A stretch of 53,902 nt of DNA from a virus. Positions 1-53,902 of this stretch are shown piece by piece. Positions within the stretch are counted from its first letter, which is position 1. Every line of letters begins with the position of its first letter. The translations under genes were made by a program, and so were the position numbers. Location of the stretch: the IMG/VR virus record IMGVR_UViG_3300042335_000111, positions 1 through 53,902 of that record; one strand, 5' to 3'. The notes beneath the pieces were generated by a model. It made no database searches. It was given only the letters and a program-made list of their open reading frames with translations, and was not told the DNA's origin.

Positions 1-127
1 TGCCATCGGCAGAGTTCAGTTTGGCGTTAGCCGAACCCGAAGCGTTAGCTTCACTTGGGTTAGTCGGGAATAGATTTGGTTGATTCAATTCAACCGAGGA
101 ATGTGAGGCCATTGCCGAACTTTCCTC
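1..127. repeat. Terminal direct repeat, copy 1 (assembly overlap)
   Basis: Positions 1-127 are identical to 53776-53902. A perfect end overlap of exactly 127 bases is the usual sign of a circular contig built with a 127-mer graph, not necessarily a physical terminal repeat. It lies inside the coding sequence of the replication protein, which reads through the join without a frame break, and that supports true circular continuity. Confidence 0.9.
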
Positions 128-628
128 TTCCCCTTGCAAAGGGGTTAGGGGTTTTTGTTTCTCTGTTTGTTTCTCTGTATATTGTTTAATATGACGCGCC
201 CGCGCGGAACGAGAAGAATCTTCCACATGGTCAGGAAGAATCTTCCAGATGGATGTGGAAGAATCTTCCAGATGGTCTGCCCTTTCTGATGTCAAAAGTG
301 TGAGTGCAGATTGGCTGATTGTGTAATACTTCATAGCCTTCCCTGCCTGCAAATCGAACTGCTGTGACTTAATCAAACCCATACTTTCCAGCGTCCGAAA
401 CACCTCACCGATTGTCCGTGTTGACCAAAATGGAAACGAGAATTCGCGCCATTGTTCAAGCGTATTGAATATCCAACGCTCGTCATCCACAACTTTTCCA
501 GATCGTTTTTGACCACACCAAAACTTCAAAGTTTGAAGAACGATTGCTTCTGGTAGCCCGATTAGTTTTGCCAAGGTTGGCTGAAAGACGATGGGCGTTT
601 CGTCAATCAATAGATTTGATTTACTCAT
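1..628 (-). CDS. Phage replication initiation protein, N-terminal part (gene continues at 53902-53480)
   Basis: Reading leftward from ATG at 626-628, the frame stays open to position 1 and continues in the same frame through the 127-bp overlap to a stop at 53480, giving a 307-aa protein once the genome is closed. Residues 1-115 look like a winged helix: LIGLPEAIVLQTLKFWC, then STRTIGEVFRTLESMGLIK as recognition helix and wing. The middle (about 140-230) is low-complexity linker. The C-terminus carries the VWNDFISLRKAKRAPLS...RGWQSFKAEW pattern common at the ends of phage replication proteins. It lies upstream of a methyltransferase and DnaB in one operon, which suggests an O-like initiator that recruits DnaB. 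An in-frame upstream ATG at 707-709 would add 27 residues, but that stretch is a structured leader, so I prefer 628. Confidence 0.8.
   Translation of the reverse strand, partial: MSKSNLLIDETPIVFQPTLAKLIGLPEAIVLQTLKFWCGQKRSGKVVDDERWIFNTLEQWREFSFPFWSTRTIGEVFRTLESMGLIKSQQFDLQAGKAMKYYTISQSALTLLTSERADHLEDSSTSIWKILPDHVEDSSRSARARHIKQYTEKQTEKQKPLTPLQGEEESSAMASHSSVELNQPNLFPTNPSEANASGSANAKLNSADG
212..275. repeat. Three iterons inside the replication gene (candidate origin)
   Basis: Three near-identical 19-bp units start at 212, 234 and 257: GGAAGAATCTTCCAGATGG twice exactly, and a first copy with A for G at its first base and C for G near its end. Each has the palindromic core GGAAGA-A-TCTTCC. Spacing is 22-23 bp, about two helical turns. 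A T-rich tract (about 149-192) flanks them. Iterons inside the initiator gene next to an AT-rich stretch is the design of lambda ori inside gene O; origin function here is inferred. Confidence 0.6.
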
Positions 629-640
629 TGTAAAAAAGGC

Positions 641-707
641 GACCCCTTGTAGTGGCGATAGAAAGCGGCAACTGACGCATGAAGGTGGATTACCACCACA
701 AGGGATC
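641..707 (-). promoter_or_regulatory. Long hairpin with U-tract just before the replication gene
   Basis: On the minus-strand transcript, 693-707 pairs with 641-655 (15 positions, 13 Watson-Crick matches plus G-U). GCC and a run of six U (631-640) follow, ending a few bases before the replication start at 628. This is the form of an intrinsic terminator or attenuator. The leader also reads in frame as a short Cys-containing peptide ending SPLQGVAFF, a string I associate with structured immunity leaders of P1/P4-type phages (Icd/ash). That link is from memory and tentative. Confidence 0.5.
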
Positions 708-781
708 ATTTTATTTAGTTAATTTAATTTCTATCTTCAATCCGGCCTTCACCCCGGATGTGCAATTTCTCGCACAACTGA

Positions 782-810
782 AAACTACTACAGGTTGTAT
801 TCTATGTCAA
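782..810 (-). promoter_or_regulatory. Promoter toward the replication gene
   Basis: Minus-strand TTGACA (805-810), 17-bp spacer, TAGTTT (782-787). It lies between palindrome 821-836 and the structured leader at 641-707, so it would add replication-operon transcription downstream of the Mom-like gene. Confidence 0.5.
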
Positions 811-820
811 GCATCTTTTT

Positions 821-836
821 TTATCGTTAACGATAA
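821..836. repeat. Palindrome 1 of 24: TTATCG-TTAA-CGATAA
   Basis: Perfect 16-bp palindrome that directly abuts the TAA stop (837-839) of the minus-strand GNAT/Mom-like gene, with no spacer base. Confidence 0.9.
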
Positions 837-1268
837 TTACACCCGCAATTCCCACCTGACTTTTGCTGCTGTTGATTGTGACTTGCTTCTTTGTCTATTA
901 TTCCAATCCATACCCTGCTTAGATGTCGTTGAGGCCAGCCATCCGCTTGCTTTGTATATTGTTCCACAATGAACATCTGTGTCTTGATATGAAACAAATA
1001 ATTGAATATGCGGCATTCTTTTTTTAATTTCTTTTCGCATAACTGAAAGCATTCTGCTTGCTGTGTTTTTTGGAGCATCTGGAGATATCGCTAATCTTCT
1101 TAACTCCAAAGCAACGCTTCCTTCTTTCATTCTATTTGCGGCGATTGGACTCGACCAAATAGCAACTGCATATATAAAATTATCATATGCAGCAACAAAA
1201 CAAATGTAATCTTTATTTCTAATAACATTTGATGGGTCTATCACTGGGAATCTTGAATGCCACAACAA
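837..1268 (-). CDS. GNAT-fold, Mom-like acyltransferase (main part of a frameshifted gene)
   Basis: The 143 codons from TTG at 1268 encode LLWHSRFP, AVAIWSSPIAANR, LELRRLAISPDAPKNTASRM, a run ending VSYQDTDVHCGTIYKASGW, and a basic tail ending KVRWELRV. This is a recurrent phage GNAT-like family that I place near Mu Mom, which modifies adenines to resist restriction. That assignment is from remembered motifs. The same frame is open upstream to a stop at 1302-1304 with no ATG, reading NALRFLACKLN just before LLWHSRFP, which is the expected family context. The true N-terminus lies in the next frame (1276-1389), so the gene is broken by a one-base shift near 1299-1306. Either the gene is inactive, the base is an error in TTTTAAAA, or the shift is programmed. 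Confidence 0.6.
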   Translation of the reverse strand: MLWHSRFPVIDPSNVIRNKDYICFVAAYDNFIYAVAIWSSPIAANRMKEGSVALELRRLAISPDAPKNTASRMLSVMRKEIKKRMPHIQLFVSYQDTDVHCGTIYKASGWLASTTSKQGMDWNNRQRSKSQSTAAKVRWELRV

Positions 1269-1275
1269 ATTTAAT

Positions 1276-1389
1276 TTACAGGCTAAAAAACGAAGTGCAT
1301 TTTAAAATCTCAAATTGCAATGGAGAATTTGGTTTAATTGGATCACCATTTCTAAATAATGGCATTAAATCTCGAATTTCTTCACTCAT
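1276..1389 (-). pseudogene. N-terminal fragment of the frameshifted Mom-like gene
   Basis: ATG at 1387-1389 overlaps palindrome 1389-1402 and encodes 37 residues starting MSEEIRDLMPLFRNGD, ending in a stop at 1276-1278. Removing one A from the TTTTAAAA run joins this frame as QFEIL-NALRFL to the downstream frame, giving a continuous protein of about 183 aa with the expected WHSRFP context. The start position, right after the palindrome and the preceding stop, matches other genes here. Confidence 0.55.
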
Positions 1390-1402
1390 ATCGGTTCCGA
1401 TA
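1389..1402. repeat. Palindrome 2: TATCG-GTTC-CGATA
   Basis: It fills the whole gap between the TAA stop of the 125-aa gene (1404-1406, minus) and the ATG (1387-1389) of the Mom-like gene. Read on the minus strand the junction is TAA, TTATCGGAACCGATA, TG. Confidence 0.9.
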
Positions 1403-1403
1403 A

Positions 1404-1781
1404 TTAGTCTACACCTACTTCGTTGATCTCACCATTTGACCAAGCATACATCCTGTCGTTGAGTAGTTCGTAAATTTCTTCTGCACTCTCTGCGTCTTCA
1501 CATTGGAATACGGCGCGGCGTTCACCAATACCTTCTCCGCTGATGATGAAATCACATTTGTAAACTACATCTCCTCCAGTTCCATTGGCGAGCATGATAG
1601 CTGTGTTATCTTTCCTCATTGCCATAGAGCAGATGCCATTTTTATTTTCGTAGGTAGCCATGAAAGAAGTTTCAAGTGCAGTGGCGAGAGACATATTTGT
1701 AACTAAAACTGTCTTCCTTACGCTGGCTATCAACTCTTCAAGTTTCGGGTTTAATTTATTCATTGGGTTTGTGTTATCCAT
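1404..1781 (-). CDS. Hypothetical protein, first gene of the leftward operon
   Basis: 125 aa from ATG at 1781, acidic at the C-terminus, no membrane segment and no motif I recognise. An earlier in-frame codon at 1787 exists, but the -10 hexamer at 1790-1795 puts transcription start at about 1783, so the ATG at 1781 would be almost leaderless. It is divergent from the XRE regulator and shares its control palindrome, which makes an early or switch role plausible (antirepressor, regulator or host takeover). The function is unknown. Confidence 0.7.
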   Translation of the reverse strand: MDNTNPMNKLNPKLEELIASVRKTVLVTNMSLATALETSFMATYENKNGICSMAMRKDNTAIMLANGTGGDVVYKCDFIISGEGIGERRAVFQCEDAESAEEIYELLNDRMYAWSNGEINEVGVD

Positions 1782-1789
1782 AAGCAATC

Positions 1790-1818
1790 ATAGTATCAAA
1801 AAAGTGTTGACTTGTCAA
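1790..1818 (-). promoter_or_regulatory. Leftward promoter with operator-like palindrome
   Basis: Minus-strand TTGACA (1813-1818), 17-bp spacer, TACTAT (1790-1795): close to the sigma70 consensus. Its -35 forms half of TTGACTTGTCAA (1807-1818). The start codon is about 8 bases downstream of the -10, implying a leaderless mRNA. Confidence 0.75.
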
Positions 1819-1835
1819 TAGTCTTGGTTTATTTT
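1807..1835 (+). promoter_or_regulatory. Rightward promoter overlapping the leftward one
   Basis: TTGACT (1807-1812), 17-bp spacer, TATTTT (1830-1835), with ATG at 1844, so the transcript would be nearly leaderless. The two divergent -35 boxes together make TTGACTTGTCAA, so one bound protein could block both promoters. Confidence 0.65.
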
Positions 1836-1843
1836 TTCTGGAA

Positions 1844-2149
1844 ATGAGACATCCTTTAGAAGACGCATACGAGTCCTGCATGACTGCTTACGAGCAATCA
1901 CGCATGGTTCGTTCTATCGGGAGGAAAACTTTCGCCACTCAGTTGCGTGAGACTCGCAGGATGTTGCGGTTGACTGTCCGAGAGCTTGGAGAGAAGATCG
2001 GCGTGACTGGATCACTCATCAACCAGATCGAAGTAAACTCCAAGAGTATCTTAAAGAAAGAACAAGTAGAGAAAGTAATCGCACTATGCTACGAAGAAAA
2101 ACCCCACTTAAAGCAAAAACGGGTTTCAAAAAGCGCGGAGGAAAACTAA
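1844..2149 (+). CDS. XRE-family helix-turn-helix regulator
   Basis: 101 aa. Residues about 28-82 form a Cro/CI-type five-helix domain: FATQLRETRRMLRLTVRELGEKIGVTGSLINQIE, with LTVRELGEKIG and VTGSLINQIE as the helix-turn-helix. A basic tail follows, and no dimerisation or peptidase domain is present, so it is Cro-sized. It lies directly downstream of the overlapping divergent promoters and is the obvious candidate to bind TTGACTTGTCAA. Its last 64 bases overlap the HNH gene. Whether it also binds the dispersed palindromes cannot be told from sequence. Confidence 0.85.
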   Translation: MRHPLEDAYESCMTAYEQSRMVRSIGRKTFATQLRETRRMLRLTVRELGEKIGVTGSLINQIEVNSKSILKKEQVEKVIALCYEEKPHLKQKRVSKSAEEN

Positions 2150-2406
2150 ATACCTTTTCTCAAAGGGGCAAACAAAGGAATGAGTCTTATAGGAAAGTTA
2201 GGAAAGAATTCCTTGAAGAAAAAGATTACGCCTGTGAAGTTTGCGGGATGTATGCAACTGACATTCACCATAAAAAGGGCAGGGGCAAGAACCTTTGTAA
2301 AAAAGAATCATTCATGGCAGTCTGTAGAAAATGTCATACCTTCATTCACGACAACCCTGCATGGGCCAGAGAGAACAATTATTTAATTTATGAATACAAC
2401 GTTTGA
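2086..2406 (+). CDS. HNH endonuclease-like protein (NinG/Rap-type appearance)
   Basis: 106 aa. A basic N-terminus (LRRKTPLKAKTGFKKRGGK) is followed by a zinc-bound HNH core: CEVCG, then DIHHKKGRG, then CRKCHTFIH. The two CxxC pairs and the HH/H residues are all present. Small phage proteins of this type include lambda NinG/Rap, a recombination endonuclease, and HNH enzymes used in packaging. The start overlaps the XRE gene by 64 bases, but the lysine-rich N-terminus is typical for the family, so I keep it. The exact role is unknown. Confidence 0.8.
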   Translation: MLRRKTPLKAKTGFKKRGGKLNTFSQRGKQRNESYRKVRKEFLEEKDYACEVCGMYATDIHHKKGRGKNLCKKESFMAVCRKCHTFIHDNPAWARENNYLIYEYNV

Positions 2407-2611
2407 ATCCCGCATCATCTGCGAAGGAACAGAAGTAAGTGAGAACCCAACAAAGATTCTGTTTAGGCAGAAGTTCAACCAATGCTGGGTAAAGAAAAGT
2501 GATATTCGCGTGAAAGAAACTCTTGGTTTCCTTGACGGGGAGAAAGTAATCCGTATCGTAGTCCCAGAAGAAGTAGCGAATACCTTGGAACTTGAAGGTA
2601 TTCTCGATTGA
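2390..2611 (+). CDS. Hypothetical protein
   Basis: 73 aa, overlapping the HNH gene by 17 bases, with ATG at 2390. It looks like a small beta-rich protein (TFESRIICEGTEVSENPTK, then DGEKVIRIVVPEEVANTLEL). No family recognised. It is translated as part of the rightward operon. Confidence 0.65.
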   Translation: MNTTFESRIICEGTEVSENPTKILFRQKFNQCWVKKSDIRVKETLGFLDGEKVIRIVVPEEVANTLELEGILD

Positions 2612-2634
2612 TCTTTACTGGGAAGCATGGAGTC

Positions 2635-2733
2635 ATGCAGCTAACTGCGAGCTTTGAAGTAGTCTTGTTTGATTGGACTCACAAACCAAGCGGCAATACA
2701 TGGGGCCGTCACAGAAACCATGACCAAGAGTAA
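2635..2733 (+). CDS. Possible small protein, 32 aa
   Basis: ATG at 2635 to TAA at 2731-2733, in the rightward operon just before the convergent terminase gene. It encodes MQLTASFEVVLFDWTHKPSG and then NTWGRHRNHDQE. The peptide is not repetitive, but there is no homology evidence, so it may be chance. Confidence 0.35.
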   Translation: MQLTASFEVVLFDWTHKPSGNTWGRHRNHDQE

Positions 2734-2748
2734 CGCCTTGGCCCAGTA

Positions 2749-4599
2749 TCACCAATCTCCATTATCGTCTGATCCGTAGTCATCGTCTTGCGAGTATTCG
2801 ACTGGCTTTTCATCCCGCGCCCAAAATCTATTAGTCGGAACTGGTTTATCGTTTCCGATAAAAACGAGTCCATTACGCCGCGCCATTTCAAGGCAGTATA
2901 AAAACGAGTCAGCCAAGTCGGGCGAGAATCCTGTTCTACCTTTGAAGTCATCTTTAGTTTCTACAGAAATCTTCTTAGACTTAATCGTGTATCTACGAAT
3001 GCAAAGTTCCCGCGCCAGTTCATCAGACGGACTGACACCAAAGATAACTCTACTTTTGAATCCATGATAGGCCGAATACCAATACTCAGATACCAACCTA
3101 TCGTAAACATCCTTACACGGGCGTTTATCAACTTCTGCTGCGATTCGATCAGTAGGTTTACCCATAGATGAGATAAGAGCAATAGCGGCTCCAGACGAGT
3201 CAAAGCGTAGCCACTCACGAATAATAGCCTGTCCGACTCGACCACCATCACCAGACACGTCCATACCGAATTTAGATGGTTGCACTCCAGCAGTCCTACA
3301 ATAATTAACAACTTCAGTAGCAAGTTGGATTTCAAACTCAGCAGCGGCATTGGCGGATAACTGAATTACCTTCTGACTCTCAAGCCACATAACACGATTG
3401 CGAGTGCCACGGACATACCCAAGTTTGGCGATGGTCAGAACGCATCTATCTCCACCAACTGTAAATGCAGTATCGAATCCTGCTACTTTAGTAAATCCTT
3501 CAGAATCCCAAAGTGGTTCTTCGTTTGTATCGGCGTTACGAATGAGATCAGCGGTTAGAATGGTCTGAGCAAATCCAGTCTTCGGCCACCAACCAATAGC
3601 GTTACGAACATAGTCGATAGCATTCTCATCCCCATAACATTGTTTGAGCATGATCTCCTGCTTCTTACGATCCATAAGGAACGGGAATGGAGATGGTTCA
3701 TTTGGCGGAGCATCGAAGTTAGGTGACTTCATGCCGTTATAGAACAAGCAAACGCCAGTCTCCGTATCCCACTTCATTAAGTCTGGATTGACTGAATCAA
3801 AGCTGGAATGACCTTTAGGCATTGCCCAACGAGTGTGCGGGTTGTCTCCTGCTGACGGGTTTCCGATACCGATAAAAGTAATATCGTTATTTGCAGAAAG
3901 GTTAACGCGAGCGGTAATTGCTCCTAACTCCATTTCGGGCAACTCATCAAGTGCCAATCGAACACGATCATTCTTACGACCACGGGTAGTATCAATAGCC
4001 TTCTGACCTTCGTTACCAGACTGAAAGGCGAGAGCTTTTATCGCATTACGATAATCTTTATCTTCGTCGTTAGATGCGCCTCCCCAAACAATCATGTGAC
4101 GATAGTCGATCAACTTACCATACTGAACACTGGCGCACTTCCAAAGTTTAGAGATGATACCCCAGATACGATCTTCGGACGCACCCAGAGTAGTTGTAGC
4201 AACCCAAGAAGAAGTGCAGTGTGGGGCAGAACACCAATCAAGATAAATCCAAAGTGCAACTGGAAACGACTTACCCATCGAAGCCGCGCCTGCTAAACAG
4301 ATGTCAGTATTGGAACATAACTCATCCAGTGTCCTAATCAACTGAGTATTCGTATATCCTCGACTGTATATAGAAACCTCAGTCGGCCATTGAAGTTTCA
4401 CAGCATTAAGGAAATGTTCAGATGGAGAGAGTAATTTAAAATCTGTTAGGTTAATATTGTGCTTAACGCAGTATTCTTTTCCATACTCTCCACGGGAAAT
4501 TGCATAACAATAAAGTTCTATCCCAAGTTCGTCCATGTTTTCTGGAAACTTCATTCCATATTTTTGAATACCCTTGTTGGAAGAAAAAACTCTTGACAT
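2749..4599 (-). CDS. terL: Terminase large subunit
   Basis: 616 aa, normal length. The ATPase domain has an adapted Walker A, AGAASMGKS (about 103-111), and a DELPEMELGA segment (about 217). The C-terminal RNase H-fold nuclease shows the spaced acidic residues expected: VAGFDTAF (near 370), GMDVSGDGG (near 445) and PDLADSFLYCLEMARR (near 561). It powers DNA packaging and cuts genome ends by docking on the portal. It is on the opposite strand from the portal and far from the small-terminase candidate at 42106-42708. A palindrome at 2847-2860 lies inside it. No Shine-Dalgarno precedes the ATG. Confidence 0.93.
   Translation of the reverse strand: MSRVFSSNKGIQKYGMKFPENMDELGIELYCYAISRGEYGKEYCVKHNINLTDFKLLSPSEHFLNAVKLQWPTEVSIYSRGYTNTQLIRTLDELCSNTDICLAGAASMGKSFPVALWIYLDWCSAPHCTSSWVATTTLGASEDRIWGIISKLWKCASVQYGKLIDYRHMIVWGGASNDEDKDYRNAIKALAFQSGNEGQKAIDTTRGRKNDRVRLALDELPEMELGAITARVNLSANNDITFIGIGNPSAGDNPHTRWAMPKGHSSFDSVNPDLMKWDTETGVCLFYNGMKSPNFDAPPNEPSPFPFLMDRKKQEIMLKQCYGDENAIDYVRNAIGWWPKTGFAQTILTADLIRNADTNEEPLWDSEGFTKVAGFDTAFTVGGDRCVLTIAKLGYVRGTRNRVMWLESQKVIQLSANAAAEFEIQLATEVVNYCRTAGVQPSKFGMDVSGDGGRVGQAIIREWLRFDSSGAAIALISSMGKPTDRIAAEVDKRPCKDVYDRLVSEYWYSAYHGFKSRVIFGVSPSDELARELCIRRYTIKSKKISVETKDDFKGRTGFSPDLADSFLYCLEMARRNGLVFIGNDKPVPTNRFWARDEKPVEYSQDDDYGSDDNGDW
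2847..2860. repeat. Palindrome 3: TATCG-TTTC-CGATA
   Basis: Inside the C-terminal coding region of the terminase gene. Flanking T and A extend it to 16 bp. Confidence 0.85.
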
Positions 4600-4635
4600 A
4601 TCAATAAGAAAATATATTTTCCGTCGAAAGGCAAG

Positions 4636-5013
4636 ATGAAACTGAAAAACAAAAACCTCGCTCCAGTCGGTGGCTTTTATTGGAAGTATGAGATCAAGCG
4701 CGATAAACTCACATTCCCTGCTATTGTTTACGGAAGCACATGGAGTAGCTTGATGCAGAATATCCAGAAGGATTATCGCTCAAACGGAATTGAACTGCCA
4801 AGCAATATTGAGCAGATGGTTGAAGATCAAATCTGCCAGCGTCAACCAAGTGATCGTTGCTGGTATGCTGATGGACTTGGAGATCGTATTGCCCAAGCTA
4901 TCCACACTGTAGCAGCGGCTACTGATAAGGTTTTAGGAACTAAACTTGAGCATAAAGCTCGCGGATGTTCTTCTTGCAATAAAAGAAGGACTGCACTAAA
5001 CAAATTATCGTAA
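4636..5013 (+). CDS. Hypothetical protein upstream of portal
   Basis: 125 aa, opening the rightward virion module. N-terminal beta-like part (GGFYWKYEIKRDKLTFPA), then a helical part, then a Cys pair in ARGCSSCNKRR near the end that could bind metal or be structural. It ends KLS-stop, with TTA TCG TAA supplied by palindrome 5005-5020. Function unknown. It sits divergently from terL, so the short AT-rich gap at 4600-4635 should hold control signals; a TTGACA occurs at 4593-4598 but no good -10 is visible. Confidence 0.7.
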   Translation: MKLKNKNLAPVGGFYWKYEIKRDKLTFPAIVYGSTWSSLMQNIQKDYRSNGIELPSNIEQMVEDQICQRQPSDRCWYADGLGDRIAQAIHTVAAATDKVLGTKLEHKARGCSSCNKRRTALNKLS

Positions 5014-5020
5014 CCGATAA
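5005..5020. repeat. Palindrome 4: TTATCG-TAAC-CGATAA
   Basis: It provides the stop codon of the upstream gene (TAA at 5011-5013) and ends 6 bases before the portal ATG, in the place where a ribosome-binding site would normally be. Confidence 0.9.
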
Positions 5021-5026
5021 AAACAT

Positions 5027-7522
5027 ATGCTATCCGTAGGAAACGACAACTTCTCATTAGCCACTCTTGACCAAGATGGTAAACCACCGGAAACACGAAT
5101 CTCCAACGCCTCACACGCTTGGAACATAGCAAATCATCTTCGACTTGCTAACATCGGGCGCGAGAACAAACGCATCCGTATCTATAAGGCGTATAAGATG
5201 TTCCCGCCAACAGGATACAGCAAGCTCGCAGAAAAGCGACTACCTTGGCAATCAGATGTAAACTACGGACAACTTGGATTTATCGTTGATAACCAGAAGT
5301 CCAGTTACTACGATGTGATTACCGAACGGCAGGCTTGCTGCACGATCAAAAGCAAATTTGGAAATGAAAAAGAACGACTCGTTAACTCCGAAAACATTTC
5401 CATTGCATTTGACCAAGCAATCCGAGAATGGCCCGGATACCTCTACAATACAGAGCAAGACCTTGAGGAAATGTTGTTGTATGGAAAGGGCATCGGAATG
5501 TGGGATAGCCCAATGGGATGGATGCCAGAACACGTTTTCCTCTCCGACCTTCTCTTTCCAGACGACATTAGGATCGACTTCTGCAACCTTGAGGAGTTTG
5601 TTCGCCGTGTCCGTTTGACTCCATACGAACTCTACAAGAAGATCGAGAATCGTGCAGCGGCAGAAGCAATGGGATGGAATGTGGACGCAGCAATTGATGC
5701 TATCCGATTCCACCGCGCCTTCAGCAATCACCGCAAGACCCGTGAAGACTTCTTCCGCACGATCAGCGAATCTGGATTCAACTGGTCACTATCGGTCAAC
5801 CAAAAGATCGACCTCTACGAAGTTTACTGGAGGGAGTTCGACGGCAAGATCAGTAAGGCTATCATTCTTCAAGACTACCAACCAATCTCCGACTACATCA
5901 ACTCCAACATCAAAGGTGCTGGAAAGATCAGCGAAGATGATGTCAGAACCCAACACGGGTTTATGATGCTGAAGATTGGACTCTTCGATTCATGGGATGA
6001 GATCATGTATATGCTTACTGACTCAGTTGGTAGCGGACTCTTCCAAGATATTAAGAGCCAAGCAGAATCAGCGTTCGTTGCCTGCCGCCAGTATGACTTC
6101 ACAATGAACTCGCTGGTAGATGCTGTCCGACTCAACTCCATGTTGATGATCGAAGGACAAGGGCCAGACGCAACTAAGATGCTCAAGCAAATGGAATGGT
6201 TGCCTATCAGCGTAATGCCAGATGGAGCAAAGTTCATCCAGAACCGCTTCCAACTTCCAGTAGCAGAAAGCATGAGCTTCATGCAGTTCTTCATGGGAGA
6301 TATGTATAGGGGAATGGGGCAGTATCGTATCAACGCTCCTACTGCTGGAGGAAAGCAACGAACCAAAGGCGAAGCAGAACTGGATGCCGCTGAGTCAGCA
6401 AAACTTTCTGGAACTCAGATTCGTCGATTTAACGAGTGCCAAACTCTTTACTTCAAACAACTCTACAAACGCTTTGTAAGCTCAAAATCCAGCGATGATG
6501 GATATGAGTATGTTAAGAAGTTCTACGAGATTCTTGAAGAACTCGGCACTCCCAAAGAAGCCGCACAATGGAAGAACATCACAAGCATCCGCTCTAACCT
6601 TATCAATGGTGCAGGTAGCCCATCGTTCAAGCTCATCACAGCAGAGAAGCTATTGCAGATCACAGCAATCACTCCAGCAAACGAAGGGCAGGAGAATGCA
6701 GTTAAAGATGCAATCGCCGCACTATCGGGACGAGACAATGTAGCTCGCTACCGCAATACTAAGCCAAGCAAGATCGACGATACTGCCCGTATCATTGGAT
6801 TTGAGAATGCTGGTATGACTGATGCGTTCGTCAACCCTGCAAACTTCCCTGTGCTGCCAACTGATCCGCACATCGAACACGCTCAAGGTCACTTCCAAGA
6901 CTTGGCAATGCAGTTGCAGATGAACCTGCAATCCGTGCAACAGGGTAATCCAGAGTTTGCCGAAATCTCGAAAGCAGTCCGTGCTATCAAGTTCAAGGGT
7001 GGTCACATCATGGCGCACGTTGAGTATATCAGCAAAGACCCATCGAAGCAGGACTTCTTGAAACAATTCATGCAGGGAATGAACGAGGCTCAAGGAATGG
7101 CCGACGAACTCCAGCAAGTGTATGTTCAGATGGCGGAAGCTGAGGCTCAAAAATCTGGTCAGCCAAACTCTGAGGAAGATGTCAAACTTCAATACCTCAC
7201 TGCTAAGTCTGGCATTGAGATTGATACGAAGAAGAAGCTCGCTGACATCGCAATCGGCAAGGCTTCTATCTCACACGCTCAACGCACTGAGCAGCGCAAG
7301 GAACAGGGCATCACGCAACTTGCGCTTCAGAAGGCTAAAGCTCGCGCTGAAATTCAGAAGATGAAAGGTAAGACGAAGGCAGAGCAACCAGAGATGGAAG
7401 CTCCAGAGATGGAAGAAGAGGAGCCAGAGGAACCAGAGGAAGAAGAGACTGAAGAAATGGAAGTCGAAACTCCAGAGGCTACCGAAGAAGTTGAGATGGA
7501 AGAAACACCAACACAAACATGA
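5027..7522 (+). CDS. Portal protein (podovirus type)
   Basis: 831 aa. The position after terminase, the length and the content fit the large head-tail connector/portal of podoviruses: an N-terminal region with WPGYLYNTEQDLEEMLLYGKG (about 137-157) and VHLSDLLFPDDIRI-like segment, a long helical middle, and a C-terminal helical region (about 690-780) ending in a very acidic tail of Glu and Pro repeats (about 787-831). It would form the dodecameric ring through which DNA enters and leaves. The acidic tail may protrude into the capsid. Assigned from context and general composition, not a catalytic motif. It overlaps the next gene by ATGA. Confidence 0.75.
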   Translation: MLSVGNDNFSLATLDQDGKPPETRISNASHAWNIANHLRLANIGRENKRIRIYKAYKMFPPTGYSKLAEKRLPWQSDVNYGQLGFIVDNQKSSYYDVITERQACCTIKSKFGNEKERLVNSENISIAFDQAIREWPGYLYNTEQDLEEMLLYGKGIGMWDSPMGWMPEHVFLSDLLFPDDIRIDFCNLEEFVRRVRLTPYELYKKIENRAAAEAMGWNVDAAIDAIRFHRAFSNHRKTREDFFRTISESGFNWSLSVNQKIDLYEVYWREFDGKISKAIILQDYQPISDYINSNIKGAGKISEDDVRTQHGFMMLKIGLFDSWDEIMYMLTDSVGSGLFQDIKSQAESAFVACRQYDFTMNSLVDAVRLNSMLMIEGQGPDATKMLKQMEWLPISVMPDGAKFIQNRFQLPVAESMSFMQFFMGDMYRGMGQYRINAPTAGGKQRTKGEAELDAAESAKLSGTQIRRFNECQTLYFKQLYKRFVSSKSSDDGYEYVKKFYEILEELGTPKEAAQWKNITSIRSNLINGAGSPSFKLITAEKLLQITAITPANEGQENAVKDAIAALSGRDNVARYRNTKPSKIDDTARIIGFENAGMTDAFVNPANFPVLPTDPHIEHAQGHFQDLAMQLQMNLQSVQQGNPEFAEISKAVRAIKFKGGHIMAHVEYISKDPSKQDFLKQFMQGMNEAQGMADELQQVYVQMAEAEAQKSGQPNSEEDVKLQYLTAKSGIEIDTKKKLADIAIGKASISHAQRTEQRKEQGITQLALQKAKARAEIQKMKGKTKAEQPEMEAPEMEEEEPEEPEEEETEEMEVETPEATEEVEMEETPTQT

Positions 7523-7764
7523 CAACAGACAAAGTAAAATCCCTATGCGCGGCAATAACCTCACACGAAGACTGGAACAAACTACAGGCGTATTTACTAC
7601 TTAATGTAAACCCACCAGAAGGAGTAACAACGCTTATCCATGCAATCAAAACTATTGAAGCTATTGGAACTGAGGAGCAGGGAGCATTCAAAAAAACAAA
7701 ACTTGCTGGAAAACATAAAGAGCCAGCGGACATCACAATCGACCCAGACCTTGACGAAATCTAA
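7519..7764 (+). CDS. Hypothetical protein between portal and scaffold
   Basis: 81 aa, start overlapping the portal stop as ATGA, so probably translationally coupled. Helical, with an acidic C-terminus (PADITIDPDLDEI). No family recognised. The position between portal and scaffold suggests a head-assembly role. Confidence 0.7.
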   Translation: MTTDKVKSLCAAITSHEDWNKLQAYLLLNVNPPEGVTTLIHAIKTIEAIGTEEQGAFKKTKLAGKHKEPADITIDPDLDEI

Positions 7765-7767
7765 TTT

Positions 7768-9051
7768 ATGGCAGACCCAAACGACACAGCAGAAGTAATC
7801 AAAGAACTGAAGGCTAAACCTCAAGTTCCGATTAAAGGTAACACATCTGACTTCCTCAAGAAGTTCAGTCAGCAGCAATCCGACGAAGGCAAGCCCAGTG
7901 CTACCAATATTGGTGATCCCAATCTCGGCATTAAAAAATTCAATGAAGAAGAACCACCAGAAGAACACACGGGAGTTACCGAAGCTGAAATCACGTCTGA
8001 CCGCACAGGAAAGAAAAAAGGATTCGTTGAACGGCAAATCGAAGAAAACCGCAAACTCAAAGAAGAACTTGAGAAATACAAGAAAGATGAAATCCCCAAG
8101 TTTGAAACCAAAATCCAAGAACTTGAGCGAATGGTCACCGAGTCAACATCGACTAAAGAAGCCAACCACTACCAAGAACAACTCAACAAAGCCAACCAAG
8201 AGAAGCTGGACGTTGAGCAACAACTATCAGAGCAGATCAAGGAACTTAGGGGTAAACTGGACTTCCATGACATTACAAGCAATCCAGACTTCAAAAAGAC
8301 TTATCTCGATCCTATCAAGAATACCTACGACACTGCGCGACAATTGCTATCGAATGATCCAACTCTTCTTTCGACATTCTCCCGTGCTGTCAATGCAAAT
8401 GCCTCCATCTTCAATGCGTCCTCCGAAGAGGATCGTAGAGCGGCAGAAGCCGACCGCGACCAAGCGTTCGAGGAAATCACGAACTCGCTCTCGCAATTCA
8501 AGCAGTATCAATTCGCGGAGCAGGTTAACAGCTTCATCAAAGCAACTCAAGGACATCACGCAGCTCTTGTCAACTTTGAAGAAACCAAGCAGAATATCAT
8601 TCAAACCGCTAAACAAAAAGAGCAAGAAGGCAGGAACAAGTATCTGAACCAGTGGCGTGAAGGCTACAAGAACACTCAACAGGAGATTGACCGGGCTACC
8701 GAAATTCCAGATGTGGTTGCTGACTACATGAAGGAAAAGGGAATCAAGTTTGACATCTCCCGCGACGAGGCTATTGCGCTGGCAGCTACACAGCAGACCA
8801 ACGAGCAGGCATCAGTCGAAGACATGAATCGACTGATCCACCAAGGCCGCGCCTATCAGAAGATTCAAGCACAACTCAAGGCATACCAAGAGATGGTGAA
8901 AGAGAAAGACGAGTATATTGCACAACTCAAAGGATCATCTCGCATCTCGTCATCGCCAAGTGCATCGGATTCCCAGAAACCAAGAATGAGTATCACGGAG
9001 GGACTGGCCGCGAAGCTCGCCAAGTTTTCGCCGCAAGCAAGAACTGCATAG
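7768..9051 (+). CDS. Probable scaffolding protein
   Basis: 427 aa, hydrophilic, Glu/Lys/Gln-rich, strongly predicted coiled coil at about 75-170 (QIEENRKLKEELEKYKK and following heptads) and another near the C-terminus. It lies directly before the major capsid gene, the standard scaffold position. It would guide procapsid assembly and then leave or be cleaved. The assignment rests on composition and synteny. The start follows AATTTATG with no Shine-Dalgarno. Confidence 0.7.
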   Translation: MADPNDTAEVIKELKAKPQVPIKGNTSDFLKKFSQQQSDEGKPSATNIGDPNLGIKKFNEEEPPEEHTGVTEAEITSDRTGKKKGFVERQIEENRKLKEELEKYKKDEIPKFETKIQELERMVTESTSTKEANHYQEQLNKANQEKLDVEQQLSEQIKELRGKLDFHDITSNPDFKKTYLDPIKNTYDTARQLLSNDPTLLSTFSRAVNANASIFNASSEEDRRAAEADRDQAFEEITNSLSQFKQYQFAEQVNSFIKATQGHHAALVNFEETKQNIIQTAKQKEQEGRNKYLNQWREGYKNTQQEIDRATEIPDVVADYMKEKGIKFDISRDEAIALAATQQTNEQASVEDMNRLIHQGRAYQKIQAQLKAYQEMVKEKDEYIAQLKGSSRISSSPSASDSQKPRMSITEGLAAKLAKFSPQARTA

Positions 9052-9079
9052 CCCATCATTCTAAAATCTGGTCATAGAC

Positions 9080-9120
9080 GGGGGAGGTAGTCCGATAGCT
9101 ACCTCCCCCAAACTTTTTTT
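9080..9120 (+). terminator. Intrinsic terminator after the scaffold gene
   Basis: Perfect 11-bp stem (9080-9090 with 9099-9109), loop TCCGATAG, then AAAC and seven T. An A-run follows, so the distal part could also act from the other strand. Confidence 0.9.
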
Positions 9121-9130
9121 AAAAAAGTTG

Positions 9131-9159
9131 TTGACATAGTAAATAGTCGGTTGCATTGT
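9131..9159 (+). promoter_or_regulatory. Promoter of the major capsid gene
   Basis: TTGACA (9131-9136), 17-bp spacer, CATTGT (9154-9159), directly after the terminator. This separates strong capsid transcription from the upstream portal/scaffold unit. Palindrome 9182-9197 lies just downstream of the expected start, in an operator-like position. Confidence 0.7.
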
Positions 9160-9374
9160 CCCGAAAAGAGAAATCCGAAAGTTATCGTTTACGATAATCA
9201 TTAGGGATTCAGCCGCACTCTGGCTGGCGAGTTTTCGACCTCGCATGAAAAACGATTTCTGGACAGAAGAAACTCTGGGTTGAGTCCAGCAGAGGAAACC
9301 AAGCACTCGCTTGCTATTCCTCATGGTGTAGTTTGCGGTGCAAAACTAAAACTAAACCAAAATCAAATAAATCA
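9160..9374 (+). promoter_or_regulatory. Structured 5' leader of the major capsid mRNA
   Basis: About 200 nt without a gene. After palindrome 9182-9197, four hairpins follow in series: 9210-9214 with 9222-9226; 9227-9231 with 9240-9244; 9259-9264 with 9284-9289; and a nested one, 9292-9297 with 9317-9322 enclosing 9300-9304 with 9309-9313. The last 45 bases are an A/C-rich unstructured run up to the ATG. It could stabilise the mRNA or control translation. I do not recognise a known riboswitch or ribozyme. Confidence 0.5.
9182..9197. repeat. Palindrome 5: TTATCG-TTTA-CGATAA
   Basis: In the leader just downstream of the capsid promoter, about 15 bases past the predicted transcription start. Confidence 0.9.
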
Positions 9375-10784
9375 ATGAGCGATCAACTCTACTTCAATAG
9401 TTGTGCCGAGATTGACAGTTTCTTCCGCGAGGGCCGCGAATATTTCAACGACCTCTATGTGAAGAAGCTCGTCACGAACTCTGCATACTTCACCCGTTTC
9501 GAGGAGCAAGCATGGCCCTTGAACCACACAACCGAACAAAAAGCATTCCGCTTTGGCCGTGGATTCCACGATCCTTGCACTCCTTTCCGTTCGATCACCG
9601 ACACCTACTGCGAGACTGATTCTTGCGATAGCAAACCCGAAGTCATCCAACGCCCCGGCACTGAAAGCTATACTTTCGAGCTTCTGCGTAAAGAGATGAC
9701 CACTGACTGGATTTGCGTTGAGAGCCTTCTCTATCGCCTCTTCCCTGCCGAAGAGATTCTCCAGTTTGAAGAGTCGAATGCCCGTATCACCAAGAATGTC
9801 CACGAAGAGTTCCTTCGTTCCAACTACATCGGTGGTTCTGGTCACAAGTGGATGGGCATCACTACGGATGACGGCACTTACTGCGGTCTCGTTGACGATC
9901 AAGCATGGTTCGTTCCAGAGCATACGCTCAACAACGAAGCTGGCTACGATCTCTGCGCTCTTCGCGTTAAGATGGCTCCCGCCGACCTCAACAAGATTGC
10001 TTATCTCTCGCTTGATATGCTCGATGATGCTCTCGTTGACCTCCAAGACGAAGATGACGCTTTCCGCCTTGATCTCCAAGATGCGACTGGTCAGCCTCTG
10101 CTCGACATCGTTATCCCCGATCCTCAAGTTGGCCGTGCGCTTTACTTCCAAGCCAAGCGCAACAATGGTTACTGGGATGCTAACACCGACTTCGACGAGC
10201 GTTTGACCCGTCTGAAACTCGGCATCAACCGCATCATCGGTGACTATGCCTTCGGCTACGACATCAACGCTGCTCGCTTCAACGCTGACACTGCCTTCAA
10301 TGCTGGTCTCGCTACATTCAATGAAGCTGATCCTGCGACATGGGCGCGTCTCGTTCGTGTGCCTCGTTACATCAAGATCGTCCAAGAGAACGGATGCTCC
10401 TATGTTCCTAACAAAGCCTACCGCAATGCCGACTTCGGTATCTCGGTTGCTATGGTGAACAAAGCAATGTGCAAATGGACAATGCCATCCTCGACTGGAT
10501 ACGGCCAAGCCCAACAAATGACCCAGAACTACGCTGGTGATTGGGAATGGAAGAACCCAGATTGGGAGTGCAACCGCTGGCGCAAATCGGGCTTCTATCA
10601 AGCCCAGTTCCGCCTCGCCGCACAGGTCAAAGACCCAACCATCATGCACTCGTTCCTGCATCGCCTGCCACAAAGCAAGAGCCTCTATGGTTCCTGCTGC
10701 CCAGTTCAGAGCTACATCATTCCTGAGAACACTCAGGACTGCTATAGCTGCGCTGGTGTGGGTGACATCGTTGTGCCTTCCTAA
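9375..10784 (+). CDS. Major capsid protein
   Basis: 469 aa from ATG at 9375; the open frame extends to 9333, but the lysine-rich extension lies in the leader. Its place after scaffold, with its own terminator-promoter-leader arrangement and a GC-richer, strongly biased codon use, fits the most abundant virion protein. Begins MSDQLYFNSCAEIDSF. Unusually Cys-rich for a capsid, including CCPVQ and CYSCAG near the C-terminus, which could form disulphides in the shell. HK97 fold is expected but not provable by eye. A full-length antisense open frame is a codon-bias shadow. Confidence 0.8.
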   Translation: MSDQLYFNSCAEIDSFFREGREYFNDLYVKKLVTNSAYFTRFEEQAWPLNHTTEQKAFRFGRGFHDPCTPFRSITDTYCETDSCDSKPEVIQRPGTESYTFELLRKEMTTDWICVESLLYRLFPAEEILQFEESNARITKNVHEEFLRSNYIGGSGHKWMGITTDDGTYCGLVDDQAWFVPEHTLNNEAGYDLCALRVKMAPADLNKIAYLSLDMLDDALVDLQDEDDAFRLDLQDATGQPLLDIVIPDPQVGRALYFQAKRNNGYWDANTDFDERLTRLKLGINRIIGDYAFGYDINAARFNADTAFNAGLATFNEADPATWARLVRVPRYIKIVQENGCSYVPNKAYRNADFGISVAMVNKAMCKWTMPSSTGYGQAQQMTQNYAGDWEWKNPDWECNRWRKSGFYQAQFRLAAQVKDPTIMHSFLHRLPQSKSLYGSCCPVQSYIIPENTQDCYSCAGVGDIVVPS

Positions 10785-10793
10785 GTTAAACAG

Positions 10794-10821
10794 GGGGGGG
10801 GGCTTATTCAAGCCTCTCCCC
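10794..10821 (+). terminator. Hairpin after the capsid gene (weak terminator or mRNA-end stabiliser)
   Basis: A run of ten G (10793-10802) leads into GGCTT-ATTC-AAGCC and then TCTCCCC, a stem of about 12 bp with G-U pairs. No T-tract follows, so it may block exonucleases or terminate only partly. Confidence 0.55.
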
Positions 10822-10840
10822 ACAACCTTAAATAAAAATT

Positions 10841-11455
10841 ATGTCTAATTCTCGACCACTCGCTTATGATCGTGTCAACCTGTTTGGCCCGATTGCTGTT
10901 AACCTTCTCGCTGCTGGAGACACTGACCTCCTCGTCCTTAACGACGAAGACACCAAGTTCTTTCCAACAAGCATCATCCTTGAGACTGCCTACGCTCGCG
11001 GAACCACTGCCACCGATCCAATTGTGATCGTTGATGATGGAACCACTGGCGATAACATGACAGCTTCGCTAACCATCACTGACGCTTTGGACAACCAAGG
11101 ACGCTATAACCCAATGACGCTTGTGGCTAATCCATTCGTCATCACTGGTTCTGGCAAACTTCGCTTGGTCAAATCTACTGTTGGTGCTGGTCAAGCTACC
11201 GCAACTCGTTCCCGCACTTCGGGCGTTGCTACAATCGTTACTGGTGCTGCTCATGGTTTCTCCACGGGCGACACGATCACGATTGCCAGCATGACCGACA
11301 CTACGTTCAACGATGTGCAGGCTGAAGTTACTGTCGTTAACTCGACTACCTTCACCTATGCAAACGCTGGTGCTAATGTTGCTTCTGGTGCTGATACCGC
11401 TGGACGTGTTGGCGCACTCTATGTGAATGCCTACGTTGTTGGCATCTACTACTAA
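10841..11455 (+). CDS. Probable capsid decoration or head protein
   Basis: 204 aa, beta-rich. Residues about 120-190 hold the pattern GVATIVTGAAHGFSTGDTIT...FNDVQAEVTVVNSTTFTY, a small beta domain often seen in phage surface and tail proteins. Located right after the capsid gene, so probably a head decoration or stabilising protein. Translation starts at an AT-rich leader (AAATAAAAATTATG). No exact family recognised. Confidence 0.6.
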   Translation: MSNSRPLAYDRVNLFGPIAVNLLAAGDTDLLVLNDEDTKFFPTSIILETAYARGTTATDPIVIVDDGTTGDNMTASLTITDALDNQGRYNPMTLVANPFVITGSGKLRLVKSTVGAGQATATRSRTSGVATIVTGAAHGFSTGDTITIASMTDTTFNDVQAEVTVVNSTTFTYANAGANVASGADTAGRVGALYVNAYVVGIYY

Positions 11456-11466
11456 ACCTCAACTAT

Positions 11467-11505
11467 GGGTGGGGAAGGAAACTTCCTCACCCTAACCCCT
11501 TTTCT
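11467..11505 (+). terminator. Intrinsic terminator-like hairpin with GAAA tetraloop
   Basis: 11-bp stem (11467-11477 with 11482-11492, one G-U) closed by a GAAA tetraloop, then TAACCCCTTTTC. It falls between two head genes, so it may set expression ratios. An ATG at 11465 reads through the stem and is not the likely start. Confidence 0.65.
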
Positions 11506-11509
11506 AATT

Positions 11510-11776
11510 ATGGCTTGCTTTACCGATCTCGACTACCGCAATAAATCCTACCCTTTCGTTCAAACAATCGCCGCCGCTGCTGGCATTGATCCAATTTCTT
11601 ATGGTTGCTATGACGCTGCAAGTGATGCTTCTAAGCTCTATCAATTTTACGTTGGACTCGCAACCATTGGTGAACTCACCCCAGTTACCGAGAATTGCTT
11701 TGTTCAAAAAACTGAAGACCAGCAATACTTCCTCACTAACGAAGCTCTGTCTGCTGTTCTTACACCCGCTGATTAA
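11510..11776 (+). CDS. Hypothetical small head or neck protein
   Basis: 88 aa from ATG at 11510, after the hairpin. Begins MACFTDLDYRNKSYPF. No motif recognised. The stop TAA (11774-11776) directly abuts palindrome 11777-11792. The position suggests a head-completion protein or a minor structural protein. Confidence 0.65.
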   Translation: MACFTDLDYRNKSYPFVQTIAAAAGIDPISYGCYDAASDASKLYQFYVGLATIGELTPVTENCFVQKTEDQQYFLTNEALSAVLTPAD

Positions 11777-11792
11777 TTATCGTAACCGATAA
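11777..11792. repeat. Palindrome 6: TTATCG-TAAC-CGATAA
   Basis: Begins at the base after the upstream stop and ends 6 bases before the ATG at 11799; it replaces the ribosome-binding-site region. Confidence 0.9.
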
Positions 11793-11798
11793 AATCTT

Positions 11799-13736
11799 AT
11801 GCCTACAGATTCCCAGTTCTTAGATGGAACAAGTGATATTCAACGCCTTGCTATTTTGCGATCAGCAGAAGCCCAAGGAACATATATTAGTCCACTAACT
11901 GACGCTTGTTTCAAAGATGCAACTGAAGATGTTCAAAGGCTTGAAATTCTTCGTGCTATTGAAGGCATATCGGGCGGGGGTGGCGGAAGTGGAACAGTAA
12001 CCAGCGTAACTGGTGGAACCGGACTTAATGGTGGAACTATAACCACAACCGGAACGCTTTCGGTAAAGTATGGGACAACCGCAGAAACGGCAGCGGAAGG
12101 AAATGACGCTCGCCTTTCGGATGCTCGTATTCCAACTGGTTCTGCTGGCGGTGATTTGACTGGGACATATCCCAATCCTACTGTTGATGGGTTGCAGGGC
12201 AGACCAGTGAGCAATGCAACGCCAGTCAATGGACAAGTGCTTCAGTATGATGGTGCGAACTGGGTTCCGGGCAGCATTCCATCTGGTGGGTCTGGTGGTG
12301 GTGGTGTTCTTTACTATTTGAATTTTAACACTGCCGCCGATGCACCTGTTACAAACATCCCGCAAACTCCTAATGCGACCAAAGAACTTGGACTTGTTGG
12401 AGATGTTACTGCAACATCTTATCTTTCTCCAATTCTTTCTACTGGAAGCTACGATTTTCTTGCCTCTTTTGTAACGGATGTTAGCAATCCATCCTCAACT
12501 GCAATTCCTGCTGGCATTTGGGATTTCAATATTTTTGTAGAATCAACAACTACAAATTCTGCAAACGAAGTTTATTTTAAGGTTGAGATTTTAAAATATG
12601 ATGGTGTAAATGCTCCAACATTGCTTGCGACTTCTAATGATGTTTACATTTACGATCCTTCTGAAATTAACCAGCAGATCGCATCAGTAGTTATGCCACA
12701 AACTACGATTCTTGCAACTGATCGAATCGTCGTTTACTTGTATGGGAGAGCGCATCAAAACAATAATCGTCTTACATTCCATTTTGGCGGGAACTACCCA
12801 TCTCATACTCACAGCACAATTCCATCTGTTGCAGGCACTGGCGTGGTCAAGGTTGTCAATGGAGTGTTCCAATCTCCTGCAAGCACAATTGTAAATGCCG
12901 ATGTTTCTGCCACCGCAGCGATTGATGTAAGCAAACTATCAGGGGTAGCTGGAACAGCAGTTAGTAATACTTTTACTTCAAATCAAATTGTTTCAACTTC
13001 AAGTGCCTCTGCTGCACTACGGGTTACGCAACTCGGAGCGGGTGAATCATTTCGAGTTGAAGATGAAACATCTCCGGATTCTACTGCGTTTGTTATTAGC
13101 AATAACGGAAGGGTTGGTATTGGAGTAGACCCAGACGCAAATGTTGGACTATCAGTAAGTTCAAGCGGCATAAAATTTTCAGACGGGTCAATCCAAGCAT
13201 CGTCGGCGACGGGCATAAAGACTATTTTAGCTCAAACAACAGAAAATGTTTCTGGGTCAGTTTCTGGCAACGAATTTTTGGTCACGGGGACAGCAACTTT
13301 AGTCGTAGATGGTTACATACCACCGGTTGGAGGCATAGTTGTATTCGCCTCTCAAGCCGCCCCAGCGCAAAATGGTTTTTGGAGAATAGTGGTAAATAAT
13401 GGCTTAACGCAGCCCATTTTGGAGCGACCAACATGGTTTAGCTCGACCACAACAAATGTTAGCCCTTTGGTCTACATAACCCGCCACGGAACAACGCAGG
13501 CGGGGTTTGTCATGGCATTAACTGGGCCTTTAGGCTTAAACATTGTTGTCGGCACAACCGCTCTAACAGTCCATCGCATTAGCGGACGCGCCCCCACAGT
13601 AGGCATCGTCGCAATCCCTTCGGCATCAAACTCCACAGGGACAGTGGGGCAGGTCGCGGTAGATGACGCTAATAATTTTTTGTATGTCTGCACTGCCGCA
13701 AATGTATGGAAACGAACCGCTTTAACAACATTCTAA
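11799..13736 (+). CDS. Tail fibre protein
   Basis: 645 aa. The N-terminus repeats a short unit (DGTSDIQRLAILR..., DATEDVQRLEILR...). A Gly-rich linker (about 62-70) and repeated beta segments follow. Residues about 420-470 carry RVEDETSPDSTAFVISNNGRVGIG, the stalk-type module that recurs in the fibre at 17219. The C-terminal 150 residues resemble phage fibre tips, with no S74 chaperone. Probably host-recognition or a virion-attached fibre. Preceded by palindrome 6 in place of a ribosome-binding site. Confidence 0.7.
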   Translation: MPTDSQFLDGTSDIQRLAILRSAEAQGTYISPLTDACFKDATEDVQRLEILRAIEGISGGGGGSGTVTSVTGGTGLNGGTITTTGTLSVKYGTTAETAAEGNDARLSDARIPTGSAGGDLTGTYPNPTVDGLQGRPVSNATPVNGQVLQYDGANWVPGSIPSGGSGGGGVLYYLNFNTAADAPVTNIPQTPNATKELGLVGDVTATSYLSPILSTGSYDFLASFVTDVSNPSSTAIPAGIWDFNIFVESTTTNSANEVYFKVEILKYDGVNAPTLLATSNDVYIYDPSEINQQIASVVMPQTTILATDRIVVYLYGRAHQNNNRLTFHFGGNYPSHTHSTIPSVAGTGVVKVVNGVFQSPASTIVNADVSATAAIDVSKLSGVAGTAVSNTFTSNQIVSTSSASAALRVTQLGAGESFRVEDETSPDSTAFVISNNGRVGIGVDPDANVGLSVSSSGIKFSDGSIQASSATGIKTILAQTTENVSGSVSGNEFLVTGTATLVVDGYIPPVGGIVVFASQAAPAQNGFWRIVVNNGLTQPILERPTWFSSTTTNVSPLVYITRHGTTQAGFVMALTGPLGLNIVVGTTALTVHRISGRAPTVGIVAIPSASNSTGTVGQVAVDDANNFLYVCTAANVWKRTALTTF

Positions 13737-13738
13737 AA

Positions 13739-13918
13739 ATGGACACTCACTCATTTAACGCAGGACTCACAGGAGTATTGGCAACAGCAACATCAGTTGG
13801 AATTTCATTTTTGCCAGAAGTAGAGGCATGGTTGCGTATTGCATCGCTTCTTGTTGGCATTGCAGTAGGTATCGGATCACTTATTGTTATTGCCCGAAAC
13901 TGGAATAAATCAAAATGA
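13739..13918 (+). CDS. Putative holin
   Basis: 59 aa from ATG at 13739. Two hydrophobic segments, about 8-24 and 30-52 (WLRIASLLVGIAVGIGSLIVIA), with a basic end (RNWNKSK): the size and topology of a small holin. It is the first of three tiny membrane or lipoprotein genes before a cell-wall enzyme, a lysis-cassette arrangement. Overlaps the next gene as ATGA. Confidence 0.6.
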   Translation: MDTHSFNAGLTGVLATATSVGISFLPEVEAWLRIASLLVGIAVGIGSLIVIARNWNKSK

Positions 13919-14073
13919 ACGCTAAAAAAATCGCTCTTGGGATGATTATTATATCATTCGCTTTTCTTGCAATGGCATTCTTAACTGGGTGCGAAACTCT
14001 TGGAATTTCCCTACAGACAGACTACGGAATGTTCACTTATGAACTGCCCGAACCAAAAGGAACAAAAAAATGA
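13915..14073 (+). CDS. Small lipoprotein (outer-spanin-like)
   Basis: 52 aa. A basic start (MNAKKIA), hydrophobic stretch and lipobox LTGC (Cys26) define a signal-peptidase II lipoprotein of about 27 mature residues. In a lysis cassette this suggests an outer-membrane spanin subunit, although no obvious inner spanin is next to it. Starts and ends with ATGA overlaps. The lipobox is clear; the spanin role is inferred. It would point to a diderm host. Confidence 0.65.
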   Translation: MNAKKIALGMIIISFAFLAMAFLTGCETLGISLQTDYGMFTYELPEPKGTKK

Positions 14074-14240
14074 AAGTTAATTGGAAAACTACACTACTCG
14101 GCGTATTCACCATTCTTGCAGCAGTTGCTGACGCAGGAAAAGAATTTTTGGCAAACGGCACATTCGGAGATGTCGGATTGCTCTTTGCGGCAGTTACCGC
14201 AGGAGTCGGTCTCATCCTTGCCAAAGACTCTAACAAGTAA
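14070..14240 (+). CDS. Small membrane protein of the lysis cassette
   Basis: 56 aa. Two hydrophobic segments (TTLLGVFTILAAVADA and VGLLFAAVTAGVGLILA) flank a short polar turn: holin- or antiholin-like. Overlaps neighbours as ATGA and TAATG, implying coupled translation with the endolysin. Confidence 0.6.
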   Translation: MKVNWKTTLLGVFTILAAVADAGKEFLANGTFGDVGLLFAAVTAGVGLILAKDSNK

Positions 14241-14782
14241 TGGTTCCTAATTCCAGACCACAGCAGGCAAAGGAAAAGACCCTCGCAATGGTCATCAAAG
14301 CAGGGATCGAAGATCGTGTTGCTCTGGTTGGGATAAGGGGATACTACTCTGAAACATTCGCTCCATCAGGCAATCAAAGAGGCATTTACGATGACGCGAT
14401 TATTCTTTTATCACCAAGCGTCCATGCTACATTCAATGCAAATACTGATCCGTCTGTATATCGAAAAGGCATTGCGGTTCTTAAAACGGGCGTTCATAGG
14501 TTTCGTAAGGGCAATCATGGCATTAGTAAACCCGGAGGTGGTTATCCAGCGTTGCGACCTGCTAACGCCAAAGAGGAGTTGCCTGTTACGCGAGACGGCA
14601 TTGGAGACGATATGGGCATCGCTATCAACATCCATAAGGGCAGCTACAAATCTACCTCAAGCGAAGGTTGCCAAACGATCTACCCACCACAATACGATGG
14701 ATTCATCAACCTCGTTTATTCGGAAATGAATAGATACAACCAGAAAACAATTCCATATCTTTTAGTGGAACAAACATCTTGA
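14240..14782 (+). CDS. Cell-wall enzyme with L,D-transpeptidase-like motif (endolysin candidate)
   Basis: 180 aa. Conserved-looking blocks are VGIRGYYSETF, RGIYDDAI, FNANTDPS, YPALRPAN and, most telling, INIHKGSYKSTSSEGCQTIYP. The His...Ser-x-Gly-Cys arrangement resembles the YkuD L,D-transpeptidase active site, where Cys attacks peptide stems of peptidoglycan. Similar proteins occur at the endolysin position in other phages. Whether it cleaves or transfers is unknown. Directly downstream of the holin-like genes. Confidence 0.6.
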   Translation: MVPNSRPQQAKEKTLAMVIKAGIEDRVALVGIRGYYSETFAPSGNQRGIYDDAIILLSPSVHATFNANTDPSVYRKGIAVLKTGVHRFRKGNHGISKPGGGYPALRPANAKEELPVTRDGIGDDMGIAINIHKGSYKSTSSEGCQTIYPPQYDGFINLVYSEMNRYNQKTIPYLLVEQTS

Positions 14783-14794
14783 CTTAACCTAAAC

Positions 14795-14808
14795 TATCGT
14801 TAACGATA
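14795..14808. repeat. Palindrome 7: TATCG-TTAA-CGATA
   Basis: Ends 5 bases before the fibre ATG at 14814. The left outer base is C instead of T. Confidence 0.9.
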
Positions 14809-14813
14809 AAACT

Positions 14814-17207
14814 ATGAGTTGCAATCCATGTAATCCTTGTAGGGATAATAATACTGAATCACGCAGGGCGGCAAGTTATGCGAACTCTGCACAAGCAAGC
14901 GCAGAGTTAGCTGCACAATATGCCGCTGAAGCAGAATCAGCTATTGGCGCATCTGGAGCCACAGGGGCTACTGGCGCAACTGGCCCTGCTGGATTAACTG
15001 GAGCTACTGGTGCAGGTATAGCTGGCCCTACAGGAGCTACTGGCTCAATAGGGTTAACAGGCGCAACGGGAATCCAAGGAGCAACTGGACTTCAAGGCCC
15101 ACCGGGGCCAGCTGCAACTATTGGTAGCACAGGAGCAACAGGTTCCGCTGGCAGTCAAGGAGCAACGGGTTCCGCTGGTTCCACTGGAGCTACGGGAATT
15201 GGCGCAACGGGTGCTACTGGTTCCATTGGTGTTCAAGGTGCTACGGGCGCAAGTGGATCAGGCGCAACTGGAGCAACTGGCATTGGTTCCGCTGGTTCCA
15301 CGGGAGCTACGGGTTTAACTGGTGCTACAGGGTTGCAAGGCCCACCGGGGCCAGCTTCAACAATTGGAGCAACTGGGGCCACGGGTGTAGGAACAGTAGG
15401 TTCTACAGGAGCTACAGGTTCTGGTGCTACTGGAGCAACAGGATTAACTGGAAGCCAAGGTGCTACTGGTATTACGGGAGCTACAGGTTCTGGTGCTACT
15501 GGAGCAACAGGCACAACAGGCACGGGAGGAGCAACCGGAGCTACTGGCCCTCAAGGAACAGTTGGCCCTGCTGGCGTTGGTTCTACTGGAGCTACAGGAG
15601 TTCAAGGTTCAGCGGGAGCAACGGGTTTAACGGGGTCTACTGGATTAACTGGTGCTACGGGGGCTGGTTCACAATGGACTACAAATGGGACTGCTATTTA
15701 TTACAATACTGGTAATATTGGTATTGGAGTAACTAATCCCGCTCAAAAACTTGTTGTTGAAGGAAACATTGTAACTGGAGCAAGTGGCATAATCCAAGCT
15801 GGAGCGCAACTAATTTCTCTTGGTTCAATATCTGCATTTGGACAAATTACAGCATCAACAAATATTGGTGCAACTGGTTTTATTTTTGCTGGAACTGATT
15901 CAGAATTTAATGGCGTTGATATTGGTAAGGGTGGATCAAATGTAGCAACGAATGTAAGAATTGGCCCAGAAGCATTACGAGACAATACAACTGGTTCTCA
16001 AAATCTTGCAGTTGGATATACTGCTTTGTTTAAAAATACTACAGGACTTCAGAATACCGCTATTGGTTATGCTGCAATGAGTGAAAACCTAACAGGAACT
16101 GCAAACATTGCTATTGGCCTTGAAGCAATGGGTCTTGCTACTTCTGCAAGTCAAAACATTGCAATTGGAGCGCAATCGTTGCTCAATGCTACGACTGGAG
16201 TTAAAAATACAGCATTGGGGGTGCAAACTTTAAATCTTAATACAACAGGAGCAAATAATATTGCTGTAGGTCACAGTGCGCTTAAAGCAAATTTAGTCGG
16301 AAACTCAAATGTTGCTGTTGGTATTGAATCATTATTTAATAATACAGCTTCAAATAATACTGCACTTGGAGAAACTACTTTAAGGCAAAATACAACAGGA
16401 GATAGAAATTGTGCATTTGGAGCGCAAGCCTTGTATAATAATACAATTGGAATAAGTAATCTTGGGATTGGAGTTCTTTGTGGGAATCAAAATACAACTG
16501 GAAGCAATAATACTTATATTGGAGACTCTGCTGGATATTCAAATCAAACAACATCTAATAATACAGGAGTTGGATACCAAGCATTAAACGCCAATAATGC
16601 TGGAACAAATAACTCTGCATTAGGATATAGAGCTGGACAACTTATTACAAATGGTTCTAATTGCACCTATCTTGGTGCAAATACAACTGTCACAGCAAGC
16701 AATCAAGTTCAACTTGGAGATGCAGCAACAACTACATTTGCATACGGAGCAGTTCAAAATCGTTCAGATGTTAGGGATAAATCTGATATTCGTGATACTG
16801 AACTTGGACTTGAGTTTGTAAATGCACTTCGTCCTGTAGATTTCAAATGGGATATGCGAGAGGATTATAGGATAGAAGCTCCTATTGACCCCGGTCTTGA
16901 TGCAACTCAAGAAGAAAAAGACGCATATATTCAAGCTAAAGAAACATGGATTGAAGATTCAAAACTGAAAAACATTGTTTCTGATGGTTCTAAAAAAAGA
17001 AATCGCTATCATCATGGTTTGATTGCACAAGAAGTAAAATCTGTTATTGAGTCTCATGGAATTGACTTTGGTGGTTTCCAAGATCATTCTATTAAAGGTG
17101 GCGATGATGTTCTATCAATCGGCTATGTTGAACTAATTGCTCCTCTTATTAAAGCGGTTCAAGAACTATCCAATAAAGTAACTCAATTAGAAAACAAATT
17201 ATCGTAA
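14814..17207 (+). CDS. Collagen-like tail fibre with S74 chaperone end
   Basis: 797 aa. N-terminal Cys-Pro motif (CNPCNPC), an Ala-rich helix (about 20-45), a collagen-like Gly-x-y region (about 45-285) dominated by GAT triplets with GPPGP blocks, then YadA-head-like repeats of the type NTTGxxNxAxGxxAL (about 385-625). The C-terminal domain from [18 protein letters not shown] (about 650) is a peptidase-S74 intramolecular chaperone, which trimerises fibres and cuts itself off. Ends KLS-stop inside palindrome 17199-17214. Likely a long trimeric receptor-binding fibre. Confidence 0.9.
14940..15670 (+). repeat. Collagen-like GAT-triplet coding repeat
   Basis: Degenerate 9-bp units encoding Gly-Ala-Thr, with interspersed GPPGP and GSxG blocks, including near-copies around 15083-15125 and 15335-15375 (LQGPPGPA). 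Such tracts change length by slippage, so fibre length may vary between relatives. Confidence 0.85.
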
Positions 17208-17214
17208 ACGATAA
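17199..17214. repeat. Palindrome 8: TTATCG-TAAA-CGATAA
   Basis: Gives the upstream fibre its final Leu-Ser-stop and ends 4 bases before the next ATG at 17219. Confidence 0.9.
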
Positions 17215-17218
17215 AATT

Positions 17219-19072
17219 ATGAATTGTAATACAAACCCATGTGATCCATGTATGCCGGGGGCTGAAAATGGATTTTGCCAAGATATAACAGCACAAGTTC
17301 GATTTGGTTATTCAAACGCACAAAGCGCATATCAAAGCGCACTATCTGCTAAACAATCTGCTGAAGAAGCTGCTGGAAGCGTAGGAACATCTGTTCAAAA
17401 AGCAGGCGATACAATGACGGGGCCATTGAATATTCAAACATCAAATAGCAATCCTGCCTTAAAGATCGTTCAAACTGGTTCTGGTGCTGGATTGCTGGTG
17501 GAGGACTCAACAAGTCCAGATTCAACGCCATTTATCATAACATCCACTGGTGATGTTGGAATTGGTTTGGCTACGCCGAGCCAAAAACTTGATGTTGTTG
17601 GAAGTATAAAATCATCGCTTGATTCTACATTCAACGAAGTAAGGGTTGGCAAGGGTGGTGGAAATTTAGCAAGGAATGTTACTGCTGGTGTATTGCCTTT
17701 GGAATTCAATTCTACTGGAAATGATAATACTGCCGTTGGGTATGGCGCGATGAATGTTAATACCACTGGAAGCAATAATACTGCTCTTGGGTCATCGGCA
17801 TTGTTATCCAATAATATTGGAGGATTAAATACAGCAGTAGGATATGGAGCGTTAAATAGAAATACATCTGGAAACAACAATACTGCTGTAGGTGTAGAAG
17901 CACTCGTAACAAACAATACTGGATATGAGAATACCGCAGTTGGAAGAAGTGCGTTAGCCACAAACAGTACTGGGTATGCTAACACGGCACTTGGAGTCTA
18001 TGCACTAAACGCATCTACTGTTGCGTTTGGGAATGTTGCGGTAGGTCATTTTGCTGCCGCTCAAAACATAACTGGTTTAAATAATGTTGCTGTTGGAATA
18101 AGCGCATTGAACGCAAATCAAAGCGGAGGCGAAAATGTAGTTATTGGTGGATTTGCACAACAATCAAACTCTGTAAACCAAGTTACGGCAATAGGTGTAG
18201 GTGCATTGCAAGTTAATCAAGCAAACCAAAATGTAGCTGTAGGGAATCAGTCGTTAAATAAAAACACAACCGGATCAAGTAATTCGGCCTTGGGAACTGG
18301 TTCTTTGTATCTTTGCACAACCGGATCGAACAATACTGCTGTAGGAGCTAATAGCTTGTTTAACTGCACAACCCAATCTGGAAATACAGCAGTAGGAACT
18401 GGAGCATTGAATAATTTCAACTCTGGAGCAAATAACACTGCCGTTGGATTTCAAGCTGCCGGTTTCGTAACTAATCCAACAAATACTACAAGCCTTGGAT
18501 ACAATGCTGCCCCTACGGCAAGCAATCAAGTGAGACTTGGAGACAGCAATATTACTGCTGTTGTATCACAAGTTGGTTCTTGGTCAGACGCGAGGGATAA
18601 AGCTGATATTCGGGATACAATTCTTGGATTGGATTTCATCAAAGCAATTCGTCCGGTTGACTATAAATGGGACTACAGGGAAGATTATATTCCAGAGTTC
18701 TATAAAGCAGAACCAATCGCGCCACTCTCAAACGCTTCCGAAGAAGAAAAGAATAAATACAAGCAAGAAAAAGAACAGTATGATAAAGAATTGAAAGAGT
18801 ATCTTGATAAAAGAAATCTTTCAAACATCGTCAAAGATGGTTCTAAAGTAAGAACACGATACCATCACGGAGTTATCGCGCAAGAAATCAAAGCGATTCT
18901 GGATCAAAAAGGAATTGACTTCGGTGGTTATCAAGATCATAAAATCAAAGGCGGGGCAGATGTATTGACAATCGGATACACAGAATTCATCGGCCCGATT
19001 ATTAAAGCTATCCAAGAACAGCAAGTAATAATTGATGATCTTAAACAACAAATTGTAGAACTGAAAAAGTAA
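17219..19072 (+). CDS. Tail fibre with YadA-like repeats and S74 chaperone end
   Basis: 617 aa. N-terminal Cys-Pro motif (CNTNPCDPC), Ala/Ser-rich helix (about 35-55), a GVLVEDSTSPDSTPF-type stalk module (about 90-115) shared with the fibre at 11799, then about 18 repeats of the type NTTGxNNTAVGxxAL (about 160-440), as in YadA heads. The S74 domain begins near DARDKADIRDTILGLDF (about 458). It appears to be a paralogue of the preceding gene with the collagen region missing. A second receptor-binding fibre is likely. Confidence 0.88.
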   Translation: MNCNTNPCDPCMPGAENGFCQDITAQVRFGYSNAQSAYQSALSAKQSAEEAAGSVGTSVQKAGDTMTGPLNIQTSNSNPALKIVQTGSGAGLLVEDSTSPDSTPFIITSTGDVGIGLATPSQKLDVVGSIKSSLDSTFNEVRVGKGGGNLARNVTAGVLPLEFNSTGNDNTAVGYGAMNVNTTGSNNTALGSSALLSNNIGGLNTAVGYGALNRNTSGNNNTAVGVEALVTNNTGYENTAVGRSALATNSTGYANTALGVYALNASTVAFGNVAVGHFAAAQNITGLNNVAVGISALNANQSGGENVVIGGFAQQSNSVNQVTAIGVGALQVNQANQNVAVGNQSLNKNTTGSSNSALGTGSLYLCTTGSNNTAVGANSLFNCTTQSGNTAVGTGALNNFNSGANNTAVGFQAAGFVTNPTNTTSLGYNAAPTASNQVRLGDSNITAVVSQVGSWSDARDKADIRDTILGLDFIKAIRPVDYKWDYREDYIPEFYKAEPIAPLSNASEEEKNKYKQEKEQYDKELKEYLDKRNLSNIVKDGSKVRTRYHHGVIAQEIKAILDQKGIDFGGYQDHKIKGGADVLTIGYTEFIGPIIKAIQEQQVIIDDLKQQIVELKK

Positions 19073-19073
19073 T

Positions 19074-20375
19074 ATGAATTACCAACCATGTCCTCCATGC
19101 GAGCCAGCGTTTCCAATATTCTGCGATCCGCTACCAACAACGAACGAGGGAAAACGAATTGTTGTAGAAGACTCGGCATCTTGCCAAAAAACAATTCAAA
19201 CTCCAACAACCCAATCGTTGTTTGGAGTCAAATCGACATCTAACATTGGGTGGATTGAATCTAAAAATGATTCATTGGTTTGCGCTGACAGCACTGGTAA
19301 CATCGAGTTTCGTGATGGTTCACTTACAAGCCCAATCAAGTTAAGCAATATAGCATCTGATACAGCTTATACTGCGCCTGCGATTATCGTAATGCTCGCT
19401 GATGGCAGTATCCAGAAATGGAAACCAAACTCGACTACTGACAACTTCATAGCATACTGGGACGGCACAGAAAAGCAATGGAAAACAAATAGCCTTAATA
19501 ATCTGCTTCCATCTGGACAAGGCGTTCTAATCCGAAATACATCTGGTTCTCTTGCTGTTGTTTCTAATGGAGTATCTGGTTCTACGCTTCAGATGGTTGG
19601 AACAAGTATCCAGTTTGTTTCATCTGGATTGAGCCAACTTCCTGCTGGTCACATTTACGGATTGGTATTGTCGAATGACTCTACCTTGCCAAACGATGAT
19701 ATTAACATCACGACTGGGCAATGCAGATCGGCAGACAACACAGCAGACATTGTTTTGACATCTTCTCTTACAAAGAAAACTACGTCAGTATGGGCGCAGG
19801 GAACAAACCAAGGCGGAATGGATACCGGAGTAAGACCAGCAAATGGAACGCTCCATGTGTATGCTATTTCTAACGGAGCAACAAATGATGTTATCTTTTC
19901 TCAAGACCCATCGGCTCCACAACTGCCCGGAGGATATACAAAGTATCGCCGTATCGGCTCTGTTACAACTGATGGAGCATCTGCTGTTCGCCAATTCAAA
20001 CAATACAACGACAGATTCCTTTACACTGGTAAACCAATTGCTGATGCAACGAATGCAGCAGTAAGCATCGGGGGCAGTCCATTTACTCTTACAGTTCCTA
20101 ATGGAATCAAAGTGTTCCCAATGTTCAACTGCTATGGGCCTAACCTTCAGCTTGCATACGATCTTGATTCAACATGGACTGGATCAAATACTCCAGCAGC
20201 TACCAATGGTGCGGGGAATGTTCTATTCCAATCTAACAACGGGGCATCTTCTTATGTTGGTATGTTTGGCATTGCTACAAATACAGCAAGGCAAATTGGA
20301 ATTGATGTTAGTGTAAATACTACTGTTTACATTGATACATACGGATGGTTTGATAATCGCGGTAGGCATCAATAA
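19074..20375 (+). CDS. Tail fibre or appendage protein
   Basis: 433 aa, starting 2 bases after the previous stop. The N-terminus again has a Cys-Pro motif (CPPCEP), shared with the two preceding fibres and perhaps an anchor module. The rest is beta-rich, with a jelly-roll-like C-terminus ending NTTVYIDTYGWFDNRGRHQ. No enzyme motif. Probably a third surface protein of the same appendage. Confidence 0.65.
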   Translation: MNYQPCPPCEPAFPIFCDPLPTTNEGKRIVVEDSASCQKTIQTPTTQSLFGVKSTSNIGWIESKNDSLVCADSTGNIEFRDGSLTSPIKLSNIASDTAYTAPAIIVMLADGSIQKWKPNSTTDNFIAYWDGTEKQWKTNSLNNLLPSGQGVLIRNTSGSLAVVSNGVSGSTLQMVGTSIQFVSSGLSQLPAGHIYGLVLSNDSTLPNDDINITTGQCRSADNTADIVLTSSLTKKTTSVWAQGTNQGGMDTGVRPANGTLHVYAISNGATNDVIFSQDPSAPQLPGGYTKYRRIGSVTTDGASAVRQFKQYNDRFLYTGKPIADATNAAVSIGGSPFTLTVPNGIKVFPMFNCYGPNLQLAYDLDSTWTGSNTPAATNGAGNVLFQSNNGASSYVGMFGIATNTARQIGIDVSVNTTVYIDTYGWFDNRGRHQ

Positions 20376-20377
20376 AT

Positions 20378-22399
20378 ATGCCATCTGATGGATCAGTATT
20401 TGACGGATTTACAAGTATCATAGCGCAAGACGCAGATACTCATCCATCATATTTGCCAGAGTCTGTAGTTGCAGAATCTGTAAATAGAACATTCCGAGGT
20501 GGCATTAACCGAACAAGGCCAAGCATTCGGAATATTAAAATTGTAGCTGGAAGTGGACAGGATGCAACTATCGTTAACGATATTCAGACTGGAAACTTTC
20601 AAGGGGCGCATCCATACAGGGCGGTAACTTATGATTCAGTAGATGGACTACTTATATCGGTATCTGGAATTATTTACTTTTTAAGAATAGTAAACGGAAC
20701 TGCATACGCATATATCCTAAAAAGAGATAACAAAACATTTACTGAGTGGAATGATGCAAGCCTAATGCACACATGGTTTGTGCAGGCCGAAGATAGAGTT
20801 TACATTCAGGATGGATACCAAAACCCCATTGCGTGGGATGGCAAGTTAACAAGTGAGGCATATAGGTTAAACCCATACGAAAAGAAGATGCCGATAGGCA
20901 CTATCATGGAGTATGCTTTTGGGAGGGTATTTGTATCTGACAAGTTCAATAATATCTATGCGTCTGACATTATCTATGGTAATGGATTTACAGACACAAA
21001 GAATACGGAGAACTTTACCGAGATAGGATATTGGGCAGAAGGTGGGGCATTCACAACTCCAGCCATGATGGGTAACATCACGGGGATGAAAGTAATGCCA
21101 TACATTGGATCAAACCTTCGCGGCCAAGGCGAACTTGTAGTCCTTACTGGTAACGGAGCTTTCTCAATGGATGTAAGCATTCCAAGATCATTATGGAATA
21201 CATCTAACATTCAAAGAATCTCATTGCTTGGGCGCGGATGCACAAGCCCGTATGTTACGCTTGTAAACTCTGAATTGTGGTTTAGATCACACGATGGTTG
21301 GGCATTCTACTCCAATAGCCAATCACAATTCGCTCAATACTTCTCGCTTCGCAAATTATCAAAAGAAGTAAACAAATGGGTAGAGATTGATACTGATTGG
21401 TTGAAGCAATTTGCAAGCACAATTTATTTCAACAACTATCTAATCAGCACAGTAAGTCCGCAAACGAAGAAGAATGATGCCAAAGGACTTCATAGGTATC
21501 ATAGGGGGATGGTTGTTCTTGATTTGGATCAATCGGCAACTCCTGCGCCAGACGCACAACTATCTTTTAGGTGGAATGGATTGTGGACTGGTATAAGACC
21601 AACCCAAATGTTAACGGCTTTGATAGCTGGTCAAAAACGGGGGTTTGCATTTTCGTTTGATGAAGACAACAAAAACAGGTTGTATGAACTAACAGATAAA
21701 TACGGAGATGATTACTCTGAAGTAGGAAATTCCTCTATCGAATCATTCTTTATTACTGGCAAGTATGATTTCAATAGAAGCGGAGCTACAAATAAGTTCA
21801 TCAGAAAGAAATTGACTGGTGGAGAAATGTGGTTGTCGGAAATCAAAAGTGAAATCATAACTTCTGTTGATTACAGGTCTGATTCTAATCCATGCTGGAA
21901 TGAACTTAAAGTTCCAACGGCATTTGGTTGTCCTCCATGCACTCCAGTAACTACCAGACCATGCACTCCAGTAACAACTGGCTCGATTTATAAAAGGTAT
22001 AAATTCAATACACCAGATATAAATGTCTGTAATGCTATTACTGAGATACCTTCAGCAGAAGGAAGTGAGTTTCAAATAAAAGTAAACCTTGTCGGAAGCG
22101 TGACTGTTGACCGAGTAAGATTGATGGCAAACATCAAGAACAACGATGACTCGCCAGTTGGTGATTGTCCAGAAAATCAATACGAGTGCATTCCTTCACA
22201 GTGCTGCCCAGAAAGATATTGGGATTACAAAATATTTAAAGCTGAAGAAGTTGGATTTAACTACGATCCAGAAAGCGCACCAATCCCAATTGAAAGACCG
22301 CAACCTCCAGTGCCGCCTGATCCCGGCCCAGAGCCGCCAGAACCACCAGAGCCACCACCAGATTCAGATTTGAAAGTATTATTTGCTACTTGGGTATGA
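20378..22399 (+). CDS. Tail tube-like structural protein
   Basis: 673 aa. N-terminal SYLPESVVAESVNRTFRGGINRTRP is the kind of segment found in large podoviral tail/nozzle proteins (T7 gp12-like role), followed by beta-propeller-like repeats. The C-terminus has a Cys-rich part (CPPCTPVTTRPCTPV, ECIPSQCCPE) and a Pro/Glu-rich tail. Palindrome 20569-20582 lies in the N-terminal coding part. The assignment is by position and general pattern. Confidence 0.6.
   Translation: MPSDGSVFDGFTSIIAQDADTHPSYLPESVVAESVNRTFRGGINRTRPSIRNIKIVAGSGQDATIVNDIQTGNFQGAHPYRAVTYDSVDGLLISVSGIIYFLRIVNGTAYAYILKRDNKTFTEWNDASLMHTWFVQAEDRVYIQDGYQNPIAWDGKLTSEAYRLNPYEKKMPIGTIMEYAFGRVFVSDKFNNIYASDIIYGNGFTDTKNTENFTEIGYWAEGGAFTTPAMMGNITGMKVMPYIGSNLRGQGELVVLTGNGAFSMDVSIPRSLWNTSNIQRISLLGRGCTSPYVTLVNSELWFRSHDGWAFYSNSQSQFAQYFSLRKLSKEVNKWVEIDTDWLKQFASTIYFNNYLISTVSPQTKKNDAKGLHRYHRGMVVLDLDQSATPAPDAQLSFRWNGLWTGIRPTQMLTALIAGQKRGFAFSFDEDNKNRLYELTDKYGDDYSEVGNSSIESFFITGKYDFNRSGATNKFIRKKLTGGEMWLSEIKSEIITSVDYRSDSNPCWNELKVPTAFGCPPCTPVTTRPCTPVTTGSIYKRYKFNTPDINVCNAITEIPSAEGSEFQIKVNLVGSVTVDRVRLMANIKNNDDSPVGDCPENQYECIPSQCCPERYWDYKIFKAEEVGFNYDPESAPIPIERPQPPVPPDPGPEPPEPPEPPPDSDLKVLFATWV
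20569..20582. repeat. Palindrome 9: TATCG-TTAA-CGATA
   Basis: Inside the coding sequence of the tail protein, encoding part of TIVNDIQ. Confidence 0.85.
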
Positions 22400-23667
22400 A
22401 ACTAAATACCATATTAAAAGAAAGAATTTCCAATCTTTACCATACAACTTCAGACAACATCATCAGTGTTGGACTTGGGAGAAAAACCAAGAACGGAGTT
22501 GAGACGGAAGAGATTGGAATAGTGTTTGGTGTTTTGAAAAAGATACCAATCAATGATCTTCCGAAAGATGAAATTCTTCCAAGGAGTATTTTTGTAAACG
22601 GACAGGAATATCAAACGGATGTAGATGAAACCGAAATTCCTAAAATGTGCGTCTGCTATTCAAGTGGCGATCCAGAAATAGCAAGGTTACAAAACTTGGC
22701 TACAGCACCATCTCCATTAAAGGGAGGGCAGGAAATTACTATGTATCCGAATTACTTTACTCCAACACAAAGGAGTCTTGGAACATTAGGATTTATCGGA
22801 ACCGATAATATAGACGGAAAGATTGTAGCTGTAACAAATGCTCACGTTGCTTGCTATAAAAAGTTAATTGCATCACAAAGGGATTATATCGAAGAAGAAT
22901 CATTGCCATATAACACAGCAGAAAGATACCCACTTTACGATAATACATTGCAATACCCAAGTGGAGTAATGAAGAATAACGCAACATTCGTTACTCCATT
23001 CCCACGAATCAAAAGATATATTCCGCATTACAAAAAAGATGAAGGAATAAACTATGTTGATGTAGCAATATACACAGTTCTTGAGGAATACATTAACAAT
23101 GATTCTTATCAAGTATGGCAACCAACAACAGTAACGACCTATCCATCTTCATTGCCATTTGCATCAACAGCAGAGTTAGACAATCTACTTACAACAAACC
23201 CATTGGTCTATAGCACAGGTAGAACAACTGGCCCTAAAGGATATGGTTCATCCCCTTCATGCCGATTGAGAATTACTGGAATGGGAATAACAACTGATGT
23301 CTCAGATGGCGGTGAAGGATTCGTAGGAACATGGAGCGATACTGGGAGGATTCAATTTCAAGATAATAGTCCATCTCCAATTCTTGGTGGTGACTCTGGT
23401 TCATCTGTGCTTGCTGATATTGGCGGACAAAGAAAAATCATAGGGTTAGTGTTTGCGGCTGGAGGAAACCTTGGCGTATTTTGTCGGATAGATAGGATTG
23501 TAGAAGCTCTAAACATCAGTGCGTTCTCCACACCAACAAATACTCAGCAGTCCGAACCATCATTATTTACTGGCAGTATTTCTCAATATGCCAACACAGT
23601 AAAGCTGACGAGAAACGGGAAAACATACTATCAAGTTGGCTTGACACGCAACACATATAATGGCTAA
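22396..23667 (+). CDS. Trypsin-like serine protease of the virion module
   Basis: 423 aa from ATG at 22396 (ATGA overlap with the tail gene). It has the three chymotrypsin-family catalytic segments in order: VTNAHVA (His150), NYVDVAIY (Asp222) and GGDSGSSVL (Ser334), followed by KIIGLVFAAGG. No signal peptide. It could mature virion proteins or act on host surface proteins during entry. Trypsin-like domains within a tail gene cluster are uncommon. The C-terminal 60 residues (TGSISQYANTVKLTRNGKTYY) look like a separate small beta tail. Palindrome 22794-22807 is internal. Confidence 0.78.
   Translation: MKLNTILKERISNLYHTTSDNIISVGLGRKTKNGVETEEIGIVFGVLKKIPINDLPKDEILPRSIFVNGQEYQTDVDETEIPKMCVCYSSGDPEIARLQNLATAPSPLKGGQEITMYPNYFTPTQRSLGTLGFIGTDNIDGKIVAVTNAHVACYKKLIASQRDYIEEESLPYNTAERYPLYDNTLQYPSGVMKNNATFVTPFPRIKRYIPHYKKDEGINYVDVAIYTVLEEYINNDSYQVWQPTTVTTYPSSLPFASTAELDNLLTTNPLVYSTGRTTGPKGYGSSPSCRLRITGMGITTDVSDGGEGFVGTWSDTGRIQFQDNSPSPILGGDSGSSVLADIGGQRKIIGLVFAAGGNLGVFCRIDRIVEALNISAFSTPTNTQQSEPSLFTGSISQYANTVKLTRNGKTYYQVGLTRNTYNG
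22794..22807. repeat. Palindrome 10: TATCG-GAAC-CGATA
   Basis: In the protease gene, shortly before the catalytic-His codon. Outer T and A extend it to 16 bp. Confidence 0.85.
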
Positions 23668-23676
23668 ATGTAAATT

Positions 23677-24168
23677 ATGGACAACCAAGATTCCAGTCCT
23701 CAGTTAATATTCCCAAATGTTCCAGATGATTTTTGTCCAACTGGAACATGGACTGATGTTCTACAATCATTCATAGATCAGGTTCTATCTAACGGAACGA
23801 TCAATGTGCCGGGGTTGGGTGATGTGACTCCACAGCAAATTCAAGATTTGAAAGCCGAGGATCAAGACTTACAAAATCAAATAACGGCAACGAATCGTAG
23901 AATTGATGACCTCCCTACAATTCAAAAGATATTCCGTGGAGAAACTGGCGTAGGAGCATCTGATGCTACCTATACGATTGCACTACCAGAAACTCTTGCA
24001 TCAAATAATTACTCTGTAATTTTAACTCCAATTGCTACGGAAGCAGGAACTGCTACAGCAAGGGTATATGAGGTGACATCAAGCAGGACGACATCTCAAT
24101 TCAAATTTATCGTTAGAGCAGCGGAAAATGTTACTACGTTGGTAGCATGGACTGTTATCTATACATAA
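23677..24168 (+). CDS. Small tail or fibre protein
   Basis: 163 aa. Residues 45-85 look like a trimeric coiled coil (QQIQDLKAEDQDLQNQITATNRRIDDL). The last 75 residues form a small beta domain of the sort at phage fibre tips (YTIALPETLASNNYSVILTP...TTLVAWTVIYT). Probably a short fibre. No family name. Confidence 0.6.
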   Translation: MDNQDSSPQLIFPNVPDDFCPTGTWTDVLQSFIDQVLSNGTINVPGLGDVTPQQIQDLKAEDQDLQNQITATNRRIDDLPTIQKIFRGETGVGASDATYTIALPETLASNNYSVILTPIATEAGTATARVYEVTSSRTTSQFKFIVRAAENVTTLVAWTVIYT

Positions 24169-24193
24169 AGCAAAAACTAAACAAATAAAACAT

Positions 24194-24352
24194 ATGACTA
24201 CACTAAAAGGAACAGACCCTAAACTCGTTAGCGGCGGCTCACCAACTCGCGGCATGATCCGTGAAGGTATGGGCAATATGCCTAACTTGGGCAAGAAAAA
24301 GCCAAGCATCTACACGACTGCTGGCACTCCAAAACAAGGCTACCAAAAGTAA
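24194..24352 (+). CDS. Small hypothetical virion-module protein
   Basis: 52 aa from ATG at 24194, Gly/Lys/Pro-rich, predicted disordered (SGGSPTRGMIREGMGNMPNLG). Its TAA stop at 24350-24352 abuts palindrome 24353-24368. Conserved small peptides of this kind occur in podoviral tail operons, but I do not recognise this one. Confidence 0.55.
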   Translation: MTTLKGTDPKLVSGGSPTRGMIREGMGNMPNLGKKKPSIYTTAGTPKQGYQK

Positions 24353-24368
24353 TTATCGTTTACGATAA
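24353..24368. repeat. Palindrome 11: TTATCG-TTTA-CGATAA
   Basis: It fills the entire gap between a TAA stop and the next ATG, sharing its last A with the ATG at 24368. Confidence 0.95.
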
Positions 24369-25333
24369 TGGGTGACACGCTAAAAGAAATGATAGAGAGC
24401 GTCCGCAATTTTGTGGGCGACTCTGGAACTTGTTCAGATGATCGAGTTGTTAAAGCTATCAATGATGCTCGTCGCCTTTTATGGAATAAACGAGATTGGA
24501 CTGTAAATTCAGAATATGTCTGCATATCATGTGCAGATGGTGGATTTACTTTGCCTAATAGATATGAACAGCAAAAACTCGCTTGGATAGATGGGGTTCC
24601 AGCTACGCTTGCTGATGAATGGTTCAACGCAACTCCGATTGCGCGAGGCTACACAAAAGAAAGAAGTTGTCATAGGGCAATTGTAGAAGTAGGTGGAAGA
24701 CACGTTCTCTTCCAAGATTATACAGTTAGCCCTTACTTTCTTTCTATTGTGATAGAAGATTACAGGGACATTGGAACAGAACTATCATTTGATGTTATTG
24801 ATGAGTATCAAAGCAATCGACATATCACGATAGTTGCTGGCGCACCTCCGACTCAGGTATCAAATGATGTAAGAATTGTTGGTGTTAGGTCTGCCAGTAA
24901 ACCAATGACTGCCGGGCGAGTTCGTGTTTATGCACAGAACCCTAACATAAATCAAAGATTGTTGTTGGCAATATATCATCCCGACGACGTTAATCCATCT
25001 TACAGAAGGTTTCGATTACCTAAAAACTCAAGCAACATTGTAATATACGCAGCAAGAAAATACTACGATTTGGTTTATGATTCTCAGTTAGTAGAGTTTT
25101 CTGTTGATGCAATGATATTTGCAGTAACCGCGCTTAACTCGCGTGAAAATCGTAAGTTGCAAGAATTTATGAGCAACTTGGCTCTTGCCGTTCAAGAGCA
25201 AGAAAAAGAATTGGAAGGCGAAGAAATCCCAACAGCAGCACCAATCCGAGTTGCTAATTATAGCAGGGCAGACAACCTAATCGGTGCTGATATATTGTCA
25301 CCAACACCCAACGATTATTTCCTCTATCGATGA
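24368..25333 (+). CDS. Tail adaptor-like protein (podoviral gp11-like role)
   Basis: 321 aa. Helical N-terminus (MIESVRNFVGDSGTCSDDRVVKAINDARRLLW) of the form common in head-tail adaptors, where the final helix binds the portal, followed by a beta-rich part. The pattern DDRVVKAINDARRLL is typical of T7-gp11-like adaptors. Overlaps the next gene as ATGA. There is no space for a ribosome-binding site outside the palindrome. Confidence 0.6.
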   Translation: MGDTLKEMIESVRNFVGDSGTCSDDRVVKAINDARRLLWNKRDWTVNSEYVCISCADGGFTLPNRYEQQKLAWIDGVPATLADEWFNATPIARGYTKERSCHRAIVEVGGRHVLFQDYTVSPYFLSIVIEDYRDIGTELSFDVIDEYQSNRHITIVAGAPPTQVSNDVRIVGVRSASKPMTAGRVRVYAQNPNINQRLLLAIYHPDDVNPSYRRFRLPKNSSNIVIYAARKYYDLVYDSQLVEFSVDAMIFAVTALNSRENRKLQEFMSNLALAVQEQEKELEGEEIPTAAPIRVANYSRADNLIGADILSPTPNDYFLYR

Positions 25334-25818
25334 CGCTGACAATTCCAGACAAGATTGAAGCAAAGAGCGTAATTGGATATGGTGATCCAAACTACGAGCT
25401 AAACTTGATGGACTTGGAGATTCTAAAACTACCTCCACGGGAATGTCCGCTGGTGCATAGGTTCACGCCGGGAATGTATATTCGGGAAATCTATATGCCG
25501 AAGGATACGATTCTGACAAGTTTACTCCATCTCACTACCCATCCATTCTTCGTGATGAAGGGCGATGTGACAGTTTGGTATCATGGCATCCCTGCCCACC
25601 GCTACAAAACGGGCTACAGTGGCATCACAGAAGCAGGAACGAGGCGTTTGCTGGCTACTCACAAAGACACAATCTGGACTACCTGCCATGTCACAGACTT
25701 AACTGATCCAGATGAAATTATTGACAGCATCACTTCAAGAGACTTTAATCCCCACATCGCCAAGGAAGACCCAAGGGTGCAGAAGTGGCGGCATAACCGA
25801 ACCGACTTAATCAAATGA
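25330..25818 (+). CDS. Cupin-like virion protein
   Basis: 162 aa. The central region (about 48-110) follows a cupin barrel pattern: TPGMYIREIYMPKDTILTSLLH, then HPFFVMKGDVTVW, then GITEAGTRRLLATHKDTIW. Small cupin-like proteins are found in podoviral tail clusters. A ligand or enzyme role cannot be inferred. Coupled by ATGA overlaps on both sides. Confidence 0.6.
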   Translation: MTLTIPDKIEAKSVIGYGDPNYELNLMDLEILKLPPRECPLVHRFTPGMYIREIYMPKDTILTSLLHLTTHPFFVMKGDVTVWYHGIPAHRYKTGYSGITEAGTRRLLATHKDTIWTTCHVTDLTDPDEIIDSITSRDFNPHIAKEDPRVQKWRHNRTDLIK

Positions 25819-26873
25819 GATTCCTTCAACATCCAGAAGATTTATTGAGAAACAAACATCCAATGATGTTTCACTCCAGCGGATTTGCTATTGCTGCTGG
25901 TGTGGTTGCTGTAGGTGCGGCGGCAGGGTCTGCGGCTATCTCTATGTCGGCGGCAGATCGAGCAAAGAAAGGTCAAGCGGCAGCATCTAAACAATTTCAA
26001 AAACAACAAAGAAAAGCTACGAAAGGTTTTCTTAAAGGACAAGAACAAGTCCAAGGAATGATAAGTGAAGTTAAAGCTCCAGAGTATAATCTTGGAGCAA
26101 TGCTTGGTGATGCTGGTCAGATTTCAAATTACTATCGTCAGCAACTTGAAACATTTCAACCCGGAGCAGCACAGCAACGCCAACAAGCCCAAGGACAAAT
26201 CGGGCAGGCAATGGATGTTATCTCGCAATATCTTAAAGGAGAAGTCCCGCAAGATGTCAAAGACCAGATCATGCGTAATGTTGCTGAGAGTGCAGGAGCA
26301 GGGTTCAACCCAGCAACGGCAGGACAAGCTGGTGGATTCCAAGCAGCACAAGGTCAGATGGCGCGTAACCTTGGACTAACCTCACTTGATATTCAAGGAC
26401 GAGGATTGGCAGCAATGCCATCAGTTCAAAATACAGCAATGAACTGGCAGAATTTAGCGCGAGCATTCAGAGCAGAACCACTTGATGTAGGAAGACTACA
26501 ACTTGGTTATCAAACAGCAGGAGCAGAAGTCGGATTGCAAAAAGCCAGAATGACTGGTGATATGTATAATAACATCTTCAATGCACAATCTGGATTGGCT
26601 ACGCAAATCTACGGAGCAAACAAAGAGAATATCGCCGCAAGTTACGCCGCACAGCAAGCAGTCGGCCAAGGTGTCTCTGATATTGGACAAGCTACATCTG
26701 GTGCTTTGATGGGATATAGTAATATGTTAGCCGCACAACAAGGGCTTGGTGGCATGGGAGGAGGTGCTGGAGGATATGCTTCGATGGGACAAGCACAGCA
26801 AGCCGCACCATACGCAGGAAGCATTAGTCAAGTTTATGGATCGGGATATGTCCCAAGAGCAACAGCCGTGTAA
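25815..26873 (+). CDS. Internal virion protein (gp14-like)
   Basis: 352 aa. A hydrophobic N-terminal segment (GFAIAAGVVAVGAAAGSAAISM, about 17-38) is followed by Gln/Ala-rich helices and a Gly-rich end (GLGGMGGGAGGYASMG). This is the profile of small ejected inner-core proteins of podoviruses that insert in the host outer membrane. The frame contains many Gln codons but is otherwise ordinary. Confidence 0.65.
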   Translation: MRFLQHPEDLLRNKHPMMFHSSGFAIAAGVVAVGAAAGSAAISMSAADRAKKGQAAASKQFQKQQRKATKGFLKGQEQVQGMISEVKAPEYNLGAMLGDAGQISNYYRQQLETFQPGAAQQRQQAQGQIGQAMDVISQYLKGEVPQDVKDQIMRNVAESAGAGFNPATAGQAGGFQAAQGQMARNLGLTSLDIQGRGLAAMPSVQNTAMNWQNLARAFRAEPLDVGRLQLGYQTAGAEVGLQKARMTGDMYNNIFNAQSGLATQIYGANKENIAASYAAQQAVGQGVSDIGQATSGALMGYSNMLAAQQGLGGMGGGAGGYASMGQAQQAAPYAGSISQVYGSGYVPRATAV

Positions 26874-26879
26874 AATACT

Positions 26880-28379
26880 ATGTCTATCGCAGAACTCATA
26901 ATGCAGGGAACCAATCGCTCATCGGAATCTACCGCATGGGTTGGAGATTCTTTGGCTAAACTTGGTCAGAATGTAGGTGCAGCATTGGCACAGAGAGAGC
27001 AGCAGAAGCAAGCTCAAGAGATGCTACCATTCTTGCAGCAGAGTATGCAGGAGTCGATGACACTTGCAGGAAAAGGACAGACTGGTGATGCGTATGCTAA
27101 GTTGATGCCGTTTCTGACTGATCCCTCAGTTGCGCGGAATCCGTTTATGATGCCAGCATTGGAAGCTGGAATAAAGATGAATCAAATTGCTGCTGATGAC
27201 TTCCTACGCAAGAGTCAGATTGAAGCGTATAAAGATCGTTATGCTGCAAAGACTAACAATGTAGTTGATCCACAAAGTTTCTTGGATACAATGAATGGAG
27301 GCGATGGTGAAATCCTTGAAGTTGATGAGACAGTAAATCCAGAGGGAGTTAACCCTGTAGTTGCAGGTAGAATGCCCGGAATGCAAATCCCTACAACGGG
27401 TATTCAAACTCAGCGCGGGATGGGGATGACACCTAAAGGCATTGCTACTCAAGCATCCGCAGCAGGATTACCAGCAACTATGCCAACCGGAACTCCACAA
27501 ACGAGAGAAGAAATTGATGCGGCAGAAGCGGCTAAGTTACCAACAGATAATGCTCCAGCACCCCTTGCTCGCGGCCCACTTAACCCTGCAAATCCAGAGA
27601 ACGCATTATTCCCAGAACTACAAAAAGAACCGCCACCAAAAGATGTTCTTCAGAGGTTCATTAAATTTGAAGACAGGTTTGCAGCATTACCATTTGAAAA
27701 ACAAAAGGCAGAGATGGATAATAACTCCATTCTTTTCCCAAATAAAGAAATGCTGGCAAGCTATAAGCCCAAAAAAGGAAGGGGTCTTATTGAGATTTCT
27801 TCAGAAGCAGGCATCGGAGTTCCGGGGCTTGCTGGAGCTATTGAGATTCCAGAAGCATACAAACAATATATTGTTGGAAGCATAAATGTTAATCCTTCAA
27901 CTGGAGTAAAGAGCTATAGCCTTAGACCAGAAGTTGAAAATGATCCAAAAGCTAAAGCTGCACTTGGATGGTTGCAAGACTGGCAGAATGCTTCGATTGA
28001 AGTAAGTTCAAACCCACAACTTCGTGATCTTCTTTCACAAGCAGGCAATGATGCTTTGGCTATTGATGTTTTACCATTAGGAAAAAATTATCAAGGGGCA
28101 GAAAATAAATTTGAACTTTCAGTTAAGGGTAAACCAGAAACTAAAATTGAAGTTCCTCAAGTTACGGCAGATCAAATTAAAGTATTACGATCACAAACTG
28201 GTGCTGCGAATGTTCACAATGCTAAGTTTATCCGCTTGAAGACTGCACCTCAACCTAAAACAGCAACGGCAGCATCAGGGTATAAATCAAAGGAAGATGT
28301 AATATCCGCAATTAAATCTGGTAAATTGACAAGAGAACAAGGAAAAGGTATTCTTCAAAATCAATTTGGCTACAAATGA
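26880..28379 (+). CDS. Internal virion protein (gp15-like role)
   Basis: 499 aa, Gln/Ala-rich helical N-terminus (AALAQREQQKQAQEMLPFLQQSMQ), a disordered Pro-rich middle (about 150-255) and a C-terminal SGYKSKEDVISAIKSGKLTREQGKGIL helix pair. The position between a gp14-like protein and a giant protein suggests an inner-core/ejection protein. No catalytic motif. Overlaps the next gene by 4 bases. Confidence 0.55.
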   Translation: MSIAELIMQGTNRSSESTAWVGDSLAKLGQNVGAALAQREQQKQAQEMLPFLQQSMQESMTLAGKGQTGDAYAKLMPFLTDPSVARNPFMMPALEAGIKMNQIAADDFLRKSQIEAYKDRYAAKTNNVVDPQSFLDTMNGGDGEILEVDETVNPEGVNPVVAGRMPGMQIPTTGIQTQRGMGMTPKGIATQASAAGLPATMPTGTPQTREEIDAAEAAKLPTDNAPAPLARGPLNPANPENALFPELQKEPPPKDVLQRFIKFEDRFAALPFEKQKAEMDNNSILFPNKEMLASYKPKKGRGLIEISSEAGIGVPGLAGAIEIPEAYKQYIVGSINVNPSTGVKSYSLRPEVENDPKAKAALGWLQDWQNASIEVSSNPQLRDLLSQAGNDALAIDVLPLGKNYQGAENKFELSVKGKPETKIEVPQVTADQIKVLRSQTGAANVHNAKFIRLKTAPQPKTATAASGYKSKEDVISAIKSGKLTREQGKGILQNQFGYK

Positions 28380-31300
28380 CAGCAGAAGAATACCTAAATC
28401 AATCGCTTGGCTCATCTGACACTGGAATGAGTGCAGACTTGTTTCTTGATGAACAACTAAAAGAACCAGCGGACACTTCTATTGGTGATACACTTCAAAA
28501 GACTGCTGCTGATTTGGAAATGTCGATTGCTGACATTCCACTTGCATTGGGCGAAGCATTTTCTGGCTTAACGAAAACTGTTCCTGCTTCTTTTTATGCA
28601 GCTAAAGAAGGTCTTGCAAGACCAGATCAATACTCAAAAGAAGCTCTTGCTGCATTTGATACCCAACGAGAATACTTTAAAAAGTTAGAACAAGAAGCTG
28701 CCACAAGGAAAGCTGAAGGCAGAATGACGACTGCTGGTGAAGCTATTCGTGGCGCGGGTCAAAGTCTTGGATTTACTGTTGCTGGTATGGCTCCAGCTAT
28801 TGCGGGTGGAGCGATTGCTGGTGCTGCTGCTGGTGCTTTGTTTCCTCCCGCTGAAGTAGCTACTATTCCTATTGGAGCTATTGCTGGTGGTATTGGATCA
28901 ATGGTTGCATCTGCACCAGTTTCATATCGAATGGCGGGTGGACAATTCTTGTATGATGCCTTCAAATCATTAGAAGAAAACAAAGGTAGTCCGCTTACTG
29001 AAGAAGAAAAAACGAAAGCGTATAATGAACTTCTTCCTATCGCGCAGAACACAGCTTTGTGGGAAGCAGGGCCAGAGGCTATTGGTAATGCAGTTCAACT
29101 TGGCGCATTGAAATATGCTTTTGGATTTGGAAAGAAAGCAGCAACGAATGTAGCAGGCCAAGCAATTGAAAAAGCAAATAATACTTTATTGAAAAAAGTT
29201 GGTGCAGTTGCTGGAGGGCAAGCGATTGAACTTGCTGGTGAAACTATCACCCAAACACAGCAAGGGCCAGACCAAGCAAAGATGGAACAGTATGTTCAAA
29301 CTGGTTCTACCGCTGGCGCACCCAATGAATATGAGGGATTAGCAGGCGCAGTAAAAGCCTTTAAAGAAGTTGCTCCAACCACATTGGCATTGGGTGCTAT
29401 TACGGCAGGCGCGGGTGGAGTTGTAAAGGTTGCTGGCATGGGTGGAAAAGAAGTTGGCAAAGTATTATTTACCAAACCCAAAACTCCAGAGCAAATTGCT
29501 GAAGATCAAATAAACGATGCTTCTAATAGGGTAGCAAACGATCTTTCGATTTCACCAGACGATACAGAAGCAAACAATCTTAACCAACAGATTAAGGCAT
29601 TGTCTGAAGTTCAAGAGATACGCAAGCAAACCTTGGCCGCGATTGAGCCTACAAGTAGGGAAGCGCAAACTCTCAAACTTGATATAGCCGAAGGTGAAAC
29701 AATGCTTGGTGAGCTTAACCAAAACCTCACAAAGCTGACAGGATTATCGGAAACGATAACCGAAGCAGGGAAGCAACAGATTGAGTTGGCAAGAGCGATT
29801 ACTGCGAAGCCAAAGACAGAAGAAGAACTTCGCTCTCGTTTTGATGAATTAAAAGTAAAGGCAGAAGGAACAAAACAAACAGAGCAAACGCTTCCAGATG
29901 GAACAAAAATAGTAATGCCTGCTGTAGAAGGTCAACTTCTATCATTGGAAGAAGGAGGCGAGTATCGACAACTCAAACAAAAGTTTGAACCTACGCCTGC
30001 CGCTCCAGTCACTCCCGCTGCCAAGGTTGCTCCACCTACCGAACCAACTATTAAGGAATCCTTACCAGTTGCCCCAGAAGCCCCCGCTATTACGCCTGCC
30101 CCTGTAGAGGAAGTTGCACCTGCTGAAGAGCCATACAAAATTTCCAAACAACCTCCTACGCTTCCAGAAGCCAATGCGCCTGCTACTCCTGCTGTTGGAA
30201 AACCATCACCAACAAAACGCATTAGCCCAGAAAGGGCATCGCAACTTCAAAGTTTAGGATTTATATCAAATAGTGATCCCGGCATAAGTATTGAGACAGC
30301 ACCCAATCCCCCTGCTTTTGGTGGTGGTTGGGTAGCAAACGCAGATGAACTTGAGCGTCGAGTTGTTTATCGTGATGAAAAAGGAAAGCCTAAAGGATAC
30401 CTTCGATTTTACATTAAAGAACAAGGCAGTAAAGCGGTTGATGCAACTGAAGGCTTAGAAGTTTATGTAGAACCAGAATATCGTCGCAAAGGAATCGCAA
30501 AACAACTTTACGCAACGGCATCTCAAGCTGGATACGATGTAATGTCTGTATCTGGAACTGGAGCGGTTAGCGAAGCAGGAGCCGCATTAAGCGCAGCACT
30601 TAAACAACCTGCCCCCGTAGCCGAGACTCCTGCTGTAACACCCGCCGCAGAGGTTGCGCCTACTTCATGGATTGCTCCAGAGCAAAAACTAACACCTCAA
30701 GAAAGTAGGGCGTTGCAAGTAGCAAACTTGAGAGGAACAGAAAAACGGACAGGCAATATTACTTTTGTTCCAGAAAAACTAATGACACCGCAAAGGTTGC
30801 AATCATTACGAACAGAACAAGAATCTTCTGGAACATTAAAAAGATTTCCAAAGGGAGGAAAGTTTATTGAGATCAAAATGATGGCGGATGTGACTGGTGA
30901 TCCATACGCAAAAGGATGGGCTATCATTGATCGCAGACCTGATCTTAATAGGAGAGAATGGATTGCTCAAATACCAAGTCGAGATGAAAGAATTTTGGCT
31001 GGAAGTATTGCAAATAATGAGTCAGAAAAGATTGTTTCCGCAATAAAAGAGGGAATCATTACGCAAGAAAGATCAAATCAACTTGTTGATGAGGCAGCAA
31101 ATAATCAAATAATCTCATCTGATTTTGCTAATAATTTAAAGACTGCTATCAGTAATTCCACCCCCGCAGCATCGGAAACGATAACACCCGCCGCAGAACC
31201 CGCAGCTAAACCAAAACTCGGTGAAAAAGGTGGCGTTCTAATCCCATCAAGAGAAGACTTCATCCAAGCAGGACAGAACATCTACGAAGCTGGCATGGAG

Positions 31301-34300
31301 TTTGGCACATGGGCCAAGCAAATGATCCAGCAATTTGGTGATGTGGTCAGAGAGTTCCTTGGTGAAGTATGGCAAGCGGTGAGTGGGATGCCAGCAAAGT
31401 TGAATGAAGTGATGGGCTATCTTCCCAAGAAGGGTGAAGGTGGTGAACTATCCTTTGGTAAGACAGGGAAACTCAAACGCTATACCGACAAAGGAACGAT
31501 TGTAAAACTTGCCATCAAGCAAGAGAAGGATACGCCAAAAGGTATATTATCGGAAACGATAAAGATCATTAAGCAAAGAGTATTTGATGGTGACTCTACT
31601 CCATCTGAATCTGCTACTAAAAAAGCATGGGGATTGATTGAGCGGTTGGTAGTAACCAATCCAGATTCGACAAGCACCGCAGAAGCTATCAACCAACTTA
31701 CCCGCGAAACCATGCAGGAGGTGAGTGTAGCAGAAGACGCAACTGAAGGCGAGCGTCAAGCATTTGAGGCCATCAAACAAACTGTCGGCGCAACCAAACT
31801 CAACAACGAGCTATACAAGTATGCCATCAAGTTAGCGGGGCAGGGCGATGATTCCATGTTGAATTATCTACTCAACAATGAACTAAATGTAGTTGGAACA
31901 AGCGTCAGATCGGTTGGAGATGTTGGAAGAACCCTTGGAGCATTGGCTGGGCTTAAAAGTTATATCATCCAAGCCAACGAAGCAGAACAAGCAGGATTCA
32001 TCCAACTGGCAGCACAGAGATTCTTCAACACAACGACACCAACTGAAGATCAGATTGCCAAAATCAAAAGAATTCTTACTGCTGTAAACGAAACAAAGGT
32101 AAACGAGGAAGAAGCAATCCTTGAAGAACTCACTCAAGTAGGAGAGAAGATCGGGACTGAACTCGTAGAGAACATCAATACCCAAATTGATAAAGCATCC
32201 AAGCCAGAGGTGAAAGACCCAATGGTTGCCGCTATAACCGCAATGCTGAAACTTGGTGGAACCTTTGTTTATAGGAAGACCAAGAACAAAATCAAAGCAG
32301 CGGTAGAGAAAACAATCAAGGGTGGCATCACAAATTATAGGAACAAACTGGTAGAGGGTGCGGCTAACGGATTGGAGACTGGATTCTGGAAGACACTTTC
32401 ATCTAAAGAAAACAAACCCGGCCCACTTGGAGAACTTGACTCTGCACAGAACAGGGAACTCGGTAACATAGTCAAAAACACATTGGTATCAATGAAGCTG
32501 CAAGGCAAGCCGCCGAATACCAAGATGTCCGTTTATAAGCAAGTAGCCAGCATCCTTGGGGAAAAACCACTCTCTCAAGATAAAATCAATTCTGCTGATG
32601 AAAAAATTAGGGCAGAGATAAATCGTAAACGGGAAAAAGAACTTGAAGAAACCGAAGATCAGGATGTTCAAGATGCCATCAACCTCAAATATGATCGAAT
32701 AGAATTTGCTTGGGATGAAGCAATGTCTCGCAACTTGGATATGCCAGTAAGCGATACCATGCTTCGCAGGTTAATTTTCAATGAACTGAAGGAAGGCAAG
32801 ACGAGCATCGCTAAACTTGCCGCCTTGATGGATGAGGAACCTACAATTGGAACAGTCAGGCAGGATAGAATCGTATCATCTATCATCAACAAGATTGCTG
32901 GTGTTACATTTGAAGGGCAGAATCCAGCAGATTACACGGCACTCAAAGAATACTTGGGTAATCAACTTGAGTTATTGGTTCAAGAAAAACAAACCGAAAA
33001 GAAAGTTGTTAAGGCCAAGGAGAAGGTCAAAGCAAACCAAGGGCAAAACGAACTTGATAAGCTGGCAAGGATTCAATCTGATACACCTAACTTCCCCACT
33101 TCAGAGAAGGTAGCCAACCCAGTAAGGGATGCCGTAAGGAATGCTCTTAAACTTGTTCTGAATCCAATGTTTGATCCGAAAGCGGCAGCGGATATAATGC
33201 GGAATTGGAAGAAGGAGTTTGCTGCTGAACTCCAACAACTCGGAGTCGATGAAGCTACGGCACTAACTCTAACAGATGTTGTAGGCAGGCAGATTGAATT
33301 GGATTCCGTTAGTAAGAACCTTGATTCAATCGACAATGCCATTAACAAGGGTGCGCTTAGTGGAGTAATCAATGCTATCAAGAACACTCCGCTGGCAGAC
33401 CAACAGAAACCTAACTGGAGATATGAAGTCATGCGTGACTATCTCCGCAGTGCAGGACTTTCCATGGCGCAGGCTGAGAAGATTGCGAAGTTGATGGACA
33501 TCTCGCTCCAAAAACGATTCGCTAAGGCTCAAGAAGAAGCGGCGGCATCCATTGCAAAAACAATTTTAGGAGGTATCAAACCAGAATCAAATCGAGGATT
33601 CACGGCATTGATCCAAGCGATCCGCGCCCAAGTCTTGAACCCCGGCAGCAATGTTGCTATGGAGTTTGGTCGCGCTATGGGATGGAAAGGATTCACCCCA
33701 GAGCAACTAAAAGCTCTGAATGAATTTGATTCCAAGATCAATGATGAAACGATTACTGAGGCAGAACGAGCAGTAGCACTTGAAGGAATCAAGAAGATCA
33801 TTGATAAGGTTTCTCTACCTACAAAGGTTAGGAATGCTATCTCAGCTTTCTATATTGGCAATGCTCTCGGAAGGTTCACAGTTGCTACAGTGCAGGTTAT
33901 TGACCCTATCATATTTTCTATGTGGGACGCAGCGGTTGCCAGCGCACGAAATGTAACAAGTCCATCCCAAGTCATGCAGATATGGGGGAACTTTGGCTCC
34001 TCCTTGATAAATGCTGCAAATGAATTTGCTTTCTCATTCAAGAACGATGTTACCAGAAGTGGTAGGTTAGTTGACTACCTTGAGACTCAAGACAGAAAGC
34101 TAAAGCGACTTTTGAATGACGCTAATAATTTGTGGAAAAGTGGTAAGTATATTCAAGCTACTAAGAAATATCTTTTTGGTTCTGCTGAAATAACATCCAG
34201 AGTTTTAAAGGCACTCGATGATGCTGCATTTTCTCTCCTCCAGCAGAACGCTTTGAATCAATACATGATTTCAGCGATGAACATGGCGAAGATTCCAAAG

Positions 34301-35836
34301 AAAGATCAGCTTGCAACCTTGAGGATGATTACTCAAGCGCGGCAGATGGACATTGCGGATATGATGGCAACCGGAATCAAGAAGAATGATGCTACCATCT
34401 ACGCTAATGAGCGGATGAAAGCTGAGATTTCAAAGGCGATGTCTGGATTGAACCTTAACTCTACTGAGATTATTGATTCTGCTATCAATGAATCATTGTC
34501 TCGTATTGGTAAAACGAGATTCAAAGAACAGTTGTCAGGTGAGACTGAACTAAAAGATGAGGGAACATTATCTTATCCTTTCCTTAAAATATATGAATTA
34601 ACATCTCAGGCAATTTCTGGAGTCAAAGGAAAGCGCGGTGAGGCAATGCGTATTTTCCAAAGAATGTTTTTTGGATTCCCTTTGATCGTAGCGCGAGTTG
34701 CAAATGTTGCTTATGGTTACACTCCGCTTACAATTTATCGTCATGCAATGCAGAAAAAGTTTGGTAATTACCCACTTACATACGGCACTGCAATTCAAAG
34801 ACGCAAACGACTTGCAGAACAGTTAGCAGGAACAGCAGTTCTTCTTCCTCTTTTATTCTTACGATCAATGTCATTTGATGATGATGATGATAAAAAGCCA
34901 ATCAGCATTGTCTTCACTGGGTTTGGCCCAGTTAGATCGAAAGACCCAGAGGCATACAATCAATGGAACAAGAAGCATAATCCGGGGTCTCTTGAGATTT
35001 TTATCGGTGGCAATAGGTATGCCCTTGACTCAAAATCAGCAGGGCCATTGAAACCTATGATTGAAATCTTGGGGGCTATTGATGATTGGCAAATCAGAAA
35101 ATTCCAAGACAACGCAAAGTTGACCAAGGAGGAAATTAAGAAAGTGGAAGAGAATGCTGGATTGCTTGGAACACTTGGACAAATTGCTGGTTCGTTTGCA
35201 CTGACTGCTGCAAGGCGTGGCCCTGCTACTGGCTTGATGCAAGGCTTGATTGATTTCCGTAGATACCCAGATGATCCTATTGCCGCGATAGCACAAGAAG
35301 CATCATTCTCTTTGATTCCATTGATTCCAGTAGCGGGATTCGGTGCTACCAAAAACATCTCTGACTTTTTATCGGAACCGATAGACACAAGAACTAAAGA
35401 AGGTGCGATTCTGAATAACATCCCGATCATCGGGCCTATGTTTGGCAAGCCTGCCATCAATGCCTTTGGTCAACCCATCGGTGATATTGAGATTTCAGAG
35501 AAGATCAAGAAGTCAATCGGCATTCCTATCACACTCGTTCCTGTTAGTTCTGGTGATGATGCCAAGCTCGCCAAGATTACTCTCAAGAATGCCAATGGGC
35601 CAGAACCGCTACAAAGAAATTGGTTTGATGCAAAGTTTGAAACTCCGTTGTCAGATCAAGAGTGGAGAACAGTGAACGAGGACTACGCGAGATCAAATCG
35701 GAAAACAGTTTTAGAGAACTACGAAGAGTTGAATGGGTTTGATCCAGAGATATACAAGACTGCAATTTCAAATGTTGGAACTGCGTCGAAGTATAGTGCG
35801 CTCGACAATCTTTACAAGGCTCGCAAAAAGCCTTGA
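28376..35836 (+). CDS. Giant ejection / large polyvalent protein with GNAT domain
   Basis: 2486 aa, the largest gene. Visible parts: hydrophobic Gly/Ala segment (about 128-190); charged coiled coils (about 370-480); Pro/Ala-rich linker (about 535-625); a GNAT-like acetyltransferase (about 655-745; EVYVEPEYRRKGIAKQLY is the acetyl-CoA loop); a second Ala/Pro linker; long helical regions; and a C-terminal part with hydrophobic LLPLLFLRSM (about 2155) and FIGGNRYALDSKSAGP, reminiscent of the large-polyvalent-protein C-terminal domain. Probably packaged in the head and injected with the DNA to act early against the host. Four palindromes occur inside it. The whole-protein role is inferred. Confidence 0.7.
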   Translation: MTAEEYLNQSLGSSDTGMSADLFLDEQLKEPADTSIGDTLQKTAADLEMSIADIPLALGEAFSGLTKTVPASFYAAKEGLARPDQYSKEALAAFDTQREYFKKLEQEAATRKAEGRMTTAGEAIRGAGQSLGFTVAGMAPAIAGGAIAGAAAGALFPPAEVATIPIGAIAGGIGSMVASAPVSYRMAGGQFLYDAFKSLEENKGSPLTEEEKTKAYNELLPIAQNTALWEAGPEAIGNAVQLGALKYAFGFGKKAATNVAGQAIEKANNTLLKKVGAVAGGQAIELAGETITQTQQGPDQAKMEQYVQTGSTAGAPNEYEGLAGAVKAFKEVAPTTLALGAITAGAGGVVKVAGMGGKEVGKVLFTKPKTPEQIAEDQINDASNRVANDLSISPDDTEANNLNQQIKALSEVQEIRKQTLAAIEPTSREAQTLKLDIAEGETMLGELNQNLTKLTGLSETITEAGKQQIELARAITAKPKTEEELRSRFDELKVKAEGTKQTEQTLPDGTKIVMPAVEGQLLSLEEGGEYRQLKQKFEPTPAAPVTPAAKVAPPTEPTIKESLPVAPEAPAITPAPVEEVAPAEEPYKISKQPPTLPEANAPATPAVGKPSPTKRISPERASQLQSLGFISNSDPGISIETAPNPPAFGGGWVANADELERRVVYRDEKGKPKGYLRFYIKEQGSKAVDATEGLEVYVEPEYRRKGIAKQLYATASQAGYDVMSVSGTGAVSEAGAALSAALKQPAPVAETPAVTPAAEVAPTSWIAPEQKLTPQESRALQVANLRGTEKRTGNITFVPEKLMTPQRLQSLRTEQESSGTLKRFPKGGKFIEIKMMADVTGDPYAKGWAIIDRRPDLNRREWIAQIPSRDERILAGSIANNESEKIVSAIKEGIITQERSNQLVDEAANNQIISSDFANNLKTAISNSTPAASETITPAAEPAAKPKLGEKGGVLIPSREDFIQAGQNIYEAGMEFGTWAKQMIQQFGDVVREFLGEVWQAVSGMPAKLNEVMGYLPKKGEGGELSFGKTGKLKRYTDKGTIVKLAIKQEKDTPKGILSETIKIIKQRVFDGDSTPSESATKKAWGLIERLVVTNPDSTSTAEAINQLTRETMQEVSVAEDATEGERQAFEAIKQTVGATKLNNELYKYAIKLAGQGDDSMLNYLLNNELNVVGTSVRSVGDVGRTLGALAGLKSYIIQANEAEQAGFIQLAAQRFFNTTTPTEDQIAKIKRILTAVNETKVNEEEAILEELTQVGEKIGTELVENINTQIDKASKPEVKDPMVAAITAMLKLGGTFVYRKTKNKIKAAVEKTIKGGITNYRNKLVEGAANGLETGFWKTLSSKENKPGPLGELDSAQNRELGNIVKNTLVSMKLQGKPPNTKMSVYKQVASILGEKPLSQDKINSADEKIRAEINRKREKELEETEDQDVQDAINLKYDRIEFAWDEAMSRNLDMPVSDTMLRRLIFNELKEGKTSIAKLAALMDEEPTIGTVRQDRIVSSIINKIAGVTFEGQNPADYTALKEYLGNQLELLVQEKQTEKKVVKAKEKVKANQGQNELDKLARIQSDTPNFPTSEKVANPVRDAVRNALKLVLNPMFDPKAAADIMRNWKKEFAAELQQLGVDEATALTLTDVVGRQIELDSVSKNLDSIDNAINKGALSGVINAIKNTPLADQQKPNWRYEVMRDYLRSAGLSMAQAEKIAKLMDISLQKRFAKAQEEAAASIAKTILGGIKPESNRGFTALIQAIRAQVLNPGSNVAMEFGRAMGWKGFTPEQLKALNEFDSKINDETITEAERAVALEGIKKIIDKVSLPTKVRNAISAFYIGNALGRFTVATVQVIDPIIFSMWDAAVASARNVTSPSQVMQIWGNFGSSLINAANEFAFSFKNDVTRSGRLVDYLETQDRKLKRLLNDANNLWKSGKYIQATKKYLFGSAEITSRVLKALDDAAFSLLQQNALNQYMISAMNMAKIPKKDQLATLRMITQARQMDIADMMATGIKKNDATIYANERMKAEISKAMSGLNLNSTEIIDSAINESLSRIGKTRFKEQLSGETELKDEGTLSYPFLKIYELTSQAISGVKGKRGEAMRIFQRMFFGFPLIVARVANVAYGYTPLTIYRHAMQKKFGNYPLTYGTAIQRRKRLAEQLAGTAVLLPLLFLRSMSFDDDDDKKPISIVFTGFGPVRSKDPEAYNQWNKKHNPGSLEIFIGGNRYALDSKSAGPLKPMIEILGAIDDWQIRKFQDNAKLTKEEIKKVEENAGLLGTLGQIAGSFALTAARRGPATGLMQGLIDFRRYPDDPIAAIAQEASFSLIPLIPVAGFGATKNISDFLSEPIDTRTKEGAILNNIPIIGPMFGKPAINAFGQPIGDIEISEKIKKSIGIPITLVPVSSGDDAKLAKITLKNANGPEPLQRNWFDAKFETPLSDQEWRTVNEDYARSNRKTVLENYEELNGFDPEIYKTAISNVGTASKYSALDNLYKARKKP
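29744..29759. repeat. Palindrome 12: TTATCG-GAAA-CGATAA
   Basis: Inside the giant gene, encoding part of LSETIT. Confidence 0.85.
31170..31183. repeat. Palindrome 13 (one mismatch): CATCG-GAAA-CGATA
   Basis: Inside the giant gene, encoding SETIT, with C for T at the first base. Confidence 0.7.
31547..31562. repeat. Palindrome 14: TTATCG-GAAA-CGATAA
   Basis: Inside the giant gene, encoding LSETIK. Confidence 0.85.
35370..35383. repeat. Palindrome 15: TATCG-GAAC-CGATA
   Basis: Inside the giant gene near its C-terminus, encoding LSEPID. Confidence 0.85.
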
Positions 35837-35860
35837 CACCCGCAGAGGCTCATGTAATCT
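35833..35860 (+). promoter_or_regulatory. Promoter at the end of the giant gene
   Basis: TTGACA (35833-35838, overlapping the TGA stop), 16-bp spacer, TAATCT (35855-35860). The only thing downstream before the terminator is about 40 non-coding bases, so it would make a short RNA of about 70 nt. Confidence 0.5.
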
Positions 35861-35865
35861 ACCTC

Positions 35866-35939
35866 CGCAGCTTGTTGCTGTTTCGTGTTATTCATTAGGG
35901 GACGCACCTCGGACTAAAATCTGGGGTGCGTTTTCTGTT
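35866..35939 (+). ncRNA. Candidate short RNA between promoter and terminator
   Basis: The segment from the predicted start (about 35866) to the terminator T-tract has no open frame of note. It could be a small RNA, or merely terminator sequence beside a chance promoter. I checked it as a tRNA and rejected that. Confidence 0.3.
35902..35939 (+). terminator. Terminator of the virion operon
   Basis: ACGCACC (35902-35908) pairs with GGTGCGT (35925-35931), followed by TTTTCTGTT. It ends the long virion transcription unit. Confidence 0.75.
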
Positions 35940-35953
35940 ATCGGAAACGATAA
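35938..35953. repeat. Palindrome 16: TTATCG-GAAA-CGATAA
   Basis: Between the terminator and the next promoter (35976). It lies about 23 bp upstream of the -35 box. Confidence 0.9.
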
Positions 35954-35975
35954 TAAAAAAAACTACAAAAAAATG

Positions 35976-36003
35976 TTGACACGATAATCGTGGAATGTAG
36001 ATT
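35976..36003 (+). promoter_or_regulatory. Promoter of the 36-40 kb operon with internal inverted repeat
   Basis: TTGACA (35976-35981), 16-bp spacer, TAGATT (35998-36003). The spacer holds CACGAT-A-ATCGTG (35980-35992), which places the dispersed-palindrome half-sites in everted order, a likely operator. A hairpin (36011-36017 with 36026-36032) lies just before the first ATG. Confidence 0.65.
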
Positions 36004-36042
36004 CGCCTTGTGGACGGCACAACACCCGTCCATAAAACACTA

Positions 36043-36261
36043 ATGAAAGATAAACCTACACCTACAAAAGCAACCGCTCCAAGTGAGCTTCAAAAAGAAA
36101 TCTACCTTCGCCTTATTTCTGCTACGGCAGCGGATGGCAAGTTCGATCTCGGCAATCTGGCATCTGCATCAGCAGTCATCAAAACTGGCGACCACCTCAA
36201 AGGCGTGTCGGAAATTCTCGCGGTCTGCTTTGAAGGCAAACTCCCAGCAGTTACCGAATAA
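36043..36261 (+). CDS. Hypothetical protein, first gene of operon
   Basis: 72 aa from ATG at 36043; an earlier GTG at 36010 falls in the hairpin leader and is less likely. Mostly helical, begins MKDKPTPTKATAPSEL. No family recognised. TAATG overlap with the next gene. Confidence 0.65.
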   Translation: MKDKPTPTKATAPSELQKEIYLRLISATAADGKFDLGNLASASAVIKTGDHLKGVSEILAVCFEGKLPAVTE

Positions 36262-36422
36262 TGAGCCTTATTTGTAACGATGGGGAAGAGGAACCATACG
36301 ATCTATCTTCCGAAATAGAAGAAGAGAGAGAATCTGACTTTCTCCACAAGTGCGCTCACCGCGACATGGATCAAGGCATTCGACCTACTTACTGGGACGA
36401 ACCAAATGAAGATAACGAATAA
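36261..36422 (+). CDS. Small acidic protein, 53 aa
   Basis: ATG at 36261 overlaps the upstream TAA, and its own end overlaps the nuclease start by 17 bases, so it is coupled on both sides. Highly acidic (DGEEEPYDLSSEIEEERESD). It might mimic DNA or bind a partner; the function is unknown. Confidence 0.6.
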   Translation: MSLICNDGEEEPYDLSSEIEEERESDFLHKCAHRDMDQGIRPTYWDEPNEDNE

Positions 36423-37275
36423 CTTTTCACTCCCCGCACCTATGTTCCGCGCCTTGTCCCATGACGGGTATATGGCAGGAACTAAGAAGGCAGACATATC
36501 GGTGACAACCTTGATCGGCCCACCGAAGATCAACCAACTCAAGAAACGCTACTCCGACCAGATCGTGGAAGACGCATCCGATAGGGTGTGGGCATTGCTC
36601 GGTCAGTCGGTTCACAAGGTTCTTGAATTGGCTGGCGGCGAAGAAGAGATGACTGAGAAGCGTCTCTACAAAGAGATCAGTGGTTGGACACTCACGGGTC
36701 AGACTGACTTGTATGAGACGGGCAACCAAGTAATCTCAGACTTCAAAGTAACATCGGTATTCTCGTTCCTTCTCGGAGGAAAGACAGAGTGGGAAGCTCA
36801 GATCAATCTGAACGCCATGCTCTGGAGGGAATACGGATACCAAGTCAAGAAAGGTCAGATCGTCGCTATCCTTCGGGACTGGCAGGCGAGCAAGGCTGAG
36901 TTTGACAAAGAGTATCCCCAATGTGCAGTCCACATAGTAGACATACCATTGTGGGATAACGAAGAGGTAATCCGCTATGCTACAGAGAGGGTTAAACTTC
37001 ACCAAGCAGCGGCGGCTATGCCAGACGATACCATTCCTTGTTGTGATCCAAAGGAACGCTGGGCTAAACCAGATACCTTTGCCATAAAAAAAGATGGTAA
37101 TAAAAGAGCAGCAAAAGTGTGCGAGACATTTGAGGAAGCGCAACAACTCCTTCCTACCTATGGAGCGAAACACTCAATCGAAAAACGAAACGGCGGGGAT
37201 ATGCGATGCGAGCGTTACTGCTCAGTAGCACCCTTCTGTCACTACTACAAAGCAACATACAAATCAAATGAGTAA
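36406..37275 (+). CDS. PD-(D/E)XK nuclease (RecB/Cas4-like)
   Basis: 289 aa. The fold's elements are visible in order: GQSVHKVLELAGGEEEM (motif with His/Glu, about 65-80), WTLTGQTDLYE (Asp), VISDFKVTS (D-x-K core, about 111-119), EAQINLNAMLWREYGY (Gln/Tyr helix, about 130-145) and C-terminal CERYCSVAPFC, whose cysteines could bind an Fe-S cluster or zinc as in Cas4/AddB types. In phages such enzymes work as recombination exonucleases with a ssDNA-binding or annealing partner, consistent with the next gene. Confidence 0.82.
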   Translation: MKITNNFSLPAPMFRALSHDGYMAGTKKADISVTTLIGPPKINQLKKRYSDQIVEDASDRVWALLGQSVHKVLELAGGEEEMTEKRLYKEISGWTLTGQTDLYETGNQVISDFKVTSVFSFLLGGKTEWEAQINLNAMLWREYGYQVKKGQIVAILRDWQASKAEFDKEYPQCAVHIVDIPLWDNEEVIRYATERVKLHQAAAAMPDDTIPCCDPKERWAKPDTFAIKKDGNKRAAKVCETFEEAQQLLPTYGAKHSIEKRNGGDMRCERYCSVAPFCHYYKATYKSNE

Positions 37276-38083
37276 CCAATTAGACGGCCTTGAGCCGAAA
37301 GACATCATAAAGAAAGTAACAGGGAAGATCACCAAACTCTTTCCAGAAAAGAAATTTGACGGCCAATACGGCCCAACTTCAGTGCAGAATGGTGAGATCG
37401 AAGTGGACGGACAAACATACAAACTTGCCTTTTGGAAGAACACTCAACCCGAATCTGCTAAAGGCAGGACAGTCACCTTATCCTCAACTCGCGGTAAGCA
37501 AGGGTTGAACGGACTTACCTTTGAAGAAGAATCCTACGAAAAAGAAGGAAAGAAAATTAAAAACTTTCTTATTCGGGTTTCAGCTTCAGCAAAGGTTGAA
37601 TACGATGGAGTGAGTGAAGAACCTGCGCGTGTAGCATCAACACCCAAGAGTATCGTAACCGATAATCCAGAGCAGGAGTTGGATAAGATAGTGGAGACTC
37701 ATCTTTACATCGACTCTTTGGTTCGCATGGCATACCTCGGTAAGGTCACAGATGAAGAGACTCTTCGGGCGTATGTCTCGTCGGTCTTCATCGAGGCTAA
37801 CCGCAAGGGCATCTCCATCGGCAAATCAGAACCAAAGTCTGAACCTAAAGTTGAAGAGCCAGCGCAACTCGATCCCGCTGATTGGGCATCTGCTATCGTT
37901 CCAAGTGGATCACACAAGGATAAGAAGCTTGGCGCAATCGGTAAACCTGCACTCACCAAACTCTACCAATTCTACTTGGAGAAGGGATTTAATACTCCAT
38001 TTGCCAAGTGCGTAGAGCAAGCCGCGATAGACTTCAGTCTCGATGCTCCTATTGAAGAGGAAGCAGACGAGATTCCATATTGA
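37268..38083 (+). CDS. Possible ssDNA-binding / recombination partner protein
   Basis: 271 aa, overlapping the nuclease by 8 bases. Residues about 15-105 read like an OB-fold (ITKLFPEKKFDGQYGPTSVQNGEIEVDGQTYKLAFWKN...GRTVTLSS). The C-terminus is acidic (PIEEEADEIPY), as in many SSB proteins. With the neighbouring PD-(D/E)XK nuclease this suggests a recombination pair. The OB reading is by eye. Palindrome 37651-37664 is internal. Confidence 0.5.
   Translation: MSNQLDGLEPKDIIKKVTGKITKLFPEKKFDGQYGPTSVQNGEIEVDGQTYKLAFWKNTQPESAKGRTVTLSSTRGKQGLNGLTFEEESYEKEGKKIKNFLIRVSASAKVEYDGVSEEPARVASTPKSIVTDNPEQELDKIVETHLYIDSLVRMAYLGKVTDEETLRAYVSSVFIEANRKGISIGKSEPKSEPKVEEPAQLDPADWASAIVPSGSHKDKKLGAIGKPALTKLYQFYLEKGFNTPFAKCVEQAAIDFSLDAPIEEEADEIPY
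37651..37664. repeat. Palindrome 17: TATCG-TAAC-CGATA
   Basis: Inside the possible ssDNA-binding gene, encoding SIVTDN. Confidence 0.85.
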
Positions 38084-38122
38084 TTCTGTTCCTCCCAGAA
38101 CACCTAACCTAATAACACCAAA

Positions 38123-39109
38123 ATGAAAAAGAAACCAGAATTAGAATTGTTCAGCCCAACTCAAGAGGGGATCATTGTTCCTCTGTCCACATACCTTCGC
38201 CAAATGGGCGAGTTCGTTAAAACCGAATGGCCGGGTATCAACATCACAGAAACCCACATCAAGAAGGCATGGCAGAAGGTAACGAAGAACGAATACCTTG
38301 AAGACGATGCACCAGATGAAATGCTGGAGATGTTTGAGAAGATGAGTGCCGACCTCGACATGGCCGAAGAAATGGCAGAAGAACGCCTTGCTAATCCAGT
38401 AGTGGAGGAAGTTGAGGTTGAACTGACCGAAGATGAACCAGAAGTTCAAAGCGAATCCCTCGCCCTTGTGGAGAGCGTGAAGAACGGATTGGAATTGTCA
38501 TCATTCACACAGAAGTTCGACATTGGATCGGGCATGACTCAGTGCGTTCCTAAAGGTGAAGTAGATATGAAAGACTGGGTAGCAGCATTTGCTTTCGGTC
38601 TGACTCTGGAGTCGGGCGCACAATGGATCATCGGTGATTCAGTGGTAGCTCTTGAGAACGCAGGACATGAGGATGTAGTCAACCAACTCTGCTCCCAATT
38701 CAAGAAAAGCTATCCAACAGTATCCGGTTATGCCCGTGCCTGCCGCGCCTTCCCCGCTGCAAAGCGTGATCCAATGCTTCCATTCACAGTCTATCGTGAG
38801 ATTGGAAACGCCAACTTCGGAGATGAGAAGACCAACGCACAGAAGCAGAGTGAGCTTCTTGAGGCAGCAAAGACAGAGAAACTATCCTCGACTGAAGTTA
38901 GGAACCGAGTGCGTAGCGAGCAAGGTAAAGACGATAAGCCAATGGGTCATCGCTTCCTGCTCCTTAATGTCGGCAACTTCTCTAACTCAGAAGTCCTCCG
39001 CAATATGCCAGATGAAGTGCAGGAACACCAACTCTTGATCGACCTGTCCGACAAGTCATGGTTCGATCCAGCAGAAAATGAATGGCTGAGATTCGGAAAA
39101 GAAGCATGA
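38123..39109 (+). CDS. Putative DNA-binding protein (DUF3102/ParB-tail-like)
   Basis: 328 aa. The acidic middle is followed by a segment AQWIIGDSVVALENAGHEDVVNQL, SYPTVSGYARACRAFPAAKR and FTVYREIG, and then LSSTEVRNRVRSEQGK. This order resembles helix-turn-helix proteins of plasmids and phages (DUF3102- or KorB-like). It could be a regulator or partitioning-like factor, and so a candidate reader of the dispersed palindromes. Unproven. Confidence 0.5.
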   Translation: MKKKPELELFSPTQEGIIVPLSTYLRQMGEFVKTEWPGINITETHIKKAWQKVTKNEYLEDDAPDEMLEMFEKMSADLDMAEEMAEERLANPVVEEVEVELTEDEPEVQSESLALVESVKNGLELSSFTQKFDIGSGMTQCVPKGEVDMKDWVAAFAFGLTLESGAQWIIGDSVVALENAGHEDVVNQLCSQFKKSYPTVSGYARACRAFPAAKRDPMLPFTVYREIGNANFGDEKTNAQKQSELLEAAKTEKLSSTEVRNRVRSEQGKDDKPMGHRFLLLNVGNFSNSEVLRNMPDEVQEHQLLIDLSDKSWFDPAENEWLRFGKEA

Positions 39110-39246
39110 GCCATGACACAAAAGTTAGGGTCATGGTAGCCTTAAAGCAAAACATAAGGCTATTTTTGAAATACAGAAAAGACCAATACTTCAGAGCAGA
39201 AATAAAAGAACTAATCAAAGCATACAGAGAAGTTTGTAAAATATGA
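39106..39246 (+). CDS. Small basic hypothetical protein
   Basis: 46 aa, ATG overlapping the previous stop (ATGA). Basic and helical (KQNIRLFLKYRKDQYFRAEIKELIKAYREV). No family. The overlaps on both sides argue that it is translated. Confidence 0.6.
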   Translation: MSHDTKVRVMVALKQNIRLFLKYRKDQYFRAEIKELIKAYREVCKI

Positions 39247-39383
39247 AAAAAGATTACGAAGACGATCCAGAAGCCTATTGGCAGGAAATTGCCGATAGGA
39301 AAGAACAAGACGGCAAAGAGAAACTGGCGCGATGGGAAAGAGAAAACCCAGAGTGGCCTTACGGATTCAAACCAAACGATTAA
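39243..39383 (+). CDS. Small acidic hypothetical protein
   Basis: 46 aa, ATGA overlap with the previous gene. Charged, with Trp-rich parts (EAYWQEIADRKEQDGKEKL, ENPEWPYGFKPND). No family recognised. Confidence 0.6.
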   Translation: MKKDYEDDPEAYWQEIADRKEQDGKEKLARWERENPEWPYGFKPND

Positions 39384-39387
39384 ATTT

Positions 39388-39735
39388 ATGTCGAAACAAA
39401 ATCTACCAGAAAGTTGGAAAGAAGCACAAGCCGCAATGAGGAAAGTAATATCAAGCTACCAAGGCTTTGTTTACTCGGTTAAAGAACTCTGCGACTTGTT
39501 AGGTTGGTCATACGAATACCAAATTGCGAGACTACTCCCAATTAAAAGATTCGATAGACTGAAAACAGATTACTTCCAAAAAGTATTTGAATCACAAGAA
39601 GAAGATATGAAGGAAGCTATGTTTGACTTCGATAGAAGGCGCAAGGGTTTTGCAAAAAGGCAAGAACTCATGGCTCAGTTCAATCTAACTGAAGAAGAAA
39701 TAGACGCAATGCTGGAAGCAATACAAACAAAATAA
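39388..39735 (+). CDS. Hypothetical helical protein
   Basis: 115 aa from ATG at 39388 (after AAATTT). An in-frame start at 39289 would read through the preceding gene. Mostly helical (MRKVISSYQGFVYSVKELCDLLG, EEDMKEAMFDFDRRRKGFAKRQ). No function assigned. Confidence 0.65.
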   Translation: MSKQNLPESWKEAQAAMRKVISSYQGFVYSVKELCDLLGWSYEYQIARLLPIKRFDRLKTDYFQKVFESQEEDMKEAMFDFDRRRKGFAKRQELMAQFNLTEEEIDAMLEAIQTK

Positions 39736-39738
39736 TTT

Positions 39739-40020
39739 ATGTCAGAACCAACACCACAAAACGAAACCTCGAAATCAATACTTGAAGCCTTTTCATTTAT
39801 TAAATGCGAGGATGAGAAACTAAACGAACGAGTCCATGCGATGGCAAGCCTGTTGCATACGGCATCAATGATGGTAGTCCGATCCGAATCCCGTAAGGGT
39901 GAAGGGTTTGAAGCTATCCGCTACTTGGAAACGGCGTTCCTTTACTATAAGGAGTCCCAGTTCCGCAAGCGATTCGATAAGGAAGAGGAGAAAGAAGAAC
40001 CTTCTCGGATTATCAGCTAA
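39739..40020 (+). CDS. Helical-hairpin protein, possibly Acb2/Tad1-like
   Basis: 93 aa. Two helices: KLNERVHAMASLLHTASMMV and FEAIRYLETAFLYYKESQF, joined by VRSESRKGEG. The order Ser-x-Ser-Arg..., then A-x-x-x-LE-x-A in the second helix, resembles the small hairpin proteins that sequester cyclic nucleotide signals of CBASS immunity (Acb2). The match is weak, and many phage hairpins share it. Last gene before a bidirectional terminator. Confidence 0.4.
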   Translation: MSEPTPQNETSKSILEAFSFIKCEDEKLNERVHAMASLLHTASMMVVRSESRKGEGFEAIRYLETAFLYYKESQFRKRFDKEEEKEEPSRIIS

Positions 40021-40034
40021 CCATTAACGCAAAA

Positions 40035-40076
40035 AAGCCCACCTTGGATTTCTCCTTGGTGGGCTTCTTGCTTTTT
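40035..40076. terminator. Bidirectional terminator between convergent operons
   Basis: AAGCCCACC (40035-40043) pairs with GGTGGGCTT (40058-40066). T-rich CTTGCTTTTT follows on the plus strand, and AAAAAAG (40031-40037) gives a U-tract for the minus strand. Confidence 0.85.
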
Positions 40077-40079
40077 AGA

Positions 40080-41696
40080 TTAGGCTACTTCTTTGGGAGC
40101 AAGTGAGATTGTTGGATCAACCTCGCCATCTGCCAAGACATCTAACCTCTTCAGTTTGGTATCCAGCTTCTCACAAATTGATTCTTCAATCCCTACTCCC
40201 GCTGCATACACGATGTATTGCAGGGACTTTGACTTGCCGCCTGACCTATGAACTCGGCCTAAGACTTGCTTAAGATCGAAGACCGAAGGTGAAGGCATGA
40301 TTAGCGCAACTCGCGGATGGTTGCCATTGAGATCGTGGAGGTTCAGACCCTCCCTGCAAGCCTGTATGATACCGACGATAACCCGTGAGTCATCGCGCTG
40401 GAAGGCATCAATGTTACCTCGCCTTTCCATCTCATCCTGTCCTCCATGGATTGAGCAGTTAGTCTTTAGCTCATCCAGAATGAACTTGCGCGTCTCTGTA
40501 TAGTTCACCGCTACGAATACCGAGTTACCTTCTTCGATCATGTCTCTGACCATAGCGCAAACCGCCGGGGCTTTGTGGAGTTCGATCCTCTGCCTTGCAC
40601 GGGTCTGTTCTGCCAGCACATTGGCTGAGAAGTTTTCCAACCCGCGCAACTCTTCGATTCGGTTGCAGAGGTCATCGTATTCACCCGCGATCTTCTTGGC
40701 ATTATCCATGTCGAAGGCTTTGGCTTTAATCAGCGTTTCGGGAAACGCATCACCAAGGTCAGAGTGCCTTAAACGATTGCCTCTTTCGGGGTAGATGCGA
40801 CTATGGAGTTTCTTCAATACCGAATGCCCTCCAGTAAATTGCATTCCAAAGCGGGTCTTCCTGCATCCGTTCTGTGATAAGAAACGGAAATAGTCTTTCC
40901 CGCCTTGGTGCAGACCGAGGAACTGCCCCAATGCCCACAACTTAGTTGGATCGTCGGCAATGGTAGCAGACAAGGCAATGGCAGGGATGTTTTGGACTAC
41001 TGAATCCCGCACAAGGTAAGCGTTCTGAGTGGCCTCGCCTTTGCCACGATGAACTTCATCGAAGATCAGCATAACATCAGCGGGGAGCATGAAGCGGAAT
41101 TCTTTCTTCTTCTCGTCTGTCCATCTTCCCATCTGGCTCTTACCAGTTTTCGTCCACTCCCACCCGCATATCTCAAATACCTCAACACCCATCATCTTAG
41201 CGGCCCTATGCCAGTCGGTTGTAATCGGCTTCGGACAGATAACCGCAACTCGTTTGCCTAACTCTCTGGCAATACCAAGGGCGCAAAAGGTTTTACCAAC
41301 TCCCGTGGAATGCCCAAGCAAGGCGCGATTATACTTATTCATGGAGGCAACGCCCATCTGGACTGAGGTTAGCTGATACTCTAACAAGCCTTCGGGGTGA
41401 AGCAGAGGGATTAACTCTAACTCTTGAACTGCTTCAGCTTGAGTATCGGTTACGATAATCTGCTTAAATTTAAGCTGATCGTCTGACCACCAAGTAAGCT
41501 GCCACTCATCGCGGAATTTGCCGAGTTGAATGCCAGCGTCACCCATCTGCTTTTTGAATAGCTCCTTGTCCTCTCCGTAAACTTTCCAGAAAGCCTGCTC
41601 GATAGGTGCTTTCTTGAGGAGTCGGACTCCTCGTTTTGTATTAAGTTGAATGGGTTGCGACCACTCAACTGTTGCCATCAAATCGTGGATGTTCAT
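40080..41696 (-). CDS. SF2 DNA helicase
   Basis: 538 aa from ATG at 41696, chosen for its ATGA overlap with the upstream stop. Motifs: Q-region QLTSVQMGVASM, Walker A GHSTGVGKT (128-136), motif II IFDEVHRG, motif III ALSATIADDP, and C-terminal motif VI QVLGRVHRSGGKS. It belongs with SNF2/DEAH-like phage helicases that remodel DNA during recombination or replication. Palindrome 41444-41457 lies in the N-terminal part. Confidence 0.85.
   Translation of the reverse strand: MNIHDLMATVEWSQPIQLNTKRGVRLLKKAPIEQAFWKVYGEDKELFKKQMGDAGIQLGKFRDEWQLTWWSDDQLKFKQIIVTDTQAEAVQELELIPLLHPEGLLEYQLTSVQMGVASMNKYNRALLGHSTGVGKTFCALGIARELGKRVAVICPKPITTDWHRAAKMMGVEVFEICGWEWTKTGKSQMGRWTDEKKKEFRFMLPADVMLIFDEVHRGKGEATQNAYLVRDSVVQNIPAIALSATIADDPTKLWALGQFLGLHQGGKDYFRFLSQNGCRKTRFGMQFTGGHSVLKKLHSRIYPERGNRLRHSDLGDAFPETLIKAKAFDMDNAKKIAGEYDDLCNRIEELRGLENFSANVLAEQTRARQRIELHKAPAVCAMVRDMIEEGNSVFVAVNYTETRKFILDELKTNCSIHGGQDEMERRGNIDAFQRDDSRVIVGIIQACREGLNLHDLNGNHPRVALIMPSPSVFDLKQVLGRVHRSGGKSKSLQYIVYAAGVGIEESICEKLDTKLKRLDVLADGEVDPTISLAPKEVA
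41444..41457. repeat. Palindrome 18: TATCG-GTTA-CGATA
   Basis: Inside the helicase gene, encoding IVTDTQ on the minus strand. Confidence 0.85.
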
Positions 41697-41881
41697 GGGT
41701 TCCTCCTTGCTCTTTCGAGTGCTGCCCGGCATTGCATCATCAGGAGAGTGTCACCCTCGCCGTAAGCATCAAGAACGGCTTCGAGTGCTTCCATCAACTC
41801 CCGCTTAACAGACTCGCCCGAAAGTGGGGAGTCCTTGTAACGGAACAAAGGTTTCTGTTTGTGCATGGTAAAGGTTCTCAT
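41693..41881 (-). CDS. Small hypothetical protein upstream of helicase
   Basis: 62 aa; ATG at 41881 overlaps the stop of the gene before it, and its own TGA overlaps the helicase ATG. Helical (SVKRELMEALEAVLDAYGEGDTLLM). No family recognised. Confidence 0.65.
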   Translation of the reverse strand: MRTFTMHKQKPLFRYKDSPLSGESVKRELMEALEAVLDAYGEGDTLLMMQCRAALERARRNP

Positions 41882-42030
41882 CGTTTGAATGGGATAGTTT
41901 TGATGTTTGGGTTAGGATACACGGTTGACTTGAACCGAGGCATCTCAGTTGATTTTTCGGCCTTTTGCCAAAGTCGAATGTAGACTTCGGGTGGAAGGCA
42001 GGTTGCTTCGTTTTTTTCGGTTGCTTTCAT
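41878..42030 (-). CDS. Small hypothetical protein, 50 aa
   Basis: ATG at 42030, TGA at 41878-41880 overlapping the next ATG. Begins MKATEKNEATCLPPEVYIRL and ends PNIKTIPFKR. The overlap and an A/C-rich leader (AACAAACAAACCCAATAAA) support translation. Nothing known. Confidence 0.6.
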   Translation of the reverse strand: MKATEKNEATCLPPEVYIRLWQKAEKSTEMPRFKSTVYPNPNIKTIPFKR

Positions 42031-42070
42031 TTTATTGGGTTTGTTTGTTGCGTTGTGGAGGGAAATTCAT

Positions 42071-42103
42071 TTGACAATCTAAAGGCATTTTGTAAATACT
42101 CAA
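42071..42103. promoter_or_regulatory. Divergent promoter pair (helicase operon and TerS-like gene)
   Basis: Plus: TTGACA (42071-42076), 16 bp, TAAATA (42093-42098), with ATG at 42106, so the mRNA would be leaderless or nearly so. Minus, weaker: TTGAGT (42098-42103), 16 bp, TAGATT (42076-42081). The two overlap completely, as at 1.8 kb. Confidence 0.55.
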
Positions 42104-42105
42104 CT

Positions 42106-42708
42106 ATGAACAAAACACCCGAATTGGATAGTGAAAAGTTAGGCCGTGGAAAGGGACGGAAAAAATGGGACATGGAACGGATTGAAACCTTATTCATGGG
42201 AGGGGCTGAAATGTCGGACATTTTGAAGCTGCCTGAGTTCGCCCAAATGAGCAAATTCTACTTGAAGAATTGCATGGTGAAAGGGAAGTGGATTGAGAAG
42301 CGAAAGAGGTTGAGGGAGCAAGTGGCGAATGTAGTTGCGCCCAAGTTGGAGGACTTGATGGTAGCAGAAACCGCTAATCACTATCAATTTATGCTGCGTG
42401 AGATTGCAGCGGAGAGAAAACAAATCGAAGAGAGACACAAAAGCGGGAACATCAAAGAACAAGCCGCCCGTCTGGATATTCTCGCCGAGTATGAAAAGAT
42501 TGCAACGAGAGCGTTGGGACTGGATGAAAATAATATGCACGACAGGAAAGGGTTAAGCGTAAACGCAATGATCAATCTTCATGTTACTGGGCCACAGAAA
42601 GCCGATAAAATCGAGATTGTGTCCGGTGAATATGTCCGCGCATCGGAGGACTCGGAAAACGATGTAGAATTGGCAACATTGGAAGAAAGCGGGGAAGGGT
42701 CGGACTAA
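42106..42708 (+). CDS. Terminase small subunit-like protein
   Basis: 200 aa from ATG at 42106; an upstream in-frame start at 41965 precedes the promoter. N-terminal helix-turn-helix region (MERIETLFMGGAEMSDILKLPEFAQMSKFYLKNCMVKGKWIEKR), then long helices (about 65-140). This is the layout of a TerS that recognises the packaging site and activates TerL. It is unusually far from terL. The C-terminus is acidic. The assignment is by pattern only. Confidence 0.55.
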   Translation: MNKTPELDSEKLGRGKGRKKWDMERIETLFMGGAEMSDILKLPEFAQMSKFYLKNCMVKGKWIEKRKRLREQVANVVAPKLEDLMVAETANHYQFMLREIAAERKQIEERHKSGNIKEQAARLDILAEYEKIATRALGLDENNMHDRKGLSVNAMINLHVTGPQKADKIEIVSGEYVRASEDSENDVELATLEESGEGSD

Positions 42709-42726
42709 CCCCGCATTTGTGGAGTG

Positions 42727-42900
42727 CTATTCAAATTTGATCGCCCTATCCATGAGCATCGTATCTAAAACGACAAGCTCACGGGGTGATAAGAAGCCAG
42801 CCGAGTAAATCCGATGGCATGATATTTCGAGCTTGCGGAGGGATTTTAAATCCTTCGCGGCCTTTATGCGTTTAGAAAGCTCTTTATATTCTAAGCTCAT
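42727..42900 (-). CDS. Small hypothetical protein
   Basis: 57 aa from ATG at 42900, overlapping the stop of the upstream gene (ATGA). Basic helix (YKELSKRIKAAKDLKSLRKL). Function unknown. Confidence 0.6.
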   Translation of the reverse strand: MSLEYKELSKRIKAAKDLKSLRKLEISCHRIYSAGFLSPRELVVLDTMLMDRAIKFE

Positions 42901-43139
42901 TTCGCACCTTCTTTCCAGATCGGGCCAAGGGATTCCAGATAACGATACATCGGAGTTCCGATTGGAATAATGCGGCGGACTCCATCGCGGCGAATCCATT
43001 CGCAATCTTGCAAGCTCCCATCCGCAAAATACCACGCCGAGCAATGACCAGAGAAGTATGAGGAGGTGACTTTGTGGAGAGCAAAACTACCTTTGGCGAA
43101 TATTCCGCCCTGTGGAAAGGTGACTTTCTGGATTTTCAT
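42897..43139 (-). CDS. Small hypothetical protein
   Basis: 80 aa, ATGA overlaps on both sides. Aromatic-rich, beta-like (SGHCSAWYFADGSLQDCEW). No family recognised. Confidence 0.6.
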   Translation of the reverse strand: MKIQKVTFPQGGIFAKGSFALHKVTSSYFSGHCSAWYFADGSLQDCEWIRRDGVRRIIPIGTPMYRYLESLGPIWKEGAK

Positions 43140-43306
43140 GCTACCCCCCTTATTTTAGCTTCTTTAGCAGCGAGTTTTTTAGTGGGGAATGTCCCTGTCC
43201 ATGTATGGTCAATGAAAAGCACCCAACGGAGGGGATGCATTCGCTTTTCGATTTTTACTACTGGAGGAACCATTTTGCGAGGTTCAATATATGGTGATGT
43301 TGTCAT
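43136..43306 (-). CDS. Small hypothetical protein, 56 aa
   Basis: ATG at 43306 and TGA overlapping the next gene's ATG. Sequence blocks MTTSPYIEPRKMVPPVVKIE and HPLRWVLFIDHTWTGTFPTK look like a real compact fold. A long plus-strand open frame across the same bases is a shadow. Function unknown. Confidence 0.6.
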   Translation of the reverse strand: MTTSPYIEPRKMVPPVVKIEKRMHPLRWVLFIDHTWTGTFPTKKLAAKEAKIRGVA

Positions 43307-43362
43307 GTTGTTTAGTGTTTATTGTTTGGTTTGCTGTGGAGGGAAAAGTGGAGCAGAGGGAT

Positions 43363-43376
43363 TATCGGAAACGATC
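43363..43376. repeat. Palindrome 19 (one mismatch): TATCG-GAAA-CGATC
   Basis: In the 200-bp gap 43307-43506 between small minus-strand genes. Last base C in place of A. The rest of this gap is a purine-rich strand with no gene. Confidence 0.75.
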
Positions 43377-43506
43377 ACGGGCGTAAGAATGCGCGAGAGT
43401 AGAAAGGAAGGTAGAGAGTGCAGAAAGGTAGGAAAAACGAGAATGCGGGGCGATTAGAGCAAAGGCGGGAGAGGTTCGGACTCAGCCCGCATAGCTATGG
43501 AGGGAA

Positions 43507-43821
43507 TTACAGGATTGAATCTTTCAATTTGCGCCAAGTGTAGACGCGCCGCCCACAATCAAGCCAATATTTGAGAGATTCATCCAGAGTGGACTGATAC
43601 TCATGCACGGACTGAACAACTTCATTTTTCGCCCATTCCGGCCAATGCTCGCAAATCCCGCCTGAGATTGGAAAGCGATTCAAGCCGCCGGAATCGCCGA
43701 ACTGGTCAGCAAAGCACTTGCGAAGTGTAGATGAGGCATTAGAAAGATTCTTTGCATGATGCAAAAGGGATTCCGATTTGATGAGAAAGACGATTTTTTG
43801 AGTGTAGGTGTATTTTTTCAC
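43507..43821 (-). CDS. Hypothetical protein
   Basis: 104 aa from GTG at 43821, overlapping the stop of the upstream mini-gene (GTGA). Contains FPISGGICEHWPEWAKNEVV. A Trp- and Cys-containing domain not known to me. Confidence 0.6.
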   Translation of the reverse strand: MKKYTYTQKIVFLIKSESLLHHAKNLSNASSTLRKCFADQFGDSGGLNRFPISGGICEHWPEWAKNEVVQSVHEYQSTLDESLKYWLDCGRRVYTWRKLKDSIL

Positions 43822-43928
43822 AGTAAAACAAAGATTAAGGCTGCGCCAATTGTGGAAAGGATGAGCAAAAGACCAAAGAAGCGGGCCTTTGCACGGTTGT
43901 ATTGAAGAGAGGAGTGGAGTTTATTCAT
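43818..43928 (-). CDS. Small membrane protein, 36 aa
   Basis: ATG at 43928, TGA overlapping the next GTG. One transmembrane helix: FFGLLLILSTIGAALIFVLL, after a basic N-terminus (HSSLQYNRAKAR), so the C-terminus faces out. The overlaps on both ends support it. Confidence 0.6.
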   Translation of the reverse strand: MNKLHSSLQYNRAKARFFGLLLILSTIGAALIFVLL

Positions 43929-44122
43929 TGGAAAGATTCTGCTGTGGTTTCCGGGTCAAGATTTCGACGATGGCAAGCGTTGGCGAATGCTTCCCGCGCT
44001 GCCGAGGTGTTTTTTTCAATATATTCAAAGTATAACGAGCGGATTTTTTTCATAAGATGAGAAGGAAAAGCGGCGAGGGGTTGAACATCCCGCAATAGGT
44101 TTTTAGATTCCAGCAAGGGCAT
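43925..44122 (-). CDS. Small hypothetical protein
   Basis: 65 aa from ATG at 44122, which overlaps the end of the upstream gene; another ATG at 44149 is possible. Helical and charged (LMKKIRSLYFEYIEKNTSAA). Function unknown. Confidence 0.55.
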   Translation of the reverse strand: MPLLESKNLLRDVQPLAAFPSHLMKKIRSLYFEYIEKNTSAAREAFANACHRRNLDPETTAESFQ

Positions 44123-44546
44123 TAAAGACGGCCTGAGCATTTTCAGCATCCCGCACGGCTATTTCATGCAATCGCTTTTCTGTGTGCGAGACAGCATCAA
44201 AAGATTCAAGAAACGCCTTCCGTGCATTGTCGGCGGCTTTACTTGTAGAGAACCAATCATCGCGTTCATTCAAGACCGTGCCGAAAACATCAAAGCAAAT
44301 GAACCGTTTGTTTTTCTTAGGCTCAAAGGGCTTTGAATTATTGGATTCAATCAGCCAGAAGACCAAGCCGTCTTTTGCTGTGTATGCGTCAAGAATGCGG
44401 GCTTTGAAATACTTCAGCGTTTGCGCATCGGCATAGTGTGAACGCCCGGCAAGGTTTCTCTGTGCATTGTCGAGGGCATAGCATGATTCAACGCGAAAAG
44501 GGCGGATTCCAAGAATGCTAAGTGAAGTTTCAATTTTGTTATTCAT
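44103..44546 (-). CDS. Hypothetical protein
   Basis: 147 aa from ATG at 44546, following an AC-rich leader (ACCTAAACCTAAACAG). A possible alpha/beta N-terminus (RPFRVESCYALDNAQRNLAG) and a helical C-terminus rich in Ala. No family recognised. Confidence 0.6.
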   Translation of the reverse strand: MNNKIETSLSILGIRPFRVESCYALDNAQRNLAGRSHYADAQTLKYFKARILDAYTAKDGLVFWLIESNNSKPFEPKKNKRFICFDVFGTVLNERDDWFSTSKAADNARKAFLESFDAVSHTEKRLHEIAVRDAENAQAVFNALAGI

Positions 44547-44593
44547 ATTATTATGTTTTCTGTTTAGGTTTAGGTTTTTGTTATGGAGTGAAA

Positions 44594-44875
44594 TTACATT
44601 CTTTCGTTGCACACTATTCGGGAAACATAGCCCGCGCCGTCTCGATAATAGGTTTCAAGATCACTATGCAATTCTTGCAAGGTTTCATCGGTAGACTCAC
44701 ACTCATCTTTCAAAATATAACCAGATTCTAAGAATCCAGTATTACAAGAGCCGCCAAAAACAAGCTTAGTTTCCGTTTCCAACACTTCGAAATATTCTCC
44801 GCTTTCGAGTTCCAAGATTCCGAGATATTTTGCGCCTTCAATGTTTGATACGCTCCAATTTGTTTGTGTTGTCAT
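44594..44875 (-). CDS. Hypothetical protein
   Basis: 93 aa, acidic, beta-rich (YLGILELESGEYFEVLETETKL). No family recognised. A short motif TATGGAGTGAAA follows its stop, and a close copy follows the gene at 43507. Confidence 0.6.
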   Translation of the reverse strand: MTTQTNWSVSNIEGAKYLGILELESGEYFEVLETETKLVFGGSCNTGFLESGYILKDECESTDETLQELHSDLETYYRDGAGYVSRIVCNERM

Positions 44876-44894
44876 AAGAGTGATGGTTTGAGAT

Positions 44895-45203
44895 TTAAGC
44901 TACGCGGATTTCAAGAAAAGGGATGCAATCGATTTCAAGGGATAGTGTGCTATCAAATCCCGTGTCGCTGATATCGGAAACACGGGCCTTGGGAAGGTAG
45001 TTCAATTTAAAAACCTCCCAACGGCCTCGCGCCGCTTCCAATACTTGCGAAAGATCGGCATTGGTTGCGATATACCAAGATGAGTTGGTTTCAAATCCTT
45101 CCTGTGAGTTTCCCCACAGTTCATGCGCTACGACATTAAAGCGTGCGTCACTTGCAGGATTGGTTTCGGTGATGAGATTGCGGATTTTAGTTTCGAGTTT
45201 CAT
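44895..45203 (-). CDS. Hypothetical protein
   Basis: 102 aa with ATG after an A/C-rich leader (CCAACCCAAAAAG). Contains ARFNVVAHELWGNSQEGFE and a beta-like C-terminus (STLSLEIDCIPFLEIRVA). Resembles small phage proteins of unknown role. Confidence 0.6.
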   Translation of the reverse strand: MKLETKIRNLITETNPASDARFNVVAHELWGNSQEGFETNSSWYIATNADLSQVLEAARGRWEVFKLNYLPKARVSDISDTGFDSTLSLEIDCIPFLEIRVA

Positions 45204-45237
45204 TTTTGGGTTTTTCTTTTTGGGTTGGTTGGTTTGT

Positions 45238-45402
45238 TTACTTGCGGGAGTTTTCCATCTTGGTGATCTTGGTTTTCAATGCGCGGATTTTCGCCGATTG
45301 CGCGACCAAGGCATTAAGGGGCATTTCGGAAAATGCCATATTGTGCAGGTCGTCCTTCATGGAGTTAAGCTTGATTTTTAGAGCGTATATTTGAGCTGTC
45401 AT
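45238..45402 (-). CDS. Small coiled-coil protein
   Basis: 54 aa from ATG at 45402; the frame opens earlier at 45456 but without a good start. Heptad-like (IYALKIKLNSMKDDL, QSAKIRALKTKITKME). First gene after the long non-coding region. Function unknown. Confidence 0.55.
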   Translation of the reverse strand: MTAQIYALKIKLNSMKDDLHNMAFSEMPLNALVAQSAKIRALKTKITKMENSRK

Positions 45403-45711
45403 CTTATAGGTTTTTCTAATTGCGCCCGCATGATAGCAGGCAGGGTTTATGTTCATTCGATACCTACCAAAAGCAGGAGCGAAAAGTTTTTTATCTCAAG
45501 GAGCGATTTGTGAAATTACCCGCAGAGCTTGAATTCATCAGCCTCAGCGAGCATCACAGGCAGCATACTACGGGAAGAATTCCACAGCGTCAATGGTTTT
45601 TTATTTATTTTTTTTATGCTCATAGAAGCGGGAATCCACAGAGCAAATGACACGGGAATATTTACACAGGCAAAGCATCGCTCTATCGTCATACAGCGAT
45701 GAATCAAACAT

Positions 45712-45774
45712 GACATATTCACATATTATGATGCGATGATGTGAGAGACAAGAGAGACGACATATTCACATATT
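45712..45774. repeat. Direct repeat pair GACATATTCACATATT
   Basis: Exact copies at 45712-45727 and 45759-45774, 47 bp apart; AT-rich and iteron-like. Confidence 0.75.
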
Positions 45775-45908
45775 CAAATATGATGATATGTGATGTTCCA
45801 TCGATATATCGCTATGCAGCGATGTTTGCTAAGCAAGCCACTTCAGGAGCGAAAATTGGTAGGCATTTTTTGCACGTCTATTTTCCAGCGATGCGAAATC
45901 GATATTCG

Positions 45909-45966
45909 CCATGATCAACCGGAATGCGATTGCCGCTTCTCAGCTCCATGATCAAAATGCGATTGC
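45909..45966. repeat. Iteron-like direct repeats CCATGATCAA / AATGCGATTGC
   Basis: Copy 1 is split by CCGG (45909-45918, 45923-45933). Copy 2 is continuous (45946-45966). A partial third, AAAATGCGCC, follows at 45971. Confidence 0.65.
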
Positions 45967-46186
45967 ACCCAAAATGCGCCAATGCCGATACACCGCCCGA
46001 TTGAAACAAACGCATCCTGGGCCAACCTCGCGCAATAGTTATTGCAAGACGGTTGCATTATACTCTGTTCACTAGATCATCTGCTCATCACTTGATCATG
46101 CTGCACGCTGCACGCTGGTCACGCTTCACTATACTATGAGCAGAGCATAGGGCAGGGCAAGGCACGGGCCAAAGGAATCTCTTTTT

Positions 46187-46267
46187 CTATGGAGGCTGGA
46201 TGCCACCGCCCCCTGCCCCCATGCACCCCAGCGCGGCAGCTCCCAACGCGGAAACCCCTCCCCCCAT
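46187..46267 (-). CDS. Possible tiny Gly-rich peptide, 26 aa
   Basis: ATG at 46267, TAG at 46187-46189: MGGGVSALGAAALGCMGAGG then GGIQPP. LGC resembles a lipobox, but there is no charged N-terminus. The GC-rich island may instead be non-coding. Confidence 0.2.
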   Translation of the reverse strand: MGGGVSALGAAALGCMGAGGGGIQPP

Positions 46268-46291
46268 AAAAACTGGTATTTTGTATGTCAA
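46263..46291 (-). promoter_or_regulatory. Leftward promoter into the non-coding region
   Basis: Minus-strand TTGACA (46286-46291), 17 bp, TATGGG (46263-46268). It would transcribe the 45.4-46.2 kb region and the small-gene operon beyond, giving a leader of about 850 nt. Confidence 0.4.
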
Positions 46292-46301
46292 TAAAAATCT
46301 C

Positions 46302-46330
46302 TTGACATATGTTCTATGTTCTGCTCTATG
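46302..46330 (+). promoter_or_regulatory. Rightward promoter-like site without a gene
   Basis: TTGACA (46302-46307), 17 bp, TCTATG (46325-46330). It points at the convergent gene at 46444, so it may make antisense RNA or be chance. Confidence 0.3.
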
Positions 46331-46427
46331 TTCATCATCTTATATGATGCTCATGTGCAATTGTATTTTTTGTTCTGAAATACAAATCTGAATACTTGAA
46401 TTGTATTTCTTGCATTTTGATGGTTGG

Positions 46428-46443
46428 TTATCGTTAACGATAA
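46428..46443. repeat. Palindrome 20: TTATCG-TTAA-CGATAA
   Basis: Directly abuts the stop codon (46444-46446) of the last gene of the 46-53 kb operon. Confidence 0.9.
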
Positions 46444-46626
46444 TTAGAGTTCTCTATTTTTTAGTTTCATATTGGTCGATGTGAAGGTTAGCCATACCCT
46501 TTGGCGGTTTCCTCTGTTATCGGTTATCTCTCCGAGGTTGAACATCCTGTCAAAGTGTTCATCTTCAGTTTTGAATTTATCTATATTGGTTTTGATTAGT
46601 TCAAGTATTTCTTGTTCTTGTTTCAT
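46444..46626 (-). CDS. Small hypothetical protein, last of the operon
   Basis: 60 aa from ATG at 46626. Charged helix (QEQEILELIKTNIDKFKTED) then a basic beta-like end (NRQRVWLTFTSTNMKLKN). The stop abuts palindrome 20. Function unknown. Confidence 0.6.
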   Translation of the reverse strand: MKQEQEILELIKTNIDKFKTEDEHFDRMFNLGEITDNRGNRQRVWLTFTSTNMKLKNREL

Positions 46627-46628
46627 AA

Positions 46629-46712
46629 TTATTTTCGGGTGTTTATCTCTATGATGAAGCAGGCTACTACTATGCTCCATGCTAAGGTTAATGCCATGAT
46701 TTCGTCGCTCAT
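46629..46712 (-). CDS. Tiny membrane peptide, 27 aa
   Basis: ATG at 46712 overlaps the deaminase stop (ATGA). A single hydrophobic helix, IMALTLAWSIVVACFIIEI, with an acidic start and basic end. The coupling supports a real gene; the role is unknown. Confidence 0.5.
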   Translation of the reverse strand: MSDEIMALTLAWSIVVACFIIEINTRK

Positions 46713-47098
46713 ATTTGAGTTAGTGTGACTCCCATTTTTTCTGCTATTTCTAAGGCTATTGGATCTGTATGATAAACATCTTTGTAGAGGACTCTCTTTA
46801 TCTTATAGGCGGCTATGGCCTTTAGGCAGTCTCTACATGGCAGGCAGGTTGATATTAGTATCTTTCCTTCGCCCGGTTTAGTATATCTGAGGGCGTTCTG
46901 TTCTGCGTGGATTACGAACTTTGACCTTTCTTCTCTCGATGACCAGTCTTCTTCTACACCTTGAGGGAATCCGTTATACCCTACTGAGGCTATGGAGTTG
47001 TCTTCTCGCAGGATTACTACCCCTACCTGTCTCCACGGGTCTTTGCTCTTCTTAGCAACTACCTCCGCTATACTCATGCCGTATTCGTCCCAGTTCAT
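46709..47098 (-). CDS. dCMP / deoxycytidylate deaminase
   Basis: 129 aa from ATG at 47098 (ATGA overlap; the earlier start at 47152 is inside the upstream gene). Zinc-site motifs FVIHAEQNAL (HAE, catalytic Glu) and STCLPCRDCLKAI (PC-x-x-C) are complete. SVGYNGFPQGVEED is the substrate loop typical of dCMP deaminases. Converts dCMP to dUMP for dTMP synthesis, raising dTTP supply. No thymidylate synthase is present, so it would feed the host enzyme. Confidence 0.9.
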   Translation of the reverse strand: MNWDEYGMSIAEVVAKKSKDPWRQVGVVILREDNSIASVGYNGFPQGVEEDWSSREERSKFVIHAEQNALRYTKPGEGKILISTCLPCRDCLKAIAAYKIKRVLYKDVYHTDPIALEIAEKMGVTLTQI

Positions 47099-53479: not shown

Positions 53480-53902
53480 TCAAAAGTTGGAGAATCGTTC
53501 TGGTTTGGTAGTTGTTTTAGGTTTCATCCATTCAGCTTTGAAACTCTGCCATCCACGGGTGACGCATTCGGTCAGTGCCTCCTCAATGTGCATCGCTGCC
53601 TTCTCCGCTTCTTTGGCGATAGACGCGAGTGCGGTTGCTGATAGCGGAGCGCGTTTAGCTTTACGTAGGGAGATGAAGTCATTCCAGACTTGCTCGCTCA
53701 CGCCGCTCGGCTTTTCGATTTTGGTAGCTCGTTTGGTTCGTGGGGGGGCGAGCGGAATTGGGGGGGTAGTTCCATTGCCATCGGCAGAGTTCAGTTTGGC
53801 GTTAGCCGAACCCGAAGCGTTAGCTTCACTTGGGTTAGTCGGGAATAGATTTGGTTGATTCAATTCAACCGAGGAATGTGAGGCCATTGCCGAACTTTCC
53901 TC
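53480..53902 (-). CDS. Phage replication initiation protein, C-terminal part (continues at 628-1)
   Basis: Same gene as 1-628. Bases 53776-53902 duplicate 1-127. The visible frame is open to the window edge; the ATG at 53887 is internal to the longer protein. A Ser/Asn/Pro-rich linker leads to the domain GVSEQVWNDFISLRKAKRAP...AAMHIEEALTECVTRGWQSFKAEW, the common C-terminal element of phage replication proteins. Followed directly by palindrome 53464-53479 and the methyltransferase. Confidence 0.8.
   Translation of the reverse strand, partial: EESSAMASHSSVELNQPNLFPTNPSEANASGSANAKLNSADGNGTTPPIPLAPPRTKRATKIEKPSGVSEQVWNDFISLRKAKRAPLSATALASIAKEAEKAAMHIEEALTECVTRGWQSFKAEWMKPKTTTKPERFSNF
53776..53902. 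repeat. Terminal direct repeat, copy 2 (assembly overlap)
   Basis: Identical to 1-127; it marks circular closure of the contig. Confidence 0.9.

Follow-up and report, generated by a model that had tools for sequence, protein, structure and literature searches.

A probable replication origin inside the initiator gene of a circular phage genome and a 12-bp repeat that follows one winged-helix superfamily

Phage lambda has its proven origin inside the gene of its own initiator, and the locus described here raises the question of whether another phage with an O-like initiator does the same. The window, i.e., the whole stretch of 53,902 nucleotides that was analyzed, has ends that are identical over exactly 127 bp, indicating a circular assembly of 53,775 bp. 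The initiator gene lies on the minus strand and is complete when read over the circular join, encoding a protein of 307 residues. Its first part (1 to 628, start codon at 628) encodes a winged-helix N-domain (residues 1 to 117) and then a linker; its last part (53480 to 53902) encodes the C-terminal O-like domain, the gene being completed at 53480 to 53775 and positions 53776 to 53902 repeating 1 to 127. The next genes on the same strand encode a C5 cytosine methylase (52193 to 53434) and a DnaB-like replicative helicase (50964 to 52196; PF03796, E = 3e-30). The slot between initiator and helicase holds several different methylases or none in relatives, showing that the methylase is optional. 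No P-type loader using the host DnaB was recognized next to the initiator, whose neighbors are the methylase and the DnaB-like helicase, and no gp39-type loader of the profile-bearing loader families was recognized between initiator and helicase, where only the methylase is found.

The gene had been called O-like in the initial annotation, and the profile searches bear this out: phrog_678, the PHROG family "replication initiation O-like," is matched by a full-length orthologue (locus L003, E = 8e-28) and by the C-domain of the window (E = 3.6e-20). The N-domain has no name in Pfam or NCBIfam, and a PDB sequence search with it returned weak PadR-like matches only. The AlphaFold2 model of a close orthologue (L354) comprises a confident winged helix (residues 17 to 117), a disordered linker (about 123 to 221), for which the putative origin codes, and a helical C-domain of lower confidence. 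Since this linker is predicted to be disordered, protein function should tolerate constraint on the DNA that encodes it. The closest solved folds include the N-domains of plasmid Rep proteins (4pql, 5kbj, and 4pt7, with the labels DNA-binding protein, Rep-DNA complex, and initiator), in weak matches, the best E being about 4e-3 and the TM to target 0.42. The RepA_N domain (PF06970) had no Pfam match in the initiator, leaving the weak fold match with plasmid Rep. The C-terminal domains (53480 to 53887 and related loci) are also swapped between relatives, with the linker as the junction and without regard to the N-domain, and at least four kinds were seen.

Some 350 bp into the gene, after the DNA-binding domain, three iterons with the 13-bp palindromic core GGAAGAWTCTTCC occupy gene nt 354 to 417, with spacings of 22 and 23 bp; the repeats span 212 to 277 in plus-strand coordinates. 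In gene order, and all read on the minus strand, these are GGAAGATTCTTCC at 257 to 269, encoding part of HLEDSS, GGAAGATTCTTCC at 234 to 246, in a shifted reading frame and encoding part of IWKILP, and GGAAGATTCTTCT at 212 to 224, with one mismatch and encoding part of HVEDSS. No further copy within one mismatch was found in the whole 53,775-bp genome. A repeat scan of the initiator gene gave a score of 19, with 30 codon-order shuffles reaching 8 at most; in the comparison with 60 synonymous-codon shuffles of this gene, the observed score was 35 and the highest shuffled score 30. Directly 3' of the iterons is an AT-rich stretch (153 to 192, minus strand; gene nt 437 to 476; 77.5% AT), which is the most AT-rich 40-mer within the window part of the gene and the presumed DNA unwinding element (DUE). 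It contains two copies of a 12-bp unit, ACAGAGAAACAA at 167 to 178 and ACAGAGAAACAA at 155 to 166, both on the minus strand. The initial annotation had reported three palindromic iterons, one sequence and two near copies of it, at a spacing of 22 to 23 bp inside the initiator gene, next to a T-rich stretch; the iterons are indeed present at 212 to 269, the stretch is T-rich on the plus strand, and the proposed span of 149 to 275 takes in both. After the AT-rich stretch we also observed a small inverted repeat, CCCCTT-GCA-AAGGGG (130 to 144), which is a palindrome with an altered spacer in L014 to L016 and is broken in L013; its place is taken by CTCCTTGAAGGAG in relatives including L046 and L055.

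This anatomy had been described as the exact plan of the lambda origin. The likeness to lambda ori and gene O, and to those of the lambdoid/Stx phages, concerns the mid-gene position of the palindromic iterons (nt 349 to 433 for the four annotated lambda iterons, which the same repeat scan recovers as a positive control), their spacing (20 to 24 bp in lambda), and the AT-rich stretch that then follows in both (PMC7466680). It is not exact: the window has three iterons of unrelated sequence, encodes its own DnaB-like helicase with no recognized P-type loader, and carries in its AT-rich stretch an ACAGAGA-type 12-bp repeat that lambda lacks. In having its own helicase the window is nearer to SPP1, whose oriL, with gp38, gp39, and gp40, is likened here by its description: an origin in the initiator gene, direct repeats with an AT-rich unwinding element, and a phage DnaB-type helicase (PMC6316719). 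Between initiator and helicase, no counterpart of the SPP1 loader gp39 was recognized. The initiators of RepA_N plasmids, such as pSK41 Rep, share a winged-helix N-domain of about 120 residues, an origin encoded in the linker, with binding sites central in the gene, and a separate C-domain, and in the chimeric Rep of pPR9 the N-domain and origin have together been swapped in nature for a phage-like pair (PMC5703833). They differ from the window in being plasmid-borne and in having no sequence match with its initiator.

GC skew was rejected as an origin marker; it is the one proposed sequence check whose outcome did not favor the interpretation. A skew minimum at the iterons had been proposed as a check, and it lies instead at about 12 to 13 kb, with the other extremum at 46 kb, both away from the initiator gene. 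Since the skew roughly follows gene direction, it is uninformative on the origin.

Codons for residues that are invariant among 14 aligned sequences showed synonymous variation in 51 of 71 cases in the N-domain (codons 1 to 118); the iteron stretch reached 6 of 17 and the AT-rich stretch 1 of 14 (pooled P = 7e-6 for suppressed synonymous change in the last two regions versus the N-domain). The conserved entity in the iterons is the DNA, given the shifted frame of the middle copy and the suppression of synonymous change there; by this comparison of sequences, conservation acts at the DNA rather than the protein level. We therefore consider it extremely improbable that the iterons are a coding repeat, i.e., a peptide duplicated in the linker and devoid of any function as DNA. 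The predicted disorder of the region they encode is compatible with such a duplication, but the middle copy encodes an unrelated peptide, the wobble positions of the iteron cores hardly vary among relatives, and different N-domains carry different repeats at this place. Very unlikely too, if somewhat less so, is that the iterons are operators through which the initiator represses its own gene, with the origin elsewhere. Winged-helix proteins often autoregulate, and many transcription factors are among the folds ranked behind plasmid Rep; nevertheless, the sites lie deep inside the gene, past the DNA-binding domain and beside the most AT-rich stretch, and the proven origin of lambda has the same gene position. 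The iterons could possibly serve as both operator and origin. The reading that we favor, and hold to be very probable from the sequence comparisons, is that the replication origin of this phage lies inside its own initiator gene, as in lambda.

Among relatives gathered via the helicase (80 viral loci with the same neighborhood), the initiator genes at these syntenic loci fall into eight or more N-domain variants, and every variant has repeats of its own in the corresponding position. Tabulating variants against repeats put all counts on the diagonal (T4, 13/13; T0a, 10/10; T0b, 32/32; T2, 10/10; T3a, 7/7; T1, 9/9; T3b, 4/4; T5, 4/6) and zero in every other cell, in a table that is descriptive, since each iteron consensus string was taken from the group in which it was then counted and the groups share ancestry. 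Within family T0, a change in the recognition helix from EPITKKYLNAL to EETTRKFLHAF accompanies a change of iteron: the two versions have nearly identical first residues and a downstream linker in common, and their repeats are different. As read from these loci, this shows that the DNA-binding half of the initiator moves between phages jointly with its presumed binding sites.

The initial annotation had also proposed looking for such iterons in relatives, and repeats of lineage-specific sequence are present at the same place both in the phage group of the window and in relatives as distant as phages of Firmicutes and Proteobacteria. Among eight distant phages with related N-domains found by protein search (hosts Escherichia, Klebsiella, Acinetobacter, Staphylococcus, Pseudomonas, and Geobacillus), the repeat scan exceeded all shuffles in five (Klebsiella, Acinetobacter Abp95, Acinetobacter SA1, Escherichia, and Pseudomonas 8P) and did not in three (Staphylococcus, Geobacillus, and Pseudomonas AF). 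The Staphylococcus and Geobacillus phages have repeats at the same place that are visible by eye, and Pseudomonas AF has one candidate copy only. In the wider family repeats occur often but not in every member, since some of its Firmicutes phages show no clear ones. Many iterons among 160 loci picked by N-domain alone read NNNCAAAATGNNN, with flanks specific to each lineage (GGT/ACC, GTT/AAC, GAT/ATC, GGA/TCC, and GGC/GCC). The lineage of the window departs from this core and also lacks K/R-R after FPFWSxxTI. Acinetobacter phage vB_AbaS_SA1 (L151) carries at least seven consecutive 22-bp iterons in its initiator gene.

The 12-bp repeat of the AT-rich stretch, ACAGAGAnTACn, is present in the corresponding stretches of phages from many hosts. 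Its ACAGAG motif was found at gene nt 330 to 600 in 115 of 147 initiator genes from loci picked by N-domain, mostly in 12-bp steps, and in 37 of 58 after clustering at 75% identity. The QxxYW winged-helix group is defined here by an N-domain with a QxxYW-like motif, by lineage-specific iterons, and by ACAGAGA repeats that follow them with a 12-bp period; the window fits it in having LQTLKFW, three iterons, and two of the 12-bp units. In its phage group the repeat is present with the N-domain variants T4 and T3a and absent with T0, T1, T2, and T5, the helicase being common to all. The 12-bp repeat thus goes with the N-domain and origin, because sisters with the same helicase lack it, and on the evidence of these sisters we rejected the idea that the presence of the unwinding repeat is set by the helicase downstream. 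Across the sequences compared, the 12-bp repeat tracks one winged-helix superfamily, not the helicase.

That the repeat is conserved for its peptide, T-E-x-T, instead of its DNA would explain why 57 of 65 motif copies are in a shared reading frame, and for this reason the peptide may matter too; as the cause of conservation, however, we find it improbable. The other eight copies are in other frames, and T-E pairs are coded ACAGAG in 59 of 80 cases in the linker versus 4 of 44 elsewhere (58 clusters; P = 1e-12), a bias that also appears in GC-rich loci (20 of 25 versus 2 of 19). The codon that follows is AnT, with a free middle base and hence a free residue, and N, I, T, and S codons at this position end in T in 29 of 30 cases, versus 40% elsewhere. 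A blind scan with a 20-base DNA pattern matched at least 120 stretches. In the 80 loci that were read, which include near-duplicates, 101 of 102 copies were in the same frame within long open reading frames, and a QxxYW-type N-domain was located upstream in 76. The synonymous control pattern ACTGAAAnTAC matched 11 stretches, none of them in an initiator, and the reversed control pattern gave 2 matches. The 12-bp repeat is most likely a sequence-specific unwinding element, judging from this pattern of conservation. The further proposal that ACAGAGAnTACn is read as single-stranded DNA, and is common to a large superfamily of initiators in phages, in which the iterons vary with the lineage, has in our estimate about an even chance of being right. 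A search for the repeat in open-access text found no paper on origins, and its novelty is provisional, since the literature was checked in such text only.

Taken with the origin inside the initiator gene, we infer initiator binding, melting, helicase loading, and origin use along the following lines. The winged-helix N-domain would bind the three palindromic iterons, probably as dimers, and the assembled complex would strain and melt the AT-rich DNA that follows immediately. The initiator, or a loader that it recruits, would then contact the 12-bp repeats as single-stranded DNA in a strand-specific manner, and the C-domain would bring the phage's own DnaB-like helicase. There are analogies for the contact with one strand: RK2 TrfA binds one strand of the DUE through four 13-mers, all of which are needed (PMC4081077), and Bacillus subtilis DnaD binds pairs of TnnT on one strand, the DnaD recognition element (PMC10201434). 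The likeness would consist in short repeated motifs on one strand of the DUE, the lower strand of the 12-bp repeat reading TnGTAnT, i.e., two TnnT; the initiators and sequences are others, and the single-strand contact in the window is conjectural.

If the 12-bp repeat is read single stranded, recognition of double-stranded DNA would diverge in these initiators, with that of single-stranded DNA staying fixed, and the N-domain and origin would travel as a single exchangeable unit by which coinfecting phages differ in replication identity. Origin melting by phage and plasmid initiators is still open beyond a few models, and a conserved melting-region repeat that accompanies a single superfamily of initiators across phyla opens single-strand recognition to testing. 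In the phage group of the window, eight or more N-domains are paired with matching iterons at a single locus, and one N-domain family among them contains two iteron classes. This natural panel could reveal a recognition code and show why replicons change identity (incompatibility, or escape from satellites or defense).

Genome-wide, the window also contains 22 sites of the palindrome TATCG-NNNN-CGATA, versus 0.01 expected, in steps of about 2.4 kb (e.g., at 822, 1389, 2847, 5006, 11778, 14795, and 53465). Several lie 14 to 31 bp before large open reading frames and others inside genes, and the palindrome is about 40 times denser in the phage group of the window than in unrelated loci. From this distribution, these sites are candidates for a stoperator-like or promoter-operator system, and a 101-residue helix-turn-helix protein encoded near the initiator (1844 to 2149, plus strand) is a candidate repressor for them.
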